Origin: Bifidobacterium adolescentis ATCC 15703
GTDB taxonomy: Bacteria; Actinomycetota; Actinomycetes; Actinomycetales; Bifidobacteriaceae
Reading direction: 5' to 3'
Length of the DNA: 64,000 nucleotides
Assembly (NCBI RefSeq): GCF_000010425.1
Contig: NC_008618.1
Location: 1,915,946 to 1,979,945 of the forward strand
Shown here: positions 1 through 64,000 of the stretch, in pieces
Numbering within the stretch: position 1 is the first letter of the stretch
Layout: every line of letters starts with the position of its first letter
The notes under the pieces: model-generated
The model's database searches: none
What the model was told of the DNA's origin: nothing
What the model saw: only the letters and a program-made list of their open reading frames with translations
Translations under genes and position numbers: made by a program

Positions 1-999
1 AACGATGCTGCGGAAAACGCGGACATCGAGGCGGGCGAAACCGATATGGCCACGTCGATCGAATCGGTCGATTTCGCGGTGGTGTATGACGATGGAGGCG
101 ATTCCATCGCAACCGAATCGGCAGAAAACGCGGAAAATACGGAAGGCATCGCCACGGAAGACAGCGTTGCCAGCGACAACGCGAATCGCGTGAACGAAAC
201 GCTCGCATTGGGCGCGACCGACGACGAACAGTCGCTCGACCAGCACGAAACCGTACAGGCGGACTCCGCAACCAGCGTGTCATCGCAGATCGACCGCGAA
301 ATCAAACATCATCGCAAGAAGGACGCATTCTTCTTCAAAGCGAACCCGACATTCGCGCTCGACCATGTGACGGTGCACAACCGCAAAACCGGTCGCAACG
401 TGCTCAACGACGTTTCCCTGGCGTTCCATGCCGGCGCGACCCACGCGGTGCTGGTGGATGCCGAAGATGTCGAACAGCATCAGGCGCTGGTGGCCACCAT
501 GGTCGGCATGATGCGGACGACCAGCGGCAACGTGATGCACAAAAGCACGAACCTCGCCGACGCGACACCGGTCGACGTGCTTGGACACCGCATCGGTTTC
601 ATTCCGCAGCGGTTCGCCGTGCGCGGCGACCTTGACGCGGAAGGCAACGTGTTGTACGCCATGGACGCGTCGAACCGCAATTTCCTGCAGCCCAAGCCGG
701 TGATTGCGCGCGAGCTGCTCAAGCGCGTGGGATTCGAGGAAGTGACTTCCGGTCTGCCGGTGGGCAAGATGAGTGCGTTGGACCAGCGTCGTGTGGCAAT
801 CGCGCGTGCGCTGAGCTGCGAGGCGGAGGTGATTATTGCCGACGAGCCGACCGCTGGATTGAACCGTGACGACGCCGCCGTGGTGCTGGGGCTGCTGAAG
901 AAGGCCAAGCGCGATGAAGATCGTAAGCGTGCGATTATTGTGGTGACCGATAATCCGGAGGTCGCCGATCAGATGGAGCATTGCGCGGAGCTTGAGTAG
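1..999 (+). CDS. ABC-type ATPase-like protein with degenerate Walker A (5' end outside window)
   Basis: The frame is open to the first base, so the gene starts upstream; the first in-window ATG (46) need not be the start. The N-terminal part is acidic and low-complexity (rich in E, N, A, D). The second half is ABC-ATPase-like: a signature-like region (KMSALDQRRVAIARAL), a Walker B with catalytic Glu (VIIADEPTAGL) and a final switch-like region (IIVVTDNPEVADQ). At the expected Walker A place the protein reads THAVLVDAEDVEQHQAL, with no GxxGxGK(S/T), so nucleotide hydrolysis is doubtful. It could be a regulatory or partner subunit of an ABC system encoded upstream; that is inference. A strong terminator follows directly. 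Confidence 0.7.
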   Translation, partial: NDAAENADIEAGETDMATSIESVDFAVVYDDGGDSIATESAENAENTEGIATEDSVASDNANRVNETLALGATDDEQSLDQHETVQADSATSVSSQIDREIKHHRKKDAFFFKANPTFALDHVTVHNRKTGRNVLNDVSLAFHAGATHAVLVDAEDVEQHQALVATMVGMMRTTSGNVMHKSTNLADATPVDVLGHRIGFIPQRFAVRGDLDAEGNVLYAMDASNRNFLQPKPVIARELLKRVGFEEVTSGLPVGKMSALDQRRVAIARALSCEAEVIIADEPTAGLNRDDAAVVLGLLKKAKRDEDRKRAIIVVTDNPEVADQMEHCAELE

Positions 1000-1021
1000 C
1001 GAGCGGCGTTCTGCGAGGCGA

Positions 1022-1066
1022 AAGCCTTGCGGACTGGTGTTGCATGCCAGTCCGCAAGGCTTTTTT
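1022..1066 (+). terminator. Rho-independent terminator of the ABC-ATPase-like gene
   Basis: AAGCCTTGCGGACTGG pairs perfectly with CCAGTCCGCAAGGCTT around a 9-nt loop, followed by a run of six T. It starts 23 bp after the stop codon at 999. Confidence 0.9.
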
Positions 1067-1108
1067 CGTGCTGGTTCGTTCCGGTTCATTCTGGGCGCAT
1101 GTCATATG

Positions 1109-1291
1109 CGCTATGTGTGGCAGATTCTTTCATCTTTGGAATCTCAAAACCGCTATGTGTGGCAGGTTGTTTGACGCATCGTGAGTTAGAGGGGCGGTTT
1201 TATGCCCCCCCTAATGTATGGCGGGAAAGAGAAGTGCCACAGATAGCGGCTTTCACTTTTCCGTAGATGGAGAATCTGCCACAGATAGCGG
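1109..1291. repeat. Four-arm nested palindrome, word CGCTATSTGTGGCAG (element D)
   Basis: The word CGCTATGTGTGGCAG occurs at 1109-1123 and 1151-1165. The inverted word (TGCCACAGATAGCGG) occurs at 1235-1249 and 1277-1291. Between them, at 1186-1214, is a core TTAGAGGGG...CCCCCCCTAA. The spacer between the two left words (ATTCT..CATCT..GGAA) is also repeated, inverted, between the two right words, so each half is a copy of the other. It lies between convergent genes. Confidence 0.85.
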
Positions 1292-1344
1292 TTTTCAGTG
1301 CGCAAAACTCGGGCGGCGGCCAGGCTTCGAGGAATTTTCGGGTG

Positions 1345-1538
1345 TATCTCGCTTATGAATGGCGGATTTTTCCGCTCGACGCGTGCTATCTCGCTTATAG
1401 ATGGCGGATGGTTTTGCCGCATGAGACTTAGAGGGGATTGAACTTGCCCCCTAACACCTAGTCTTTCTGAGACACCCGCCATTCATAAGCGAGATAGCAT
1501 CCGGCAGACACCGAAATCCGCCATTCATAAGCGAGATA
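1345..1538. repeat. Four-arm nested palindrome, word TATCTCGCTTATRRATGGCGG (element E)
   Basis: Word copies are at 1345-1365 and 1387-1407; inverted copies (CCGCCATTCATAAGCGAGATA) are at 1476-1496 and 1518-1538. The core TTAGAGGGG...CCCCCTAA is at 1428-1454. The plan is the same as the neighbour at 1109-1291 and the core is nearly identical, but the word is different. The same word family returns at 45698-45892. It ends 11 bp from the 3' end of the HD-domain gene. Confidence 0.85.
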
Positions 1539-1548
1539 AGTAGGTTCG

Positions 1549-2379
1549 CTACTCGGCGATGCGCATGTGGTACTGCTCGGCGAGCGGTTTGACGTCGAGG
1601 ACGCCGTAGCGTTCCAGAAGGCGCAGCCATTCGCGCTTGTTGCTTTCGCCGAAACGGGCGGCCTTGCGCGTGTAGGCTTCGGCGGTCAGGAACTTCGGCG
1701 GAATCGACTTGCTGTTGTACTTGTCCGCCACCATGACGACCTCCTGCTCGAGGTTCATCGGCACGTAGTCGGCCGGGGGCAACGGCAATCCCTGCGATTC
1801 CACGGTTTCGCGGGTGAGGCCCACACCTGTGTGGTTGCGTGCGAACTGGGCGATCGATTCGTCAACGCCCTCGTTCAGCAAGTATTCGTAGCCTTTGAGC
1901 CCGTGCTGAACATAGTGCGGACCGTCGAATTTGAGCGGTTCGCCGTCGGAACCGTCCTGCTTGAGCAGGAAATACGTGCCGATGTCGTGCAGCAAACCGC
2001 CAATGACCACCAGATGCTCGTCGATGAGCCGCGGCGGAACGGTACCTCCGGTCAGCCCTTCCGTGGACGGCACCGCAGGCATGTGCAACATGCCGAGCGA
2101 TTCCTCGCCGGTATTGTCTTTCGTCAGTTCCAGCCCGAAGTCGCCGGTTTTTTCGGGAGCGTCCGTCGGCAGGGTGCAGCGGCGGGTGAACAGCGCGTTC
2201 TGCCGGCGGGCCATGCGGCGGGCGATGTCGGCCACGACCACGCAATGGCCGTGGATAAGGTCGTATGCGGCTTGCGATTGCGCGATTTTGCGATGTAGCT
2301 CATCCACTTGCGCAAGAGTGGGGATATAGCCGGTCGTCGGCTTGTTCGATTCGGTTGTTTCGTTCGATTCGTTCGTCAT
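1549..2379 (-). CDS. HD-domain phosphohydrolase-like protein
   Basis: 276 aa, cytoplasmic, no membrane segment. It has the HD signature: an early His (LIHGHCVVVADIARRMA), then GGLLHDIGTYF carrying the HD pair, then HGLKGYEYLL and FARNHTGVGLT with later metal-binding His. This is the metal-dependent phosphohydrolase fold of the HDIG group; members act on nucleotides or phosphate esters and the substrate cannot be read here. An insert of about 50 residues (TDAPEKTGDFGLEL and on) lies between the first His and the HD pair. A -10-like TAAGAT sits six bases before the ATG, with no clear Shine-Dalgarno, so the mRNA may be leaderless. Confidence 0.8.
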   Translation of the reverse strand: MTNESNETTESNKPTTGYIPTLAQVDELHRKIAQSQAAYDLIHGHCVVVADIARRMARRQNALFTRRCTLPTDAPEKTGDFGLELTKDNTGEESLGMLHMPAVPSTEGLTGGTVPPRLIDEHLVVIGGLLHDIGTYFLLKQDGSDGEPLKFDGPHYVQHGLKGYEYLLNEGVDESIAQFARNHTGVGLTRETVESQGLPLPPADYVPMNLEQEVVMVADKYNSKSIPPKFLTAEAYTRKAARFGESNKREWLRLLERYGVLDVKPLAEQYHMRIAE

Positions 2380-2617
2380 ACGCCCATCTTAGGCACGTTC
2401 CATCACGCCCAGCATACGGTTCTTGACGCAGTTTCCAAAACGGTTCCCAACAGCCGAAGAGATTCATACACCACGCCAGATAAATCCCGGAATGGACACG
2501 GATTCAACGGTTTCTCCGTCTTGTCAACGATGTTCCAAGGAATGCCGCCTTAAAACGAGCATTCATCAGCTGCTCGCAGCGGACGGCACGATGCGCGGGG
2601 ACGTTATGTGCGGAAAA

Positions 2618-3487
2618 TCAGATGGAACGGACGCGGAATTCGCCGGTGCGGTTGGAAGCCACGATCATCTGGTCGTTTTCGAGGCGGGTCCAGCCGTCTT
2701 CGGCGCGCTGGTCGAAACCGGAGCTGGCCACGACCACGCCCTTCGACTGATCGTCGTTTCCGCCGAGCGCACGGTAGCGCAGCACGCGATAGTCGCGCGC
2801 CTGCTCGCCGCGACCGTACTGGTCGTAGATTTCGACGATGCGCTTGGACGTGACCTCACGTCCGGCCGCGCACAGGGCGATGAACTGGTCCTGGCTTTGG
2901 ATCATGCAGTTGTAGCTGGACTTCGGATAGCTTTTGCGCAGTTCACGCACGGCCTGCGCCACCGCCTCGTCGAGTGCGAAGCCAAAGCCGATGTATTGCA
3001 GGATGACGGCGAAGAAAATGGCGGAATCGGAACGGCCGCCAGTGGACTGCACGATGCTCGGATCGACCGGGAATGCACGGTTCGTAATGATGTTGCGGCC
3101 CTGGTCGTCAGAAATGTCGCCATTGTGGATGAAGCTCAGGCCGTTCGCATAGAAGGGCTGCTGGTTCTCAAGAATCAGCGGCAGGTTGGAGCTGGCCAAG
3201 CGCAGGTGCCACAGGCCGCCGCGCGCCGGAGTGTTGGCGAGCTCGTCGAAAATCGGATCATGACGGGCGGCGATGGTGTTTTTGTAGATCGCGGTGCCGG
3301 TTTCCGGAGTCGGCGCACCGCCGTCGCGACGGTATGGCGATTCGTCTGGCACGGTGATCAGCGCGGCGCCCCAGCCGTCGTTGTGGATCTCGCTCAGATT
3401 TCGGAAATCGCGCACGTTCTGCATGCCGAGCACGCCATTGAGGTTGGTGTTGCTGCCTGCCGTCGCGAATCCAAGTAATCTGCACAT
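2618..3487 (-). CDS. Class II glutamine amidotransferase (YafJ/EgtC-like)
   Basis: 289 aa. The protein starts MCRLLGFATAG, so Cys2 becomes the N-terminal nucleophile after Met removal, as in Ntn-type class II amidotransferases. Other family marks are the stretch with NDGWGAAL, WHLRLASSNLPL (the Arg and surroundings that bind glutamine), and FIHNGDISDDQGRN, with Asn and Gly of the oxyanion region. There is no synthetase domain, so it is a stand-alone amidase-type member whose acceptor substrate is unknown. No Shine-Dalgarno is visible; a TAAAGT box lies eight bases before the ATG, suggesting a leaderless message. It is transcribed away from the hairpins at 3629-3827. Confidence 0.85.
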   Translation of the reverse strand: MCRLLGFATAGSNTNLNGVLGMQNVRDFRNLSEIHNDGWGAALITVPDESPYRRDGGAPTPETGTAIYKNTIAARHDPIFDELANTPARGGLWHLRLASSNLPLILENQQPFYANGLSFIHNGDISDDQGRNIITNRAFPVDPSIVQSTGGRSDSAIFFAVILQYIGFGFALDEAVAQAVRELRKSYPKSSYNCMIQSQDQFIALCAAGREVTSKRIVEIYDQYGRGEQARDYRVLRYRALGGNDDQSKGVVVASSGFDQRAEDGWTRLENDQMIVASNRTGEFRVRSI

Positions 3488-3628
3488 GGTTGATTACTTT
3501 AGCGACGGCAGGTTTCGACGCGCGCGTGCCGTTATCGGAGTTGGTTATAGCCTGCGATTCATCCGCCGATTCATATGCATCGCACGTCGCAAAACGCACG
3601 TCACGAACGTAAGTTGTCCCGCAAACGA

Positions 3629-3720
3629 GCAGGAGGACCGACATATCCTGTTGCAGACCGTAAAAACTCGGCCTGAGCGGCCCGGAGCGTGTCGGTAATA
3701 GGATATGCCGGTCCTCCTGC
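3629..3720. repeat. Long hairpin element A
   Basis: GCAGGAGGACCGACATATCC pairs with GGATATGCCGGTCCTCCTGC; arms are about 20-24 nt with one mismatch. The inner part ACTCGGCCTGAGCGGCCCGG resembles, but is not the same as, the GGCC-rich loop of the hairpin at 3749-3827. It is not a simple terminator for either flanking gene as no T-run follows on either strand. Confidence 0.75.
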
Positions 3721-3748
3721 GGACTTGGCGGTATTCAGCCAAAGGAAA

Positions 3749-3827
3749 AGGGCTGGGGCATCTCGTTCGTGACACACTCAAGGCCGTTCGGCCAAGCCTA
3801 CGGTCACAAACGAAATGTCCCAGCCCT
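3749..3827. repeat. Long hairpin element B with conserved GGCC loop; may terminate kup
   Basis: AGGGCTGGGGCATCTCGTT pairs with AACGAAATGTCCCAGCCCT and the pairing continues into GTGA/TCAC. The loop is ACACTCAAGGCCGTTCGGCC followed by AAGCCTA. The same loop, reversed, is present at 28560-28586 inside completely different arms. It lies 35 bp past the kup stop codon, so it could also end kup transcription. Confidence 0.8.
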
Positions 3828-3861
3828 CCTTGCGTAGATAAGCCGTGCTCGCAGAGCGAAT

Positions 3862-6042
3862 TCACACGCGCTTCAGACGCGGCGGACGCTCGGTGGCGAG
3901 GAACAGCGGCTGAATCTCAATCAGCGGATTGTAGGGAGCGAGTCCGAACCATTTGACCGGAGAGCCGGCCAAATGACGAATCGCGTACTTGATCTGCAGT
4001 GAGATCGCGCCCTTCTGGGACACCTTCGACTCGGGCATCAACGCCTTGTGAATCAGCACGTAGCGGATAGGTCCGATGTTCGGATCGGCATCCAGCTTCG
4101 GGTAGCGGGTGGTCTGCTTGGGCAGATCGCCGGACTTCGACAGATCGTTCATGATCTGGTGGATGTATGCAGGAATCGACTGCGACACCTTGAAGCCCAA
4201 GCGAATACGCACGCGGAACAGGAAGTCCGTGCCGAAATTCTCCACCGAATACTCGCGCGTGAACGGGTTGTCGGACGTTTCCACCGACACCGCCCACCAT
4301 GCGCGGGCGCGCTTCGGATGGTCCGCGAAAATCGAGAAGAAGATGTCGGTATCGACACGCTTCATTTCCGGATCGGACGTCAGATAGACGATGTTGTCCG
4401 CGAAATACGGAATCGAATCGTCCTCATGAAGCCGCTTCAGAACCGGCACGCAATCGGCGGGCTGCATATGCCGGCGTTGCGCGCGTTCCAGCTTCGTGCC
4501 TTCGTTCCACGTGTACATAATCAGCAGAATCGCCAATGTCAGCAGCATGGTGAACCAGCCACCGTGCAGGAACTTCGCCATCGAAGCGAAGAAGAACAGG
4601 AACTGGATGGCCAGGAACACCACTGTGAACACGACCGCGCCGACGCGCTTGCCATCGTGCCAAATGTAGACGGCCAGCAGAATCGTCGTGGTGATCATCG
4701 TGACGGTCAATGCCAGGCCGTACGCGGCGGAAATATGCTCCGAATCGCGGAACATCGCCAAAACCAGCAGGGTGGAGACGCACAGCACGGCGTTGACCAC
4801 CGGAATGTACAGCTGGCCGCGGGTACGAGCCGGATAGCGCACCTGCAGGTGGGGCATCCAGTTGAGTCGCGTCGCTTCGGAAACCATGGTGTAGGCGCCG
4901 GTGATCAACGCCTGCGAAGCAATCACGCCGGCGCACACGGACAGCAGCACCGCCACGTAACGCACGGACGGGGTCATCATTTCAAAGAACGGATTAAGGC
5001 CGTGCATGTGGTTGTACGCGGTGTCGTCCCAATGGTTGAGCATCCACGCGCCCTGGCCGAAATAGCAGAACACAAGGGCGATCTTGATGAACGGCCACGT
5101 GAAGTAGATGTTGCCGCGGCCGACGTGGCCCATGTCGGAATACAGCGCTTCGGCGCCGGTGGTGGACAGGAACACGGTGCCCATGACGGCGAGGCCTGCC
5201 GCATTGTGGTGGCTGAAGAGGAACTCCACGCCGTACACCGGATTCAGCGCTTCAAGCACGCTCCAATCGGAGCTCAGGTTCACCAAGCCGACGACGGCGA
5301 GGAACGAGAACCAGATCATGACCACCGTGCCGAACGTGCGGCCGATGCGTTCGGTACCGCGCGACTGCACTGCGAACAGGCAGACGATGATCACAATGGT
5401 GATCATCAGCGTCAGTTCTTTGTTTCCGCTCATGATCGGTTCCAGCAGCGGCAGTGTTTCCAAGCCTTCCACTGCCGAGCTGATCGAGACGGCCGGCGTA
5501 AGCACGGAATCGGCGAGGAACGCGGCGCCGCCCAGCATGGCGGGAATCGCAAGCCATGCCCCATATTTGCGGATCAGCGAATACAGTGCGAAGATGCCGC
5601 CTTCGCCGTTGTTGTCGATGCGCATGGCGATGAACACGTATTTGACGGTGGTGATCAGCGTGATCGACCAGAAGACCAGCGACAGGATGCCCAGCACCGC
5701 GGCGCGATCCGTATGCGCCAAACCGCCTTGGCCGTTGAGGAACGTCTGCATGGTGTACAGCGGCGAGGTACCGATGTCGCCGTATACCACGCCAAGCGCC
5801 ACGATGGCCATGGCCGGCGTGATTTTGTCCGGGCCGGACTGGAGACGGCTCCACCAGCGGCCGATGCGGCCCTTGCTGGCGGCCTCGTCAAGTTTCGCGG
5901 CTTCCTGCTGCTGCGCCTCGTGCTCCTTGATGAGCGTCTGGCGCTCCTCCTTGGTCAGGACCTTGTGCGAGACCTTTGGCGCCTGCGTGTACGTCGCTGC
6001 GTGAAGCAGCGACTGTTCTTCTTCGTTCGGCTCGTTAGCCAT
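3862..6042 (-). CDS. kup: Kup-family potassium uptake protein
   Basis: 726 aa from the ATG at 6042, chosen because GGAGGAAG lies just upstream; an in-frame ATG at 6096 falls in the leader. After a charged N-terminus of about 80 residues comes the family start (PAMAIVALGVVYGDIGTSPLYTM), then about twelve membrane segments, including GEGGIFALYSLIRKYG and SISSAVEGLE, all typical of KUP/HAK/KT transporters. A cytoplasmic C-terminal part of about 180 residues follows (LTSDPEMKRVDTDIFFSIF). The family takes up K+ with protons at the plasma membrane. A strong promoter lies upstream at 6103-6131. The annotation as kup is secure; affinity and regulation cannot be read from sequence. Confidence 0.95.
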   Translation of the reverse strand: MANEPNEEEQSLLHAATYTQAPKVSHKVLTKEERQTLIKEHEAQQQEAAKLDEAASKGRIGRWWSRLQSGPDKITPAMAIVALGVVYGDIGTSPLYTMQTFLNGQGGLAHTDRAAVLGILSLVFWSITLITTVKYVFIAMRIDNNGEGGIFALYSLIRKYGAWLAIPAMLGGAAFLADSVLTPAVSISSAVEGLETLPLLEPIMSGNKELTLMITIVIIVCLFAVQSRGTERIGRTFGTVVMIWFSFLAVVGLVNLSSDWSVLEALNPVYGVEFLFSHHNAAGLAVMGTVFLSTTGAEALYSDMGHVGRGNIYFTWPFIKIALVFCYFGQGAWMLNHWDDTAYNHMHGLNPFFEMMTPSVRYVAVLLSVCAGVIASQALITGAYTMVSEATRLNWMPHLQVRYPARTRGQLYIPVVNAVLCVSTLLVLAMFRDSEHISAAYGLALTVTMITTTILLAVYIWHDGKRVGAVVFTVVFLAIQFLFFFASMAKFLHGGWFTMLLTLAILLIMYTWNEGTKLERAQRRHMQPADCVPVLKRLHEDDSIPYFADNIVYLTSDPEMKRVDTDIFFSIFADHPKRARAWWAVSVETSDNPFTREYSVENFGTDFLFRVRIRLGFKVSQSIPAYIHQIMNDLSKSGDLPKQTTRYPKLDADPNIGPIRYVLIHKALMPESKVSQKGAISLQIKYAIRHLAGSPVKWFGLAPYNPLIEIQPLFLATERPPRLKRV

Positions 6043-6102
6043 AACGCTTCCTCCAAGTGGCGGGCCTTCCAACCCGCTCCCCAAAATAAAACGCAAGGTG
6101 TG

Positions 6103-6131
6103 ACACTAGGAGCTTGGCAAACCATTGTCAA
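6103..6131 (-). promoter_or_regulatory. Sigma-70-type promoter of kup
   Basis: Read on the minus strand: TTGACA, 17-bp spacer, TAGTGT. This predicts a 5' leader of about 50 nt that contains a small hairpin GCGGGTTGGAAGGCCCGC just before the ribosome site. I see no c-di-AMP riboswitch-like structure. Confidence 0.7.
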
Positions 6132-6286
6132 ATCTTCACACGTGATTCGGCACGTCACGCATGAAATTCACATATGCTTAGTCGTTTGTATTTTGCTTAT
6201 TTTCTGGCGATTACGCAACTGTTACGTTGAGGCCCATGCGACCGTCACGGAACCGCCACGGGATTACCGCGAAATCGCCATTCTTT

Positions 6287-7243
6287 TTAGATACCGTACA
6301 CTTCGCGCGTCGTTTCACGCGTGGCTTTGGCGATTTCAGCCAACGGTCTGTCAAGATAGTCGGCGAGCGCCTGCAGGGTGTACGGGATCATATACGGCGC
6401 GTTGGTGCGGCCGCGGTAGGGCATCGGACTTAAGTAGGGGGCATCGGTTTCGACCATGACGTGGCTCATGCCGACGAGTTTCGCCGATTCGCGGATTCCG
6501 TCGTTGCCTTTGTAGCTGGATGTGCCGGAAAGGCTGAGATACCAACCGTTTTCGCGGGCGATTTCGCCCATTTCGGCGTCGCCGGAGTAGCTGTGGAACA
6601 CGGTACGTTCGGGGGCTCCGTCGGCGAGCAACGTTTCGATGACTTCCTTGTGCGAGTCGCGGTCATGGATTTGCATGGGCAGGTTGAGTTCCTTGGCGAG
6701 CGCGACGTGGGCGCGGAACGCCTCGCGTTGCAGTTCCTTGGCGGATTCGCCGGTACGAAACAGGTCCATGCCGGTTTCGCCGATGGCGACGACCTGGTTG
6801 GGGTAGGTGGTGGCGAGGCGGTGCACTTCGGCCATGGCTTCGTCGAAGGGGATGTCGTGCCAGGGCTTGTATTTGATGGGCAGGCCATCGGGGCCGGGTG
6901 CGCCGCGGTGGCCGTGCAGCACGGCTTCGTTGGGGTGTATGGCGATTGCGGCGTGCACGGTTCCGGGGTGTTCGCGGGCCATGTCGATGGCGGTCATGAG
7001 GTTGGGCAGCTCGCAGCCGCAGTCGATTACGCCTTCGACGCCGACTTTCTGGGCTTGTTCCAGCAGTTCGTCGACGCTGTAGACGGGTACTTCGCCTTGG
7101 CCTTTTTCCATGGCTTCGTGACTCATGGCTTGGGAGAATGGCACGACGGATGCGACGTGGGTGTGGTTGTCGATGACGTGCGCGTCTTCGGGCAGCGGCT
7201 GTGGGGCCGGGGCCCAATTGCGATTGCGGTGGTGCTTGCTCAT
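6287..7243 (-). CDS. tatD: TatD-family metal-dependent deoxyribonuclease
   Basis: 318 aa, cytoplasmic. The first metal site is HxH in DNHTHVAS near residue 28; then IDCGCELPN, AAIAIHPNEA, VAIGETGMDLFR (metal-binding Glu), LPMQIHDRDSHKE, FHSYSGDAEM and the C-terminal METDAPYLSPMPYRGRTN (catalytic Asp). These follow the TatD order closely. Members are 3'-5' DNA exonucleases or related hydrolases in DNA repair. GGAAAAC lies just before the ATG. In many Actinobacteria tatD sits next to metG; here metG is 21 kb away and the arabinoside locus lies between them. Confidence 0.92.
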   Translation of the reverse strand: MSKHHRNRNWAPAPQPLPEDAHVIDNHTHVASVVPFSQAMSHEAMEKGQGEVPVYSVDELLEQAQKVGVEGVIDCGCELPNLMTAIDMAREHPGTVHAAIAIHPNEAVLHGHRGAPGPDGLPIKYKPWHDIPFDEAMAEVHRLATTYPNQVVAIGETGMDLFRTGESAKELQREAFRAHVALAKELNLPMQIHDRDSHKEVIETLLADGAPERTVFHSYSGDAEMGEIARENGWYLSLSGTSSYKGNDGIRESAKLVGMSHVMVETDAPYLSPMPYRGRTNAPYMIPYTLQALADYLDRPLAEIAKATRETTREVYGI

Positions 7244-7335
7244 GTTTTCCAGATTAGTCCCGATTGGCCCTGCACTGCGGGCGAACTCTCGTTCGAGGGT
7301 TCAAACGAGGGTCCGCCCGTTTCGCGGCATACACG

Positions 7336-9684
7336 TCACTTAATCGTGATGGTGGTGAACGACCATGCCGGTGCCGTGTAGTCGCCGTCTGTCAGATCAA
7401 TCGCGGTCTGCCGCGGCCTGGTCGGTGATTCCTCACCGACCTGTCCCGCATATGGATTGTCTCCGGCTAGGACGGTGGCCGTGGCGGATGCCGCCGATGC
7501 TGTGGAAATATTCAACTCGGCAAGAATCTGACGTAGGTCAACGCTTATTGGCGCGTCCATGGCATTGACCACGCGCACGTAGGTCTCTCCGGCTTTGTCA
7601 TTACGTGATACGGTGACGGTACGCCTTGGCTCGTCCTTAACCTCCGTGCCATCCGCAATCAGCGTTCCATCGATGTACAGCTTCATGGCTTGGCCGCGAT
7701 CGGTGACGTCAACGTGCACCTGCCAAGTGGTGCCCGGTCGCACTTCGTTCATGGAGACTTCGGTGCCGGCAAGCGCGTAGGCGGTGCCGTCGCGGACCAC
7801 GCGCACGCTGTGTCCTCGACCAAGTGAGATGATGTTGTGGTTCTTGCCGTCGATATCGCCACAGATGAGGTCCATGCCCCATCGTCCCTCGTAATAGACG
7901 ACGGTAGTGTCGATACTGTAGGAATCAGCGTGCAGATCGAGGGCGGTGTCGATGGTTCTGCCATCGTAGGCCACGTTGCCGAGATTAATCGTCTCCCCGG
8001 ATGCGGTGGTGATGGTGAGATTGTTGAGATCGGCTTTGGCATTGCCCGCGATGCGTAGTCTCACGGTGTCCGGCAGGCTGCGACGCAATGTGGACGGGCC
8101 TTCGACGGTGACGGGCCACGCGGTGTCGGCCGTGGTGGTGGCGTACATCTGCTGCACCCAATAGCTGTAGGGGTGATAGGCACGCTCGTTGTCGAAGTAG
8201 ATAAGGTCCGGATTCCAGCTGTGGTGGCCGTTCTTGGCAAACAGCGGAGCGTAGGAGGCCATGGCCACCACGTCGCCGTTGAGTTCCATGCGTCCCATGA
8301 AGGCCGCTTCGGACAGGCCGTTGATCAGTTGGGTGTTCCAGGAGCCGTATTCGCCGAGGTAGACCTTCGGCCCCTTGCGGTCCGTGTGGTCGTAGTGGTC
8401 GAGGTTGTGGAACCACCAGCTGGACGACTGGTAGGAATGTTCGTCGACGATCGGCAGACCCGCTTCGCGCGCGTACTTCCAGCCTTCCTCGTAATCCTGA
8501 CCGCTGGGGGCGGGACCGACGGTGCCGACGACGACGATGTCCGGATATGCGGCTTTGACGGCGTCGAAAATCTGCTGGAAGCGGTTTTTGAACACGTCGT
8601 CGATAAGATCCTCGTTGCCGATGCCGAGGTATTCGAGGCCGAACGGCTCCGGGTGACCCATGGCGGCGCGCTTGGCGCCCCATTCGGTGGCGGTGCTGCC
8701 GTTGCAGAATTCGATGAGGTGGAGTACTTCATCGATGTAAGCGGGCATATCCTCCTGCGCCACCGGCACCGGGCCTTGGCTGGTGTTTTGGCAGCTCACG
8801 CCGGCGGGCAGCACCGGCAGCGGCTTGGCGCCGATAGTTTCGCACAGGCACAGGTATTCGTAGTAGCCGATGCGGAATGACTGGTGGTAGCCCCAGAGGT
8901 TGAAGTTGTGCGGACGGTGCTCGACCGGTCCGATGGTGCGGTCCCAGTGGTACATGTTGTCCATGCCGAGGCCGTGGGTGATGCAGCCGCCGGGGAATCG
9001 CATGAATCGTGGTTTGAGGTCGGCGAGCGCCTCCACCAGATCCGGGCGGAAATGCTTGAGACCGTGGTAGGTGGTGCGCGGCTCCAAGGCGACGAAGTCG
9101 AGGTCGATGACGCCTTCGCCGGCGAAGGCCAGACGCAATGTGCCCTGTGTGGCCACGCTCGAGCCGGCATCGCCGTGCTCAGGAACGGTCAGCGAGGCTT
9201 GGTATGTCGTCCATGCCGAGGCTGAGACGGTGATGGTGTTTTCGGCGATGATGCTGCCGTCGTCTCCGCGCAGCGAGACCGTCACCGGCATCGCGCTTTC
9301 CGATCGCACGCGCATCCAGGCGGTGAAATCGTAGGTTTCTCCGGCGCGGAACACCATGCCGTCCCAGCCGGTGTTGTCCAGCGCGGCAGGGGCATGTTCG
9401 ACTTCCACCGTCGCGTAATGCGGGTTTTCGGTGGCAACCGGGTCATTGTCATGGATACCGAAGGCTGCGAACGAGCCTTCCGGCACGATTTTGCGCCAGA
9501 AGCTGTAGTTGCTCCAATCGATGGAGTCGGCGCGGTTGTATTCGAAGGCACCGTTCTGCACGAGGTCGGCGTTGAGGCCGCCGTCGCCGGAGTAGCTGAT
9601 GTCTTCGAAGAAGATGCCCCACAGGTCGGTGCTGATGGCGCGCACGCCCGCTTTGTCGAGTGTGGCGGTGAGTTTGTCGGTCAT
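7336..9684 (-). CDS. GH51 alpha-L-arabinofuranosidase, long form
   Basis: 782 aa from the ATG at 9684 (AAGGACA upstream). The reading frame stays open for 453 more bases into the GH27 gene, but that part is an antisense-like artefact. The N-terminal block (TDLWGIFFEDISYSGDGG, about residue 19) and carbohydrate-binding-like beta region (residues about 80-205) precede the TIM barrel; acid/base Glu is in YLGIGNEDL (about 358), nucleophile Glu in VYLGEYGSWN (about 445). A C-terminal beta domain with a concanavalin-like section ends the protein. It removes terminal L-arabinofuranose from arabino-oligosaccharides. There is no signal peptide, so it acts in the cytoplasm. It probably forms an operon with GH27, 113 bp upstream. 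Confidence 0.92.
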   Translation of the reverse strand: MTDKLTATLDKAGVRAISTDLWGIFFEDISYSGDGGLNADLVQNGAFEYNRADSIDWSNYSFWRKIVPEGSFAAFGIHDNDPVATENPHYATVEVEHAPAALDNTGWDGMVFRAGETYDFTAWMRVRSESAMPVTVSLRGDDGSIIAENTITVSASAWTTYQASLTVPEHGDAGSSVATQGTLRLAFAGEGVIDLDFVALEPRTTYHGLKHFRPDLVEALADLKPRFMRFPGGCITHGLGMDNMYHWDRTIGPVEHRPHNFNLWGYHQSFRIGYYEYLCLCETIGAKPLPVLPAGVSCQNTSQGPVPVAQEDMPAYIDEVLHLIEFCNGSTATEWGAKRAAMGHPEPFGLEYLGIGNEDLIDDVFKNRFQQIFDAVKAAYPDIVVVGTVGPAPSGQDYEEGWKYAREAGLPIVDEHSYQSSSWWFHNLDHYDHTDRKGPKVYLGEYGSWNTQLINGLSEAAFMGRMELNGDVVAMASYAPLFAKNGHHSWNPDLIYFDNERAYHPYSYWVQQMYATTTADTAWPVTVEGPSTLRRSLPDTVRLRIAGNAKADLNNLTITTASGETINLGNVAYDGRTIDTALDLHADSYSIDTTVVYYEGRWGMDLICGDIDGKNHNIISLGRGHSVRVVRDGTAYALAGTEVSMNEVRPGTTWQVHVDVTDRGQAMKLYIDGTLIADGTEVKDEPRRTVTVSRNDKAGETYVRVVNAMDAPISVDLRQILAELNISTASAASATATVLAGDNPYAGQVGEESPTRPRQTAIDLTDGDYTAPAWSFTTITIK

Positions 9685-9797
9685 GGTGTGTCCTTGAATG
9701 GTGTTGGTTGTTGGGTTGGATGGTGTTGAGGTATGTGCGATTGCACGGTTTGGCGTTCGTTTCGCGGCTATTCGCCGCCGGCTGGCGTCAGACGGGC

Positions 9798-11270
9798 TCA
9801 GTCGAGCGCGAACCAGAGGCAGCCGTGCGCAGGGATGGTGCCGCGGATGACGCGGTCCTCGCCTTCGCCTTCGATGCGGACGTCCGATCGGATGCCGTCG
9901 GGCGATTGCGGAGCGTCGGCCCACAAATCGGTGAGCGTCCAGTCCGCGTTGCGTTGGTCGATGCCGACGAAGCTTTGCAGCTGGATGTTGCCCTTGAGCT
10001 CGTACGGTTCGCTGCCGGTCCAGAAGATCGCGCCGTAGTGGCCGCACGCATGTGCCGACGTGGTACCGTCGGCCCAGTCGGCCGCGTCGGCGGTCCATGC
10101 GATGAGCTCGCCGATGAAGGATTCCTCCACGTTCCATTCGGCGAACAGCCGTTCCCGGACGATTTCGCGGTTGCCGGACGAGCCGGCGGTCACTTCGCGC
10201 AGGGCCGGGTTGGCGAGCAGTGCGATGGTGTCAGCGTTGCTGGTAGGCAGATCGCCGCCGACCATCAACGGGGATCTGCCCATGCTCCACAGGGTGAGCA
10301 GTGTTTTCTGCTCGTCGCGGGTCAGTTTCGATTGGCGGTCATCGCCGCGTTCGGCGCGCAGGCCGATATGTCCGAGCGGCAGCATGTCGGCGTCGGCCCA
10401 ATGGCCGGTGCGCTGCATCGGCGCCCATCGCGCGAGCCGGGGGAACTGCTGGTAGATGTCTTCCCAGCGGTCCCACAAATCGTCGGAGATGCGCCACATC
10501 TGCGAGACACCGCGGAGAAAATCGACATGGGTGCTGGCCACCCAGCCTCCCGGGGACAGCGATAGCGTGATCGGTCGGCCGTAGGCGGCTTCCGCGCGTT
10601 CGATGGCGTGATGGTAGGCCTCGATCTCCTCTGGGAAGAACGGGGTCTGCATGTCGTCGACCTTGAGGAAGTCGAGCCCCCAGGAGGCGAGCAGGTCGAC
10701 CTGTGCGTCATACCAGGCCTGCGCGCCGGCATCGCCCCGCTTGAGACCATAGTTGTCGTGATTCCATGCGCAAGTGTGCTCGGTGTCGGCAACGTCCTGC
10801 GCATGCAGCGCGGTGCCTTTGACCGGCAGGTTCTCGTGCACGGCCTGTCTCGGAATGCCGCGCATCACGTGCACGCCGAGTTTGAGACCGAGCCGGTGCA
10901 CCGCGTCGGCGAGCGGGCCGAATCCTTTGCCGTCTGCCGCACTCGGGAAACGTTGCTCGTCGGGAATCTGCCGGCCATATGCATCGATGCACAACGGCGT
11001 GCCGTCGGAATAGCCATGTGCATGGGCGTTGGGGTCGAACCAGCCGGCGTCGATGACCAGCGTGTCCCAGCCGGCGTCCTTGAGATGCTCGGCCATGAAG
11101 CGCGCGTTGTCCAGAACCTCCTGCTCGGTGATGGTGGTGCCGTAGGAGTCCCAGCTGTTCCAACCCATCGGCGGACGCCAGGCTTTGACTGGCATGGCCT
11201 CGGGTACCGTGTGGCCGTCAGCCGGATATTCGTCAGCCGGGGCGACGGAAACGGTGGTTGGGATCGTCAT
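9798..11270 (-). CDS. GH27 enzyme, alpha-galactosidase or beta-L-arabinopyranosidase
   Basis: 490 aa, cytoplasmic. Family marks: PPMGWNSWDSYG (residue about 33), DTLVIDAGWFDP (about 74), FLKVDDMQTP with the nucleophile Asp (about 205), SLSPGG and MWRISDDLWDRW with the acid/base Asp, then a C-terminal beta domain. In ordinary GH27 alpha-galactosidases the second motif is usually D-D-x-W, both Asp gripping the sugar at O4/O6. Here the second is Ala (DAGW). Loss of this contact would suit a sugar without C6, that is beta-L-arabinopyranose, which also fits the arabinose-rich neighbourhood. The family is sure, the exact specificity is inference. It is divergent from the LacI gene, with two operator-like palindromes between. 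Confidence 0.85.
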   Translation of the reverse strand: MTIPTTVSVAPADEYPADGHTVPEAMPVKAWRPPMGWNSWDSYGTTITEQEVLDNARFMAEHLKDAGWDTLVIDAGWFDPNAHAHGYSDGTPLCIDAYGRQIPDEQRFPSAADGKGFGPLADAVHRLGLKLGVHVMRGIPRQAVHENLPVKGTALHAQDVADTEHTCAWNHDNYGLKRGDAGAQAWYDAQVDLLASWGLDFLKVDDMQTPFFPEEIEAYHHAIERAEAAYGRPITLSLSPGGWVASTHVDFLRGVSQMWRISDDLWDRWEDIYQQFPRLARWAPMQRTGHWADADMLPLGHIGLRAERGDDRQSKLTRDEQKTLLTLWSMGRSPLMVGGDLPTSNADTIALLANPALREVTAGSSGNREIVRERLFAEWNVEESFIGELIAWTADAADWADGTTSAHACGHYGAIFWTGSEPYELKGNIQLQSFVGIDQRNADWTLTDLWADAPQSPDGIRSDVRIEGEGEDRVIRGTIPAHGCLWFALD

Positions 11271-11342
11271 CGAACCTCTCTTTTCGTTCGGGATCGCTAT
11301 GGGGGCTGTGTCGCGGAAAGCAGGACGCCGTCATGCGAACCG

Positions 11343-11362
11343 TATATGTATCGTTACATATA
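11343..11362. promoter_or_regulatory. Perfect LacI-type operator, GH27 side
   Basis: TATATGTATCGTTACATATA is a perfect 8-4-8 palindrome in the divergent GH27/LacI spacer, 72 bp before the GH27 start. Related sites are at 11445-11464 and 22690-22709. It is likely the target of the adjacent LacI protein. Confidence 0.75.
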
Positions 11363-11444
11363 CTAGCGCAAATCCAATCATCCGCAATGGAGGCAATATA
11401 TCGGTGAGTCTTTGTATTTGCAACGATTTTACAGAATCAAGAGA

Positions 11445-11464
11445 ATATAATATCGTTACATATC
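11445..11464. promoter_or_regulatory. LacI-type operator over the lacI -10 box
   Basis: The right half (TCGTTACATATC) repeats the site at 11343-11362, while the left half has drifted. It overlaps a TATAAT-like box 26 bp before the LacI start, so it would give autorepression. Confidence 0.6.
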
Positions 11465-11490
11465 AATCATAAGTTTTCAAGGAGCGGCAT

Positions 11491-12561
11491 ATGACCAGCA
11501 GCACACCGACGCTACGCGACGTGGCCGCGGAAGCGGGCGTCTCCCCCATGACCGCGTCGAACGCGCTGCGCGGCAAGCCAGGCGTCAAGGAATCGACCCG
11601 CGCCAAAGTGATCGCCGCAGCGAAGAAACTCAATTACCGCATCAATCTGACGGCCAGCATGCTCAAATCGGGCCGCAGCAACATCATCCACGTCATCGTC
11701 AACGAATTCGATTCGCCGTTCTATTCAAAGCTCACGCAGGCGTTGAGCAACGAAATCGTGTCCCGCGGACTTATTCCATTCATCGAGCAGACGCAGTATT
11801 CGCCGGACGCTGCCGAGCACGCGCTGAGCAGCAATCCGTTCTCTGGGCAGCTGTTCGATGGCGAGATCCTGCACGCCACAGGCTTGGGCACAAATGTGCC
11901 GCTGTCCAAACTCAATGGCGGCAGACCATTCGTGCTGCTGGACGCCTGCGAGGAGACGCCGACCGTCGATGCCGTGAACTTCCCCAACGAGGAGGCCGAA
12001 CGCGCGGCGATGCAGCATCTCATCGACCGCGGATGCCGCAATATCGCGATCGTCGGCCACCGGTTCGCCCCCCGCGCCGATCTGGCGCATGCCCAGAACG
12101 CGTTCGCTCTGCGATTGCGCGGCGCATGCGGAGCGCTGTCCGACGCCGGACTGCCCTATGACGAGTCGATGGTGTTCGAAGCCGGGGATGTGGCCAATGG
12201 CATCATCGCCGGGCATGCGATTGCGGAACGTATTCTCGCCGCACGGAGCGGACATGGTGGCACCGAGTTCGACGGCGCGTGCTGCGCCAACGATTTCGCG
12301 GCGTTCGGCGTGATACGCGGGCTCGCGGACCGCGGACTGCGCGTGCCGCAGGACGTGAAGGTGATCGGTTTCGACGGCGTGACCTCCGGCTCGTACACGA
12401 CGCCGGCGTTGAGCACCATCCAGGTCGATTTCATGCAGCTTGCGAAATTCTCGGTCGATATGCTGTCCGAACGTATCGATCATGGAGCAGACGAGGCGTT
12501 GCCGCCAAGACGGGCCATCATCGGCTACCAGCTGGTGGACCGGGAATCGACCGCGGTCTGA
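11491..12561 (+). CDS. LacI-family regulator of the arabinoside locus
   Basis: 356 aa; the ATG is preceded by AAGGAGCGG. The N-terminal helix-turn-helix reads TLRDVAAEAGVSPMTASNAL, followed by the hinge helix region NLTASMLKSG and a periplasmic-binding-protein-like effector domain (NIIHVIVNEFDSPFYSKL ... VIGFDGVTSGSYTTPALSTI). The recognition helix MTASNAL departs from the usual VSTVSRAL, in line with the unusual operator TCGTTACATA. It is divergent from GH27 and followed by GH43 on the same strand. It probably represses the neighbouring glycosidases and, through the copy at 22690, the exporter and esterase, with an arabinoside-type inducer (inference). Confidence 0.9.
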   Translation: MTSSTPTLRDVAAEAGVSPMTASNALRGKPGVKESTRAKVIAAAKKLNYRINLTASMLKSGRSNIIHVIVNEFDSPFYSKLTQALSNEIVSRGLIPFIEQTQYSPDAAEHALSSNPFSGQLFDGEILHATGLGTNVPLSKLNGGRPFVLLDACEETPTVDAVNFPNEEAERAAMQHLIDRGCRNIAIVGHRFAPRADLAHAQNAFALRLRGACGALSDAGLPYDESMVFEAGDVANGIIAGHAIAERILAARSGHGGTEFDGACCANDFAAFGVIRGLADRGLRVPQDVKVIGFDGVTSGSYTTPALSTIQVDFMQLAKFSVDMLSERIDHGADEALPPRRAIIGYQLVDRESTAV

Positions 12562-12684
12562 GGATGACGCCCCTATGGCAGGCAATCCGCCATAGGCAGC
12601 AGCCTTCGCAGCCAATCCCACTCAATCGGAATCACTCAATCGGAATCAATCGCCATCATTCATCAAGGAATCTCTAGGAGCATC

Positions 12685-13722
12685 ATGAGCATCGACACCC
12701 AGGCCTATCTGTTCGTGCATTTCATCGGCGAGGAACGCAATCCCACCGACGAACAGCTGTACTTCGCGCTGAGCCGCGACGGCGTGCATTGGAGGGATCT
12801 GCGCCCGGCCGGCAGTCCGGCGTTGACGTGGCTAGGCGGCGAGAAGGGCGTGCGCGACCCGCATATTGTGCGCGACCCACGTGGTGGATTCCACATTGTG
12901 GCCACCGATTTGAGCATCTATTACCGTGGCGGCTGGGGGCCGAACGATGGCGCCACCACGAATGGATCGACCGGCCTGGTGATCTGGGACTCCCCTGACC
13001 TGGTCCATTGGAGCGAGCCGCGCCTGGTGGACGTGGCCTCGAAGATTCCGGACGCTGGCATGGCTTGGGCTCCGGAGGCGAATTGGGATCCGGATCGCGG
13101 GCAGTGGATCGTGTTCTGGTCCACGAAGAGCAACGCCGAAAGCTCCGCGGATCCGTTGGCCAACGAGCTCGGCGATCCGACGAATGTGTATTATGCGACG
13201 ACCGTTGATTTCAGGGTGTTCTCCGATCCGGTCAAGTGGATCGATCGTAAGAATGTGATCATCGATTCGACCATGCTGCGCGACGATGACGGCTGGTGGT
13301 ACCGCGCGTCCAAGGACTCGGAAATCACCATCGAACGCACCCGTAACCCGTATGCGACGACCTACGAGGTGCTGCGCACCGACGACCCGAATGAGTGGTC
13401 GTATGTGGGCACGCTCACCGACATCTTCGGCAATGGCCGGTATTCCATGCACTACTTGGAAGGGCCGGAACTGTTCCGTTACAACGACGAAGACGTGAAG
13501 GTGGTCAACGGCAGGACCATGCCATTCGGCCTGATGTGCGACCAGTACGCGGAGTCCAGGGGCTACCTGTCGTTCCGCGCCGCCTCGCTCGCCTCGCATG
13601 ATCCGGCCGATTGGCAGCGCGCAGACGATATCGATTTCGGCGCGCTGAAGAAGCGTCACGGCGCGATTCTGCCGATCACGGCCGCCGAATACGACGCCAT
13701 CGAAACCGCCTTCGCCCTGTAG
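12685..13722 (+). CDS. GH43 glycosidase, probable alpha-L-arabinofuranosidase
   Basis: 345 aa, single five-bladed-propeller domain, no signal peptide. Motifs fit GH43: RDPHIVRDPRGGFHIVATDL in blade two, MAWAPEANWDPDRGQWIVFW, and MHYLEGPELFRY with the likely acid Glu. AGGAGC lies before the ATG. It is 123 bp downstream of LacI on the same strand and is probably co-transcribed. The gap holds the word ACTCAATCGGAATC twice in tandem. The gene ends 30 bp from the convergent GH36 gene. GH43 members cut alpha-L-arabinofuranosyl or beta-xylosyl links; the arabinose context favours the first. Exact linkage is unknown. Confidence 0.85.
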   Translation: MSIDTQAYLFVHFIGEERNPTDEQLYFALSRDGVHWRDLRPAGSPALTWLGGEKGVRDPHIVRDPRGGFHIVATDLSIYYRGGWGPNDGATTNGSTGLVIWDSPDLVHWSEPRLVDVASKIPDAGMAWAPEANWDPDRGQWIVFWSTKSNAESSADPLANELGDPTNVYYATTVDFRVFSDPVKWIDRKNVIIDSTMLRDDDGWWYRASKDSEITIERTRNPYATTYEVLRTDDPNEWSYVGTLTDIFGNGRYSMHYLEGPELFRYNDEDVKVVNGRTMPFGLMCDQYAESRGYLSFRAASLASHDPADWQRADDIDFGALKKRHGAILPITAAEYDAIETAFAL

Positions 13723-13752
13723 GCGGCGCGATTGCCCATCCGTCGCAACCGC

Positions 13753-16125
13753 TCAGGCGCGGCGGATGGCGAAGATGCGGGCGGACGGCTGCTTGGAGGT
13801 GGCCGCGTTGAGCCGGACCGTCTCGGGGTCCATGCGCTCGACGGTCCACGGCTTGGCGTCGGGCGCATGCTCGGGAACGGCCGGATTCGGGAAGATCTGC
13901 TCGATATGGCAGTCCTCGGACAGCGGCACGTTCACGGAAGGCGTGCCGCCGCGACGCCAGACAATGATGTAATCGCACGAATCGTCGTCCTCCGACGGGA
14001 GGAATGACGGATGGCGCAGACCGACGACGAGCCAATCGCCATCGAAATCAGGCAGACGGGCCGGCCAGAACGGCACCAATTCCTGCTGCTCGGTCAGCAC
14101 ACGGCGGTGCAAGGCCACCGCATCCCGCACCAAGGCAAGCCGATGCTCGTCCATGCGGTCAATGAATCCGGACAGGTACAACCTGCCGAGTATGCCCGTG
14201 GCCAGCGTGAAGACGGCGGTCTCATCGTCCATCTCCTGCTGGGCGTAACCCCAGTTGCCTTGCTGTTCCGGCAGAATCGTCAGTCCGGCGCCGGCGGCGA
14301 TCGCGGCGTAAATCAGCGGATCACACTGGTCGGAGGTGGATTGCAGGTCCAATCGTTGCAACTGCGCGTAATCGGCGCGCATCGCACCGGAACCGCAGTT
14401 TTCAATCATAACGTCCGGATGGCGGCGGCGCAGGTCGTCGAGCCAGTCAAGATAGGCGCGGCAATGGCCGAGCAGGCCAGCGCCGGCGGATTCGGCGTCG
14501 AGATCAGTGCCGACGCCGGGGACGGTGTTGTAGTCGAATTTGAAGAAGACCGCGCCGAAATCGTCAATCAGCCGGTTGACGGTGCGAGTGACGTGCTCGC
14601 GTGCGGCGGGCGAGCGGAAGTCAAGCAGGTACCGGCCCGAATCGCAGACGCGCACACCGTGACGCTGGAAGAACGCGTCATCGGGCAGACTTTGGGCGAG
14701 CGGCGATTTCACGCCAATCACCTCAGGCTCGAGCCACAATCCCAAGCCCATGCCATGCGCGCGGATGGTGTCGGCCAAACCCTTGAGTCCAGCTTCGCCG
14801 AAACGGTTCGTGGAGGCCTGCCATTCTCCGACCATGTCCCACCAACCGCCGTCCGTGCTGTCGTACCAGCCGGCGTCGATGCAGAAGATGTCCGCGCCGA
14901 CGCGTGCCGCGCCCTCGACGAGCGGCAGCTCCTTCTCCAAGCGCGGGTCGCCGAACAGGGTGTTCATGTAATCGTTGTAGATGACGAGTCCCTGCGTGCG
15001 TTCGAACTGCTCGGAACGACCCAATTCGCGAGCCTTGGCGGCACGCAACGCACGGCGCTGCAATGTCATTTCGGCGACGGACTGCTGCCAATCGCCGGCC
15101 GAGATCGCGAAGGAGACCGGCACCGATTCGAAATCGTGGCCTTCACCCAGCTCCGTATACCAATGGTGGTCCTGATATTCCGGTCCGAACGCGCTGATGT
15201 GCAAACCGGGATCATCCTCGCCGATCTCCCATTCCCATGGGCCGTTGTGCTCGATCTGCCACATCACGGAGAAGTCGCGCGATTGGCGGCGCGAACCCTC
15301 CACCTGCACGATGCCGGCCGGCTCATGCACGCCGGTGCTCCATGTGGAGGCGGAGCTCATGGCGAATCGCGAGCTGGACTGGCCGGGATTGATGACTTGA
15401 TTGCGATTGCGCACCGACACGTCGCGCAGTGGACGGCTGCGCCAATCGTTTTCCACCGCCCACGCGGAGTCTCCCCAGAATACGCGGGAATGGTCGATTT
15501 TGCCGCAGTTGACGCGCATCGGCACCGTCAGATTCAACGACGACACCGCCTCGATGGGCAGCGGGCGCGCGGAGCTCAACCGCGTGTAAGTGCGCACTGC
15601 GGACAGACCCGGGAACGCTTCGAATACGGAAGTGACTACCAGCCCAGCCGTGGCGTCGGCATGGCGGACGGTTTCCGGCGAGGGCTGCGCGGCGGCTTCG
15701 GCCCGTTCGGCGGCGGTCGGTTCGAACGCGCGCCCGTGCGGCTCCAGTTCCGCATACGAAGCGAATTGGACGATCTCCAAACGATATGGTTCGGCGGACC
15801 CTTCCTCCGGCTCGGAAGCGGCGGCCGAGACGAATCGCAATACGCTGCCCGCCACCGTGGCGATCAAGGTGAGGCGATTGTCCTGCGATCCGGTGTTGGC
15901 GGCACGCACTTCGACGATTGGACGCGGATCACGTTCCAGCACGGTTCTTCCATCGTCGGTAACACGGCCGCCGATGGGCCCCATGCCGCGGCCTGCAACG
16001 TTGCACAATCGGACGGGGGAATCGCCTGCCGTGTCGAACAGCATGGAAACCACGCCATTGCCCCATTCGAGACGCCCGTCCTCACGGGGACATACGGGGT
16101 TCATTGCACCGGCACCGCTTATCAT
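13753..16125 (-). CDS. GH36 enzyme, alpha-galactosidase or arabinopyranosidase
   Basis: 790 aa from the ATG at 16125, chosen because GAGGAG lies six bases upstream; an ATG at 16164 is also in frame. The GH36 pattern is complete: N-terminal beta-supersandwich, then GLVIYNDYMNTLFGDP, IFCIDAGWYDSTDGG (about residue 417), LGLWLEPEV, YLLDFRSPAARE, VFFKFDYNT with nucleophile Asp (about 531), IENCGSGAMRADY and STSDQCDP with the acid/base Asp (about 599). The canonical motif for galactose binding is usually DDGW; here it is DAGW, the same change as in the GH27 neighbour. Cytoplasmic. Galactose- or L-arabinopyranose-releasing; the linkage remains open. Confidence 0.85.
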   Translation of the reverse strand: MISGAGAMNPVCPREDGRLEWGNGVVSMLFDTAGDSPVRLCNVAGRGMGPIGGRVTDDGRTVLERDPRPIVEVRAANTGSQDNRLTLIATVAGSVLRFVSAAASEPEEGSAEPYRLEIVQFASYAELEPHGRAFEPTAAERAEAAAQPSPETVRHADATAGLVVTSVFEAFPGLSAVRTYTRLSSARPLPIEAVSSLNLTVPMRVNCGKIDHSRVFWGDSAWAVENDWRSRPLRDVSVRNRNQVINPGQSSSRFAMSSASTWSTGVHEPAGIVQVEGSRRQSRDFSVMWQIEHNGPWEWEIGEDDPGLHISAFGPEYQDHHWYTELGEGHDFESVPVSFAISAGDWQQSVAEMTLQRRALRAAKARELGRSEQFERTQGLVIYNDYMNTLFGDPRLEKELPLVEGAARVGADIFCIDAGWYDSTDGGWWDMVGEWQASTNRFGEAGLKGLADTIRAHGMGLGLWLEPEVIGVKSPLAQSLPDDAFFQRHGVRVCDSGRYLLDFRSPAAREHVTRTVNRLIDDFGAVFFKFDYNTVPGVGTDLDAESAGAGLLGHCRAYLDWLDDLRRRHPDVMIENCGSGAMRADYAQLQRLDLQSTSDQCDPLIYAAIAAGAGLTILPEQQGNWGYAQQEMDDETAVFTLATGILGRLYLSGFIDRMDEHRLALVRDAVALHRRVLTEQQELVPFWPARLPDFDGDWLVVGLRHPSFLPSEDDDSCDYIIVWRRGGTPSVNVPLSEDCHIEQIFPNPAVPEHAPDAKPWTVERMDPETVRLNAATSKQPSARIFAIRRA

Positions 16126-16346
16126 CTTCGACTCCTCAACCGTGTTCAGATACCGCCTGATCATTGACGTGCATCGATTGACGTACCTGGTACTAGCTTA
16201 AGCGGCAAATGGGGCAAATCGCACGTGCGTGTCTACTCGAAGCGGAGATATGCGATGAACTTGACTGGCGCATCCTTGGTTTTGGCGATGTTGCCGAAAC
16301 CAAGGACAGCCCCTTTGTCGGGCAGTCCCTTCGTCACTCGTCATGC

Positions 16347-18512
16347 TCACCCGCGTAGGAACACCGTCATCTCGTTCTCGCCACGGTTGGCCCATGCGAA
16401 GTATGGAATCAGCGTGGCCGTCGTCGTCTTGCGTTCGGCGGGACGCCAATCATGGTACAACGCGGAGGTTTGCGCGGAGTCTTCCACTTCACGCCAAGCG
16501 GGAATCGCCAGCGTGGTCATCGGCATATCGACGGCGTCCACCTCGCCGAGCCCCTGCTCGTCCTGCGCGACGGCGCCGGCATGGAAGACGATGCGATCAA
16601 CGGACACGCAGGACGGGTCGGATGCGATGCGCGCGGTATCGGCGTGCAGCAGATGCAGGTTCGCGCCATTATCGACACCTTCCGCGCAGTAGGCCAGCGG
16701 TCCGCGCACGAACGCCACCTTTCCGGCGTCCTCGCGCACGAACGGATTCGCGGCGACCATGTGGACCGGCATCGGGAAATCGAAATCGACGACGTCGCCG
16801 TCATGCCATGCGCCGGTCAGATACAGGTATCCGTCTCTGATGACGCGGGAGATGTCGTCGCGGCCGCGCACGGTGACCGCATCGGAAGCGGTTTCGCCAC
16901 CGGCCCAGGCGGGCAGACGGAGGGCGATCGTGAAAACCGCGTCCTTGGATGCATCGGAAGCAGAATCGCCTGCATCAAAGCCCACCGCGACGGATCCCTT
17001 GCCGGACCAGGGCATATCGGACATGACGTCAAGGCGCACATCGGTGCCGGAAAGCCTGGCATGGACGCCGCCGCCCATATACAGATGCACATACAGGGTG
17101 GATGAGTCGTCTCCGATCGTGTAGGCGTACTGCTGCACGTCCTCCACGATGCGTGCGATGTTCGGCGGGCAGCAGGCGCATCCGAACCACTTCTGGCGCA
17201 CCGGCTTGACGTGCGCCTTGCGTTCATCGCGATGGCATGCCTCGGGCACCACTTCGAGCGGGTTCACGTAGAAGAAGCTTTTGCCATCGAGTGCCATGCC
17301 GGCGAGCGTGGTGTTGTACAGCGCCGATTCCATGACGTCCGCATATTCGGATTTCGGCTGGATTTCCAGCATGCGGCGGGCGAAGAACGCGAGCGCGATG
17401 GCGGCGCAGCTTTCCGAATAGGCGGTGTCGTTCGGCAGATCATAGTCGAAGGAGAAGGCCTCCCCCATGTGTGTGGCGCCGATACCGCCGGTGATGTAGA
17501 TCTTTCGGTCGACGATGTTGCGCCATAGTCGTTCGCAGGATGCCAGCAGGTCGGAGTCGCCGGTCAGGCGTGCCACGTCGGCGGCTCCGGCGTAGAAGTA
17601 GGCGGCGCGGACGGCGTGTCCGAGGGCCTCCGTCTGTTCCGTGATCGGCTTGTCGGCCTGGTAGTAGGCGTAGTTCTGCTCGCGCGGCGCGTAGTTGCGG
17701 CCGTCCTCCCGGGCGCGGCGGCGGTCTTCGAGCTCGAAATAGAGCGGCTGCCGGCCGCGTTGGCGTACAAAGTATTCGGCGAGGTCGGCATAGCGCTGTT
17801 CGCCGGTGGTCTCGGCGAGTTTGACGAGTGCCATTTCGGCGATTTCGTGCCCGGGATAGCCGTGCAGCTTGCCGTCGGCGGTGCCGAATCGGGAATCGAT
17901 GTAATCAGCGAAACGGCAGGCCGCGTCAAGCAGCTTGCGTTTGCCGGTGGCTTGATAGTAGGCGATCGCGCCTTCGGTCAGGTGGCCGAAGCAGTACAGC
18001 TCATGGTGGTCCTTCAGGTTGGTGAAGTGCCGGTCCATGCCGTTGAGGATGTAGTAGGTGTCCAGGTAGCCGTTGTCGAGCTGCGCCGCGCAGACGATAT
18101 CGATGGCGGTGTCGGCGGTCGCTTCAAGGTCAGCGTCCGGGTGGTGGGTCAGCGAGTAGCCGACCGCTTCGATCCATTTGGAGAAATCAGTGTCTTGGAA
18201 CACGAAGCCGTAGAACTTGTCGGAATCGGGGTGCGCCGGGTCGTCCGGCAGGGCTTCGAAGCCGCGGAACGTGTATTTCGGCGGCACGAAGGCCTTGCCT
18301 TCCTTGTGGTGTTCTGCGTTCTGCGCGGCGGCGGCCTTGAAGTTGTGCATGCAGTAGCTGGGTGCGGCGCCGGGAACGTTGTCGTTCAGCGCGTTCCACT
18401 GGTAGGGAATCACCTGGGTGCGCACGAGTTCCTGCCGCGATGCCCAGAACGGGTCGGTGACGGTGGCGTCGCGCAATGCGATTGGATGGCTGGTGCGATT
18501 GGTGGTAGTCAT
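16347..18512 (-). CDS. hypBA1: GH127 beta-L-arabinofuranosidase (HypBA1 type)
   Basis: 721 aa with an alpha/alpha-barrel N-terminal part (PFWASRQELVRTQVIPYQWNAL ... FQDTDFSKWIEA) and C-terminal beta domains. The unusual GH127 active site can be seen: Glu in THMGEAFSFDYDLPNDT (about 351), the E-x-C pair SESC (about 367-369) and WFGCACCPPNIAR (Cys about 447/448), which match the zinc-binding Glu and Cys residues and nucleophilic Cys known in B. longum HypBA1. The known role is release of L-arabinose from beta-1,2-arabinobiose of plant hydroxyproline-rich glycoproteins. AAGGAGCG lies upstream. There is no signal peptide. Confidence 0.92.
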   Translation of the reverse strand: MTTTNRTSHPIALRDATVTDPFWASRQELVRTQVIPYQWNALNDNVPGAAPSYCMHNFKAAAAQNAEHHKEGKAFVPPKYTFRGFEALPDDPAHPDSDKFYGFVFQDTDFSKWIEAVGYSLTHHPDADLEATADTAIDIVCAAQLDNGYLDTYYILNGMDRHFTNLKDHHELYCFGHLTEGAIAYYQATGKRKLLDAACRFADYIDSRFGTADGKLHGYPGHEIAEMALVKLAETTGEQRYADLAEYFVRQRGRQPLYFELEDRRRAREDGRNYAPREQNYAYYQADKPITEQTEALGHAVRAAYFYAGAADVARLTGDSDLLASCERLWRNIVDRKIYITGGIGATHMGEAFSFDYDLPNDTAYSESCAAIALAFFARRMLEIQPKSEYADVMESALYNTTLAGMALDGKSFFYVNPLEVVPEACHRDERKAHVKPVRQKWFGCACCPPNIARIVEDVQQYAYTIGDDSSTLYVHLYMGGGVHARLSGTDVRLDVMSDMPWSGKGSVAVGFDAGDSASDASKDAVFTIALRLPAWAGGETASDAVTVRGRDDISRVIRDGYLYLTGAWHDGDVVDFDFPMPVHMVAANPFVREDAGKVAFVRGPLAYCAEGVDNGANLHLLHADTARIASDPSCVSVDRIVFHAGAVAQDEQGLGEVDAVDMPMTTLAIPAWREVEDSAQTSALYHDWRPAERKTTTATLIPYFAWANRGENEMTVFLRG

Positions 18513-18711
18513 GAGTGCAAGCGCTCCTTAGTGCATCGTTGTCTTGTTAACGCTCACAATCCATTATTCCACGGGTTGCTCCAAAGTACATTCCGCATGG
18601 CGGCATGTCCGACGGGAATCCCACCGCGGCAGCCGGCCCAAGATGGCCGCGCATTGGCTGCGCGACCGTTGGACAGGCATTTCGGATTGCGGATATACGG
18701 GCTAAGGGGCA

Positions 18712-18747
18712 GAGCAGCTAGCCGCCGGGGCTGGCGGCCGGCTGCTC
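18712..18747 (-). terminator. Hairpin at the 3' end of the exporter operon
   Basis: GAGCAGCTAGCCGCC pairs with GGCGGCCGGCTGCTC, overlapping the stop codon of the exporter gene. There is no T-run, so it may act as an mRNA-stabilising or weak terminating stem. Confidence 0.5.
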
Positions 18748-20533
18748 AGACCTTGATCATGGCGTACTGCGATTCGTAGAGCCGGTAGTAGGCGCCATGG
18801 CGGGCGAGCAGCTCGGCATGGTTGCCCTGCTCCACGATCTGCCCGTGGTCGATGTAGCAGATCTCATCCGCATTCTCGATCGTGGACAGGCGGTGCGCGA
18901 TGATGAAGCTCGTGCGTCCCTTGAGCAGATGGTTCAGACCGGCCTGCAGCGCCTCCTCGGTACGCGTGTCGATATTCGACGTGGCCTCGTCGAGAATCAG
19001 GATGCGCGGGTCGGCGAGCAGCACGCGCGCGAACGCGATGAGCTGGCGTTGGCCCGCGGACAGGGTCGAACCGCGCTCCTCCACCACGGTGTCGTAGCCG
19101 TCTGGCAGTTCCATGATGAATTCGTGCGCATGCACGGCCTTGGCAGCGGCCACGATCTCCTCGTCGGTGGCGTCCAGTTTGCCGTAGCGGATGTTCTCAC
19201 GCACGTTGCCGGAGAAGATGAACGTGTCCTGCAGCATGACGCCCATCTGCCGGCGCAGGCTTTCCAACGTGACGGAACGCACGTCGTGGCCGTCGATCGT
19301 CACCGAGCCTTCGGCGACGTCGTAGAAACGCGACAGCAGGTTGATGATCGTGGTTTTGCCGGCGCCCGTAGGACCAACCAACGCGATCGTCTTGCCCGGC
19401 TCGACGTGCAGGTCGACCAGGTTCAGGATGTTGCGGCCGTCCGGCTCGTAGCGGAAGACGACGTCGTTGAAGTCGACGCGACCCTCGATCTGCGGCAGAT
19501 TGACGGCGTCCGGCGCGTTACGGATCTCCGGCTGCACGTCCAGCGTTTCGAAGATGCGCTCGAGATACGCGGAGCAGGTGATCAGCTGGTTGTAGAAGTT
19601 ACCGATGCTGATCACCGGGTTCCAGAAGTTGTTCGCATAGCCGACGAACGCGATGAGCACGCCCGTACTCACCTCCACTCCCCCAAAACCGGTGACGCCG
19701 ACGAAGTAGATGAGCGCGATGGTCATGACGGAAATCGTCTGGATGCCCGGCCACATGAGGAACTGGATGTGCACGGCCTTCATCCACGAGGTACGCACAT
19801 CGTTCTGCTGCTCCTGGAACGTCTTGAACTGCGCGGCCTCCTGGGCGAAGGTCTGCGTGGTTTTCACGCCGGCGATCGATTCGTGGATGTACGCGTTGAG
19901 ATTGCTCTGCTTGTTGGACAGCACCTGGTAGGCGCGACGCTGGAAATGCTGCAGCACCAGCACCCATGCGATGAGGAAGGGGAACAGCGCGAGGCTGAAC
20001 AGCGCCAATCGCCAGTCGATGACGAACATGACCACCAGCGTGATGAGGAACGTGAACACATCGGAAATCACATTGATTAGGCCGGAGCTCAACGTATCGG
20101 ACAGCGTGTTCACATAGTTGACCACGCGGATCAGGATTTTGCCGTGCGGGCGTGAATCGAAATAGCTGAACGGCAGCGTCTGGATATGCGTGAAGATGTC
20201 GCGACGCATGTCTTTGAGCATGAGCTGGCCGACGCGTGTGATCTCCACGGTGCGGTAGCGCAATCCCAGTTCGAAAATCACGATCAGCACCGCAAGCAAG
20301 GCGGTCAGCTCGCCAAGCAGCGTGAGGTTTTTCGTCGGGATCGCACTGTCGATCATGACTTTCGTCAGGTACGGCACCACCACCGCGATGCAGCTCATCA
20401 TCACCACGACCGCGAGGATGCGGACCACGCGTGCCATGTACGGCTTGAGATAGACGCCGATGCGGAGGATGTCATGCAGGTTGATCTGCTCCTCAAGTTC
20501 CTCATCCTCGCGGAACGTATTGCGTTTTGCCAT
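18746..20533 (-). CDS. ABC exporter half-transporter, subunit with canonical Walker B
   Basis: 595 aa: six membrane segments (about residues 25-310) fused to an ABC ATPase (Walker A GPTGAGKTT, Walker B ILILDEATSNID, H-loop AHRLSTI). The signature is LSAGQ instead of LSGGQ. Its partner, 14 bp upstream, has the reverse set of changes, so the two form a heterodimer with one consensus and one degenerate ATP site, as in LmrCD, BmrCD and TM287/288. AGGAGG stands before the ATG. Such exporters are often called multidrug pumps, but location between arabinosidase genes and the shared operator-like site upstream make a sugar-linked role possible (inference). Confidence 0.9.
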   Translation of the reverse strand: MAKRNTFREDEELEEQINLHDILRIGVYLKPYMARVVRILAVVVMMSCIAVVVPYLTKVMIDSAIPTKNLTLLGELTALLAVLIVIFELGLRYRTVEITRVGQLMLKDMRRDIFTHIQTLPFSYFDSRPHGKILIRVVNYVNTLSDTLSSGLINVISDVFTFLITLVVMFVIDWRLALFSLALFPFLIAWVLVLQHFQRRAYQVLSNKQSNLNAYIHESIAGVKTTQTFAQEAAQFKTFQEQQNDVRTSWMKAVHIQFLMWPGIQTISVMTIALIYFVGVTGFGGVEVSTGVLIAFVGYANNFWNPVISIGNFYNQLITCSAYLERIFETLDVQPEIRNAPDAVNLPQIEGRVDFNDVVFRYEPDGRNILNLVDLHVEPGKTIALVGPTGAGKTTIINLLSRFYDVAEGSVTIDGHDVRSVTLESLRRQMGVMLQDTFIFSGNVRENIRYGKLDATDEEIVAAAKAVHAHEFIMELPDGYDTVVEERGSTLSAGQRQLIAFARVLLADPRILILDEATSNIDTRTEEALQAGLNHLLKGRTSFIIAHRLSTIENADEICYIDHGQIVEQGNHAELLARHGAYYRLYESQYAMIKV

Positions 20534-20547
20534 GATGATCCTCCTTT

Positions 20548-22440
20548 CTAGTCGTCAAAACCCTGTGCGCGGCCGGCTTCGAGGCCCAGCTGCTTGCGGT
20601 AGATCTCCCAATATCGCCCATGCGCGGCCACCAGGTCGTCGTGGGTGCCGCGTTCCACCACGCGGCCATGTTCGAGCACGAGAATCAGGTCGGCATCCTT
20701 GATTGACGAGATGCGGTGCGCGATCGTCACAATTGTTTTCTTCTCGTCCAAATCACGCAGATGCTGTTGGATTTCCGCTTCCGTCTCCATGTCCACGGCG
20801 CTGGTCGTATCGTCCATGATGAGGATCGACGGGTTGTCGGCGAGCGCGCGTGCCAGGCTCAGTCGCTGTTTCTGCCCGCCGGACAGGCCGACGCCGCGTT
20901 CGCCGACGACGGTATCGTAGCCTTCCGGCATGCTGCGGATGAAGTTGTCCGCGCCTGCGATGGCGGCCATGCGGCGGATGTACTTTTCGTCGTATTCGCG
21001 CTGTTCGCCAGCGCCGAAGCCGATGTTGCCGCCGATGGTGTCGGAGAACAGGAACGTGTCCTGCGCGACGATGCACACCTGCGAGCGCAGGGTGGCGAGC
21101 GGCCAGTCGCGCGCGTCGATGCCGTCGATGAGCACGCGGCCCGCGGTCGGGTCGTAGAATCGCGAAATCAGATTGACGAGCGTGGACTTGCCGGCGCCCG
21201 TCTCGCCGAGGATGCCGAGTTTCGAGCCGGCGGGGATGTGGAAGTCGATGTCTTTGAGAATCGGGGTTTCCGGATCGTCGGGGAAGGCGAAGCTGACATG
21301 CTGGAAGTCGACGTCGCCGGCGATGCGCGCGGGGCAGGCCGCGGACACCGCGGTGGCGCTGTCTGCTTCATGGACACCGTTGGTCCGGCCGTTGACTTGG
21401 CTGACGATAGCGACTGCCTGTTTGACGCTTTCCTCAGCGCCCGGCTTCTCCTGGATACGCGACTGCGAGGTCAGCAGTTTGCGAATCTTGATGCAGGACG
21501 CGTTGAAGCGTTGCCAATCGTTGATCAGCCAGCCGGATTGGCGCACGGGACCATCGATCATCCACAGGTAGGAGTTGAACGCCACCAGGTTGCCGAGGGT
21601 CATATGGCCTGTGATGACCAGGAATCCGCCGAATCCCAAGGTGATGAGCTGCAGGGAGAAGCCGAGGCCGTCGAGCCATGGCATGTATCTGCGGCTGTTG
21701 TAGGCCTGGTCCATATTGCGCTGCATGTAGTCGTCGTTGCGCTCGTCGAATTTCTTGGTCTCGTACGGCTCGCGGACGAACGCTTTGACCACGCGGTTGC
21801 CTTCGATGTTCTCCTCGACCATCGAGTTCATTTCCGCTAGGGAATTGCGGATGGCGAAGAACAGCGGCCGCGCATGCGAAGATAGGCCACGCGTCAGGAT
21901 GAACAGGAATGGCGTGATGCAGGCGAGCGCCAGGGCGAGACGCCAGTCGATGGTGAACATCATGGCGAGCGCGCCGATGAACATGACCACGCAGTCGAGC
22001 GCCTGATAGCTGACCCAGCTTAGCGCGTGGCGGATGGCGTCCGTGTCGGAGGTCATGCGGCTCATGATGTCGCCGGTGCGGGTGTGGTTGAAGTAGGTGA
22101 AGTCGAGCTCGTGCAGTTTTTCGTATTCGTCGCTCACCAGGCGGAATACGGAGTTTTGTCCGAAACGTTCCATCCACATCTGGTAGCCGTAGCGCGAGGC
22201 CACGCGCACGATGGTGAAGACGAGCATCATGACGCATAGTCGGGTCAGTTCGTCCACATGGCCTTGGGTGATGACGCGGTCCACGATCAGTCCGGACAGC
22301 AGGGGGATGGTGAGGGCCATGGTGTTGTTCACGCAGAACAGTACGACCGCGCCGGCCACGCGCGGCAGGTCGGGTTTGCAGTATGGCAGGATCCATGCAA
22401 GGTTGCCCGCCTGCTGGTTGCGTTTCGGATCGACATACAT
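20548..22440 (-). CDS. ABC exporter half-transporter, subunit with degenerate Walker B
   Basis: 630 aa from the ATG at 22440 (GAAGGA upstream, Met-Tyr-Val start). An in-frame start at 22542 would add an Asn/Gln/Thr/Pro-rich tail translated from a simple repeat and is less likely. Six membrane segments, then an ATPase with Walker A GETGAGKST, canonical LSGGQ and a Walker B ILIMDDTTSAVD in which the catalytic Glu is Asp. An insert of about 40 residues before the ATPase (EKPGAEESVKQAVAIVSQ and on) is not in most homologues I know. First gene of a two-gene operon with the next subunit. Confidence 0.88.
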   Translation of the reverse strand: MYVDPKRNQQAGNLAWILPYCKPDLPRVAGAVVLFCVNNTMALTIPLLSGLIVDRVITQGHVDELTRLCVMMLVFTIVRVASRYGYQMWMERFGQNSVFRLVSDEYEKLHELDFTYFNHTRTGDIMSRMTSDTDAIRHALSWVSYQALDCVVMFIGALAMMFTIDWRLALALACITPFLFILTRGLSSHARPLFFAIRNSLAEMNSMVEENIEGNRVVKAFVREPYETKKFDERNDDYMQRNMDQAYNSRRYMPWLDGLGFSLQLITLGFGGFLVITGHMTLGNLVAFNSYLWMIDGPVRQSGWLINDWQRFNASCIKIRKLLTSQSRIQEKPGAEESVKQAVAIVSQVNGRTNGVHEADSATAVSAACPARIAGDVDFQHVSFAFPDDPETPILKDIDFHIPAGSKLGILGETGAGKSTLVNLISRFYDPTAGRVLIDGIDARDWPLATLRSQVCIVAQDTFLFSDTIGGNIGFGAGEQREYDEKYIRRMAAIAGADNFIRSMPEGYDTVVGERGVGLSGGQKQRLSLARALADNPSILIMDDTTSAVDMETEAEIQQHLRDLDEKKTIVTIAHRISSIKDADLILVLEHGRVVERGTHDDLVAAHGRYWEIYRKQLGLEAGRAQGFDD

Positions 22441-22472
22441 ACGTAGCGTTCCTTCGAATTGTTTGCTTGGGT

Positions 22473-22515
22473 CTTGGTTGGGTTGTTGTTGGGTTGTTGT
22501 TGGGTTGTGGTGTTG
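22473..22515. repeat. 12-bp simple repeat in the exporter leader
   Basis: Three near-perfect copies of GTTGTTGTTGGG. On the transcript this reads ACAACCCAACAACAACCC, unstructured and G-free. The GH51 leader (9690-9725) has a related CCAACCCAACAACCAACACC stretch. Confidence 0.7.
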
Positions 22516-22689
22516 CGGCCATTCGTTGCCGCCACGATTCACGTCCGTCGTGTGTCGAGCGTCCCGTCACCGGCATGCCGCCGCCGGCCGAAACCCCTGT
22601 TCGGATTCGCAAACTCGACTTATTTTAAACGAACCGTACGCCGATGCAACAGATGCGTTTTCGGCGTGTCGCAATCATAATAAAATCAA

Positions 22690-22709
22690 CATATATACCG
22701 TTACATACC
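22690..22709. promoter_or_regulatory. LacI-type operator between exporter and esterase
   Basis: CATATATACCGTTACATACC matches the perfect palindrome at 11343-11362 at most positions, including the CGTTACATA half. It is the basis for placing exporter and esterase in the same regulon as GH27/LacI. Confidence 0.65.
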
Positions 22710-22856
22710 ACTGGTTTGCGGGTGCTGCGAAAACCGTCATCGGAGCCTGGCTCGCCGGAATCAGAGCATCGCATCGGAACATCGCACGATAATGGAATCA
22801 AGCTCGAACTATCGATACGAGCATCGGCGACGCACGTCGAGGAAAGGACGGCAAGG

Positions 22857-23945
22857 ATGACGGACTTGGAGCACATCCGCGCGAAGTTCGCTGCGGAATA
22901 TGGCCTGTCGGAGGACATGCTCAGGAACGCGGAACGTTGGACGGAGACCACGGGCGACCTCGAAGGGGTTCCCGAGAACCTGCTGCCGGGCATTCTGGGA
23001 ATGCGATTTGGCGCGATCACCATCGATACGCCGCGTTCCGAACGCTGGAGCACGCCGGAAGACATCGATGTGATCGCCGACCTCGCCTACCTGCCGGATG
23101 GCGGGTACGATACGGCCGCGGGAGCGTGCCGCGGCCATTTGCTCGACCTGTATCTGCCGCATGACGCGGTATTGCGCGGTGGGCACACCCTGCCGGTGTA
23201 CATCGATATCCATGGCGGCGGATTCACTTACGGATACAAGGAGCTGAACCGGAATTTCAACGTGCATCTCGCGGAACAGGGCTTCGCGGTGTTTTCATTG
23301 AACTATCGTCCGGCGCCGCAGACCGACTTGCGTGGGCAATTGGCCGATATCCAGGCGGCATTGCGTTGGATCGCAGCCCATATGGCCGATTATCCGGTCA
23401 ATCCGAACGCGGTGTTCCTCACCGGCGATTCCGCAGGTGGCGCGTTGACGCTACTGACCTTGGCCATTGAAAACAATGCGGAAGCCGCGGCTGCGTTTGG
23501 CGTCGACAAGCCGTCCGGCATCCGATTCGCGGGTGCCGCTCCGGTGTGCGGCGCGTACAGTTCGGCGTCGTTGGAGACCATGGGCCGCAAGCTGACGGTC
23601 GGGTATGACCCGAACCGCCGTATCGGTCTTGAGCAGATGTTGGGCGTCGATTTCTTTGCGGGGCTCGAAGCCGCTGATCCGAAGTTCCTCACCGCTGAGG
23701 GTCTGGCGTTCAACGTCGATCTTCCACCCTTGCTCATCATCACCTGCGGCGACGATTTCCTTGAAGCCGACAATCTGGCGTTGGCCGCCGCCTTGTCGCG
23801 CAAAGGCGCCGATTTTGAATTGTTCGACCCGAAGCCGCGCCGCCATGAGACGTTGGGGCATGTGTTCGTCATCGGCATGCCATGGCTTGAGGAAAGCCGG
23901 GAATGCCTTGATCGAATCCGCCGCTTCTCATACGAACGCTGTTGA
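22857..23945 (+). CDS. Alpha/beta hydrolase, hormone-sensitive-lipase (family IV) esterase
   Basis: 362 aa from the ATG at 22857 (AAAGGA upstream); the longer frame to 22644 crosses the operator. Family IV signature: oxyanion motif HGGGFTYGYKE, nucleophile elbow GDSAGGAL, acid ITCGDDFLEAD and His in ETLGHVF. Cytoplasmic. These enzymes hydrolyse short-chain esters, for example acetyl or other acyl groups on plant polysaccharide fragments, which would fit removing acyl decorations before the glycosidases act (inference). It is divergent from the exporter operon and shares its operator-like site. Confidence 0.88.
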   Translation: MTDLEHIRAKFAAEYGLSEDMLRNAERWTETTGDLEGVPENLLPGILGMRFGAITIDTPRSERWSTPEDIDVIADLAYLPDGGYDTAAGACRGHLLDLYLPHDAVLRGGHTLPVYIDIHGGGFTYGYKELNRNFNVHLAEQGFAVFSLNYRPAPQTDLRGQLADIQAALRWIAAHMADYPVNPNAVFLTGDSAGGALTLLTLAIENNAEAAAAFGVDKPSGIRFAGAAPVCGAYSSASLETMGRKLTVGYDPNRRIGLEQMLGVDFFAGLEAADPKFLTAEGLAFNVDLPPLLIITCGDDFLEADNLALAAALSRKGADFELFDPKPRRHETLGHVFVIGMPWLEESRECLDRIRRFSYERC

Positions 23946-24018
23946 ATAACGTGAATGGGGTGAATACTCCTTCGGAGTGCCCGCCCCATTCAATGGCCGT
24001 CGATGCCGCGACGCCGTA

Positions 24019-25500
24019 TCAGCGGCGGACCATTTCCTCTTCGATCTGTTCGAGCGACTTGCCCTTGGTCTCAGGCACGAAACGCAGCACGAACGGGATG
24101 GACAGCGCGGAGAACACGCCAAAGATGGTGAACGGGCCGCCGACGTTGTTGCCGAACATGGCCAGCAGCATGAGGAAGAACTGGGAGACCACGAAATTGC
24201 CCAGCCAGTTGGCAGCAGAACCGAAGGAGCTGCCGATGCCGCGCACGCTCAACGGGAAGATCTCGCCGATGAGCACCCATGCGATCGGACCCCACGACAG
24301 CGCGAAGCCGAGGATATAGCAGGCGATCAGCACCATGGTCGGCACGGCCAGCGTGGCCACATCGCCGGTGAAGTTAAGCACGGCCAGCACCGCGAGGGCG
24401 ATGGTCATCGTCACCGATCCGAAGATCAGCAGCTTCTTGCGGGGGAATTTGTCCATGATAAGCGTGGCCGCGATAGTGGCCACGAAGTTGACCACGCCAA
24501 TGCCGACCGACACCCAGATGGCATGGTTTTCGGGGAATCCGAAGCCTTTGATGAACACCTGCGGCAGGAAATAGATCACGGAGTTGATGCCGACGAGCTG
24601 CTGGAACAGCATGATGCCGATCGCGGCGACGAGCGCAGGACGGGCGATGCGGAACAGCTCGCGGACACCGCCCTTGGTGTTCTGCGCGGCGACGGCCTTG
24701 ATCTCGTCGAGCTCGAGCTGCACCTGCGTCTGATCGACGTCCTTGCGAATAAGGGTAAGTACTTTGAACGCCTCACGATCCCTGCCTCGACTCACCAGAT
24801 ATCGCGGCGATTCCGGCAGCAGCAGGCCGCCGATCAGCAGCAGGGCCGCCGGCACGAGCGCCGACCCCAGCATCCACCGCCAATCGCGGATGCCGGCGAT
24901 ATTGTGGCCGAGGAAGCCGAGATTGGACGCGTATGCCAGCAGGATGCCGAAAGTGATCATCAGCTGGAATAGCGTGGACAGCGATCCACGACGTTCCTTC
25001 GGCGCAAGCTCGGCAAGATATGCCGGAGTCAGCGAGGAGGCCGCGCCGACGGCGAGACCGAGGATGATGCGGGCCACGACCATCATCAGGAATCCCGTGG
25101 ATCCCGCGCACATGCCCGAACCGAGCAGGAACAGTATCGCCGCCAGAATCAGCAGCTTCTTGCGGCCGAAACGATCGGACAGCGCGCCGATGGACAGGGC
25201 TCCCGCGCAGGAACCGATCAACACGGATGATGTGATGAACCCGGTCTGAGCCACGGACAGGCCGAAATCGGATTCGATGAGAGGCGAGGCTCCGGAGATG
25301 ATGCCGGTGTCGAAGCCGAACAGCATGCCTCCCAGCGCACCGAACGTGAAGATGAACGCGCTGTTGAGCGGGAAACGTGTGGAAACGCCACGCCCCACCT
25401 CCCGCTCGACGGCGTCGATCGTCGCGCCGACCTCATGGATGCCGGCTTCCACCGCACCTTCGGCGTCGTGTACTGGATTGGACGTCTGCACCGCAGTCAT
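24019..25500 (-). CDS. MFS sugar porter (arabinose/xylose:H+ symporter type)
   Basis: 493 aa from the ATG at 25500, preceded by GGAAGGTG; the ATG at 25521 precedes the ribosome site and is rejected. Twelve membrane segments with sugar-porter marks: GFDTGIISGA in segment 1, DRFGRKK loop, ELAPKERRGSL, PESPRYLVSRGR between halves, FQQLVGINSVIYF in segment 7 and PETKGKSLEQIEEEM at the end. Family members such as XylE, AraE and GlcP import pentoses or hexoses with protons. Context suggests L-arabinose or a close relative. Upstream, a terminator-like hairpin and a LacI-type site lie between it and GH2. Confidence 0.9.
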   Translation of the reverse strand: MTAVQTSNPVHDAEGAVEAGIHEVGATIDAVEREVGRGVSTRFPLNSAFIFTFGALGGMLFGFDTGIISGASPLIESDFGLSVAQTGFITSSVLIGSCAGALSIGALSDRFGRKKLLILAAILFLLGSGMCAGSTGFLMMVVARIILGLAVGAASSLTPAYLAELAPKERRGSLSTLFQLMITFGILLAYASNLGFLGHNIAGIRDWRWMLGSALVPAALLLIGGLLLPESPRYLVSRGRDREAFKVLTLIRKDVDQTQVQLELDEIKAVAAQNTKGGVRELFRIARPALVAAIGIMLFQQLVGINSVIYFLPQVFIKGFGFPENHAIWVSVGIGVVNFVATIAATLIMDKFPRKKLLIFGSVTMTIALAVLAVLNFTGDVATLAVPTMVLIACYILGFALSWGPIAWVLIGEIFPLSVRGIGSSFGSAANWLGNFVVSQFFLMLLAMFGNNVGGPFTIFGVFSALSIPFVLRFVPETKGKSLEQIEEEMVRR

Positions 25501-25558
25501 GATTTCACCTTCCATTCCCATCGATCCTCATCGATATGAGATGCAGCAATCGCAGCAA

Positions 25559-25604
25559 ACAAAAAAGACCTGGAACGACGTATAGTGACGTCGTTCCAGG
25601 TCTT
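25559..25604 (-). terminator. Strong terminator hairpin just before the sugar porter
   Basis: On the minus strand AAGACCTGGAACGACGT pairs perfectly (17 bp) with ACGTCGTTCCAGGTCTT around a 6-nt loop, then TTTTTT-like run into TTGTTTG. It lies 59 bp before the porter ATG, downstream of an operator-like site, so it would end any transcript from that site. Confidence 0.85.
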
Positions 25605-25698
25605 GCCTCGCATTGAGTAGCAACCCTGCCGCGCTTGTATGCTGCGTATATTGCATTCAAGTGTAGGTCATGGCGGCATGCGACACTCCGATTTTTTA

Positions 25699-25711
25699 GA
25701 AAACGTTTACC
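25699..25711. promoter_or_regulatory. LacI-type operator-like sequence
   Basis: GAAAACGTTTACC has the AACGTT centre of many LacI-family sites but differs from the TCGTTACATA class. It could be read by a global or second LacI regulator of the porter. Confidence 0.4.
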
Positions 25712-25843
25712 GGTTATTTTTCAGTGCAGGAAAGCGTGAAGCACAGGCCAGCGGCACATGCTTTTCCCTCGTGCGGAGAGCCTCCTCGGATATCCACGAG
25801 CAAGCGGACCGAATCAAGCCGTCAACCATCCACAAGCAAGACG

Positions 25844-25879
25844 GCAAAAAGAAAGCCGGCGGAGAGAAAGCCGCCGGCT
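25844..25879 (-). terminator. Probable terminator downstream of GH2
   Basis: Minus strand: AGCCGGCGG pairs with CCGCCGGCT, followed by TTTCTTTTTG. It lies about 315 bp past the GH2 stop. Confidence 0.7.
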
Positions 25880-26194
25880 GAGAGAGAAGAGAGAAGAAGG
25901 GTTCAGTTATGGGATTCCAAAGGAATCTCGCCAACAGCCGCAACCGTTGACATGGTCTATATAACCGCCCGACCCTTGGAGGAACGATGTGCGTTCCTGT
26001 CAATTCCCTGAGAATTTCGTAGCGGAAATGTCACGACGGTGCGAATTCGGGGGTTTATCCCACTGAATATCGCCCCAACGGCCTTCCTGCAGCTTGTTCA
26101 GCGCGGCAACAGACGATCGCACGGCATCCGCCATACGGACACCGTCATGAGACACCGCTATACGACGCCGTACACTCACACGCAATCGTGCGTC

Positions 26195-28342
26195 TCACTC
26201 AGCGAATTTGTCGACGCGGCGATCGTAGGTCAGCAGGCCGTTGAGCTCTTCCTCCACGTCGGAAACCTGCGTATACACGTATCCCGCAAGTCCGCGCGAT
26301 TCCAGTGCGGCCGCGGAGGCGAGCACGGAACGCACGGCGGCCCGCCAATCGTCGATCGAATCGTATTCACCGTAACCGTAGGCGCGCGACACCGCCGCAT
26401 GCTCCGGTACGAGCTGCGCCAATCCGCCGAATTCCGAAATCACGAACGCGCGTACGCCGTGTCGTGCGACCGGCAGCACCACGTAATGCGCGGCCCTGCG
26501 GCGACGGCGGTGCTTCTTCTCGAATTCGGCCACGTATCCGCGCAACGGACCCTTATCCGGGTAGATTTCCAGCGGACGAAAATAGTTGTGCACGCTGTGG
26601 TAATCGCCACAATGCTGGTCGTACCAGCCGCTGGTCGCGTCAATCGGACGGGTCGGGTCGAGCGCGTGGATGCGTTCGGTTGCGTCGCACGCGTCGAATT
26701 GGCCCCAGCCTTCGTTGAACAGCGTCCACGTCACGATGGAGGGGTGCCCGCCGAGCATGTGCACCATCGCGTCGCACGTACGCGACCAATCGCGCCGGTA
26801 GATCGGGTCGTCCGCGCCGAGCGCCGTGAAATGTTTGGCGGTGTCGTCGCGGAATTTGTTCCATGTGGAGCGGATGAGCGTCGGCTTACGATTCGTGGTC
26901 CACGCATTGTATTCGCCGTCCGTGCCGCCGCCGGACACCGCGTCCTGCCAGACGAGCATGCCGAGGCGGTCGCAATGGTAGTACCAGCGGGCCGACTCGA
27001 TTTTGATGTGCTTGCGCAGCATGTTGAAACCGGCGTTTTTCATGGCCGTGATGTCATGCGTCAGCGCCTCGTCGTCGGGCGCGGTCATGAGACCGTCCGG
27101 CCAGTAGCCTTGGTCGAGCACGCCTTTGACGAAGAGCGGCTTGCCGTTGAGATGGAAGCGCGCCACCCCCTTCGTATCCGGTTTGATTTCGACGGAACGG
27201 AACGCGCAGTAGGAACTTACGACATCCATCGGCTGCGATTGCACGACCGCCGCATCACCCGCCGTTTCCGCGGGTTTCGCCGACCCGTATCGCAATTCGG
27301 CCCGCACGTCATACAGATACGGATCGGCCGGCGACCACAGATGTTCGGCAGCTGTTGCGATTTCCGCACGCACCTTGCGCACACCCGCCGGCAGCGTCTC
27401 ATCCGCCACCACCGTGCCGTCCGCAGGGTCGGTGACGACGATGTGCAGTTTCGCGTTCGGCTTGTCGCCGCCGATTTCCGCGCGGACGAACAACTTGCCG
27501 TCGGATGCCCCCTTGAGTGTCAGCGTGCGCAGGTAGGCTTCCGGCACGATTTCCAGCCAGACGCTTTGCCAAATGCCGCTTTGCGCGGTGTACCAGATGC
27601 CTTCGCGCTCGATTTTCTGCTTGCCGCGCAACTGCGTGCCCGAATCGTTCGGATCGTAGACACACAGCGCGATTTCAAACGCGTCATCAGGGTCGATAAA
27701 TGCCGAAATATCGACGTCGAACGGCAGGTAGCCGCCGACGTGCGTGCCCGCGAGCTGGCCGTTGACATAGCAGGCACAGACATAATCGACCGCTTCGAAA
27801 TGCAGGATGAGGCGATTCGCGTCGCCGATTTGCCGGACCGTTTCCTCTCCGCCGAGCGTGACGGGATGCACGACGGTGCGGTACCACAGCAGGTTGTCGG
27901 GGTAAATGGTCTGGTGCACGCCGGACAGCGCGGATTCCGGCGAGAACGGTACGAGGATCTTGCCGTCGAACGTTTGCGGAATGGCGGTTTCCTTGACTGC
28001 GCGGACCGCTTCGTCGCGGGTCAGCATCGCCGCCGTTTTGCGCCATTTCGGCGCGGTCTCATCTTCCGGAATGGACACGATCGCGTAATCCCACCAGCCA
28101 TTGAGCATGGTGCAGTTGTCGCGTACCATGGTCGGGCGCGGGTGCTCGCCGAGTATGGGGGTACGACCCTCGTCCAGCGTGCGTTCGCCTTCCTCGGCGG
28201 GATTGAACGCCTTGTTGCCGGCGCGGGCGGATAGCCATTCGTGCTCGATTCGTTCACCCCACGGCGTCCACAACTGCTGCAGCGGCTCACGGGAACGCAT
28301 TTTCGTAGGCGCGGCCTTCAGTACGCGTTTGATATCCAGCAT
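26195..28342 (-). CDS. GH2 glycoside hydrolase (beta-galactosidase/glucuronidase-like)
   Basis: 715 aa from the ATG at 28342 (GGAAGGGG upstream); the frame extends to 28561 without a ribosome site. GH2 order is seen: sugar-binding jelly roll (residues about 60-230, ending FDVDISAFIDPDD ... GIWYTAQSGIWQSVWLE), immunoglobulin-like domain, then TIM barrel (FVKGVLDQGYWPDGLMT, MKNAGFNMLRKHIKIE, acid/base in TLFNEGWGQFD, nucleophile in VISEFGG). A basic stretch (KKHRRRRRAAHYV) sits in the barrel between the two catalytic Glu and is unusual. No signal peptide. It probably cuts a beta-linked galactose, glucuronate or related unit of the same plant glycans; the substrate is not readable. Confidence 0.85.
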   Translation of the reverse strand: MLDIKRVLKAAPTKMRSREPLQQLWTPWGERIEHEWLSARAGNKAFNPAEEGERTLDEGRTPILGEHPRPTMVRDNCTMLNGWWDYAIVSIPEDETAPKWRKTAAMLTRDEAVRAVKETAIPQTFDGKILVPFSPESALSGVHQTIYPDNLLWYRTVVHPVTLGGEETVRQIGDANRLILHFEAVDYVCACYVNGQLAGTHVGGYLPFDVDISAFIDPDDAFEIALCVYDPNDSGTQLRGKQKIEREGIWYTAQSGIWQSVWLEIVPEAYLRTLTLKGASDGKLFVRAEIGGDKPNAKLHIVVTDPADGTVVADETLPAGVRKVRAEIATAAEHLWSPADPYLYDVRAELRYGSAKPAETAGDAAVVQSQPMDVVSSYCAFRSVEIKPDTKGVARFHLNGKPLFVKGVLDQGYWPDGLMTAPDDEALTHDITAMKNAGFNMLRKHIKIESARWYYHCDRLGMLVWQDAVSGGGTDGEYNAWTTNRKPTLIRSTWNKFRDDTAKHFTALGADDPIYRRDWSRTCDAMVHMLGGHPSIVTWTLFNEGWGQFDACDATERIHALDPTRPIDATSGWYDQHCGDYHSVHNYFRPLEIYPDKGPLRGYVAEFEKKHRRRRRAAHYVVLPVARHGVRAFVISEFGGLAQLVPEHAAVSRAYGYGEYDSIDDWRAAVRSVLASAAALESRGLAGYVYTQVSDVEEELNGLLTYDRRVDKFAE

Positions 28343-28530
28343 GGAGAGCCCCTTCCTGCAGCTTTGCACGTCTCTGCGTTTTATTGTACTGAGCGGCTTG
28401 CGTTTTTTAACGATTCGTACCGCGGTTTGAAGTACCGTCTTGCGACACCCCGCCAAGACCAGCTGAAAAATCGCACGCATTTCTACCCAAAACAATGCGA
28501 AAGCAACCGGAACATACCTACGACAAGGAT

Positions 28531-28614
28531 GCGGTCGGTCGTATATGCGTTGTAAGGCCATAGGCTTGGCCGAACGGCCTTGAGTGTGCCGTCAACGCAT
28601 ACCTCGACCGGCCG
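28531..28614. repeat. Long hairpin element C, same loop as element B
   Basis: Arms GCGGTCGGTCGTATATGCGT and ACGCATACCTCGACCGGCCGC pair with a small bulge. The loop (TAGGCTTGGCCGAACGGCCT then TGAGTGT) is the reverse complement of the loop at 3773-3799, although the arms share nothing with those of element B. Confidence 0.8.
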
Positions 28615-28690
28615 CCGGGCCCGCCAATCGCACAAAACGTCGCACAGGTGGAAACGTGATACGGGAATGAGACGCTGAAACGGCACAAAA

Positions 28691-28872
28691 TGTCGCACGA
28701 CTTCGATTTTTCGGCACTTTTTTCAAGTCATGCGACACGGCAATCAAAACAAATACCCCCTAACCGCCATTTTCCGGTCATTTTGACCTAAAAACAGCAG
28801 TTAGGGGGCACTTATCGCACCGCAGCTGTCGCACGACTTGAAGAAATCGTCCAAAAATCAAAGTCGTGCGAC
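28691..28872. repeat. Four-arm nested palindrome, word GTCGCACGACTT (element G)
   Basis: The left hairpin 28691-28737 has arms GTCGCACGACTT / AAGTCATGCGAC. The core CCCCCTAA (28756) ... TTAGGGGG (28801) follows. The right hairpin 28828-28872 has arms GTCGCACGACTT / AAGTCGTGCGAC. The right hairpin read backwards is a near copy of the left, including the loop (GATTTTT). It lies just past the metG stop codon. Confidence 0.85.
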
Positions 28873-28896
28873 GCGTACGGGGGTTATGCGACGGAA

Positions 28897-30759
28897 TCAG
28901 CCTTCCAGCTTCGCCTTTTCGGCGGCGAGACGGGCGGCCTCGGCTTCGCGGCGGGCCTTCAGCTCGGCATCGAAGCGGGCGAGCTCCTCTTCGACGGCCT
29001 CCGGCGGAATCTTCGCGAAGATCGGGTGCGGCTTCGGCACCGAGGTGCCGGCCACGATCGGCTCGGAAGCCCACGGATGCACGGTTTCGCCCAGCTTGTA
29101 GTCGCCCGTGATGATCGGGTACGTGAAGCCCGGCTTGTCGAGATCCTCGACCTCTTCGAGGCGCGGCAGCGGCGAGAAGACGCCGGTTCCGCCGAGGGCC
29201 TCCCACACCTTCTGTGCGGAGTGCGGCAGGAACGGGGCCAGCAGGTGGTTGGCGTCGGACACGGCCTGGGCGGCGGTGTGCAGCACGGTGCCAAGGCGGG
29301 CCGGATTGTCCTTGATCTTCCACGGTTCGGTGGCGGAGATGTACTTGTTGATGTCGCCGACCACGCGCATCGCTTCGGACAGCGCGTTCTTCTGGCGGTG
29401 ATTCTCGATGAGTCCGCCGACGGTTTCGAACGCGGCCTTGGTTTCGGCCAGCAGCGCACGGTCCTCGTCGGTGGCGGAAGCCTCGTCGAACGCCGGAATC
29501 TCACCGAAGTTCTTGTTGATGAGGTTGGCCACGCGGTTCACCAGGTTGCCCCAGGAAGCGGCGAGCTCCTCATTGTTGTGGCGCACGAACTCAGCCCAAG
29601 TGAAGTCGGAATCGGAGCTTTCCGGTCCGGCCACGGAGATGTAGTAGCGCACGGCGTCCACGGGGTAACGGGCGAGGATGTCCTTCACGTAGATGACGAT
29701 GCCGCGGGAGGACGAGAACTTCTTGCCTTCCATGGTCATGAACTCGGAGGCCACGACCTGCTCCGGCATGTTCAGCGGACCGAGCTTGCCGGTTTCGCCG
29801 CCCTTGGAGCCCTGGCCGTTGTAGGCCAGCATTTCGGACGGCCAGATCTGGGAGTGGAACGTGATGTTGTCCTTGCCCATGAAGTAGTAGCCCGGGGTGG
29901 TCGGATCGTTCCACCATGCGCGCCATGCCTCCGGGTCGCCCTTGCGTCGGGCCCATTCGATGGATGCGGACAAGTAGCCGATCACGGCGTCGAACCACAC
30001 GTACAGCTTCTTGTTCGGGTTGTCGATCCAGCCCTTGACCGGCACCGGAATACCCCAGTCGATGTCACGCGTGATGGCGCGCGGCTTGACTTCCTTGAAC
30101 AGGCCGATGGAGAAGTTGATGACGTTGGTGCGCCAGCCTTCACGGGTCTTGAGCCACGCGAGATTGGCTTCGGCGAGCGCCGGCAGGTCGAGGAAGAAGT
30201 GTTCGGTTTCCTCGAAGCGCGGGGTTTCGCCGTTGATCTTGGATACGGGGTTGAGCAGCTCGTCCGGGTCGAGTTCGTTGCCGCAGGCGTCGCACTGGTC
30301 GCCACGGGCTCCGTCGGCGCCGCAGATCGGGCAGGTGCCTTCGATGTAGCGGTCCGGCAGGGTGCGTCCGGTGGACGGGGAGATGGCGACTTTCTGGGTG
30401 CCCTTGTAGATGTAGCCGTTTTCGAGGCACTGTTTGAACAGTTCCTGCACGACCTTTTCGTGATTGCCGGTGGTGGTGCGGGTGAACAGATCGTAGCTCA
30501 GGCCGAGATCGCATAGGTCCTTGGCGATCACGCGGTTGTAGCGGTTGGCGAGCTCCTGCGCGCTCACGCCTTCCTTGTCGGCTTCCACCAGGATTGGGGT
30601 GCCGTGCTCGTCGGTGCCGGACACCATCAGCACGTCATTGCCCTTCATGCGCTCGTAGCGCGCGTACACGTCGGACGGCACGCCGAAGCCGGCGACGTGG
30701 CCGATATGACGGGGGCCGTTGGCATACGGCCATGCAACATTCACCAAAATATGACTCAT
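28897..30759 (-). CDS. metG: Methionyl-tRNA synthetase
   Basis: 620 aa class I aminoacyl-tRNA synthetase that charges tRNA-Met in the cytoplasm. The HIGH-type motif is in [14 protein letters not shown] (residue about 12), a zinc knuckle [18 protein letters not shown] (about 143), [11 protein letters not shown] in the active site, and the KMSKS-type loop [11 protein letters not shown] (about 345), followed by the helical anticodon domain. It lacks the C-terminal tRNA-binding (EMAP-like) domain found in many MetG. A TATAAT box stands 11 bases before the ATG and no Shine-Dalgarno is present, so the transcript may be leaderless. Confidence 0.97.
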
Positions 30760-30986
30760 GGTGCCCGATTATACAAAGCGCCATATCCCGTGTTTTCGGC
30801 GCATTCCGATTGGCGGAAGACGGGCGGATGGGGTCGATGACGTTCTCGCAGACCGGCCTGCATCAGGCTACGGTAGTCCACAAGGTTATCCACATTGTTG
30901 TATCACGCAACAATCATCGTCCACTTATCCACTTTTTTCGCGAAGCCGGTGGCACGCCGCTTTCCGTATCAGCTACGGTACCCCGC

Positions 30987-31541
30987 ATGGACACCTCCCC
31001 TCCCCTTTTGGGCGACGCCGACCTGCCCGGCCCCATTTGTTTGAATCGTTTGCATTCCCTAGGCGTGGTATGCAAACTTGACAACGACAACGCCTACTCG
31101 TATCACGATTCGCGCACGCTGTACGGCCGCGCCAGCATCATCTCAACGCTGATGCCGAGCCGTTCCGTGGCGTGCGCCGGCACCGCTGCGTGGGTGTGGT
31201 TGGGTGGCATGTTTCCCAACACGATCGACATCATTTCAAAAGCGCATTACCGAACGGCGAGGTACGGTCGCAAAGTCAGCGTTTTCAACCGACAGGCGCC
31301 CGACAAGCATGTCACCGACGTCGGCCCGATCACCGTCACCACGCCCACACGCACCGCATGCGACCTTGCCATGAACTGCACGCCGGAAACGCAGTCGCCG
31401 GTCACGGAAATCGTATGCATGCTCATGCAGGAATTCCGGTTCCGCCCCGACGATTGCCTGCAGGTCATGCAGGAGGCCACCCATATTCGCAACGCGCCAC
31501 GGGCACGCCAGTTTTTCCGGACGATTGACGGAAAGCAGTGA
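30987..31541 (+). CDS. Hypothetical protein, AbiEi-antitoxin-like C-terminal region
   Basis: 184 aa from the ATG at 30987; an in-frame ATG at 30828 with GGAAGAC upstream is possible, but the added sequence has poor protein character. The middle part (SMLMPSRS.. to GRKVSVFNR and DVGPITVTTPTRTACDLAM) recalls the C-terminal half of AbiEi-type antitoxin-like proteins, where a T-P-x-R-T-x-x-D-L motif is common. No helix-turn-helix is visible. It is not paired with a recognisable nucleotidyltransferase toxin. The stop overlaps the start of the next gene (GTGA), so the two are coupled. Function unknown. Confidence 0.6.
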   Translation: MDTSPPLLGDADLPGPICLNRLHSLGVVCKLDNDNAYSYHDSRTLYGRASIISTLMPSRSVACAGTAAWVWLGGMFPNTIDIISKAHYRTARYGRKVSVFNRQAPDKHVTDVGPITVTTPTRTACDLAMNCTPETQSPVTEIVCMLMQEFRFRPDDCLQVMQEATHIRNAPRARQFFRTIDGKQ

Positions 31542-32038
31542 CGGATATGCGCGAATCGCAACGGCCGTCGGAAAAACCACGGCAGACGGGACAGACGCGG
31601 CAAGCGTCGGCAAAGTCGCGGCGCACGGCAAGCAAGAGATATGAAGAGCGCGCGAAACGTAGCAAACGTCATGGGCAACGACATGAACAGCATGGACACC
31701 ATGGCAAACGCCACGAACGACGTCGCGCGCCGCCGAAATATCAGCCGCACGCGCGGCAGCGGGCATTAGTCGAACCGCCTGCGCCGCCAATCGAATTGAC
31801 GCCGTTGGTGGCGTGCAGCGCCGACACCGCGCAAGATGTGCTGTGGCATATCGCGGAATATGCGCCGCGATTGCGCAAGTGGCTGGTCGCCAATCCTTCG
31901 GCGACACCGGCGATGTTGGAATATCTTGCGCAGGTCGGCGGGCCGGGTGTGCCCGAAGCGCTGCGGATATTGCTGAAATCGTTGGAAATGAACGGTTCCG
32001 GAAGCGATCAGCCCTTCATCGCAAGCACGGCATTGTAG
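31538..32038 (+). CDS. Hypothetical protein with leucine-rich-variant-like C-terminus
   Basis: 166 aa with a GTG start that overlaps the preceding stop (GTGA); an ATG at 31547 is possible. The first 85 residues are Lys/Arg/His-rich and look disordered. The C-terminal 80 (DTAQDVLWHIAEYAPRLRKWLVANPSATPAMLEYLAQVGGPGVPEALRILL) resemble the helical variant-leucine-rich repeats common in Bifidobacterium proteins. The gene runs into the 3' end of rsmI on the other strand and overlaps it by 31 bp. Role unknown; the basic tail could bind nucleic acid (inference). Confidence 0.65.
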   Translation: MTDMRESQRPSEKPRQTGQTRQASAKSRRTASKRYEERAKRSKRHGQRHEQHGHHGKRHERRRAPPKYQPHARQRALVEPPAPPIELTPLVACSADTAQDVLWHIAEYAPRLRKWLVANPSATPAMLEYLAQVGGPGVPEALRILLKSLEMNGSGSDQPFIASTAL

Positions 32039-33087
32039 ACCTGCTTGCGATTGGCGAGCGAGCCGTCAGACAGCGGATGTTCGGCGACGACCTGTGAAAT
32101 CGCGTCCTTGATACGCAGGTTGTCTTCCTGCGCGCGATCAACGGACAGCACCGCCAGATCCTCGATGGACAGCGTTGCGGGCGCAGCCGCGTCGGCCTCC
32201 TCTTCGGAAGCGCCGGCGATGACGAGCACCATTTCGCCACGCGGCGGATCGTCGACGACGCTTTGGCGGATTTCGGCGATGGTGCCACGGCGGATCTGCT
32301 CGTAATCCTTGGTCAGCTCGCGACACAACGCCATTTTGCGATTCGGTCCGAGCACGTCAAGCAGGTCGGCCATGGATTCGTCGATGCGGTGCAGGGTTTC
32401 GTAGAAGACGATGGTGCGACGTTCCGATTTGAGCGCGCGCAGGTGCTGCACACGTTCGCTGTGCTTGCGCGGCAGGAAGCCTTCGTAGCAGAAGCGGTCG
32501 GTCGGCAGGCCGGACAGGCACAGCGCGTCGAGCACGGCGGACGGGCCGGGAGCGCAGGTGACGGGCAGGCCGCGTTCGATGGCGCGGCGGACGATCGCCA
32601 GTCCCGGATCGTTGATGGTGGGCATGCCCGCGTCGGATACGACGAGCACGGTGGCGCCTTGTTCGACCTGGTCGAGCAGGCCGTCGGCCTTGTCGCGTTC
32701 GTTGTGGTCGTGGTAGGCGACGACGCGGCCGGGCACGCGGATGCCGAGGCGGTTCGCGAGCGCGTATAGGCGGCGCGTATCCTCGGCTGCCACGATGTCG
32801 GCGCCTTCCATGAGGGCGATCAGGCGGGCGGACGCGTCGCCGGTGTTGCCGATCGGCGTGGCGGCGAGCACGACCGTTCCGCGCGGAATGTTGACGTCGG
32901 CGACCAGTCCGTCGAGCCCGAATTCGGCACGTTCCGTGGCTTGCGCGGTTTCCTCGGCATTTTCCGCGTTCTCGCCGATTTCGGCAATCTGACCAATATT
33001 TGTTTTCACGGTTTGTTTCACGGCGTTACCAGCCTTCTCGGCATCAGTCTGTTCGCTCAAGTTCTCCATATTTCCAGTATCGCCCAC
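32008..33087 (-). CDS. rsmI: 16S rRNA (cytidine(1402)-2'-O)-methyltransferase
   Basis: 359 aa with a GTG start at 33087 (GGGGACG upstream); ATG at 33069 is an alternative. After an acidic, Ala/Glu-rich N-terminal tail of about 65 residues that most homologues lack, the tetrapyrrole-methylase-type fold starts: GTVVLAATPIGNTGDASARLI, ADIVAAEDTRRLYAL, VSDAGMPTINDPG, ITCAPGPSAVLDAL, FCYEGFLPRK, ERTIVFYETLHRI, GEMVLVIAGA. It methylates the ribose of C1402 in the ribosomal P site using SAM. Its 3' end overlaps the convergent gene by 31 bp. Confidence 0.93.
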   Translation of the reverse strand: MGDTGNMENLSEQTDAEKAGNAVKQTVKTNIGQIAEIGENAENAEETAQATERAEFGLDGLVADVNIPRGTVVLAATPIGNTGDASARLIALMEGADIVAAEDTRRLYALANRLGIRVPGRVVAYHDHNERDKADGLLDQVEQGATVLVVSDAGMPTINDPGLAIVRRAIERGLPVTCAPGPSAVLDALCLSGLPTDRFCYEGFLPRKHSERVQHLRALKSERRTIVFYETLHRIDESMADLLDVLGPNRKMALCRELTKDYEQIRRGTIAEIRQSVVDDPPRGEMVLVIAGASEEEADAAAPATLSIEDLAVLSVDRAQEDNLRIKDAISQVVAEHPLSDGSLANRKQVYNAVLAMKG

Positions 33088-33233
33088 AGCGTCCCCAAAC
33101 CATCAGCTCCCGCCATTTCTCCGTCTTTCGCAACCAACCAATCGAAACCCGACCAAACCACCTACGACGCCACACGTCCTCACCGGTAAATCAAAATGCA
33201 CCCCTCACACATCCGGGTTTCCACCCGCCACGC

Positions 33234-33292
33234 ATTCGGATTTTTCTTCGTACGACATTCGGATTTTCCTTTGCGTAGGATTCGGATTTTCT
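33234..33292. repeat. Three 23-bp tandem repeats before the esterase gene
   Basis: ATTCGGATTTTTC, ATTCGGATTTTCC and ATTCGGATTTTCT recur at a 23-bp period (33234, 33257, 33280), about two helical turns apart. They end 62 bp before the ATG at 33354. They may be regulator sites or an upstream AT-rich promoter element. Confidence 0.7.
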
Positions 33293-33353
33293 CAGACGGG
33301 GGTGAGACGGCGATTCAACACGACTTTGGACATGCCATCGATAGCATGGAATC

Positions 33354-34229
33354 ATGCGTTATTTTGAAGATGAAATTTCCGGAATCGACGGCAGCACGGC
33401 CACGTTCGTCGGCTACTGCCTTGACAACAGCAGCGAAATCGACCCGAATCGCAAGCGCCCGTCCGTGCTGGTGATTCCCGGCGGCGGCTACGAAATGACG
33501 TCCGACCGCGAAGCCGAACCAATCGCCATGCAATTCCTTGCAGCCGGCTTCAACGCGTTCGTGCTGCGCTATTCCGTGAAGCCGTCCATTTTTCCGGTCG
33601 CGCTGCTGGAAGCGGCCGAAGCGATGCGGCGGATCCACACGCATGCCGACGAATGGCATTGCGATGCCGACGCTATCGCGGTGATCGGCTTTTCCGCCGG
33701 CGGCCACCTTGCCGCCAATCTTGCGACTTCCGCCAGCGACGACGTGCTTGCGGCGCATGGTTACGACGCGGATGCGGTGCGCCCGAACGGTCTGATGCTC
33801 GCCTACCCGGTGGTCACGTCCGGCCCGCTCGCCCACCGCGGCAGTTTCGATGCGCTGCTCGGCGACCGCAAGGCCGATCCGGAAGCGCTCGACGCGGTTT
33901 CGATCGAGAAACATATCGATGCGAAGACGCCGCCGGTGTTCGTCTGGCATACCGTTCCGGACGATTGCGTGCCGTACGAGAACACGCTGATGCTCGTCGA
34001 CGCCTGCAAGAAGGCGGGCGTGAGCGTCGAGGCGCACCTGTTCCCCAACGGCGGCCACGGTCTGTCGCTCGGCACCGCCGAAACCGCATGGCAGGGGGTC
34101 AACGGCATCGAACCGTGCGTACAGGTCTGGCCGAAACTTGCGATTGCGTGGATGCGTCGCACGTTTGCCGCTACCGACGCCACCGCCGCCATGACCGGCT
34201 CTGCCACGACCGTCGCGATTGCCGAATAA
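33354..34229 (+). CDS. Alpha/beta hydrolase, acetyl-esterase-like
   Basis: 291 aa. The family is BD-FAE/xylan-acetylesterase-like: oxyanion PGGGYEMTSDREAE, nucleophile elbow VIGFSAGGHLAAN, acid Asp in HTVPDDCVPYENT and His in FPNGGHGLSLG. There is no signal peptide, so it works on imported, acylated sugars in the cytoplasm. It stands alone, with no glycosidase beside it, downstream of the 23-bp repeats. Followed by four-arm element H. Deacetylation is the usual activity in this family but is not proven here. Confidence 0.88.
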   Translation: MRYFEDEISGIDGSTATFVGYCLDNSSEIDPNRKRPSVLVIPGGGYEMTSDREAEPIAMQFLAAGFNAFVLRYSVKPSIFPVALLEAAEAMRRIHTHADEWHCDADAIAVIGFSAGGHLAANLATSASDDVLAAHGYDADAVRPNGLMLAYPVVTSGPLAHRGSFDALLGDRKADPEALDAVSIEKHIDAKTPPVFVWHTVPDDCVPYENTLMLVDACKKAGVSVEAHLFPNGGHGLSLGTAETAWQGVNGIEPCVQVWPKLAIAWMRRTFAATDATAAMTGSATTVAIAE

Positions 34230-34848
34230 TCGCCATTCCTGCGTTTTTTTCTGCGTCTTTTCACGTCTTTTTTGTCGCACGACTTCGCTTTTCGGACCAA
34301 AAAACAAGTCGTGCGACATTTAATCGAGTAAAAATACCCCCTAACTGGCATTTTCCGGGCGAAAACGGCACTTAGGAGGTATTCGGCGTCGCACGACTTG
34401 AAAATAACCACCAAAAATCAAAGACGTGCGACGTTTCGCGCCACCTAATCGCCAAAATCAGATGGGACGCGACTCGTGCACCATCTGACGATCGCCGTAA
34501 TACAACGAGTTCAGGCCAGGATTCGCCGGCGTGCCCCACGCGGACGCCGGACGCGCCGGACGCACCGGACAGCCGGTGAGCACGCTGGACAACCACCAGA
34601 CAACCACCAGACAACCACCGGGCACGCACCGGCCGGACACCACCTACAAGCACACGCACATAGGCGCCCATAGGCACATATTGACGATTTGTGCAGATTT
34701 GCCACCCGTCGTCGCACTGCGGCGCACACTGCATAGACCCGTTGGTAGTCTGTGATTGGTTCGCAACGGCACATTCGTTGCGCACGATGGAAAAGCAAGC
34801 CACACGAACCGACCCCGCGCAACCGCGCAAAACCACACAGAGAGACCT
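34230..34848. other. Intergenic region with element H
   Basis: 619 bp. Element H fills 34274-34432. The rest (34433-34848) is the leader of the DedA gene and contains a CCACCAGACAACCACCAGACA-type simple repeat (34590-34625). No gene is supported. Confidence 0.55.
34274..34432. repeat. Four-arm nested palindrome, word GTCGCACGACTT (element H)
   Basis: Left hairpin 34274-34317 (GTCGCACGACTT / AAGTCGTGCGAC), core CCCCCTAA (34337) ... TTAGGAGG (34372), right hairpin 34388-34432. Word, loop motif CCAAAAATCAAAG and core match element G at 28.7 kb, but the spacers have diverged, so it is an older copy of the same type. Confidence 0.85.
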
Positions 34849-35550
34849 ATGAATATCATCAATTTCTTCGTCAACCTCATCAAGGACCCCCGTACCGCGA
34901 TCGCCAGCTGGATTGCCATGGGCGTCGCGCCGACCCTCGGCTTTATTTTCCTTATCGTCTTCATTGAGACCGGCGTGGTGTTCTTCCCGTTCCTGCCGGG
35001 CGATTCGCTGCTGTTCGCGGCCGGCTTCTTCGCCGCCCCCGACGCACAGACCGGCGTGTCCGCACTGCCGCTGTTCGCTCTGCTGCCGGTGGTCTGGTGC
35101 GCCCCGGTCATCGGCGACCAGTGCAACTACTGGATCGGCCATTTCTTCGGCCGTCGCATCCTTGAATCCGGCAAAGTCAAGGCCATGACCCCGGAGCGCA
35201 TCGAGAAAACCGAGAAGATGATTGAGAAGTGGGGCCCGCTGGCCGTGTTCCTTGGCCGTTTCTTCCCGTTCATCCGCACGTTCATGCCGTTCATTTCCGG
35301 TATTTCCGGCATGCGTTGGAGCCGTTTCACGCCGTTCTCGGTGCTCGGCGGCCTGTGCTGGTCGACGCTGTTCACGCTGCTCGGCTATTTCTTCGGTGGC
35401 ATTCCGGCCGTGCAGAAGCATTTTGAATTAGTGATTATTGCGATTCTTGTGCTGTCGCTGATTCCAACGATCGTCGGCCTGCTCAAGGCCAAGTTCGGCA
35501 AGAAGAAGCCGGCTGCCGAGGACACTGCGGAAACCGCCGACGCCGAATAA
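34849..35550 (+). CDS. DedA-family integral membrane protein
   Basis: 233 aa from the ATG at 34849 (AGAGAG upstream). It has about five hydrophobic segments and the DedA/SNARE-associated marks: ETGVVFFPFLPGDSLLFAAG, then GDQCNYWIGHFFGRR, and the reentrant FLGRFFPFIRTFMPFISGISGM with the key Arg. Members are thought to flip or scramble lipids such as undecaprenyl phosphate or phosphatidylethanolamine at the membrane and influence proton motive force. The C-terminal tail is charged (KAKFGKKKPAAEDTAETADAE). It stands alone, followed by tRNA-Ala. Confidence 0.92.
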   Translation: MNIINFFVNLIKDPRTAIASWIAMGVAPTLGFIFLIVFIETGVVFFPFLPGDSLLFAAGFFAAPDAQTGVSALPLFALLPVVWCAPVIGDQCNYWIGHFFGRRILESGKVKAMTPERIEKTEKMIEKWGPLAVFLGRFFPFIRTFMPFISGISGMRWSRFTPFSVLGGLCWSTLFTLLGYFFGGIPAVQKHFELVIIAILVLSLIPTIVGLLKAKFGKKKPAAEDTAETADAE

Positions 35551-35680
35551 GCAGCGTTCAATCGTCGTAAAAATATCGGCGAATACAACGCAAGCACAAC
35601 ACGCGGAGTGTGGAATTGCATTTTTCCACACTCCGTACTAATATTTCGAGAGTTGTCTTGCTAAACAAGGTGACGCACAT

Positions 35681-35753
35681 GGGGCTGTAGCTCAGTTGGT
35701 AGAGCGCTTCGTTCGCATCGAAGAGGTCGCGGTTTCGACTACCGTCAGCTCCA
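35681..35753 (+). tRNA. tRNA-Ala (anticodon CGC)
   Basis: 73 nt fold as a cloverleaf: acceptor GGGGCTG/CAGCTCC (one G-U), D arm GCTC/GAGC, anticodon stem CTTCG/CGAAG with loop TTCGCAT (CGC, reads GCG), T arm with TTCGACT. Discriminator A; CCA is not encoded. A terminator follows four bases later. Confidence 0.93.
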
Positions 35754-35756
35754 CGA

Positions 35757-35797
35757 AGCCCGCTGCATTCATTCCACCGCAGCGGGCTTTTTCTTTT
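35757..35797 (+). terminator. Terminator of tRNA-Ala
   Basis: AAGCCCGCTGC pairs with GCAGCGGGCTT, followed by TTTTCTTTTG. Confidence 0.9.
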
Positions 35798-35841
35798 GTT
35801 TTCCGCCGTTTCCGGCATTTCGGCTTTTGATTACAGCCGCG

Positions 35842-36564
35842 TCAGGCGTTGCGGCGGCGTATATAGGCGTCGAGCGTGGCGGCGGTGATGCCGTCGTAGC
35901 CGTTGATTGAGGCGAATTGCGGGCCGTTGGAATTGTCGATGCGCATGAAGCCGGTCTGGCCAAGCGTGGTGGCACCGGATGCGGCCGCGGAGCGCAGGCC
36001 GGACATGGAATCCTCCACCGCGATGCAATATTTCATGTCTTCGGGCGCGATGCCAAGCTTGCGGCCCGCCGCAAGATACGGTGCGGGCGACGGCTTCTTC
36101 TCGACATCGTCATCACCGCACACGTAACCGGCGAACGTGCCGTCCGGCGCCTGCGCGATCAGGTTTTCCGCCAGATGACGCGGCGATGTGGTGACAAGCA
36201 TCGACGGCACGCCCGCCTCCTTCAGCGACAGCAGCACGTCCTCGACGCCATCGATCCACGGAATGCGTTCGAATTCCTTCTGCGCCACATAATCGATCAT
36301 GCCCTTGCCGATTTCTTCGATCGACAGCTTGCAGCCGTGCTCCACCATGCGGCAGGCCACGTCCGGAACCGGCGTTCCGGAACCCTGCCAAGCGAGGTCC
36401 TCATCCCAGTATCCGCCGTGGTCGGCTGCGATTTTCAGCTCGCCTTCGTGCCAATACGGTTCGGAATCGATCAGCGTGCCGTCCATGTCCCAGAACACGG
36501 CTTTGAGCATCAGCTTCGAAACTTCCTGGGCGCCGTTCTGGATACCGTTGTTCAGCTCGGTCAT
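35842..36564 (-). CDS. HAD-family phosphatase (beta-phosphoglucomutase-like)
   Basis: 240 aa from the ATG at 36564 (GAGGAAACG upstream). HAD motif I is AVFWDMDGTLIDSEPYW (both catalytic Asp), motif II is MLVTTSPR, motif III Lys in DDVEKKPSPAPYL and motif IV VEDSMSGLRSA. The cap domain between residues about 40-110 puts it with subfamily IA phosphatases and phosphoglucomutases. The substrate is probably a small phosphorylated metabolite, for example a sugar phosphate; it cannot be named from sequence. Monocistronic, with the small HTH gene upstream on the same strand. Confidence 0.88.
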   Translation of the reverse strand: MTELNNGIQNGAQEVSKLMLKAVFWDMDGTLIDSEPYWHEGELKIAADHGGYWDEDLAWQGSGTPVPDVACRMVEHGCKLSIEEIGKGMIDYVAQKEFERIPWIDGVEDVLLSLKEAGVPSMLVTTSPRHLAENLIAQAPDGTFAGYVCGDDDVEKKPSPAPYLAAGRKLGIAPEDMKYCIAVEDSMSGLRSAAASGATTLGQTGFMRIDNSNGPQFASINGYDGITAATLDAYIRRRNA

Positions 36565-36927
36565 TACGTTTCCTCGCAATCGTTACGCTTCGTTCTCCGA
36601 TAGCTACATTCTTCGTCAGCTACGACCATTTCAGCAGAGCGGCACGACGGAAGCGCTTCAGCGCGCAGAAAAAACAGGACGGTTCCATCAAGCCGGTCCG
36701 CCAATCGGTTCATACCAATCGGCTCGCACCAATCGGTTCACGCAAACCGACTCATGCACAAGCCAATTCGCGCAAGCCAACGCAGCAACCAACCCATAGC
36801 AACGGAGGCACTTGGGAATCCCCCAAGTGCCTCCGCAACGAAAAACACATCCGACGAAATCGGTCGGTCGCAATCGCAGCAATCCGTCATAGACCCCTTT
36901 TAGACGAATCGCAAGACTTGCGTGCGA
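36565..36927. other. Intergenic region with degenerate CCAATCGG repeats
   Basis: 363 bp. A run of degenerate 12-mers (CCAATCGGTTCA-like, about 36699-36760) lies before the HAD gene. The terminator of the small HTH gene is at 36804-36834. Nothing else is seen. Confidence 0.5.
36804..36834 (-). terminator. Hairpin terminator of the small HTH gene
   Basis: GGAGGCACTTGGG pairs with CCCAAGTGCCTCC, 94 bp past the stop of the gene at 36928. The T-run is poor. Confidence 0.6.
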
Positions 36928-37200
36928 CTACTCCTGAGCCTCCTGCTCCTGAGCGGCCTTCTCGGCATCCTCCGCCTTCCAGCGGGCGATGCAACGCTCG
37001 ACGCGCTTGTAACCGATGATCTTCGGATCCAAGCCGGCCTCGCGGAAAATCGCGGCAGGCGAACCACCCTCGGCATACCTGCGCATGCAGTCGTCACGGA
37101 ATTCCTTGGAATAGCGAATTCGATACTGAGTGACTGATTCCACAGCATCGAGAGACCCCAGGTATTTGCGGGTCTTTGCGGTGAACGCAACTCTTGGCAC
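36928..37200 (-). CDS. Small HTH-like protein, transposase-OrfA-like
   Basis: 90 aa with a GTG start at 37200 (AGGAG seven bases upstream). The centre TQYRIRYSKEFRDDCMRRYAEGGSPAAIFREAGLDPKIIGYKRVERCIARWK has the layout of the helix-turn-helix in IS3-type OrfA proteins. The N-terminus (FTAKTRKYLGSLDAVESVT) is not that of a typical OrfA and the C-terminus is a run of Glu/Gln/Ala. No OrfB, inverted repeat or target duplication is near, so it seems a domesticated DNA-binding protein rather than an active element. Function unknown. Confidence 0.65.
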   Translation of the reverse strand: MPRVAFTAKTRKYLGSLDAVESVTQYRIRYSKEFRDDCMRRYAEGGSPAAIFREAGLDPKIIGYKRVERCIARWKAEDAEKAAQEQEAQE

Positions 37201-37492
37201 TGTACGCTCCTAACCTTTCTGTATCCACCGCATGCCCTCCCCCGATTCTTCACGGAAATAAGCAGTCATATTTCATCGAAGCTGTGGGCCAGCCGGAAGA
37301 AATACGAACTTCAATGCGGATACGTAACATTATTTCTCACAATAGAGACATCATTGCGAGACAGATGCGGCGTTATGAGTAGTTGCATACCAAAAATCGG
37401 GCATACCCCCGCGATATATGCCCGATTTTGCTGTTTTTTTAGATTTTTTTAGGGTTTTCCAGCGCTTTTCAGGAAAGTCAGCGAATGGGCTG

Positions 37493-38101
37493 TCAGCGAA
37501 TTCCCCAAACTACCACTGACCTGGAGCCCATATCGTCCCCCTCTTCCGCACGTTCCGCCCGTACGGATTCGCGCGACGGAAGCTGCCGTGCATCGGCTCG
37601 CAGCTGCCTGCGCCACATGCGCGCGCGCTGGGACCGCTCGACTTCCACAATGCCACCGTCCGCGTCCGCGGCGAACACGCTGGAACCGGCCGGCTTGCGC
37701 AGCCGCTCCACTTGGCGGCGCAGCTCGCGGTTCTCTTCCTCAAGTTCGAGGATGCGCGTGATTCCAGCCAAGTTGATGCCCTCTTCCTGGCTGAGTTGCT
37801 GCGCTTGCGCAAGACGGGAGATGTCGCGCAGCGAATAGCGCCGCGCGCCACCTTCCGTACGTTGCGGTACAACCAAGCCAAGGCGATCATACTGGCGCAG
37901 CGTCTGCGGATGCACGTTGGCGAGCTCGCCGGCCGCACCGACCGAGAAGACGGGCAGCTCGATGTCGAAACCGACTTCGGCGGCACCGTCCAGGTCGGCC
38001 CGGCCGGCCACGATCGCCATGGCGCACATTTCATACAGCCGCTTGATCTGCCGTGCGGCGCGCGCTTGGGAGGCTTGGGAAGTCCGCGATGAGCGTGCCA
38101 T
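37493..38101 (-). CDS. hspR: MerR-type heat-shock repressor HspR
   Basis: 202 aa. The winged helix region FSVGAAGELANVHPQTLRQYDRLGLVVPQRTEGGARRYSLRDI is the HspR/MerR DNA-binding signature, followed by a coiled-coil helix (ILELEEENRELRRQVERLRK). HspR represses heat-shock genes with DnaK as co-repressor by binding HAIR sites; two such sites lie before dnaK. The N-terminal 50 residues (Arg/Ala-rich) are longer than in Streptomyces HspR. It is the last gene of the dnaK-grpE-dnaJ-hspR operon, 5 bp after dnaJ. Confidence 0.93.
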   Translation of the reverse strand: MARSSRTSQASQARAARQIKRLYEMCAMAIVAGRADLDGAAEVGFDIELPVFSVGAAGELANVHPQTLRQYDRLGLVVPQRTEGGARRYSLRDISRLAQAQQLSQEEGINLAGITRILELEEENRELRRQVERLRKPAGSSVFAADADGGIVEVERSQRARMWRRQLRADARQLPSRESVRAERAEEGDDMGSRSVVVWGIR

Positions 38102-38106
38102 GGCGG

Positions 38107-39132
38107 TCAGCGCTCCCGAGCGAGCTCGTCGGCGAAGTCACCGCACGCCTTGTCGAATTCCTTCGCGGCATGCTTGGCAACGAGGTTCGGATGCTCCGGA
38201 ATGCGGATCTCCACACGGCCGACCAAATCGCCGTTCTCGTGCGGATTGGCCACGCCCTTGCCTGCGATGCGCACTTCCGCGCCGCTGGACGAGCCGGCAG
38301 GCACTTTGAAGGCGATTTCGTTTCCGTCGATATCCGTGGCCGTCACTTTCGCGCCGTTCACGGCTTGGCTGACGGTGATGGGCAGCGGCATGATGATGTC
38401 ACGTCCGCGCAGGGTGAATTTCGGGTCTTCGGCGACGGTGATATGCAGGTACAGATCGCCGTTTTTGCCGCCATTGCGGCCCGGCTTGCCCTTACCGGTG
38501 AGACGGATCTTCTGCCCGTCACGCACGCCGGCGGGGATGTGCGTCTTGAACTTCTTGCCGTCCGCGGACAGCGAAACCGTGGCTCCCTTGACGGCCTGGC
38601 GGAAGGTCAGACGAATCTTGGAGTTGCGGTCCTCGCCGTTTTCCGGCTGCGGCTGCTCGTAATCGTCAGCGCCGTAGCGTTCGTAGGCGGAGCCTGCGCC
38701 CGGGCCGCCCGCACCGCCACCGAACATCGAGAAGATGTCGTTGAGGTTCGGATTGCCGCCGCCATTGGTCTGGAAGCGAATGCGCGAGCCGTTGCCGCCC
38801 ATGCCTGCGCCGCCACCGAACATCGAGCCGAAGATGTCGGAGAACGCGCCCGCGTCGAAGCCGCCCTGGCCGGAACCGCCGGCGAAACGCGCGCCGCCCA
38901 TGCCGAACTGGCGAATCGCATCGTATTTCTGACGATTCTCCTTGTTGCTCAGCACGTCGTACGCTTCGGAGATGTCCTTGAACTTCTCCTCCGCTTCCTT
39001 CGTCTTGTTCAGGTCGGGATGGTATTTGCGCGCCAGCTTGCGGTACGCTTTGGTGATTTCGGCGTCGGTGGCGTCTTTGGAGACACCGAGGACCTTATAG
39101 AAATCCTTGCTCAGCCATTCATTCTCAGCCAT
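38107..39132 (-). CDS. dnaJ: DnaJ-type co-chaperone lacking the zinc finger
   Basis: 341 aa. The J domain is at residues 9-75 with the HPD motif ([11 protein letters not shown]), then a Gly/Phe/Met-rich region ([14 protein letters not shown]) and two C-terminal substrate-binding beta domains ([41 protein letters not shown]). The four CxxCxGxG zinc motifs of class A DnaJ are absent, so it is class B (CbpA-like). It stimulates DnaK ATPase. GAAAGGAGG precedes the ATG. It is downstream of grpE, with a hairpin in the 174-bp gap. Confidence 0.95.
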
Positions 39133-39219
39133 GATGTGCCTCCTTTCGTGAGGTTTTCATGCAGTAAAAAGTACAGTTTTTCAAACTTTCAAACAGTTGT
39201 CGTTGAACCGTTGTTTCAG

Positions 39220-39259
39220 GTAATCGAAGGCCCCTCGTTTTTCAGAGGGGCCCGATTAC
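39220..39259 (-). terminator. Hairpin between grpE and dnaJ
   Basis: GTAATCGAAGGCCCCTC pairs with GAGGGGCCCGATTAC (one bulge), loop GTTTTTCA. No T-run follows, so an mRNA-processing or partial-termination role inside the heat-shock operon is more likely than full termination. Confidence 0.7.
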
Positions 39260-39306
39260 TCGTCACATGCGTTTCGCGCGGATACGCGGATTGTGCGAAT
39301 GCGCGA

Positions 39307-39975
39307 TCAGTTCTGCGGAGAAGCCACGACCACACGGGCCGCGCGAATCACGCGGTCGCCGATGCGGTAGCCGGCTTCCACCACGGTGTCGACGGTTTCC
39401 TTCTCGGCATTCGGATCCGGCTTGTGCAGGATCGCGTCATGCTTCGTCGGGTCGAAATCCTCGCCCTTTTCGCCGAACTTCTCAACGCCGAACTTCTCGA
39501 ACGCCTTGTCGATCTTGTTGGCGACGGCCTTGAACGAATCGTCCATTTCGCTGTGTTCGCGAATGCGGTCGATGTCGTCGAGGGCCGGCAGCAGGGCGGT
39601 CAGCACGTCGATGATGCCGTGCTGACGGAAGCGTTCCTGCTCCTTCTGCGCGCGGTTGCGGAAGTTGATGAACTCCGCGCGTTCGCGCTGCAGCGCCTCC
39701 AGATATTCGGCGGCTTCCTTCTTGGCCTGGCCAAGGGGGGTCAGCGTATCGTCGGCCTTGCCGTCGGCAGCGCCTGCCTTGTCAGCACCGTCAGCGGCAG
39801 CGGAATCGCCATTTTCTTGCGATTGCGCGGCAGCCGGCTGAGCTGCACCTTCCTGCGTTGCGCCAGCGGCGGCAGCGGCGGAATCGGCGGAAGCGGCGGC
39901 CGGGGCGGCCTGCCCGGACAGGTCATCCATGTCGGGCAGGTCGTTCAGGTACTCGTCCTTGTTGAAATCGGACAT
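39307..39975 (-). CDS. grpE: GrpE nucleotide exchange factor
   Basis: 222 aa. It has an Ala-rich, low-complexity N-terminus (residues 20-75), a long coiled-coil region (AKKEAAEYLEALQRERAEFINFRNRAQKE) and the C-terminal beta domain with the GrpE signature (FDPTKHDAILHKPDPNAEKETVDTVVEAGYRIGDRVIRAARVVVA). It frees ADP from DnaK. It starts two bases after the dnaK stop codon, so translation is coupled. Confidence 0.96.
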   Translation of the reverse strand: MSDFNKDEYLNDLPDMDDLSGQAAPAAASADSAAAAAGATQEGAAQPAAAQSQENGDSAAADGADKAGAADGKADDTLTPLGQAKKEAAEYLEALQRERAEFINFRNRAQKEQERFRQHGIIDVLTALLPALDDIDRIREHSEMDDSFKAVANKIDKAFEKFGVEKFGEKGEDFDPTKHDAILHKPDPNAEKETVDTVVEAGYRIGDRVIRAARVVVASPQN

Positions 39976-39977
39976 GA

Positions 39978-41858
<1,881 letters not shown>

Positions 41859-41959
41859 ATTTGGTCTCCTTTGCAATAGGTTCGCTATACGTTCTTTTCG
41901 TTCTTCGCTCGAGTTTCGGATCGCCGTTTCCGGATTGCCGTCTCTCATGCTTTCCAAAA

Positions 41960-41980
41960 CTTGAGCCTACACCACTCAAC
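41960..41980 (-). promoter_or_regulatory. HAIR-type HspR site 1
   Basis: CTTGAGCCTACACCACTCAAC fits the HAIR pattern CTTGAGT-N7-ACTCAAG with one change in each arm. It is about 102 bp before the dnaK ATG. Confidence 0.85.
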
Positions 41981-42019
41981 TTTGAATCGCAAGTTATTAT
42001 TCCCAAAATCGCAAAAATT

Positions 42020-42040
42020 CTTGAGCACACCTCACTCAAC
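42020..42040 (-). promoter_or_regulatory. HAIR-type HspR site 2
   Basis: CTTGAGCACACCTCACTCAAC, exactly 60 bp from site 1 and with the same two arm changes. The even spacing suggests two HspR dimers on the same face of the DNA. Confidence 0.85.
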
Positions 42041-42051
42041 TTTGCGCAAAA

Positions 42052-42100
42052 CCCAAAACCGCCGGCGCTGGAGAGTATCTCAGCGGCGGCGGTTTTGGGG
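42052..42100 (-). terminator. Terminator of the alkaline phosphatase gene
   Basis: On the minus strand CCCCAAAACCGCCGCCGCTG pairs with CAGCGCCGGCGGTTTTGGG followed by TTTTG. It lies 24 bp past the stop at 42124. Confidence 0.75.
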
Positions 42101-42123
42101 ATCATCGGAGGTTATTCAGCCAA

Positions 42124-44223
42124 TCAGCGGTCGTTCTTGGCGGCCTTCACGGTCTTGATGAGCATCGCGACGGCAACCAGCATGGCGATCGCAACAGCCG
42201 CAGCCAGCACCGCGGTGCCGGTCTTGCCGAGCAGTGCGGCGCCAAACGGGCCGGCCTTCGTATCGTTGTTGACCTTGCCGGAAGCGATCACGCCGTTCTT
42301 GTCAGCGTTGCCAGCGCCCGGCTTGCCGTTGTTCTTGTCAGCGGAGTTGGCGGCCGGAGCCTGGAAGTCGACGGTCACGGCCTTGCCGGACTGGCGGCCG
42401 GTGACGGTGAGCGTGTATTCAGAGCCTTCGGTCACGCCGTCCAGCGCGATCGGAGTGGTCTGTGCGGTCTTGACGCGCACGCCGGAGAGCGGAGTGGAGG
42501 AATCGGACGCGGCCACGGTCTTGCCGTTCTTGTCCTTCAGCTCGTAGCTGAGCACAGCGTCGCCGTTGAAGCCGTCGACGTCCGCGGTGAACTTGCCGTC
42601 GGCAGCGGAGACCTTCACAGTGCCGTTGTCAGACAGTGCCTTCTGCGATTCGGCGGAAGTGGCCAGTCCCAGAGCGCCGGCGATCGTGTAGAAGTTGTCG
42701 GTCTGGTCGGTCAGGCCGATGACGCGCTGTGCGCCAGGGCCGGAAGCCGCGATACGCAGCTGGGTGCCGGTGTGCTCCATGTCGCCGCCGTTGTAGCCGC
42801 CGTCTGCATCGCGAGAATCGTCCTGGGCGGTGCCGTAGGAGACGACCATGTTGTTGCCATCAGCGGTCTTCAGCACGGTGGACAGTGCGTAAGCCGGCTG
42901 GGCGTTGAGGATCTGGGAGGTGTGCGCGTGGTCGGCGGTGACGATCACCAGCGTGTTCGTGAGGTCCACGTTCTGCATGGCGTAGGCAATGGCCCGGTCG
43001 AAGTCGTCGGTCTCGCCGATCTGGCCGCAGGCATTGCCTGCGTGGTCCTGCTTATCGATCGAGGCGCCCTCGACCTGCAGGAAGAAGCCGTTCTTCTGGC
43101 CGTTCGGGTTGTCATTCAGCAAATCGAGCGCCTTCTTGGTCATGTCCTTGAGCGAGGAGCCCTGATTGCCGAGCCAGTCGGCGTTCGGGGTGCACACGGT
43201 CGGGTTGGCGTCCTTGGCTGGATCCTTGGCGGTGGCCTTGGACGGGTTGAACTTGGTCGGCATGTTACCGTCGCTCATCAGGGCGAGCACTGGCTGGCCG
43301 TCCTTGTACTGCAGGGCGTTCATCGCGGCCGGATCGTTCTCGACGGTCTGGAAGCCCATTTCCTTGGCCTGTTCCCACACGGTCTTGCCCTTGTATTCAC
43401 CACCCTGCACGGTCTGACGGAAGTACTTGGAACCACCGCCGATGGTTACGTCGGCGCGGGTGTCGAGCAGCTGCTCGGAGATGGAGCCGATGCCGCCGTT
43501 TTCCTTAAGCTGGTTGATGAGGCACTGCTTGGAGGCATTGTTGGACGTGCCGTCGGTCTTGCCCTGTGGGCCGTAGCAGGCACGTTCGGACGAATGCGAT
43601 TCCAGCACGGCCGGGGTGGCATCCTGGATTTCGGCGGTGGTCACATTGCCGGTGGCTTTGCCGGCCGCCTTGGCCAGCTCGAAGAGGTTCAGCTGCGGAT
43701 TGCCGTAAATATCAACGTCAACGGCGTTGTTGTAGGTCTTGGTGCCGGTGGCCCATGCGGAACCGGATGCGGAGGAATCGGTTACGGGGGTAAGCTTGCC
43801 CGGATTGGGGTTGGCGACCAGCTTGCCGTCGCCATCCTTGCCGACGGCGCTGTCCTTGCTGCCGTTGCCGACGGAGAAGGTCGTGTACTGACCGGTGCCG
43901 GCCTGCACGTCGCCGAGCGCGCCGGGCTGGCCGACCGCGTCGAGACCGTCGAAGTGGCCGTTGGCGCCCTTCAGGTAGTCGCGGGCGACGGTGATTTCCG
44001 AATCGCCCATGCCGTCGCCGATGAACAGCACCACGTTCTTGGCGTTTTTGTTGCCGATGGCTGCGATGCGTTGCGCGCCGCCGTGCTGCGCCAGTTCCGC
44101 AACGGACTTGCCGTTGGGGCTGTACGTGGTGTCGGCTGCGAGCGCCGGCGCGGCAAGCGCACCGAGCGTTGCGACGGAGGCGAGGGCCGCGATTGCGCCC
44201 GTGAGAGCCTTGTGCTTACTCAT
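42124..44223 (-). CDS. phoA: Secreted, membrane-anchored alkaline phosphatase
   Basis: 699 aa from the ATG at 44223 (AGAAGA upstream). A Sec signal peptide (KHKALTGAIAALASVATLGALAAPALA-D) leads the export. Active-site motifs: KNVVLFIGDGMGDSEI (metal Asp), TDSSASGSAWATGTKT (catalytic Ser), EGASIDKQDHAG, IVTADHAHTSQI and the late GDMEHTGTQ. About 180 residues of beta-rich, possibly immunoglobulin-like domain follow, then a hydrophobic helix and a basic tail (KTVKAAKNDR), so it stays on the outside of the membrane. There is no LPXTG. It frees phosphate from monoesters outside the cell. No pho box was identified. Confidence 0.92.
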   Translation of the reverse strand: MSKHKALTGAIAALASVATLGALAAPALAADTTYSPNGKSVAELAQHGGAQRIAAIGNKNAKNVVLFIGDGMGDSEITVARDYLKGANGHFDGLDAVGQPGALGDVQAGTGQYTTFSVGNGSKDSAVGKDGDGKLVANPNPGKLTPVTDSSASGSAWATGTKTYNNAVDVDIYGNPQLNLFELAKAAGKATGNVTTAEIQDATPAVLESHSSERACYGPQGKTDGTSNNASKQCLINQLKENGGIGSISEQLLDTRADVTIGGGSKYFRQTVQGGEYKGKTVWEQAKEMGFQTVENDPAAMNALQYKDGQPVLALMSDGNMPTKFNPSKATAKDPAKDANPTVCTPNADWLGNQGSSLKDMTKKALDLLNDNPNGQKNGFFLQVEGASIDKQDHAGNACGQIGETDDFDRAIAYAMQNVDLTNTLVIVTADHAHTSQILNAQPAYALSTVLKTADGNNMVVSYGTAQDDSRDADGGYNGGDMEHTGTQLRIAASGPGAQRVIGLTDQTDNFYTIAGALGLATSAESQKALSDNGTVKVSAADGKFTADVDGFNGDAVLSYELKDKNGKTVAASDSSTPLSGVRVKTAQTTPIALDGVTEGSEYTLTVTGRQSGKAVTVDFQAPAANSADKNNGKPGAGNADKNGVIASGKVNNDTKAGPFGAALLGKTGTAVLAAAVAIAMLVAVAMLIKTVKAAKNDR

Positions 44224-44708
44224 GTTTCTTCTTTCTTCCATGCAGTTTCGTCTGTGCCGTCCGGTTTCGTCGATTCGTTGCGATCGAGGCGGTTTCCCGA
44301 TTCGGTTTCCCGATTTCGGAGTCCCGTTTTCGGCTATACCTTCCAGCTATGCGGAACCTTTCCGCAACTGCATTTGCTTGGATCTTTCGATTCCACCGCC
44401 CACGCTATGCGCCGCAAGCCAACGCACACCGCACTACAGAAGAACGGCAGATGAACACTCATCGCCATATGATGACCGCAACATATCCACCGCATGAACA
44501 GGGGGAATACGGCCAATAAAATCGCCATATTCCGTCAAACAACACCCCCACCGCACCCCACAAGCCAAAATCCCCCACTGGCTGGATAAATCCAACCTCT
44601 CAGACCCCACTCACACGCCAAAAATCCCAGTGACTGGATAAAAACCACCTCTGACGCACCACTCACGCGACTAAATCATCCAGCCACTGGAAAAAATGCC
44701 CGCGCCAC
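44224..44708. other. Intergenic region, TauE/SafE permease to phosphatase
   Basis: 485 bp. It holds repeat L at 44576-44690, close to the permease stop codon. The rest is the phosphatase promoter region, which contains GATTTCGGAGTCCCGTTTTC-like tracts but no site I recognise. Confidence 0.5.
44576..44690. repeat. CACTGGCTGGATAAA repeat (element L)
   Basis: The word CACTGGCTGGATAAA (44576) is repeated as CAGTGACTGGATAAA (44628) with matching flanks (CCACCTCT..CCACTCAC), and inverted as ATCCAGCCACTGG (44678-44690). It looks like a smaller version of the four-arm elements but lacks the C/G-run core. Confidence 0.6.
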
Positions 44709-45587
44709 TCAGCCCCGCGCAACCCGCGCCGCGCGCGTGGCCTTTACGGCCACGAACACGGACCGCACCAGCAGCACGCACAGATAGCAGGCGAACATAA
44801 TCGCCCCAACTCGTGGCGAAACCTCCCCCGCAATCCACGTGCCGAGCGGCGCGGTCACAGCCGCCGTCACGCCAATAATCAGCGCGGTTTTCACATGCGC
44901 TAGCCTGCGCTTCAAGTTCGCCGCGCTGGTCGTGATCGAATTCGGAAACATTGCCAACAGCGAAGTGCCGCGCGCAACCAGGTCGGACGCGCCAAACAGC
45001 ATCGACAGCGACGGCACCGCAAGCGCACCACCCCCAATGCCCAGCAGCCCCGCCAGCGTGCCGATGACCACACCCAGCAACGCCAAGCCAATGCCGGTCA
45101 CCACCGTCATGACAATCTGGTGGTCGCGCGACGGCACAAAACTCACCTGATTGATCACCACAAACACGAGAAACGCCACGAAAATCCACCGCAGCACCAA
45201 TTCCGGCAGCCGCGACAGCAGCCAACTGCCGATCTGCCCGCCGACAAACATACCGCAAAACAGCAACGCCGCGGCGAGCCAGTCGACGTGCCCGCCGGTC
45301 GCGTACGAAACGACGCCGGAAATGGAGGTCGGCACGATCGCCAGCGTGGACGTGGCGGCCGCGTTGCGTTGCGACAGGCCGAGCCAGACGAGCGCGGGCA
45401 CGATCACCGTGCCGCCGCCGATGCCGAACGTGCCCGACAGCACCCCCACCAACATGCCGACCACAATCAGCACGATGATGCTGCGCGCCGACCCGTCAAG
45501 CGCCGTCTCCCCCGCTCGCGATTCCATCTTTTGCGATTCCGTTCGTACGGCATCCGCCCGATCCGCAGTTTCCCCTTCATCACACAT
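44709..45587 (-). CDS. TauE/SafE-family permease
   Basis: 292 aa from the ATG at 45587 (GGAAGGAGC upstream). About eight membrane segments in two repeats, each starting with the family's Gly-rich helix: VGVLSGTFGIGGGTVIVPAL and LAGLLGIGGGALAVPSLSML. The N-terminal 45 residues are charged. The family exports sulfite, sulfoacetate or related C2 anions, or imports taurine; the substrate is unknown here. It stands alone; terminator and promoter regions carry repeats. Confidence 0.9.
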   Translation of the reverse strand: MCDEGETADRADAVRTESQKMESRAGETALDGSARSIIVLIVVGMLVGVLSGTFGIGGGTVIVPALVWLGLSQRNAAATSTLAIVPTSISGVVSYATGGHVDWLAAALLFCGMFVGGQIGSWLLSRLPELVLRWIFVAFLVFVVINQVSFVPSRDHQIVMTVVTGIGLALLGVVIGTLAGLLGIGGGALAVPSLSMLFGASDLVARGTSLLAMFPNSITTSAANLKRRLAHVKTALIIGVTAAVTAPLGTWIAGEVSPRVGAIMFACYLCVLLVRSVFVAVKATRAARVARG

Positions 45588-45697
45588 GGCAGCTCCTTCC
45601 ACGTCTTCCGCGCCCGATACTACCCACCTGCCGCGCGCAGCAATCAGCCGATTCCATAATTTTGCGATTTCGCCGCCGCAGCGCCCGGTTCACGCGC

Positions 45698-45892
45698 TTT
45701 CTCGCTTATAGATGGCGGATTCGCGGGATCGACGGATGGTATCTCGCTTATAGATGGCGGCCCCTTGCGGGAACAAGACATCTAGGGGGCATGCATGCTA
45801 CCCCCTAACGACCTATTGCCCAAACCGACCCGCCACCTATAAGCGAGATACCACCGGACGCCCGGCCGAATCCACCATCTATAAGCCAGATA
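45698..45892. repeat. Four-arm nested palindrome, word TATCTCGCTTATAGATGGCGG (element F)
   Basis: Words at 45698-45718 and 45740-45760; inverted words at 45830-45850 and 45872-45892. Core TCTAGGGGGC...ACCCCCTAA at 45781-45808. Shares its word with element E, 44 kb away, but the spacers differ. Confidence 0.85.
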
Positions 45893-46020
45893 CCCAGCCA
45901 AAACCACGACCGCACGCCTACACCCACGCCTACACCGGCACACCCGCGCGCCTACACCCACGCAAGACCCATTGCACACACCCCCGTACGCACACGACCG
46001 CGCGCGGACCGGCAAAATCG

Positions 46021-46282
46021 CAAGTCATGAGCGAAAAGGGGCATCAAAAGCGTCCGAAACAGCCCGAATCACACCCCCATCCGCTCACAGACAAGCAAAA
46101 CCAGCCCAACTCACAAGTCGTGAGCAAAAGGGGAGGCCACCCAACATCAAAACAGCCCGAAACATCCAGAATCGTACCCCCATCCGCTCACAACCGCGCC
46201 AAAACCGTCAAAACCGCAAGTCATGAGCAAAAGGGGCATCAAAAGCGTCCGAAACAGGCCGAATAATACCCCCATCCGCTCA
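46021..46282. repeat. Three tandem hairpin units of 66-78 bp
   Basis: Units at 46021-46088, 46114-46191 and 46217-46282. Each starts CAAGTCRTGAGC, has AAAAGGGG, an inner GTCCGAAACAGCCCGAAT-like part and ends ACCCCCATCCGCTCAC. GAGC...GGGG pairs with CCCC...GCTC in every unit. Not CRISPR: no constant repeat/spacer alternation and no cas genes. Confidence 0.75.
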
Positions 46283-46504
46283 CAACCCATGCTTCAGCAC
46301 GATTCAGGCCATATGCGCACCGCAACAACACCCCTGCGCAACATCAGACATGCACACGCACGCAAACACAAGTACACACACTGAAACGCAACACGTACCA
46401 CAAGCACACAAACACCACGCACCACATACCAAGCACGACCAGACGCACACCCCCGCACACCGGAGAAGCGATGTCACCGGCTTGCGGCGGCGCTAGGCTA
46501 GACA

Positions 46505-47488
46505 CTACCCCCGAACACCAGACGAATGGCGCGCGCCGGCCCCGGCGCACAACCCGTGCCGCACAATCCAGGAGCGTCGCCATAGCCGCGCGAGCCCCAC
46601 AAAAGCGCAGCCAGCCACAAACACGAGCAGTCCGATCACCGCAGCCGCCACGGCTGTCATTTCGCCCGGCTCGTCGTATTGCGTCTTGTCTGGCACTTTG
46701 GGGTTCGGAATCCGGTGCCCGCGCACGAGCAACCTGTGCGAGTTGATGCCGTACGGCGTGCAGGTGATCAGAGTCGCGTAATCGGCGCCCGGCTCGATGT
46801 TGAGTTTGCTGATTTCGCTTGGCAGCACCACTGAGATCTGGTCCACTTTGTACGTGTACGTTTGGTCGAGCACGTGGAATGCGAACGTGTCGCCTTTCTC
46901 CAGCTCGTCGAGACCGGTTAGCAATCGCGCGCTCGGCAGCCCGGTATGCCCGGAGATCACCGCGTGCGTGGTCGCTCCGCCTACGGGCAGCGATGTGCCG
47001 GCCAAATGTCCGGCGGCGATCTGCAATACGCCGTCACTGGTGCCGTGATAGACGGGCAGTTTCACTTTGATGCGCGGGATGGTCACGTATCCCATGATGC
47101 CGGTGCCGGTCACGTCGAGCGTTTCATCATATTCGCGCTTCTGCGCGTCGGTCATGTGCCACCGATCGCCGTTCGCGGCGAGCCGTTCGTTGTATTCGTG
47201 CGCCGCTTTCAGCATGGCTTTGCGTTCGGCGCCGGACATGTCTTTGGTTTGTTCCACGTAGCCTGCCACGGCGTATGACTGGTGCATGCGGTTCCACCAG
47301 TCGCTGAATGTCGGATACGCGATGAGGCCCAGCGCCCCGATCATGGCTATTGCGGAAATGGCAATCATCACATTGAGCAGCGCATTCGATTTCTTATGCT
47401 TGGCAGCCGGTTTAACCTGCGCACCCGGTTTAACCTGCGCATCCAATTCGACTTGCGCAGCTGGCTTGGCGTCCGATTCATCCGTCAC
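46505..47488 (-). CDS. srtC: Pilus-type class C sortase
   Basis: 327 aa if the GTG at 47488 is used, 10 bp after the pilin stop; a TTG at 47530 would overlap the pilin gene. Two membrane helices: N-terminal (LLNVMIAISAIAMIGALGLI) and C-terminal (MTAVAAAVIGLLVFVAGCAF). The catalytic set is His in HAVISGHTGLPSARL, Cys in ATLITCTPYGINSHRLLVRG and Arg 10 residues later. Class C sortases join pilin subunits through a Lys to the sorting-signal Thr and build pili on the cell wall. Its only partner here is the pilin directly upstream. Confidence 0.92.
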   Translation of the reverse strand: MTDESDAKPAAQVELDAQVKPGAQVKPAAKHKKSNALLNVMIAISAIAMIGALGLIAYPTFSDWWNRMHQSYAVAGYVEQTKDMSGAERKAMLKAAHEYNERLAANGDRWHMTDAQKREYDETLDVTGTGIMGYVTIPRIKVKLPVYHGTSDGVLQIAAGHLAGTSLPVGGATTHAVISGHTGLPSARLLTGLDELEKGDTFAFHVLDQTYTYKVDQISVVLPSEISKLNIEPGADYATLITCTPYGINSHRLLVRGHRIPNPKVPDKTQYDEPGEMTAVAAAVIGLLVFVAGCAFVGLARLWRRSWIVRHGLCAGAGARHSSGVRG

Positions 47489-47498
47489 GTTACTTATG

Positions 47499-48536
47499 CT
47501 ACGCCCGCTTCCGCAAAGCCGTCTTGGCAACGATCAGCAGCACCAAACCCGCGCCCAAGATGGCCACGGCAATCCAAGCGGCCTGCTGCACGTCGGCGCC
47601 GGTGTGCGGCTGGTCCGGCGTGGTGGGTGGCGTGTGCGTGTTGGTGATTTCAGTGGAGTCGCCTTCCACATCGGAGATGGTGGTGTAGCCGTCGGGCACC
47701 GCCGCTTCGACCACGGTCCATTCGTGGTCCGCGTCGAGCGCTGTCCACGAATGCGTCCACTTGTTGGACTCGTTCAGCTTCACGTTTTCCACGGGCTCGC
47801 CGTCGCGCAGGAGTTTCACGGTGATGGATTCGGGGCGCTTGCCGTCAGAATTGTTCCGGTCATTCCAGATTTTGCGCACGGTGCGTTTCACGGTTTTCGG
47901 CGGTTGCGCCACACATTCGGTTTTCGGTTCGATACTCAGCACACGCGACCCGCCGGAGACGCCGTCTTCGGGCACTGCGACGAGCATGCTGCCGGAAGAG
48001 CACGTCCATGTCTGGTTCTTTCCGGAGGCGTTGGCGACCTTCACGTCAACGCTGTCGGACACGGCCAAGTACAGGCCGTCGGACAGTCCGGTGAAGGTCA
48101 GATGCCCGGAGGTGTTGGCGACGCCGGTTGCCGTGGCGTCAGGTTGGTTCACCGCGATGAGTCCGGCGAGCGTGTTGGCCATGTCTCGCCACACCTGCGC
48201 GTCCTTGCCGGTCATCTTCGACCAGTCGACGGGGTAGGCGGTGGAGTCGGTGAACGGTGCGACGGGTTCGAAGGTGGCGCCGCCGCTTGCCGGGATCTGC
48301 CCGACTTTGTAGAGGTTGAAGCTGGCGTCCGAAATGGCGAAGTTGGTAGAATCGTCGCCAGTTTCGGAGTCCGAGCTTTTATGTTGGTACGAAATGGCGA
48401 TGCTGCCGCTGGCAGAGTCTGTTGTTGGCGCCGCGACGGCATCGCGAGTAATGAATGCACAGGCTGCCGCGGCGAATGTGGCGGCGATTGCGCAGCATGC
48501 GGCGATGACGCGGCTTGCGATCGTGCGTTCCTTCAT
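47499..48536 (-). CDS. LPXTG-like pilin with Cna-B domain
   Basis: 345 aa from the ATG at 48536 (GAGGGG upstream). Signal peptide (residues 1-38, ending DAVAA), an N-terminal pilin domain (ISDASFNLYKVGQI, GLSDGLYLAVSDSV), a Cna-B domain (VKRTVRKIWNDRNNSDGKRP ... WTVVEAAVPDGYT) with Lys, Asn and Glu placed to form an isopeptide bond, then sorting signal QPHTG, a hydrophobic helix and the tail KTALRKRA. The signal is QPHTG, not LPxTG. It is probably a minor or single pilin subunit. Operon with the sortase gene. No major pilin or tip adhesin gene is found beside it. Confidence 0.9.
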   Translation of the reverse strand: MKERTIASRVIAACCAIAATFAAAACAFITRDAVAAPTTDSASGSIAISYQHKSSDSETGDDSTNFAISDASFNLYKVGQIPASGGATFEPVAPFTDSTAYPVDWSKMTGKDAQVWRDMANTLAGLIAVNQPDATATGVANTSGHLTFTGLSDGLYLAVSDSVDVKVANASGKNQTWTCSSGSMLVAVPEDGVSGGSRVLSIEPKTECVAQPPKTVKRTVRKIWNDRNNSDGKRPESITVKLLRDGEPVENVKLNESNKWTHSWTALDADHEWTVVEAAVPDGYTTISDVEGDSTEITNTHTPPTTPDQPHTGADVQQAAWIAVAILGAGLVLLIVAKTALRKRA

Positions 48537-48701
48537 TGCCGACCCCTCTTCTGTGGATTGGAAAGTAAGCATGTTTGATTCGCCCCCAACGGCAAACCGG
48601 AAAATATATGGAGCCAGGCTGGATACTCAAGAAAATTAGGCAGTGTACAAGGGATTGAGGTCTTTATGTCTGACCGGCCTCCCCTCGTCTCGCCAAGGTG
48701 A

Positions 48702-48857
48702 TCATTGCTGCCGCTCCTTTGCCCTGAGGGCCAGGAGACCAACCATGATCGCGGCGGTCAGTGAGCGGGCGCGCGAAAGCACGCGACCGGATGCCGATCG
48801 CATTCCCGAATAGTGCTGTGGCGCATTCTGCATGGTACCGTTACGCAGCTGCTTCAT
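48702..48857 (-). pseudogene. Signal-peptide-like fragment, possible remnant of a pilus subunit gene
   Basis: 51 aa (MKQLRNGTMQ... RARSLTAAIMVGLLAL... RAKERQQ) with a good ribosome site (GGCAGGGGGACAGG) before the ATG at 48857. The sequence is that of an N-terminal signal segment that stops after the hydrophobic helix. It lies 165 bp upstream of the pilin on the same strand, where bifidobacterial pilus operons have their large adhesin or major pilin. A decayed first gene of the operon is the best guess; a functional short peptide is possible. Confidence 0.4.
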
Positions 48858-49410
48858 CCTGTCCCCCTGCCGCACGACTACAGCCCCCTCTAAGTTCCTT
48901 TCCAAGAGGTGACATCCTTTGCAGGAACGTCAACTCCCATGCTCTTCATTGCGCATATAGCGGCCTGCTATACACTTCTCCTCGCTTCATACCCTCGTTT
49001 GAGTACCCCTCAATGATAACCTTTGCAGTTATGAAATGAAACACTGCTACCCTACCCCCGCGACGCGTTATACCCTCCTCAAAATACTGCAATAAAGGCA
49101 AACATCGGCTGATATACCGCCGTTCCCGGCATTGCACAGACCACACTATCTCTGCAAATTTATTTTCACTATCACGCAGGAAATCGTACCCCCTTCTACG
49201 TGTTGCAACAAATAATTCTGCAAACATTTTCATATTTTGCATGCATCATTCGTTCCGTTGTACAACGAAAACAAAGCAAACCGCCCCTAAAAACAGCCCC
49301 CGTTATAACGCCATCATGACCACGGCACCATTACCAGCGAAACTGAGCGAATCGCATCCGCAACGACAATCGAAGCCTCCCGACCGACATGCAGATGCGG
49401 AGCAAAAAAA

Positions 49411-49599
49411 TGTGTCACGATCCTGATTTTCGCCGCAAATTTCGAATCATGACACATCCAGATGCCGAAAAAGCCAATTTTTCAACCGACTCATACCCCC
49501 GACACGCAATTTCGGCGGATTCGAACCAGTACGGGGGTGCACGATGTGTCACGATCCCGAAAAACAGCCCAAAATCAGAATCGTGCTACATATACGGGG
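49411..49599. repeat. Four-arm nested palindrome, word TGTGTCACGAT (element J)
   Basis: Left hairpin 49411-49456 (TGTGTCACGAT / ATCATGACACA), core ATACCCCC ... TACGGGGGT at 49492-49539, right hairpin 49544-49590 (ATGTGTCACGAT / ATCGTGCTACATA). Loops (GATTTTCG left; CCAAAATCAGA right) match those of elements G and H, while the arm word differs. The right half is repeated at 50472-50527. Confidence 0.8.
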
Positions 49600-49695
49600 G
49601 TGCGGAAACACAAACTCGGCCCCCGCAATAAAAACATCAACAATCCACAGAAGTAAAAAAACACACGAAGACACAACCGGCAACCAATGCAACTA

Positions 49696-50127
49696 TTACG
49701 GACGCACCGACTTCCTCACAAACGTCAGCAGCCCATCATAATCGAGATCCCCATTCGCAACTGAAAGAATGGAATGAAGCAGCTCACCATGATCAAAAGT
49801 CGCAGCAATGCCGCCTTCGCGTAAAAGAACCAGCATCAACGCCAATCCCGTACGCTTATTCCCATCAACAAAAGGATGCTGCGTAATCACCTCATATCCC
49901 AACCTCACCGCCTTCTCGCACAACGTAGGATACAAGTCCTCGCCCGCGAAACTCATCCAAGGAGAAGCCACGCATCCCTCAAGACAAGACAAGCTCCGCA
50001 CGCCACCAGATCCACCATGACGACGTATCTGCAAATCGTGAATAGCAAGCACCGTAGGAACGTCAATCGGCTGCGTAACACTACGATTCACGCGCAAGAA
50101 CCTCGAAGACATCGCGATACTCATCAT
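49696..50127 (-). CDS. doc: Doc-type toxin (Fic fold)
   Basis: 143 aa at the longest. The Doc/Fic active motif HPFVDGNKRTGLAL is intact, and VLAIHDLQIRRHGGSGGVR is the usual Doc N-terminus. Doc toxins phosphorylate elongation factor Tu and stop translation. The start is not settled: ATG at 50127 gives a 47-bp overlap with the antitoxin, while a GTG at 50091 (with GAGG upstream) gives 11 bp and fits family length better. The partner antitoxin gene is directly upstream on the same strand. Confidence 0.88.
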   Translation of the reverse strand: MMSIAMSSRFLRVNRSVTQPIDVPTVLAIHDLQIRRHGGSGGVRSLSCLEGCVASPWMSFAGEDLYPTLCEKAVRLGYEVITQHPFVDGNKRTGLALMLVLLREGGIAATFDHGELLHSILSVANGDLDYDGLLTFVRKSVRP

Positions 50128-50335
50128 CTATCGCCCGGGCAGCATCAAGGTACCGACCCTGCACCGCATCCTGCCGCGACCCTTGAGCCGGTGCCGCAAC
50201 CGGATCCAGCGGAACGATCTTGAAAGCAGGCTTGTTGTTCTTAAAGACGGTAACGGAAACACGGTCATGCATGACTTTGTCCGTGATGGCTTTCAAATCG
50301 CGACGCACATCCGTATAGCTAGCCGTTAGTGGCAT
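50081..50335 (-). CDS. phd: Phd/YefM-type antitoxin
   Basis: 84 aa from the ATG at 50335 (GGGGG five bases upstream); an ATG at 50347 is also in frame. The N-terminal DNA-binding part (LTASYTDVRRDLKAITDKVMHDRVSVTVFKNNKPAFKIVPLD) is the Phd fold; the C-terminal helix (AARAIDDEYRDVFEVLARES) would block Doc. It is likely to repress its own operon as other Phd proteins do. The pair is flanked by copies of a 56-bp repeat. Confidence 0.88.
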   Translation of the reverse strand: MPLTASYTDVRRDLKAITDKVMHDRVSVTVFKNNKPAFKIVPLDPVAAPAQGSRQDAVQGRYLDAARAIDDEYRDVFEVLARES

Positions 50336-50807
50336 CACAGCCCCCATCCTTTGTATGGCACCATATTCAGTACATTATATTGTACAGAATTCTTTTATCG
50401 GACAGCGCCTGTCCAACTTCCGGATCATCGATACGTGAAGACTGCCACCGGCGGCGCGGATGCGGAACAAAATGTGTCACGATCCCGAAAAACAGCACAA
50501 AATCAGAATCGTGCTACATATACGGGGTATCGAAGCATTATGACGAGGTGCAAAGGCATTACGGGGATGCAGGGACGCAAACCCAACCACCAAACCGCAC
50601 AATCAAACAGCAGCGTTACCCACAAGGTTGAAAGCACACGGGGGCGCACACCACTTCGACCCCGCAAGGATTCCGAGCCCTACACAACGCAGCCAAAATA
50701 CCAGCCAAAACACCGCGGTTCCGAATAAGACCACAATGCGACCATACCCCGCTCATCTTCGACCCCAGCAGCCTCGGCGAAATCGCGCCCAGGCCCAGAA
50801 CCGGAAC
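50336..50807. other. Intergenic region before phd-doc
   Basis: 472 bp. It holds the 56-bp repeat 50472-50527 and a low-complexity AACCCAACCACCAAACC stretch. The phd promoter region is 50340-50400 (TACATTATATTGTACAG is a palindromic candidate operator at 50369-50385). No gene is supported. Confidence 0.5.
50472..50527. repeat. 56-bp direct repeat, second copy of the element J right half
   Basis: Matches 49544-49599 at 55 of 56 positions and in the same direction. Its left flank (GATGCGGAACAAAA, 50459) instead matches the flank of the left hairpin of element J (GATGCGGAGCAAAA, 49394), so it looks like a recombinant of the two halves. The two copies bracket phd-doc. Confidence 0.85.
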
Positions 50808-51836
50808 CTACTGCTCCCCGCCGAACACGGAATCAGTGCCACGCAGCACCAGCTGCGCACGCACCACTTCGTACGGGTTCTCCAGCGGCTCCCCCGCGAT
50901 GAGCTTCATGGCCTTCTGCGCGGCCGCGCGACCCATCGCATACGGATCCTGGCGCATGGTGGTCAGGTTCACAGTGTCGGCGTACGGCGAATCGTCGAAG
51001 CCGATAATCGAGTAATCAGAAGGCGTGTGGTGGCCGTACCGTTCCAAACGCAGCACCAGCGGAATCGCCATCATATCCATCTGGCAGCAGATGGCGTCCG
51101 GGAATTCGTCGAACGCCAGCAGCGCGGTCAATGCCGAATCGGCGAACGTCTTGCCACGCGGCACGGAAACGACGCGCCACTTGAAGTCGTGCGTGCTTTC
51201 CATGGTCTTGCAGGCGCGGATGAAGCCCTGTCCACGCGAGTCGATGGAGGAATTGATGGAGTCGATGGCGTCGGAGCACACGTACACGATGTTTTTGTGG
51301 CCAAGGTTGATGAGGTGCTGCGCGGCGGTGAACATGCCGTCCTCATCGTCGATGGAGATGGTGGCGTCGAATCCGCTTTGCGTCGGCGTATTGATGCCGA
51401 TGATCGGCACGTGGATGCGTTTGAGCTGCTGGATTTCCTTCGGATCCACGCCGAACGACGTTACGAATACGGCGTCCACGTTGCGGCGGACGGGCAGATT
51501 CGTGAAGAATTCCTTGCGATTTTCGGCGGTGTCGACATGCTGGAACAGCGAGATGTCGTACCCGGCGTCGTGCATGACGGAGTCGATGCCGGCGAACACT
51601 TCCGTATTGAACCAGCTGGTGATTTCCTCGTTCATCAGCATCGCCACACGGTACGATTGGCCGGATTTCAGCGACGTGGCGGAACGGGAGATGTTGAAAT
51701 CAAGCTTGTCCGCCGTTTCCAGCACCTTGCGACGTGTACGTTCGGACACCAGTTCCGGACGCTTGAACGCGCGCGATACCGTGGAAATCGACACACCCGC
51801 GGCCTTGGCCACCTCGCGAATGCCTGCTCTATCCAT
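50808..51836 (-). CDS. LacI-family regulator, alpha-glucan locus
   Basis: 342 aa. HTH: IREVAKAAGVSISTVSRAF; hinge NISRSATSLKSGQ; effector domain to C-terminus (VIIGINTPTQSGFD ... YSIIGFDDSPYADTVNLTTM). It closely resembles the LacI at 63136 over its whole length (for example ISTVSRxFxRPxLVS, EFFxxLPVRRNVDAV), so the two are recent paralogues. Palindromes in the upstream 120 bp (51877-51894 and 51938-51953) suggest autoregulation. Probable role: control of maltose/starch genes nearby (inference). Confidence 0.9.
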   Translation of the reverse strand: MDRAGIREVAKAAGVSISTVSRAFKRPELVSERTRRKVLETADKLDFNISRSATSLKSGQSYRVAMLMNEEITSWFNTEVFAGIDSVMHDAGYDISLFQHVDTAENRKEFFTNLPVRRNVDAVFVTSFGVDPKEIQQLKRIHVPIIGINTPTQSGFDATISIDDEDGMFTAAQHLINLGHKNIVYVCSDAIDSINSSIDSRGQGFIRACKTMESTHDFKWRVVSVPRGKTFADSALTALLAFDEFPDAICCQMDMMAIPLVLRLERYGHHTPSDYSIIGFDDSPYADTVNLTTMRQDPYAMGRAAAQKAMKLIAGEPLENPYEVVRAQLVLRGTDSVFGGEQ

Positions 51837-51876
51837 CTCTCAACCCCTTTGCGGTTCTAGCATCATAATCACAAAC

Positions 51877-51894
51877 GTTTCCAACCTTGGAAAC
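51877..51894. promoter_or_regulatory. Palindrome upstream of lacI
   Basis: GTTTCCAACCTTGGAAAC is a perfect 18-bp palindrome; it overlaps ACAAACGTTTCC, a LacI-like AACGTT half-site pair. A further TTGCGAACGTTGTCAA lies at 51938-51953. Confidence 0.6.
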
Positions 51895-51956
51895 ACTCGC
51901 TTGAGCGGTGATGCTCTCTCAATCCGTTTCTATCATATTGCGAACGTTGTCAAAAA

Positions 51957-52763
51957 TCACGCCAGTGTTGCACAAATCGCACAAATTATCAAAATAACCG
52001 GGTAAACCGCGTAAAAAGCCCATTTCGTCCACTGATGCTTATAGCCCAGCTTGCCGTTGTAGTAGTGCACGAACGCCACGCCCACGCCCGGCGCGATCAT
52101 CATCACGGCGCCGAACAGGCCGGCTGTGAACATCATCGAATTCTCATACTGGCGCATCAGAGCGAAAATCAGCACGAAGCCAAGCGTCACCGAACCGATG
52201 CTCATCATGTGCTGGCGTAGGCCGATACGCAGCAGCAGGTCCCACAGCAGACCAATCACCACCAGTCCGACCGACAACAGCACCTTCATGGCCTTCTGAT
52301 AGCGCGACGCCACCCAGTCGAGCGCGGCAAGCACAACAAACGCAACGAACAGGCCGAAAACGGGATTCTGCGAGCCCAGGTCGAAAGCCTTATGCGATGT
52401 GGCGAGGTCGTACGGCACCTCGCACACCACGGCGAGAATGAACAGCTGCAGGCCGTACGCGACCCGGCTGTGCGTTTCACGGAAACCCTGCACCAGCAGC
52501 CACGCGTAGATCGGAATGGCGAACCAGGACACCACTTCGCTCAGGACCATCGCCGTCAGCGACGTCATATTGTTGGTATCGGAGCCGAAGAACAGCGGCA
52601 CGATGGTGGTGCTGCCGGCGGACAAGGCCAACGCCACCGCGCCGATGACCTTAAGTTGGAACACCGTCAGTCCGCGACGCTTTTTCCTGTTGCGGCGAGC
52701 GCCGCCGAATCCGATTTGGTCGGTCGAATCGGTTCGAGCTCCCTGCTCGGCATAGCCTTCCAT
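51957..52763 (-). CDS. TraX-family membrane protein
   Basis: 268 aa from the ATG at 52763 (AGGAGG upstream). After a 40-residue charged tail come about eight membrane segments with TraX marks (LKVIGAVALALS, SWFAIPIYAWLLVQGFRETHS, VCEVPYDLA, GVAFVHYYNGKLGYKHQWTKWAFYAVYPVILI). TraX of the F plasmid acetylates pilin; in Gram-positive chromosomes the family is acyltransferase-like with unknown substrate. It is 120 bp upstream of the LacI gene on the same strand. Confidence 0.85.
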   Translation of the reverse strand: MEGYAEQGARTDSTDQIGFGGARRNRKKRRGLTVFQLKVIGAVALALSAGSTTIVPLFFGSDTNNMTSLTAMVLSEVVSWFAIPIYAWLLVQGFRETHSRVAYGLQLFILAVVCEVPYDLATSHKAFDLGSQNPVFGLFVAFVVLAALDWVASRYQKAMKVLLSVGLVVIGLLWDLLLRIGLRQHMMSIGSVTLGFVLIFALMRQYENSMMFTAGLFGAVMMIAPGVGVAFVHYYNGKLGYKHQWTKWAFYAVYPVILIICAICATLA

Positions 52764-52934
52764 ATGTCCTCCTATTGCGATTTTTCCGCGCGTCGCACGT
52801 GGCACGTGCACCTTACGCACGCCTTACGCACGTATGCCTTTTACGACTTGCGACTTTTCCTTGCGACTTTCCCGCACGCCACAGCGGCTTCCCGCACGTC
52901 CCATGCGATTTAAGCTCAGCGCCCACCGCGCGCC

Positions 52935-53717
52935 TTATGCGTCCAGCACGAATTTCAGCAGCCCGTCGTAGTCGGCTCCGGTAAACGAACATACCGCATG
53001 CTCTGACGCCGCCGGATCATTGGCGGGCGAAATCTCCGTGCGGAAATACGCGGCATCAAGTCCCGCGGCATTGGCGCCGATGATGTCGTTGCGTTCGTCG
53101 TTGCCCACCATGAGCGCATGCTTGGCGGTCACGAATTCACGGTCGAGCGCCAGCATGTACAGCTCGCGGGACGGCTTGCGCATCTTCTCCTCACTGGAGA
53201 TGATCACGTCGTCCAGCACGCTCGCCAAACCGGTCATCTCCAGTTCGGGCCTCGTGTAGCATGCCTGCGCGTTGCTCAGCAGCACCACCACGACGCCGGC
53301 GTCCTGCAGACGTTCGATCATGTCCAGCGCGCCCGGATACAGACGGATCATGCTGGTGCTGGCCTGGCGGAACGCCCATGCGGCCTTTTCCGCGGCCTGC
53401 GGCAGCGCCAATCGGCGTTCCGCCTCATCGTCGCGGTTCATGAGCAGCGAGCGGTACACGGGCAGGATGTCAAATTCCCCCCACCCGTCGCGCACGATCG
53501 CACGATTGGCCTGGTGCACCATCTCACGCGCCTCAAGTTGGTCGAACCGTTCGCGCATCTCGTCAAGCGACCCATACTGCGCGCCCAGTTCATGCACGCA
53601 GTCATATAAAGCCTGCCAGGCGGCTTCGCTTTGCTCATCGGTACGAATATCGATCAGCGTTCCGTACAGGTCGAAGAACACCACCTCATATCGTGGATCT
53701 TGCGCTCCGGTTTCCAC
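52935..53717 (-). CDS. HAD-family hydrolase
   Basis: 260 aa with a GTG start at 53717 (AAAGGAC upstream). HAD motifs: I VVFFDLYGTLIDIRTD, II VVVLLSNAQACYT, III KMRKPSRELYMLAL, IV MVGNDERNDIIGANAAG. The helical cap is large. Subfamily IA, phosphatase-like; the substrate is not readable. It follows the truncated pullulanase gene on the same strand, about 100 bp away. Confidence 0.85.
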   Translation of the reverse strand: METGAQDPRYEVVFFDLYGTLIDIRTDEQSEAAWQALYDCVHELGAQYGSLDEMRERFDQLEAREMVHQANRAIVRDGWGEFDILPVYRSLLMNRDDEAERRLALPQAAEKAAWAFRQASTSMIRLYPGALDMIERLQDAGVVVVLLSNAQACYTRPELEMTGLASVLDDVIISSEEKMRKPSRELYMLALDREFVTAKHALMVGNDERNDIIGANAAGLDAAYFRTEISPANDPAASEHAVCSFTGADYDGLLKFVLDA

Positions 53718-53814
53718 TTTCGTGTCCTTTCTGGTCTTCCGGCCTCGTTGCCGTAGCGGGGGGCACGGCGACCGCCACTTTGCGATCGCCGCATGGGTTC
53801 TCTCTTCGAGAGTA

Positions 53815-55647
53815 TTACTGCAACCTCCAGATTGCAAACGTATGCGCCGGCATGATCAGATAATCGTCGTCACCTCCCCCTGTGCTGACGCCACCCCCTC
53901 TGCCGGACACTCCAAGGCAGCACCAGTAACGATGCATCTCACCGGAATCGCCTTCCACAGCCGCGGCGGCCACGTCCACCACGCCGGTGCGATCGGACGG
54001 ATTGACGGCCACCAAGTAATCACCGACGCGGAACACCAGCTCATCGCCTTCCGTGTCGACGATCTTGCGATTGCCGTCGAACCATCGCGCATCGCTTTTG
54101 CGCAGGGCGATCAGCTTCGCATAGAAACCGATCAGATCGCGCATATGCCAAGCGCGGTTCCAATCCAGCCAGTTGAGCTCCTTGGTCGAATCGTACGAAT
54201 CGGAATTGCCGTATTTGGTGCGCGCGAACTCCTCGCCGGACAGCATGAACGGAATGCCTGCCGATGTGAGCACGATGCCGGCGGACAGACGATTGGCCCC
54301 CAGCACATCGTGCAACGCCTGTGCCATCTCCGGTCCGACGGCGTCCAGTCCCTGTTCGGAGAAATCGGCGTCATGCAGCGTCTTCGGCACATCCACCGTG
54401 TTTTCCTCGTCGCCTTCGGCCACGGCGCTGCCCAGCGAGCTCGCCGCAAGACTGGCGCATAGCTTGTCCCACAAGGTCAGGTCATCATGCGCGGAAACGT
54501 ATTGGATCACCTGCCCAGCAACGCCTTCCGGCCGGTCGCTATGGCGCCAGGCGTCCACCGCCTCGCGCACGGCCACGGCGTTGGCGTGCATGCCGCCGTT
54601 CACGTAGCCGGGGCGATCCGAATAGAACACGTGGCCTTTGATGGTGTCGCGCGTGGTGTCGCAGAAGTGGCCGATGCGATCGTCCAACTGCGCAAGCCCC
54701 TGCTTGCCGGCGAGCAGCGTGTCCGCGGGAAGTGGCGCCGACGCGCCTGCGGACCACGGTTCGCCATACATGAGGATGTCACGGCCGCGGCCGGGAATCT
54801 CGTTCAACGCGGCGCGCACGGCGTTCATGGTGTCCACGTCGATCAGGCCCATCAGATCGAAGCGGAAGCCGTCCATGTGGTATTCGCGCGCCCAGAACGT
54901 CACGGATTCCACGATGAACCGGCGGAACATCTTGCGTTCGGTGGCCATATCGCAGCCGCAGCCGGATCCGTTGGCCAGCGCGCCGTTGGGCTTGCGGCGC
55001 AGGAAGTATTTCGGCACCGTACGTTCGAACCAATTGTCGGTGGAGAACATGTGGTTGTAAACCACATCCATGATCACCTTGATGCCCGCACTGTGCAGCG
55101 CCTGCACCATCTGCTTGACTTCGCGGATTCGTGTGGTGCCGTCGAACGGATTGGTGGAGTACGAGCCTTCCGGCACATTGTAATTGATCGGATCGTAGCC
55201 CCAGTTATAGCGGTCGCAGGTCGTTTCGTCCACTGAACCGAAGTCGTAAATCGGCATCAGCTGCACTGCAGTGACACCAAGCTTCTTCAGGTACGCAAGG
55301 CCGGTCGGAAAGTCGGGATGGCCTTCCAACGACGTACCGTCATCGGTGAACGCAAGATACTTGCCGCGGTGCGATTCGGGGAAACCGCCGGCGGGATCAT
55401 TGCTGAAATCGCCCACATGGGTTTCCCAGACCACCGTCTGCGCAAGCGGCACGTCCGGCATATGGTCGCGGTACCAACCATCCGGATTGGTGCGGCTGAA
55501 GTCCACGACCATGCTGCGCCGGCCGTTCACACCGGCCCCGCGCGCCCACGGATCGGCGACGCGGTCCACGGAACCGCAATCGCGTTCAATCAAAAAGTCG
55601 TAATACACGCCGTGCTTGTTGTCGGCGAAAACGAAATTAGCGGCACT
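53815..55647 (-). pseudogene. pulA: Type I pullulanase, 5'-truncated
   Basis: The catalytic GH13 part is complete: PIYDFGSVDE, VIMDVVYNHMF, DGFRFDLMGLID with nucleophile Asp, MYGEPWS with acid/base Glu, YVSAHDDLTLWDKL, SGEEFARTK and a C-terminal beta domain. The N-terminus is lost: homologous sequence can be followed only to about 55647 (NFVFADNKHGVYYDFLIERD), behind an in-frame TAG. The only start is a GTG at 55608 with no ribosome site. Type I pullulanases normally have about 100 more residues here, including the CBM48 part. If translated at all it would lack this domain. It would debranch alpha-1,6 links of glycogen or starch. The lost part was probably deleted; 55650-55860 has palindromes instead. 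Confidence 0.7.
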
Positions 55648-55663
55648 TCGCTGCGTCTAGGTC

Positions 55664-55677
55664 TGCAAAGCTTTGCA
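55664..55677. promoter_or_regulatory. Palindrome TGCAAAGCTTTGCA
   Basis: Perfect 14-bp palindrome with the half-site TTTGCA, which is also used in the inverted repeat at 55723-55764 (TTTGCAAT / ATTGCAAA). Likely regulator sites, perhaps of a maltose-type LacI. Confidence 0.5.
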
Positions 55678-55857
55678 ATTCTCGAAGCCGAGTAGCAGAC
55701 GAGCAATGCCCCGTTGAAATAATCGTTTGCAATGCGGAGCGCTGCGCCTTCGTATTGCAAACGATAGTCAATATGAAAAAACAATTCCGGTTATCTATAT
55801 TCCTGAAATTAGAGCAAAATCGCAATATAGCAACACTCTCTTACCGCAAAACACGCT

Positions 55858-55886
55858 TTGAAAACGATATCATACCGTGATATAGT
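55858..55886 (+). promoter_or_regulatory. malQ promoter with palindromic spacer
   Basis: TTGAAA, 17-bp spacer, TATAGT. The spacer holds ATATCATACCGTGATAT (55867-55883), an inverted repeat that would let a repressor cover the promoter. Confidence 0.7.
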
Positions 55887-55981
55887 TATCTTTGGTGCGA
55901 ATGCCACCAGCATCGAAGCTGCGGCAATCGCAAGCAATGTAGCATGTCAGCCGTCACAAACGGCGCGGAAAGAAGGGACCC

Positions 55982-58150
55982 ATGACACAGACCCAGCAGA
56001 CCGAAAGCGCAGAACGCATCGCACGGCCTCTTATCCAGCTCGCCAAGCTCAATGGCATTTCCACGTCGTATATCGACCAGCTCGGCACCTATGTGGAAAT
56101 CCGCGACGAAGTGCTCGTCTCCGTATTGGCCGCACTCGGTGTGGACGCATCCAGCGACGAAGCGATCACCGCCTCCTATGCGGCGACCCAGCAGCGCATC
56201 GCAGACACACTTGTTGAGCCGACCGTCGTGAAGTTCATCGGCAAGGAAGCCGTCACGCCAATCCGCGCGAAAGGAAACGACGTGGCGCTGAAGCTGACGT
56301 TGGAAGACGGCACGGAATATGCGGGCGATCTGACCGCGTATCTGACGGGCTCGAACGCAGATGACGGCTCGCTGCAACTGACGCTGCCGGACGATATTCC
56401 CGCCGGCTACCACACGCTGGCCGTCGATGCCGGCCCGCTGCACGCCGAAGCCGCGCTGATCTGCGCACCGGCACGCATCGAACTGCCGCCAGCAGTAGCG
56501 GAAAAGCAACGTTGGGGCTGGATGGCACAGATGTATTCCATCCGTTCCGCTGAATCCTGGGGCGTGGGCGACTATGGCGATCTGAAGCTGCTGCTGTCCG
56601 ACGCGGCAACGAAATCGCATGCCGATTTCATGCTTATCAACCCGATTCACGCCACCGCGCCGGTGCCGCCGCTGGAGCCGTCGCCATATCTTCCCGAATC
56701 GCGTCGTTTTCTCAATGTGACGTACATCCGTCCGCAGGATATCGCTGAATATGCGGAACTCAACGAGGCGGACCAGGCCGAAGTGGCGCGTCTGCACGCG
56801 GAAGTCTCGCCAGCCAACGACAGTATCGAGCCGCTCGACATCAATTCCGCTTGGTGGCACAAGCGCCAGGCGCTGCAGCTTGTGTACAACGTGCCGCGTT
56901 CCGTCGAGCGTCAGGCCGCGTTCGACGCGTTCAAGGAGGCCGCGGGTCCGGATCTGCGCGCGTTCGCCGCATGGTCGGTGGCGTTCCAGGTGTGGGGCGC
57001 GCCGTGGGAAGGCACGTGGTTCAAGGACACGAACCGCGATTCGCCTGAAGTGGTGGAGCTCATGCGCGAGCACGCCGATATGGTCGATTTCGAATGCTGG
57101 CTGCAGTGGATCGCCGACGAGCAGGTGACAGCCGCGCAGAACGCCGCCCGTGACAGCGGTATGGCACTCGGCCTCATGCAGGATATGGCCGTGGGCGTGC
57201 ACTCGCTCGGCGCGGACGTGTGGTGGAATCCGGAACGTTTCGCAGTAGGCAGCGTAACCGTGGGCTGCCCACCGGACTTCTACAACCAGCAGGGTCAGGA
57301 TTGGGGCCAGCCGCCGTTCAATCCGAATTATCTGGCCAAAACTGGTTATGGCGTGTACCGCGAGATGGTGCACAACATGTTCTCGCACGCGGGCGCGGTG
57401 CGCATCGACCATATACTCGGCCTATTCCGTCTGTGGTGGATTCCGCAGGGCGAAGGCGCGCGCGGTGGCGCGTACGTTACGTACGACTATGAGGCGATGA
57501 TCGCGATCCTGACCATTGAAGCGTCCCGCGTGAACGGTTTGGTGGTCGGCGAGGATCTGGGCACCGTGCCTGATTACGTACGCACGGTACTCGGCGAGCA
57601 CGGCCTGCTGGGCTGCATGGTGGAATGGTTCGCCCGCGTGGACGACTCCCCCAACGCCGGCGACCCGTACGCCGATCCGTCCACGTACCGCAAGTACGCG
57701 CTGGCTTCCGTCACCACGCACGACCTGCCGCCGACCGCCGGCTACCTGCAGTTCGAGCACGTCAAGCTGCGCGAACAGCTGCACCTGCTGTCCGGCCCGG
57801 TCGAGGAGTTCCAGGCTTCCGCCACCGCCGAACGCGACGCGATGATGGACCGTCTTGTGGAGTCCGGCCTGATCACGCCGGAAGTGGCGGGCGATGTGGA
57901 AGGCCACATCCAGGAAATCGTCGAGGCGATGCACAAGATGCTGCTCAAGTCGCCGTCCGTGCTGCTGCAGGCCGCGTTGGTGGATGGCGTGGGCGAGACG
58001 CGCACGCAGAACCAGCCGGGCACGTCCAGTGAATACTCCAACTGGCGTGTGCCGCTGGCAGGCCCGGACCTCAAGGTGGTGCACACCGATGAGGTGTTCG
58101 ATCTGCCGCGCGTGCAATCGCTTGCCGCCATCATGAACGGCGAGAAGTAG
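55982..58150 (+). CDS. malQ: 4-alpha-glucanotransferase, MalQ (GH77)
   Basis: 722 aa; AAGAAGGGACC stands before the ATG. After an N-terminal beta domain of about 150 residues special to actinobacterial and Gram-negative MalQ, the barrel begins (KQRWGWMAQMYSIRSAESWGVGDYGDL), with LMQDMAVGVHSLGAD, AVRIDHILGLFRLWWIPQG (nucleophile Asp), VVGEDLGTVPDYV (acid/base Glu), SVTTHDLPPTAGYL. It transfers 1,4-glucan segments and frees glucose, for use of maltodextrins in the cytoplasm. A strong terminator follows. Confidence 0.96.
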   Translation: MTQTQQTESAERIARPLIQLAKLNGISTSYIDQLGTYVEIRDEVLVSVLAALGVDASSDEAITASYAATQQRIADTLVEPTVVKFIGKEAVTPIRAKGNDVALKLTLEDGTEYAGDLTAYLTGSNADDGSLQLTLPDDIPAGYHTLAVDAGPLHAEAALICAPARIELPPAVAEKQRWGWMAQMYSIRSAESWGVGDYGDLKLLLSDAATKSHADFMLINPIHATAPVPPLEPSPYLPESRRFLNVTYIRPQDIAEYAELNEADQAEVARLHAEVSPANDSIEPLDINSAWWHKRQALQLVYNVPRSVERQAAFDAFKEAAGPDLRAFAAWSVAFQVWGAPWEGTWFKDTNRDSPEVVELMREHADMVDFECWLQWIADEQVTAAQNAARDSGMALGLMQDMAVGVHSLGADVWWNPERFAVGSVTVGCPPDFYNQQGQDWGQPPFNPNYLAKTGYGVYREMVHNMFSHAGAVRIDHILGLFRLWWIPQGEGARGGAYVTYDYEAMIAILTIEASRVNGLVVGEDLGTVPDYVRTVLGEHGLLGCMVEWFARVDDSPNAGDPYADPSTYRKYALASVTTHDLPPTAGYLQFEHVKLREQLHLLSGPVEEFQASATAERDAMMDRLVESGLITPEVAGDVEGHIQEIVEAMHKMLLKSPSVLLQAALVDGVGETRTQNQPGTSSEYSNWRVPLAGPDLKVVHTDEVFDLPRVQSLAAIMNGEK

Positions 58151-58186
58151 CGTTTAGACTTACCATTCCCCTTTCCTTACAAACCA

Positions 58187-58222
58187 AAATTCCGGTCCTC
58201 CTTGTGGAGGGCCGGAATTTTT
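58187..58222 (+). terminator. Terminator of malQ
   Basis: AAATTCCGGTCCTCC pairs with GGAGGGCCGGAATTT followed by TTTC. Confidence 0.85.
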
Positions 58223-58312
58223 CATATATGCAAGGCGATTTGGGAGCGGTTAGGCCGCCTGAGAACAATCGCAACCTCAGCCAGCAGTGCAACGGCCAGG
58301 TTCAGCGGTCGA

Positions 58313-60061
58313 TCAGCCCAGCAGCAGCCAGACGGAGGCGTCGCTATCCAGCTTGCCGTCGTCCGTCAACGGCACGGAATTTGCGATGGCGACCGCATCG
58401 TCCGGCAGGGCGATCGGCTCGTCGCCGAAATTGGTGACGGACAGGAATCGACGGCCTTCCGTGGCCGGACGCGAGTAGGCGACCACCGTATCGCCCATGT
58501 CCAGCAGGTCGGCGGACGTGTCTCCGGTCGCCGTCAGCACCGTCTGCCGCAGCTGCAACAGCTTGCGGTACAAGTGCAGCATGGAACCGTTGTCATCGGC
58601 CTCGACGTCGGCCGCGAAATCCTTGAACCAGGCCGGCTGCGGCAGGTGCGCGTCGGCGGAATCGCCCTGCTCCGGGCCGAAACCGAACGTGCCGCCGGTG
58701 ATGAAGTCCGGGCTCCACGAAGCCGGTTCGCCGCAATCGGCAGCCTTCCACGGCATCGGTGCACGGCAGCCGTCACGACCCTTGTCGGTGAAGTTGCGAC
58801 GGGTGTTGAACGGCGTCGGATCCTCAAGACGATCCCACGGAATGTTCGCCACTTCGAACAGGCCCAGTTCCTCGCCCTGATACACGTAGGCGGAACCCGG
58901 CAGGCCCAGTTCCATCAGCGCGGCTGCGCGGGCGCGACGGGTGCCGAGCTCACGATTCTCGCGGTAGGTCTCTCCGTCACGCAACAGCCAATCGTGCGCC
59001 AGCTGGTGGTACGGAGCGTCCTTCACCTGCGGCAGACCGAAACGCGACGGACTGCGCGGCACATCGTGGTTGTTCATAACCCACGTCGTGGTGGAACCGT
59101 GAGTTTCCTCGGCGGCGCGCAAGCCGTCAGCAATGGCCGTACGGAACTCGTCGGCGAACCAGTTGGCTTCGGCGAACTCGAAATTGAACACCTGGCCGAG
59201 CTCGTCGGTGGACGCGTACAGATGCTGCGATTCGGCCTTCACCCACGCCTCGCCGACGGCGAAACGCGGCGGATTGTACTCGTTGAACACCTGACGCCAT
59301 TCGCGGTAGATGTCGTGCACTTCCGGACGGTCCCACAGCGGGCTGAACGCGCCGTCCGCCGGCAGCACATGCTGCACCGCGGCCGGATCCATGTCGGCCA
59401 GCGGCACGGAATCGAGGTCCTTGGCCAAGCCGTGCGCCACGTCGATGCGGAAGCCGTCGGTTCCGTGGTCGGACCAGAATCGCAATGTCTTCTTGAATTC
59501 CTCGTGCACGTCCGGATTCTTCCAATTCAAATCCGGCTGCTCCTTGGCGAACATGTGCAGGTACCACTGGCCGTCGTCGACCTGCTGCCACGCCGGGCCG
59601 CCGAACAGCGACTGCCAGTCGTTCGGCGGCAGCTCGCCGTGCTCGCCGCGGCCTTCGCGGAAGATGTAGCGGTCGCGTGCGGCCGAACCGCGGCCGGCGG
59701 CGAGCGCCTCGATGAACATCTTGTGCTTGTTGGACGTGTGGTTCGGCACGATGTCGACGATCACCTTGATGCCGGCTTCATGCGCGGCGGCGGCCATCGC
59801 GTCGAAATCGGCCATGGTGCCGAGGCGCGGGTCCACGTTGCGGTAGTCGATCACGTCGTAGCCGCCATCGGCCAGGTCGGACGGGTAGAACGGGCTCAGC
59901 CAGATCGCGTCGATGCCGAGATTCTTCAGGTAATCCATTTTCTCGGTGACACCGGCGATGTCTCCCAACCCGTCGCCGTTCACGTCTTTGAAGCTGCGCG
60001 GGTAGATCTGGTAGACGACGGCTTGCTTCCACCAATCGTCACGCATGTTGTTTGCTGTCAC
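58313..60061 (-). CDS. GH13 alpha-glucosidase (AglB/oligo-1,6-glucosidase type)
   Basis: 582 aa with a GTG start at 60061 (AGGGG five bases upstream). GH13 motifs in order: VVYQIYPRSFKDVNGDGLGDI, IVDIVPNHTS, GFRIDVAHGL with nucleophile Asp, AVGEAWV with acid/base Glu, VMNNHDVPRSPSRFG; subfamily 30-like from these. No signal peptide. It cuts glucose from alpha-glucosides such as isomaltose, sucrose, panose or maltose; which one cannot be read. It is divergent from the YesL gene, with a perfect LacI-type site between them. Confidence 0.93.
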   Translation of the reverse strand: MTANNMRDDWWKQAVVYQIYPRSFKDVNGDGLGDIAGVTEKMDYLKNLGIDAIWLSPFYPSDLADGGYDVIDYRNVDPRLGTMADFDAMAAAAHEAGIKVIVDIVPNHTSNKHKMFIEALAAGRGSAARDRYIFREGRGEHGELPPNDWQSLFGGPAWQQVDDGQWYLHMFAKEQPDLNWKNPDVHEEFKKTLRFWSDHGTDGFRIDVAHGLAKDLDSVPLADMDPAAVQHVLPADGAFSPLWDRPEVHDIYREWRQVFNEYNPPRFAVGEAWVKAESQHLYASTDELGQVFNFEFAEANWFADEFRTAIADGLRAAEETHGSTTTWVMNNHDVPRSPSRFGLPQVKDAPYHQLAHDWLLRDGETYRENRELGTRRARAAALMELGLPGSAYVYQGEELGLFEVANIPWDRLEDPTPFNTRRNFTDKGRDGCRAPMPWKAADCGEPASWSPDFITGGTFGFGPEQGDSADAHLPQPAWFKDFAADVEADDNGSMLHLYRKLLQLRQTVLTATGDTSADLLDMGDTVVAYSRPATEGRRFLSVTNFGDEPIALPDDAVAIANSVPLTDDGKLDSDASVWLLLG

Positions 60062-60172
60062 GATAACCCCTTTTGTCGTAGTCCATCGGATGCGGAGCAC
60101 TGTCTCCGCTACATGAAAACGATAACATCAAGCAAAGCGAAACGCTAATGAAAACTTAATCATTGCAGCACA

Positions 60173-60184
60173 TCAAACGTTTGA
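60173..60184. promoter_or_regulatory. LacI-type operator TCAAACGTTTGA
   Basis: Perfect 12-bp palindrome with AACGTT centre in the divergent spacer between the alpha-glucosidase and YesL genes. It matches the sites at 62914 and 63029 in the centre, so probably the same regulator. Confidence 0.7.
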
Positions 60185-60274
60185 CGAAAATGTGCATACT
60201 CCAGCTGTATCGAGTAGAATCGCGGAAGATTCGACTTGCATACGTTGCCAACGGATGCCATACGAAAGGCGATT

Positions 60275-60877
60275 ATGAAGTTCCTCTCCCCCGATTCCGG
60301 CTTTATGCGCGGCCTGAGCGACGCCGTCGACGCGATCTGGATCAACATTCTGATGCTCGTCACCAGCATTCCGATCATCACGATCGGCGCGGCACTGACC
60401 GCCGGCCACGACGCCGTCCGTCGCACGCTGTCCGGCGAAGGCACGGCGACGCGCAATTATTTCAAGGCGTTCCGTTCGAATTTTGCGAAATCGACCGGCT
60501 ATTGGCTGATTTTCGGCACGACCGGCACGCTGTGCGTCTACTCGTGGATCGTGCTGCAGATCACGCCGCTGCTCATTCCGAAATTCGCGTTGACGATTGT
60601 GTGGCTCATCGGTTTCGAATGGGTGTGGGCGTTGCAGGCGCGGTTCGAGAACTCGTTCTGGCGCACGCTTGGCAACGCTTTTGTGTTCGGCGTGAGCAAC
60701 ATCGGCCACACGTTGGCATTGGTTGCGATCGACGCAGTGTACGTGGCGCTGCTCGTGGCCAGCTGGGTTTACATGCCGCAGGGCCTGTTCCTGCTGCTCA
60801 TACTGGGGTATGGCACGATGCTGATGCTGCATTCGCCGATTCTCGAGCATGTCTTCCGCAAGTACATCAGCAAGTAA
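60275..60877 (+). CDS. YesL-like (DUF624) membrane protein
   Basis: 200 aa from the ATG at 60275 (GAAAGG upstream). About four to five membrane segments; the N-terminal DAIWINILMLVTSIPIITIGAALTAGHDAVRR is characteristic of the DUF624/YesL family. Members sit beside carbohydrate ABC transporters and are thought to assist their assembly or stability. Here two permease genes follow, on the other strand. The exact role is unknown. Confidence 0.85.
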   Translation: MKFLSPDSGFMRGLSDAVDAIWINILMLVTSIPIITIGAALTAGHDAVRRTLSGEGTATRNYFKAFRSNFAKSTGYWLIFGTTGTLCVYSWIVLQITPLLIPKFALTIVWLIGFEWVWALQARFENSFWRTLGNAFVFGVSNIGHTLALVAIDAVYVALLVASWVYMPQGLFLLLILGYGTMLMLHSPILEHVFRKYISK

Positions 60878-60890
60878 TTAGGCACGAAAA

Positions 60891-60925
60891 AAGGGACTGA
60901 TTCGCATCAGTCCCTTAAATTTTTC
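60891..60925 (+). terminator. Terminator of the YesL-like gene
   Basis: AAGGGACTGAT pairs with ATCAGTCCCTT, then AAATTTTT. Confidence 0.9.
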
Positions 60926-60944
60926 TGGGTGAAAATCAGCCCTT

Positions 60945-60977
60945 CACCGCGCCGCCTTCGGCCCTGCAATTAAGGAC
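60945..60977 (-). pseudogene. 3' scrap of a second permease gene
   Basis: Minus strand ends GAAGGCGGCGCGGTGAAGGGC-TGA, that is E-G-G-A-V-K-G-stop, the classic end of a sugar ABC permease. The intact gene 100 bp upstream ends A-G-A-V-K-G-stop. So only the last codons of another permease remain, which points to a deletion or recombination at this spot. Confidence 0.45.
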
Positions 60978-61034
60978 CGCGCTACGCGCGGGCTCAACGT
61001 TACCCTCGCGGCATAGCCGCTCGGGCTGGAGCCT

Positions 61035-61085
61035 GGGAACAGCGCACTGCGCTGTTCCCTAAGGGCTGATCGAAGATCAGCCCTT
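61035..61085 (-). terminator. Two hairpins at the end of the permease operon
   Basis: GGGAACAGCGC/GCGCTGTTCCC at 61035-61059 and AAGGGCTGATC/GATCAGCCCTT at 61061-61085; the second includes the stop codon. No T-run follows either stem, so mRNA protection is possible. Confidence 0.6.
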
Positions 61086-61919
61086 AACGGCTCCAGCCAT
61101 AACACCCTTCACGATGTACTTCTGGCAGATCAGGTAGAAGATGATGATCGGGATGATGGCCATGACCAGGCATGCCATCATGGCGCCCATATCCACGGAA
61201 CCATAACCGCCCTTCAGATACTGCACCGCCACGGAAATGGTCTTGTACTTGCTCAAATCGAGCGTCAGGTACGGCAGCAGGTAGTCGTTCCAGATCCACA
61301 TGGCCTGCAGAATGGCCACGGACACAATGGACGGCTTCATGATCGGCACCACGATCTGGAAGAAGATACGCGGCACGGAAGCACCATCGATCATGGCGGA
61401 TTCTTCCAGCGATTCCGGAATGCCCTTAACCACACCGGTGAAGATGAACACGGCCAGACCAGCGCCGAAGCCCAGATACACGAAGCACAGACCCCACGGG
61501 GTGTTGAGCTTGAGCATATCGGCCAGCTTGGAGAGGGTGAACATGACCATCTGGAACGGCACGATCATGTTGAACAGGAACAACGTGTACAGCAGCTTTG
61601 CAGCCCAGTTGTTCACGCGGACGATCCACCATGCGCACATCGAAGTGCACACCAGAATCAGCGCCACGGAACCGACAGTGATGAGCAGGGTCCAGCCGAA
61701 ACTGGCAAAGAAGTTCGTGGTCTCGAGGCCACGCGTATAGTTTTCAAGTCCAACGAACGCCTTACCGGTCGGCAGGGAGAACGCGTTACGAGAAATATAC
61801 GCCTTCTGCTTGAAAGAGTTGATGATCACCAGCACGATCGGGAAGATCCACGCCAGCGAAACCACCGCGAACAGTACGGACCACAGTGCGCCGTGCTTGA
61901 CTTTTTCTCCGGAGTTCAT
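61077..61919 (-). CDS. Sugar ABC transporter permease (MalG/MsmG type)
   Basis: 280 aa, six membrane segments. The EAA loop that contacts the ATPase is ESLEESAMIDGASVPRIFFQIVVPIMKPS. Ends in the usual VMAGAVKG. It forms the membrane channel with the gene upstream. The start overlaps that stop codon by 4 bp (ATGA). The binding protein and ATPase genes are not in the window; many bifidobacterial sugar systems share one ATPase (MsmK-like). Substrate probably an alpha-gluco-oligosaccharide (inference). Confidence 0.93.
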   Translation of the reverse strand: MNSGEKVKHGALWSVLFAVVSLAWIFPIVLVIINSFKQKAYISRNAFSLPTGKAFVGLENYTRGLETTNFFASFGWTLLITVGSVALILVCTSMCAWWIVRVNNWAAKLLYTLFLFNMIVPFQMVMFTLSKLADMLKLNTPWGLCFVYLGFGAGLAVFIFTGVVKGIPESLEESAMIDGASVPRIFFQIVVPIMKPSIVSVAILQAMWIWNDYLLPYLTLDLSKYKTISVAVQYLKGGYGSVDMGAMMACLVMAIIPIIIFYLICQKYIVKGVMAGAVKG

Positions 61920-62770
61920 GCCTCCACCTCCTTGCTCGTGGTGAGCTTGTTCTGGATGAGCGCCACGATGGCCACCAGAATGAAGAACAGCACTGCCTTC
62001 GCTTGGCCGACGCCTTCCCAGCCCATACGGCCATAGAACGTGCGGGTAATGTTCATTGCCAGACCTTCAGACATGTTCGACGGAGCGCCGTTGGTCAATG
62101 CAAGGTTCTGATCGTACAGCTTGAAGCCGTTGGTGACACACAGGAACGAGCATACGGTGATCGACGGCATCATCAGCGGAATGATGATCTTGAACATGGT
62201 CTGGGTGCCGTTTGCGCCGTCCACGGAAGCCGCTTCGAGCACGTCGGTCGGCAGCGACTGCATGCCTGCGATGTAGATAATCATCATATAGCCGATCTGC
62301 TGCCAGCACACCAAGATGACCAAGCCCCAGAAGCCGTAGGTTGCGCTATACGTCAACGCGCGGCCCCAGTGAGCGAGAATGCCGTTGAGCAGCAGCATCC
62401 AGATGTAGCCCAGGATAATGCCACCGATGAGGTTCGGCATGAAGAACACCGAACGGAAGATGTTGGAGCCCTTGATGGCCTTGGTCAGCATGTATGCGAT
62501 GGCGAACGCGACTACGTTGATCACGATCGTCGTGATGATGGTCAGTGCCGTCGAGAAGCCCAGCGCGTGCAGGAACTCCTTATCGGCAAAAGCCCTCTTG
62601 TAGTTTTTCAGACCGACGAATTCGGCGTCGGTGACGGTGGTGAACTTGCAGAAGCTCAGATACACACCCATGATGAACGGGATCACAAACCCGATGATGA
62701 ACGCGGCGAACGTTGGCAGCGCGAAGAGCGCCCACCACTTTCGTATCGCCTTGCCAGCCATGCTGATCAT
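61916..62770 (-). CDS. Sugar ABC transporter permease (MalF/MsmF type)
   Basis: 284 aa from the ATG at 62770 (AAAGCAGG upstream; an ATG at 62761 is possible). Six membrane segments and the EAA loop PTDVLEAASVDGANGTQTMFKIIIPLMMPS. It pairs with the following MalG-type permease. Divergent from the LacI gene at 63136; three operator-like sites lie in the spacer. The binding-protein gene that usually leads such operons is not upstream; it may lie elsewhere. Confidence 0.93.
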   Translation of the reverse strand: MISMAGKAIRKWWALFALPTFAAFIIGFVIPFIMGVYLSFCKFTTVTDAEFVGLKNYKRAFADKEFLHALGFSTALTIITTIVINVVAFAIAYMLTKAIKGSNIFRSVFFMPNLIGGIILGYIWMLLLNGILAHWGRALTYSATYGFWGLVILVCWQQIGYMMIIYIAGMQSLPTDVLEAASVDGANGTQTMFKIIIPLMMPSITVCSFLCVTNGFKLYDQNLALTNGAPSNMSEGLAMNITRTFYGRMGWEGVGQAKAVLFFILVAIVALIQNKLTTSKEVEA

Positions 62771-62913
62771 AGCCTGCCTGCTTTCTTTCCTTCTCCATTC
62801 CGCGTACCGCGTCAACGCGGGCGGGAATTCCATTCCCCAGAGGAACCATCCACAGCATTGTTTCCTGTTTCTCCAGTGCTTACATCAGTCATGATAAACG
62901 GCATGACTGCAAA

Positions 62914-62928
62914 TGTCAAACGTTGTCA
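62914..62928. promoter_or_regulatory. LacI-type operator 1
   Basis: TGTCAAACGTTGTCA, an imperfect palindrome around AACGTT. Confidence 0.7.
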
Positions 62929-62955
62929 TTTTCGTATGTCACGCACGGCAAAATA

Positions 62956-62968
62956 TGAAACGTTGTCA
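62956..62968. promoter_or_regulatory. LacI-type operator 2
   Basis: TGAAACGTTGTCA, 42 bp from operator 1 (four helical turns). Confidence 0.65.
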
Positions 62969-63028
62969 CCAAAAACCATCTCTAGAGAACGCTTATATTC
63001 CACGCAATGCCCAACTACCACCACTTTA

Positions 63029-63043
63029 TGAAAACGTTTGTAA
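63029..63043. promoter_or_regulatory. LacI-type operator 3
   Basis: TGAAAACGTTTGTAA, about 93 bp before the LacI start; suits autoregulation. Confidence 0.65.
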
Positions 63044-63135
63044 TGAATAAGTTGCAAATTGGACAAGAACACGGTCTTAATGGTGAGGGGAGGTAGCATT
63101 ACATTATTCAAGCAATCACTGTACAGGGGACTCGA

Positions 63136-64000
63136 TGAAAAGCAGTAGCATTCAGGATGTTGCGCAACTCGCGCACGTGTCCATTTCCACCGTCTCTCGT
63201 TCCTTCACGCGCCCTGACCTGGTGTCGAAAGCCACCAGAGACAAGGTGATGAAGGCCGCGGACGAGCTGAATTTCTCCATCTCGCGTTCTGCCGCGGCCT
63301 TGAAAACCGGCCGTGCGCTGCGTATCGCGGTACTCGTCTCAGGCCGGCTCAACCTATGGTTCAGCTCCTCCATCATCGAAGGTCTGAACGAGGTCTTCCA
63401 CGATGAGGGCTACGACATCTCCATCTACCAGATGTCCAGCACCGAGGAACGCAGCGAGTTCTTCGACATGCTGCCGGTGCGCCGCAACGTCGACGCCGTG
63501 ATCGTCATTTCCTTCGACATCGCCAGCAACGAAATCAGGCAACTCAGGTCAGTCGATGTGCCAATCATCGGCATCAATTCGAGCTTGCCGGAAGAGCGCG
63601 GCTTCAACGCCGCCGTCCGCATCGACGACAAGCAGGGTTCGGAACTCGCCGCACGCCATCTGATGATGCTTGGCCACCGCGACATCGTCTACATCCGTTC
63701 CGACCGCGAAGTGACGCTGCACTTCAGCGTGCAGGGCCGTTACGAATCGTTCATGGCATGCTGCCAGGCCAACGGCGTCGAACCGCGCGTGCTTGTCACC
63801 GACGCTGGCAGGAACAGGATCAGCAAGGTCGTGACGCAGCTGCTCAGCCTCGACCACATGCCGACGGCCATCGCCTGCCAGGAGGATGGCATCGCGGTGC
63901 CGCTGCTGTTCCAGCTGGAACGCAACGGTTTCACCGTGCCGAACGACATCTCCATCATCGGTTACGACGACAGCGTCTACGCGCGCGACCTCGGCCTGAC
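63136..64000 (+). CDS. LacI-family regulator (3' end outside window)
   Basis: The frame opens at the ATG at 63136 (AGGGGAC upstream) and runs past the last base without a stop, so at least 288 codons are present. HTH: SIQDVAQLAHVSISTVSRSF; hinge ISRSAAALKTGR; effector domain (IAVLVSGRLNLWFSSSIIEGL ... ISIIGYDDSVYARDLGL). It is close to the LacI at 50808 throughout, so likely a paralogue. It is divergent from the permeases and probably represses them and the alpha-glucosidase, as matching sites lie before each. Confidence 0.92.

Follow-up and report, generated by a model that had tools for sequence, protein, structure and literature searches.

Hairpins with a near-invariant loop and a sequence-free stem in Bifidobacterium and gut Saccharibacteria: a candidate mobile palindromic element

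Three hairpins of about 90 bases (A, B and C) in a 64-kb stretch of DNA, here called the window, from a 2.09 Mb Bifidobacterium genome were found to belong to one family with a fixed architecture. Its loop is near-invariant, its stem is paired and free in sequence, and its members occur in two phyla, at sites that are empty in relatives and in frame within genes. Our preferred reading, which we hold at about even confidence, is that the three hairpins are copies of a mobile palindromic element that is non-coding, about 87 bases long and dispersed; it is favoured because of the patchy presence in two phyla, the empty sites, the many copies and the in-frame insertions. The three copies and the genes around them are as follows (positions are those of the window).

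Element A: 3624–3725, + strand (the fold-favoured strand of the family), covariance model score 56.7 bits; arms 3629–3658 and 3691–3720, loop 3659–3690 (32 nt).
Element B: 3739–3837, − strand, 82.9 bits; arms in the family frame 3745–3773 and 3803–3831, loop 3774–3802 (29 nt).
Element C: 28525–28621, + strand, 65.2 bits; arms about 28530–28558 and 28588–28616 with a one-base slip, loop 28559–28587.
Glutamine amidotransferase-domain gene (GATase_6): 2618–3487, − strand; its start faces A.
K+ transporter gene (Pfam K_trans): 3862–6096, − strand; its stop codon faces B.
Glycosyl hydrolase family 2 gene: 26195–28342, − strand, putative start codon; downstream of C.
Methionyl-tRNA synthetase-like gene: 28897–30759, − strand; upstream of C in the gene's own direction.

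The family layout consists of a left arm of about 29 bases, a 29-base loop with a GGCC-GAAC-GGCC tip and a right arm, about 87 bases in total. Read on the fold-favoured strand, the loop is CGTA(A/G)GCTT-GGCC-GAAC-GGCC-TTGAGTGT, closed by GAC/GTC. The stem measured 28–30 bp in 70 of 105 elements from Bifidobacterium and 26–28 bp in 13 of 27 from Saccharibacteria, with a tail up to 73 in the latter. A covariance model (R1) was built from 42 copies, A, B and C being left out; these were 42 of 67 sequences chosen for at least 22 paired positions, and the E-values of the model are rough. Twelve loci in the window genome were matched at E ≤7.1e-11, with A, B and C among them; the 15 rows of the result also included one reverse-strand duplicate and two weak matches (E of 0.05 and 0.09). 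The match at E 0.09 (L171, G000:C1:934048-934126) is a strong hairpin with a family-like stem and without the conserved loop, perhaps a decayed copy. The flanks of 115 Bifidobacterium elements contained no motif except a weak GAG..CGG beside the stem, and the same 60-nt flanks gave no sign of an own promoter, since no position stood out beyond the six stem-adjacent bases. Some positions in the flanks of 31 Saccharibacteria elements reached 0.19–0.35 bits, which was taken as small-sample noise. Several loci (e.g. L010, L029, L314 and L321) contain an extra inner hairpin, about 40 bases long, in which the centre (GCTCGC..TTAGC) is conserved and the stem is again variable.

Searching the window genome for the loop CACTCAAGGCCGTTCGGCC at 0–1 mismatch yielded eight copies (six exact, two with one mismatch), every one within a long stem. 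The original prediction placed one loop in B and, reversed, in C; this was borne out by a 19-base loop at 3775–3793 (+) and 28568–28586 (−), a few bases away from the positions 3773 and 28560 first given. According to the repeat finder, the stem of B has 25 bp with 88% complementarity (arms 3749–3773 and 3803–3827), and in the family frame it has 29 bp. C folds as well; ungapped pairing gives 15 of 29 pairs, and it was missed by the ungapped repeat finder because of the one-base slip in its stem. A, which the repeat finder reports as a 30 bp stem with 87% complementarity, lies 13 bases from B in the opposite orientation and is a diverged member of the same family, so that its suspected kinship with B proved to be real. 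The model E-values, again rough, were 2.2e-19 for B, 1.4e-14 for C and 2.8e-12 for A. An Rfam search of the window at the gathering score returned tRNA only and left the hairpins unmatched. The longest frame of the glycosyl hydrolase gene reaches 28561 and would overlap C. A different palindromic repeat, TGTCGCACGACTT...AAGTCGTGCGACA, is present at 28640–28895, adjoining C, and at 34273–34318. At 1345–1538 the window also holds four arms of the type TATCTCGCTTAT..GGCGGAT in inverted pairs, where the family model reports no match.

Pairing in the stem was assessed from the alignment of the 42 model sequences, in which each of the 29 outer pairs has changed in both partners. Paired cells amounted to 96.2%, as against 59.4% in shuffles and 36.2–41.5% when the partner was slid by 1–3 columns; this set had been preselected for pairing, and the unselected check is the window genome, where all eight copies are stemmed. 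Preservation of the inner part but not of the arms was upheld in three genomes, from which 21, 20 and 18 copies were examined: the loops were near-identical and the arms agreed on average at 29.3, 27.5 and 28.0 of 58 positions, the closest pair at 44 of 58. The further claim that the stems of B and C share no sequence was nearly right; the innermost GAC/GTC and a weak outer consensus recur among the copies, and the arms are thus not wholly free. Between copies at matched sites (40 pairs, some with members in common), differences amounted to 23.6% in the arms (548/2320), 5.0% in the loop (58/1160) and 11.6% in the flanks (1143/9817), the last from local alignments, which overstate flank conservation. 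Changes that keep a standard pair on both sides numbered 183 in these pairs, and 126 were single-sided. The idea that the arms serve as guides to foreign DNA was tested against the fetched loci only and rejected: 29 of 507 matches fell outside the element filter, and among the 25 of these that were shown the long ones were missed elements and the rest spanned 15–22 bases.

A strand that is selected to fold should tolerate G-U more than A-C mismatches. On the CACTC strand, isolated stem mismatches were A-C 87 times and G-T 27 times (123 elements), which corresponds to G-U on the complement. From the model alignments the bias was 74:29 in 101 Bifidobacterium elements and 23:10 in 26 Saccharibacteria elements; counted by element it was 41 vs 12 (48 ties) and 11 vs 5 (10 ties), respectively. 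Single genomes gave 19:5, 24:5 and 14:9, counts that overlap the Bifidobacterium set through G041, G021 and G032. Binomial values for the bias are near 1e-5 and ignore relatedness. In Saccharibacteria the counts were 17:12 for intergenic copies (20 elements) and 8:1 for copies antisense inside genes (8 elements), so favoured strand and mRNA strand cannot simply be equated. Because of the preference for G-U on one strand, the fold of that strand looks selected, and the conserved loop and the conservation of the stem as a duplex only point the same way. The acting strand would be GAC-CGTA(A/G)GCTT-GGCC-GAAC-GGCC-TTGAGTGT-GTC, either as single-stranded DNA or as RNA; the former is as likely as the latter because no promoter signal was seen and the orientation relative to genes varies. 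The loop, including its GGCC-GAAC-GGCC tip, may be what a protein or nucleic acid recognises, and the stem might be needed merely as a duplex of about 29 bp.

The family was present in 39 of 61 Bifidobacterium genomes sampled, with 0–35 copies (strict filters, E up to 1e-4). Of 17 genomes preselected for the loop pattern, mostly gut Saccharibacteria, 15 carried it, with up to 19 copies; the two misses were one Saccharibacteria and one Coriobacteriia genome. Among 396 Actinomycetota genomes (about 10 candidates scored each) only the window's own genome was found, and a sample of 145 from the Saccharibacteria phylum gave two carriers, G470 itself and G485, its closest ligA match. Further carriers may exist beyond the matches listed. 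Contamination as the source of the Saccharibacteria matches was rejected, as the arms are AT-rich and copies stand in frame in those genomes' own genes. Loop copies lacking a stem, which the original prediction held would speak against the association, were absent from the window genome and made up 15 of the 120 stretches listed from other organisms (e.g. Mesorhizobium and Streptomyces, among the matches listed in a scan of 84,980 species). These are no refutation, because 16 fixed bases should match by chance about 120 times in 257 Gb. In the window genome, a control with the loop written backwards gave six matches when three mismatches were allowed and none when one was allowed. Known Saccharibacteria live on Actinobacteria; the element could have passed between Bifidobacterium and gut Saccharibacteria, and the family, which links the two, may be a trace of DNA exchanged by them. 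The literature searched contained no account of a family like this in either Bifidobacterium or Saccharibacteria, which is weak evidence of novelty because most subscription journals were outside the search.

The empty sites come from comparisons with relatives. The region of A and B measures 338 bp in the window and 95 and 72 bp in two relatives (G012 and G024), where A and B are absent; three more distant relatives were not alignable there. The joined flanks of 13 copies were compared, and several have uninterrupted counterparts in relatives. Four further sites are empty in relatives, and in the seven comparisons that could be aligned neither arm had a clear counterpart, the spacers having diverged. 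On the mobile-element reading, some factor would move or copy the element. Several points were counted against mobility. Among the copies examined in three genomes there are no close arm pairs (best 44/58), in contrast to most elements copied recently; in several species a copy has stayed, still paired, at the same site, which fits a host function too; no mover was found, the Y1 transposase being nearly absent from Bifidobacterium; and neither a target duplication nor an exact insertion border could be defined, as the spacers near the empty sites are too diverged. There was also no plasmid match, and none of the four viral contigs that hold a 17-base pattern matched the family model. One unverified faecal phage record covers 35 of 35 loop positions at 94%.

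The family is, in our comparison, like Rickettsia palindromic elements in behaviour and like REPs in dimer habit. Rickettsia and Wolbachia palindromic elements (RPEs and WPEs) are described as palindromes that are dispersed between genes and in frame in housekeeping genes of reduced genomes, and that are kept at the same site in related species (PMC3767692, PMC10969869). The present family resembles them in having intergenic palindromes as well as in-frame ones in housekeeping genes, at the same sites in relatives. RPEs, however, appear there as families of 100–150 bp with a conserved encoded peptide, whereas here the centre is conserved, the arms are free, the length is about 87 bases and the phyla are others; RPE-type sharing of the whole sequence and of a peptide was not found, since the arms are unrelated between copies. 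REPs and BIMEs (GTAG and CGTC families) are described as short dispersed palindromes, many downstream of genes and some inside replication or repair genes, with dimers mostly in one head-to-head order (PMC3733652). Inverted dimers in a preferred order are seen here too (18/21), but REP stems are 5–13 bp, family-specific and tagged at the end by GTAG or CGTC, in contrast to 29 bp of free sequence and a conserved loop here. No GTAG/CGTC tag was found in the 115 Bifidobacterium flanks, and the stem length peaks at 28–30 bp, not at 5–13. An origin from REP/RAYT or IS200 systems was rejected, as the Y1 transposase domain (PF01797) is present in only 2 of 61 Bifidobacterium genomes and is absent from G000, G021 and G041 among the genomes searched. 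The small, non-coding, multicopy nature, the inverted-repeat structure and the patchy presence recall MITEs. The ends of MITEs, however, match a transposase and are common to the copies; in the present family the inverted arms differ from copy to copy (about 50% alike within a genome) and no common terminal inverted repeats of that type were seen. Integron attC sites act as one folded strand; most of the stem sequence is free in them, and the ends are conserved. The family is like them in the folded strand and the largely free stem, but its centre is conserved and its flanks are not, and no attC-type recombination boxes were found at the ends in the 115 Bifidobacterium flanks beyond the weak GAG..CGG. 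The usual mark by which dispersed palindromes of bacteria are recognised is a conserved end or stem; in this family the pattern is reversed, which points to a factor reading the loop on a sequence-free duplex.

It is possible, though not probable, that the hairpins are instead useful to the host near gene ends, acting via a loop-binding factor in 3′-end processing, as a block to antisense read-through or as a chromosome site, and that their mobility is merely historical. This is a serious rival because the same sites stay occupied and paired across several species. It is also consistent with the loop changing less than the flanks at matched sites, with the paired changes of the arms, and with the placement of the copies relative to reading frames called by our own script: 27 of 117 Bifidobacterium matches lie in convergent gaps, 28 and 26 in co-directional gaps (one count for each orientation), only 4 in divergent gaps, with 15 more overlapping predicted reading frames and 17 located at locus ends. 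The equal share of both orientations in co-directional gaps argues against such a role, as do the orientation of single copies to the nearest stop codon (29 vs 20, not significant), flanks devoid of promoter-like conservation, the 22 of 61 Bifidobacterium genomes in which no copy is found at E up to 1e-4, and the in-frame copies inside genes. Replication orientation in the window genome was balanced (6 vs 6, assuming that the contig starts at the origin), and at one locus the orientation of the element is reversed between two species (L313 in G021, L325 in G032). Of 21 cases of neighbouring copies less than 250 bp apart, 18 share one back-to-back order (two of the 18 being sites seen twice), several of them separated by just 17–28 nt, a spacing that was also counted against an own promoter; the A–B pair is one of the three exceptions. 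A role of the pairs as marks of convergent genes was unsupported (2 of the 11 pairs for which both neighbouring genes were called).

Of the 45 matches in Saccharibacteria, 19 are located within reading frames and in frame (9 of 32 after removal of duplicates). Pfam confirmed the NAD-dependent DNA ligase (ligA), topoisomerase I (topA) and TsaD (tsaD) as hosts; the names der, argS and tlyA for others are putative. The encoded peptide is common to the copies over the loop only, and the frame varies. In essential proteins of very reduced genomes, the copies in ligA, topA and tsaD mean that such elements can bring about alterations. Compared with 26 element-free homologues, ligA has gained 25 residues relative to the nearest (L221), 22 relative to L235 and about 17 relative to homologues whose native stretch is longer, as against a hairpin span of at least 29; the second ligase stretch of Pfam begins inside the right arm, and in two species with the insertion (L117 and L184) both arms carry matching changes. 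Native ligA codons therefore form part of the stem, either because they were copied on insertion or because compensation followed. The pairing in tsaD of L065 runs out into codons of a stretch that is common to L197. Another tsaD (L190, 975–2300) seems to contain remnants of two further insertions with the family peptide or hairpin.

These coding copies bear on an improbable variant in which the arms are made at insertion: a short mobile loop of 29 bases would build its own stem, it or host repair copying about 29 bases of neighbouring target DNA in inverted form, so that one arm is the old target. Selection would later keep the fold, and the loop alone would be inherited from copy to copy. 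The loop that copies within a genome share in place of their arms would fit, as would the ligA gain of 22–25 residues against a hairpin of at least 29, the Pfam boundary inside the right arm and the extended pairing in tsaD. Native codons, however, can also become part of the stem through compensation after insertion; the seven empty-site comparisons (four Bifidobacterium sites) revealed no clear counterpart of either arm, and the weak arm consensus and the sharp end near 29 bp also argue against it.

An equally unlikely alternative is that the pairing is mechanical, template switching during replication copying arm onto arm with no selection on the fold. The arms indeed change at least as fast as the alignable flanks, and one outlier pair (L015/L055) has flanks that are 0.97 identical and 21 of 58 arm bases different, nine pairs having changed in both partners. 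Among the 16 pairs of copies that differ least (at most six arm differences), however, single-sided changes dominate (45 vs 7 both-sided), as gradual compensation predicts, and the preference for G-U over A-C on one strand is not predicted by template switching. That the hairpins, strong and in some cases just behind stop codons, are ordinary intrinsic terminators or chance structures is very improbable given the near-invariant 29-base loop in two phyla, the model scores of A, B and C, and T-runs (four T within 14 nt) on 3 of 142 folding strands and 9 of 142 other strands, compared with 57 of 2980 controls. In five species (L013, L136, L144, L291 and L373) elements with wholly different arms stand in one orientation behind the same gene end, which reads ..EWFEEAK or ..EWFEETK and then stops.
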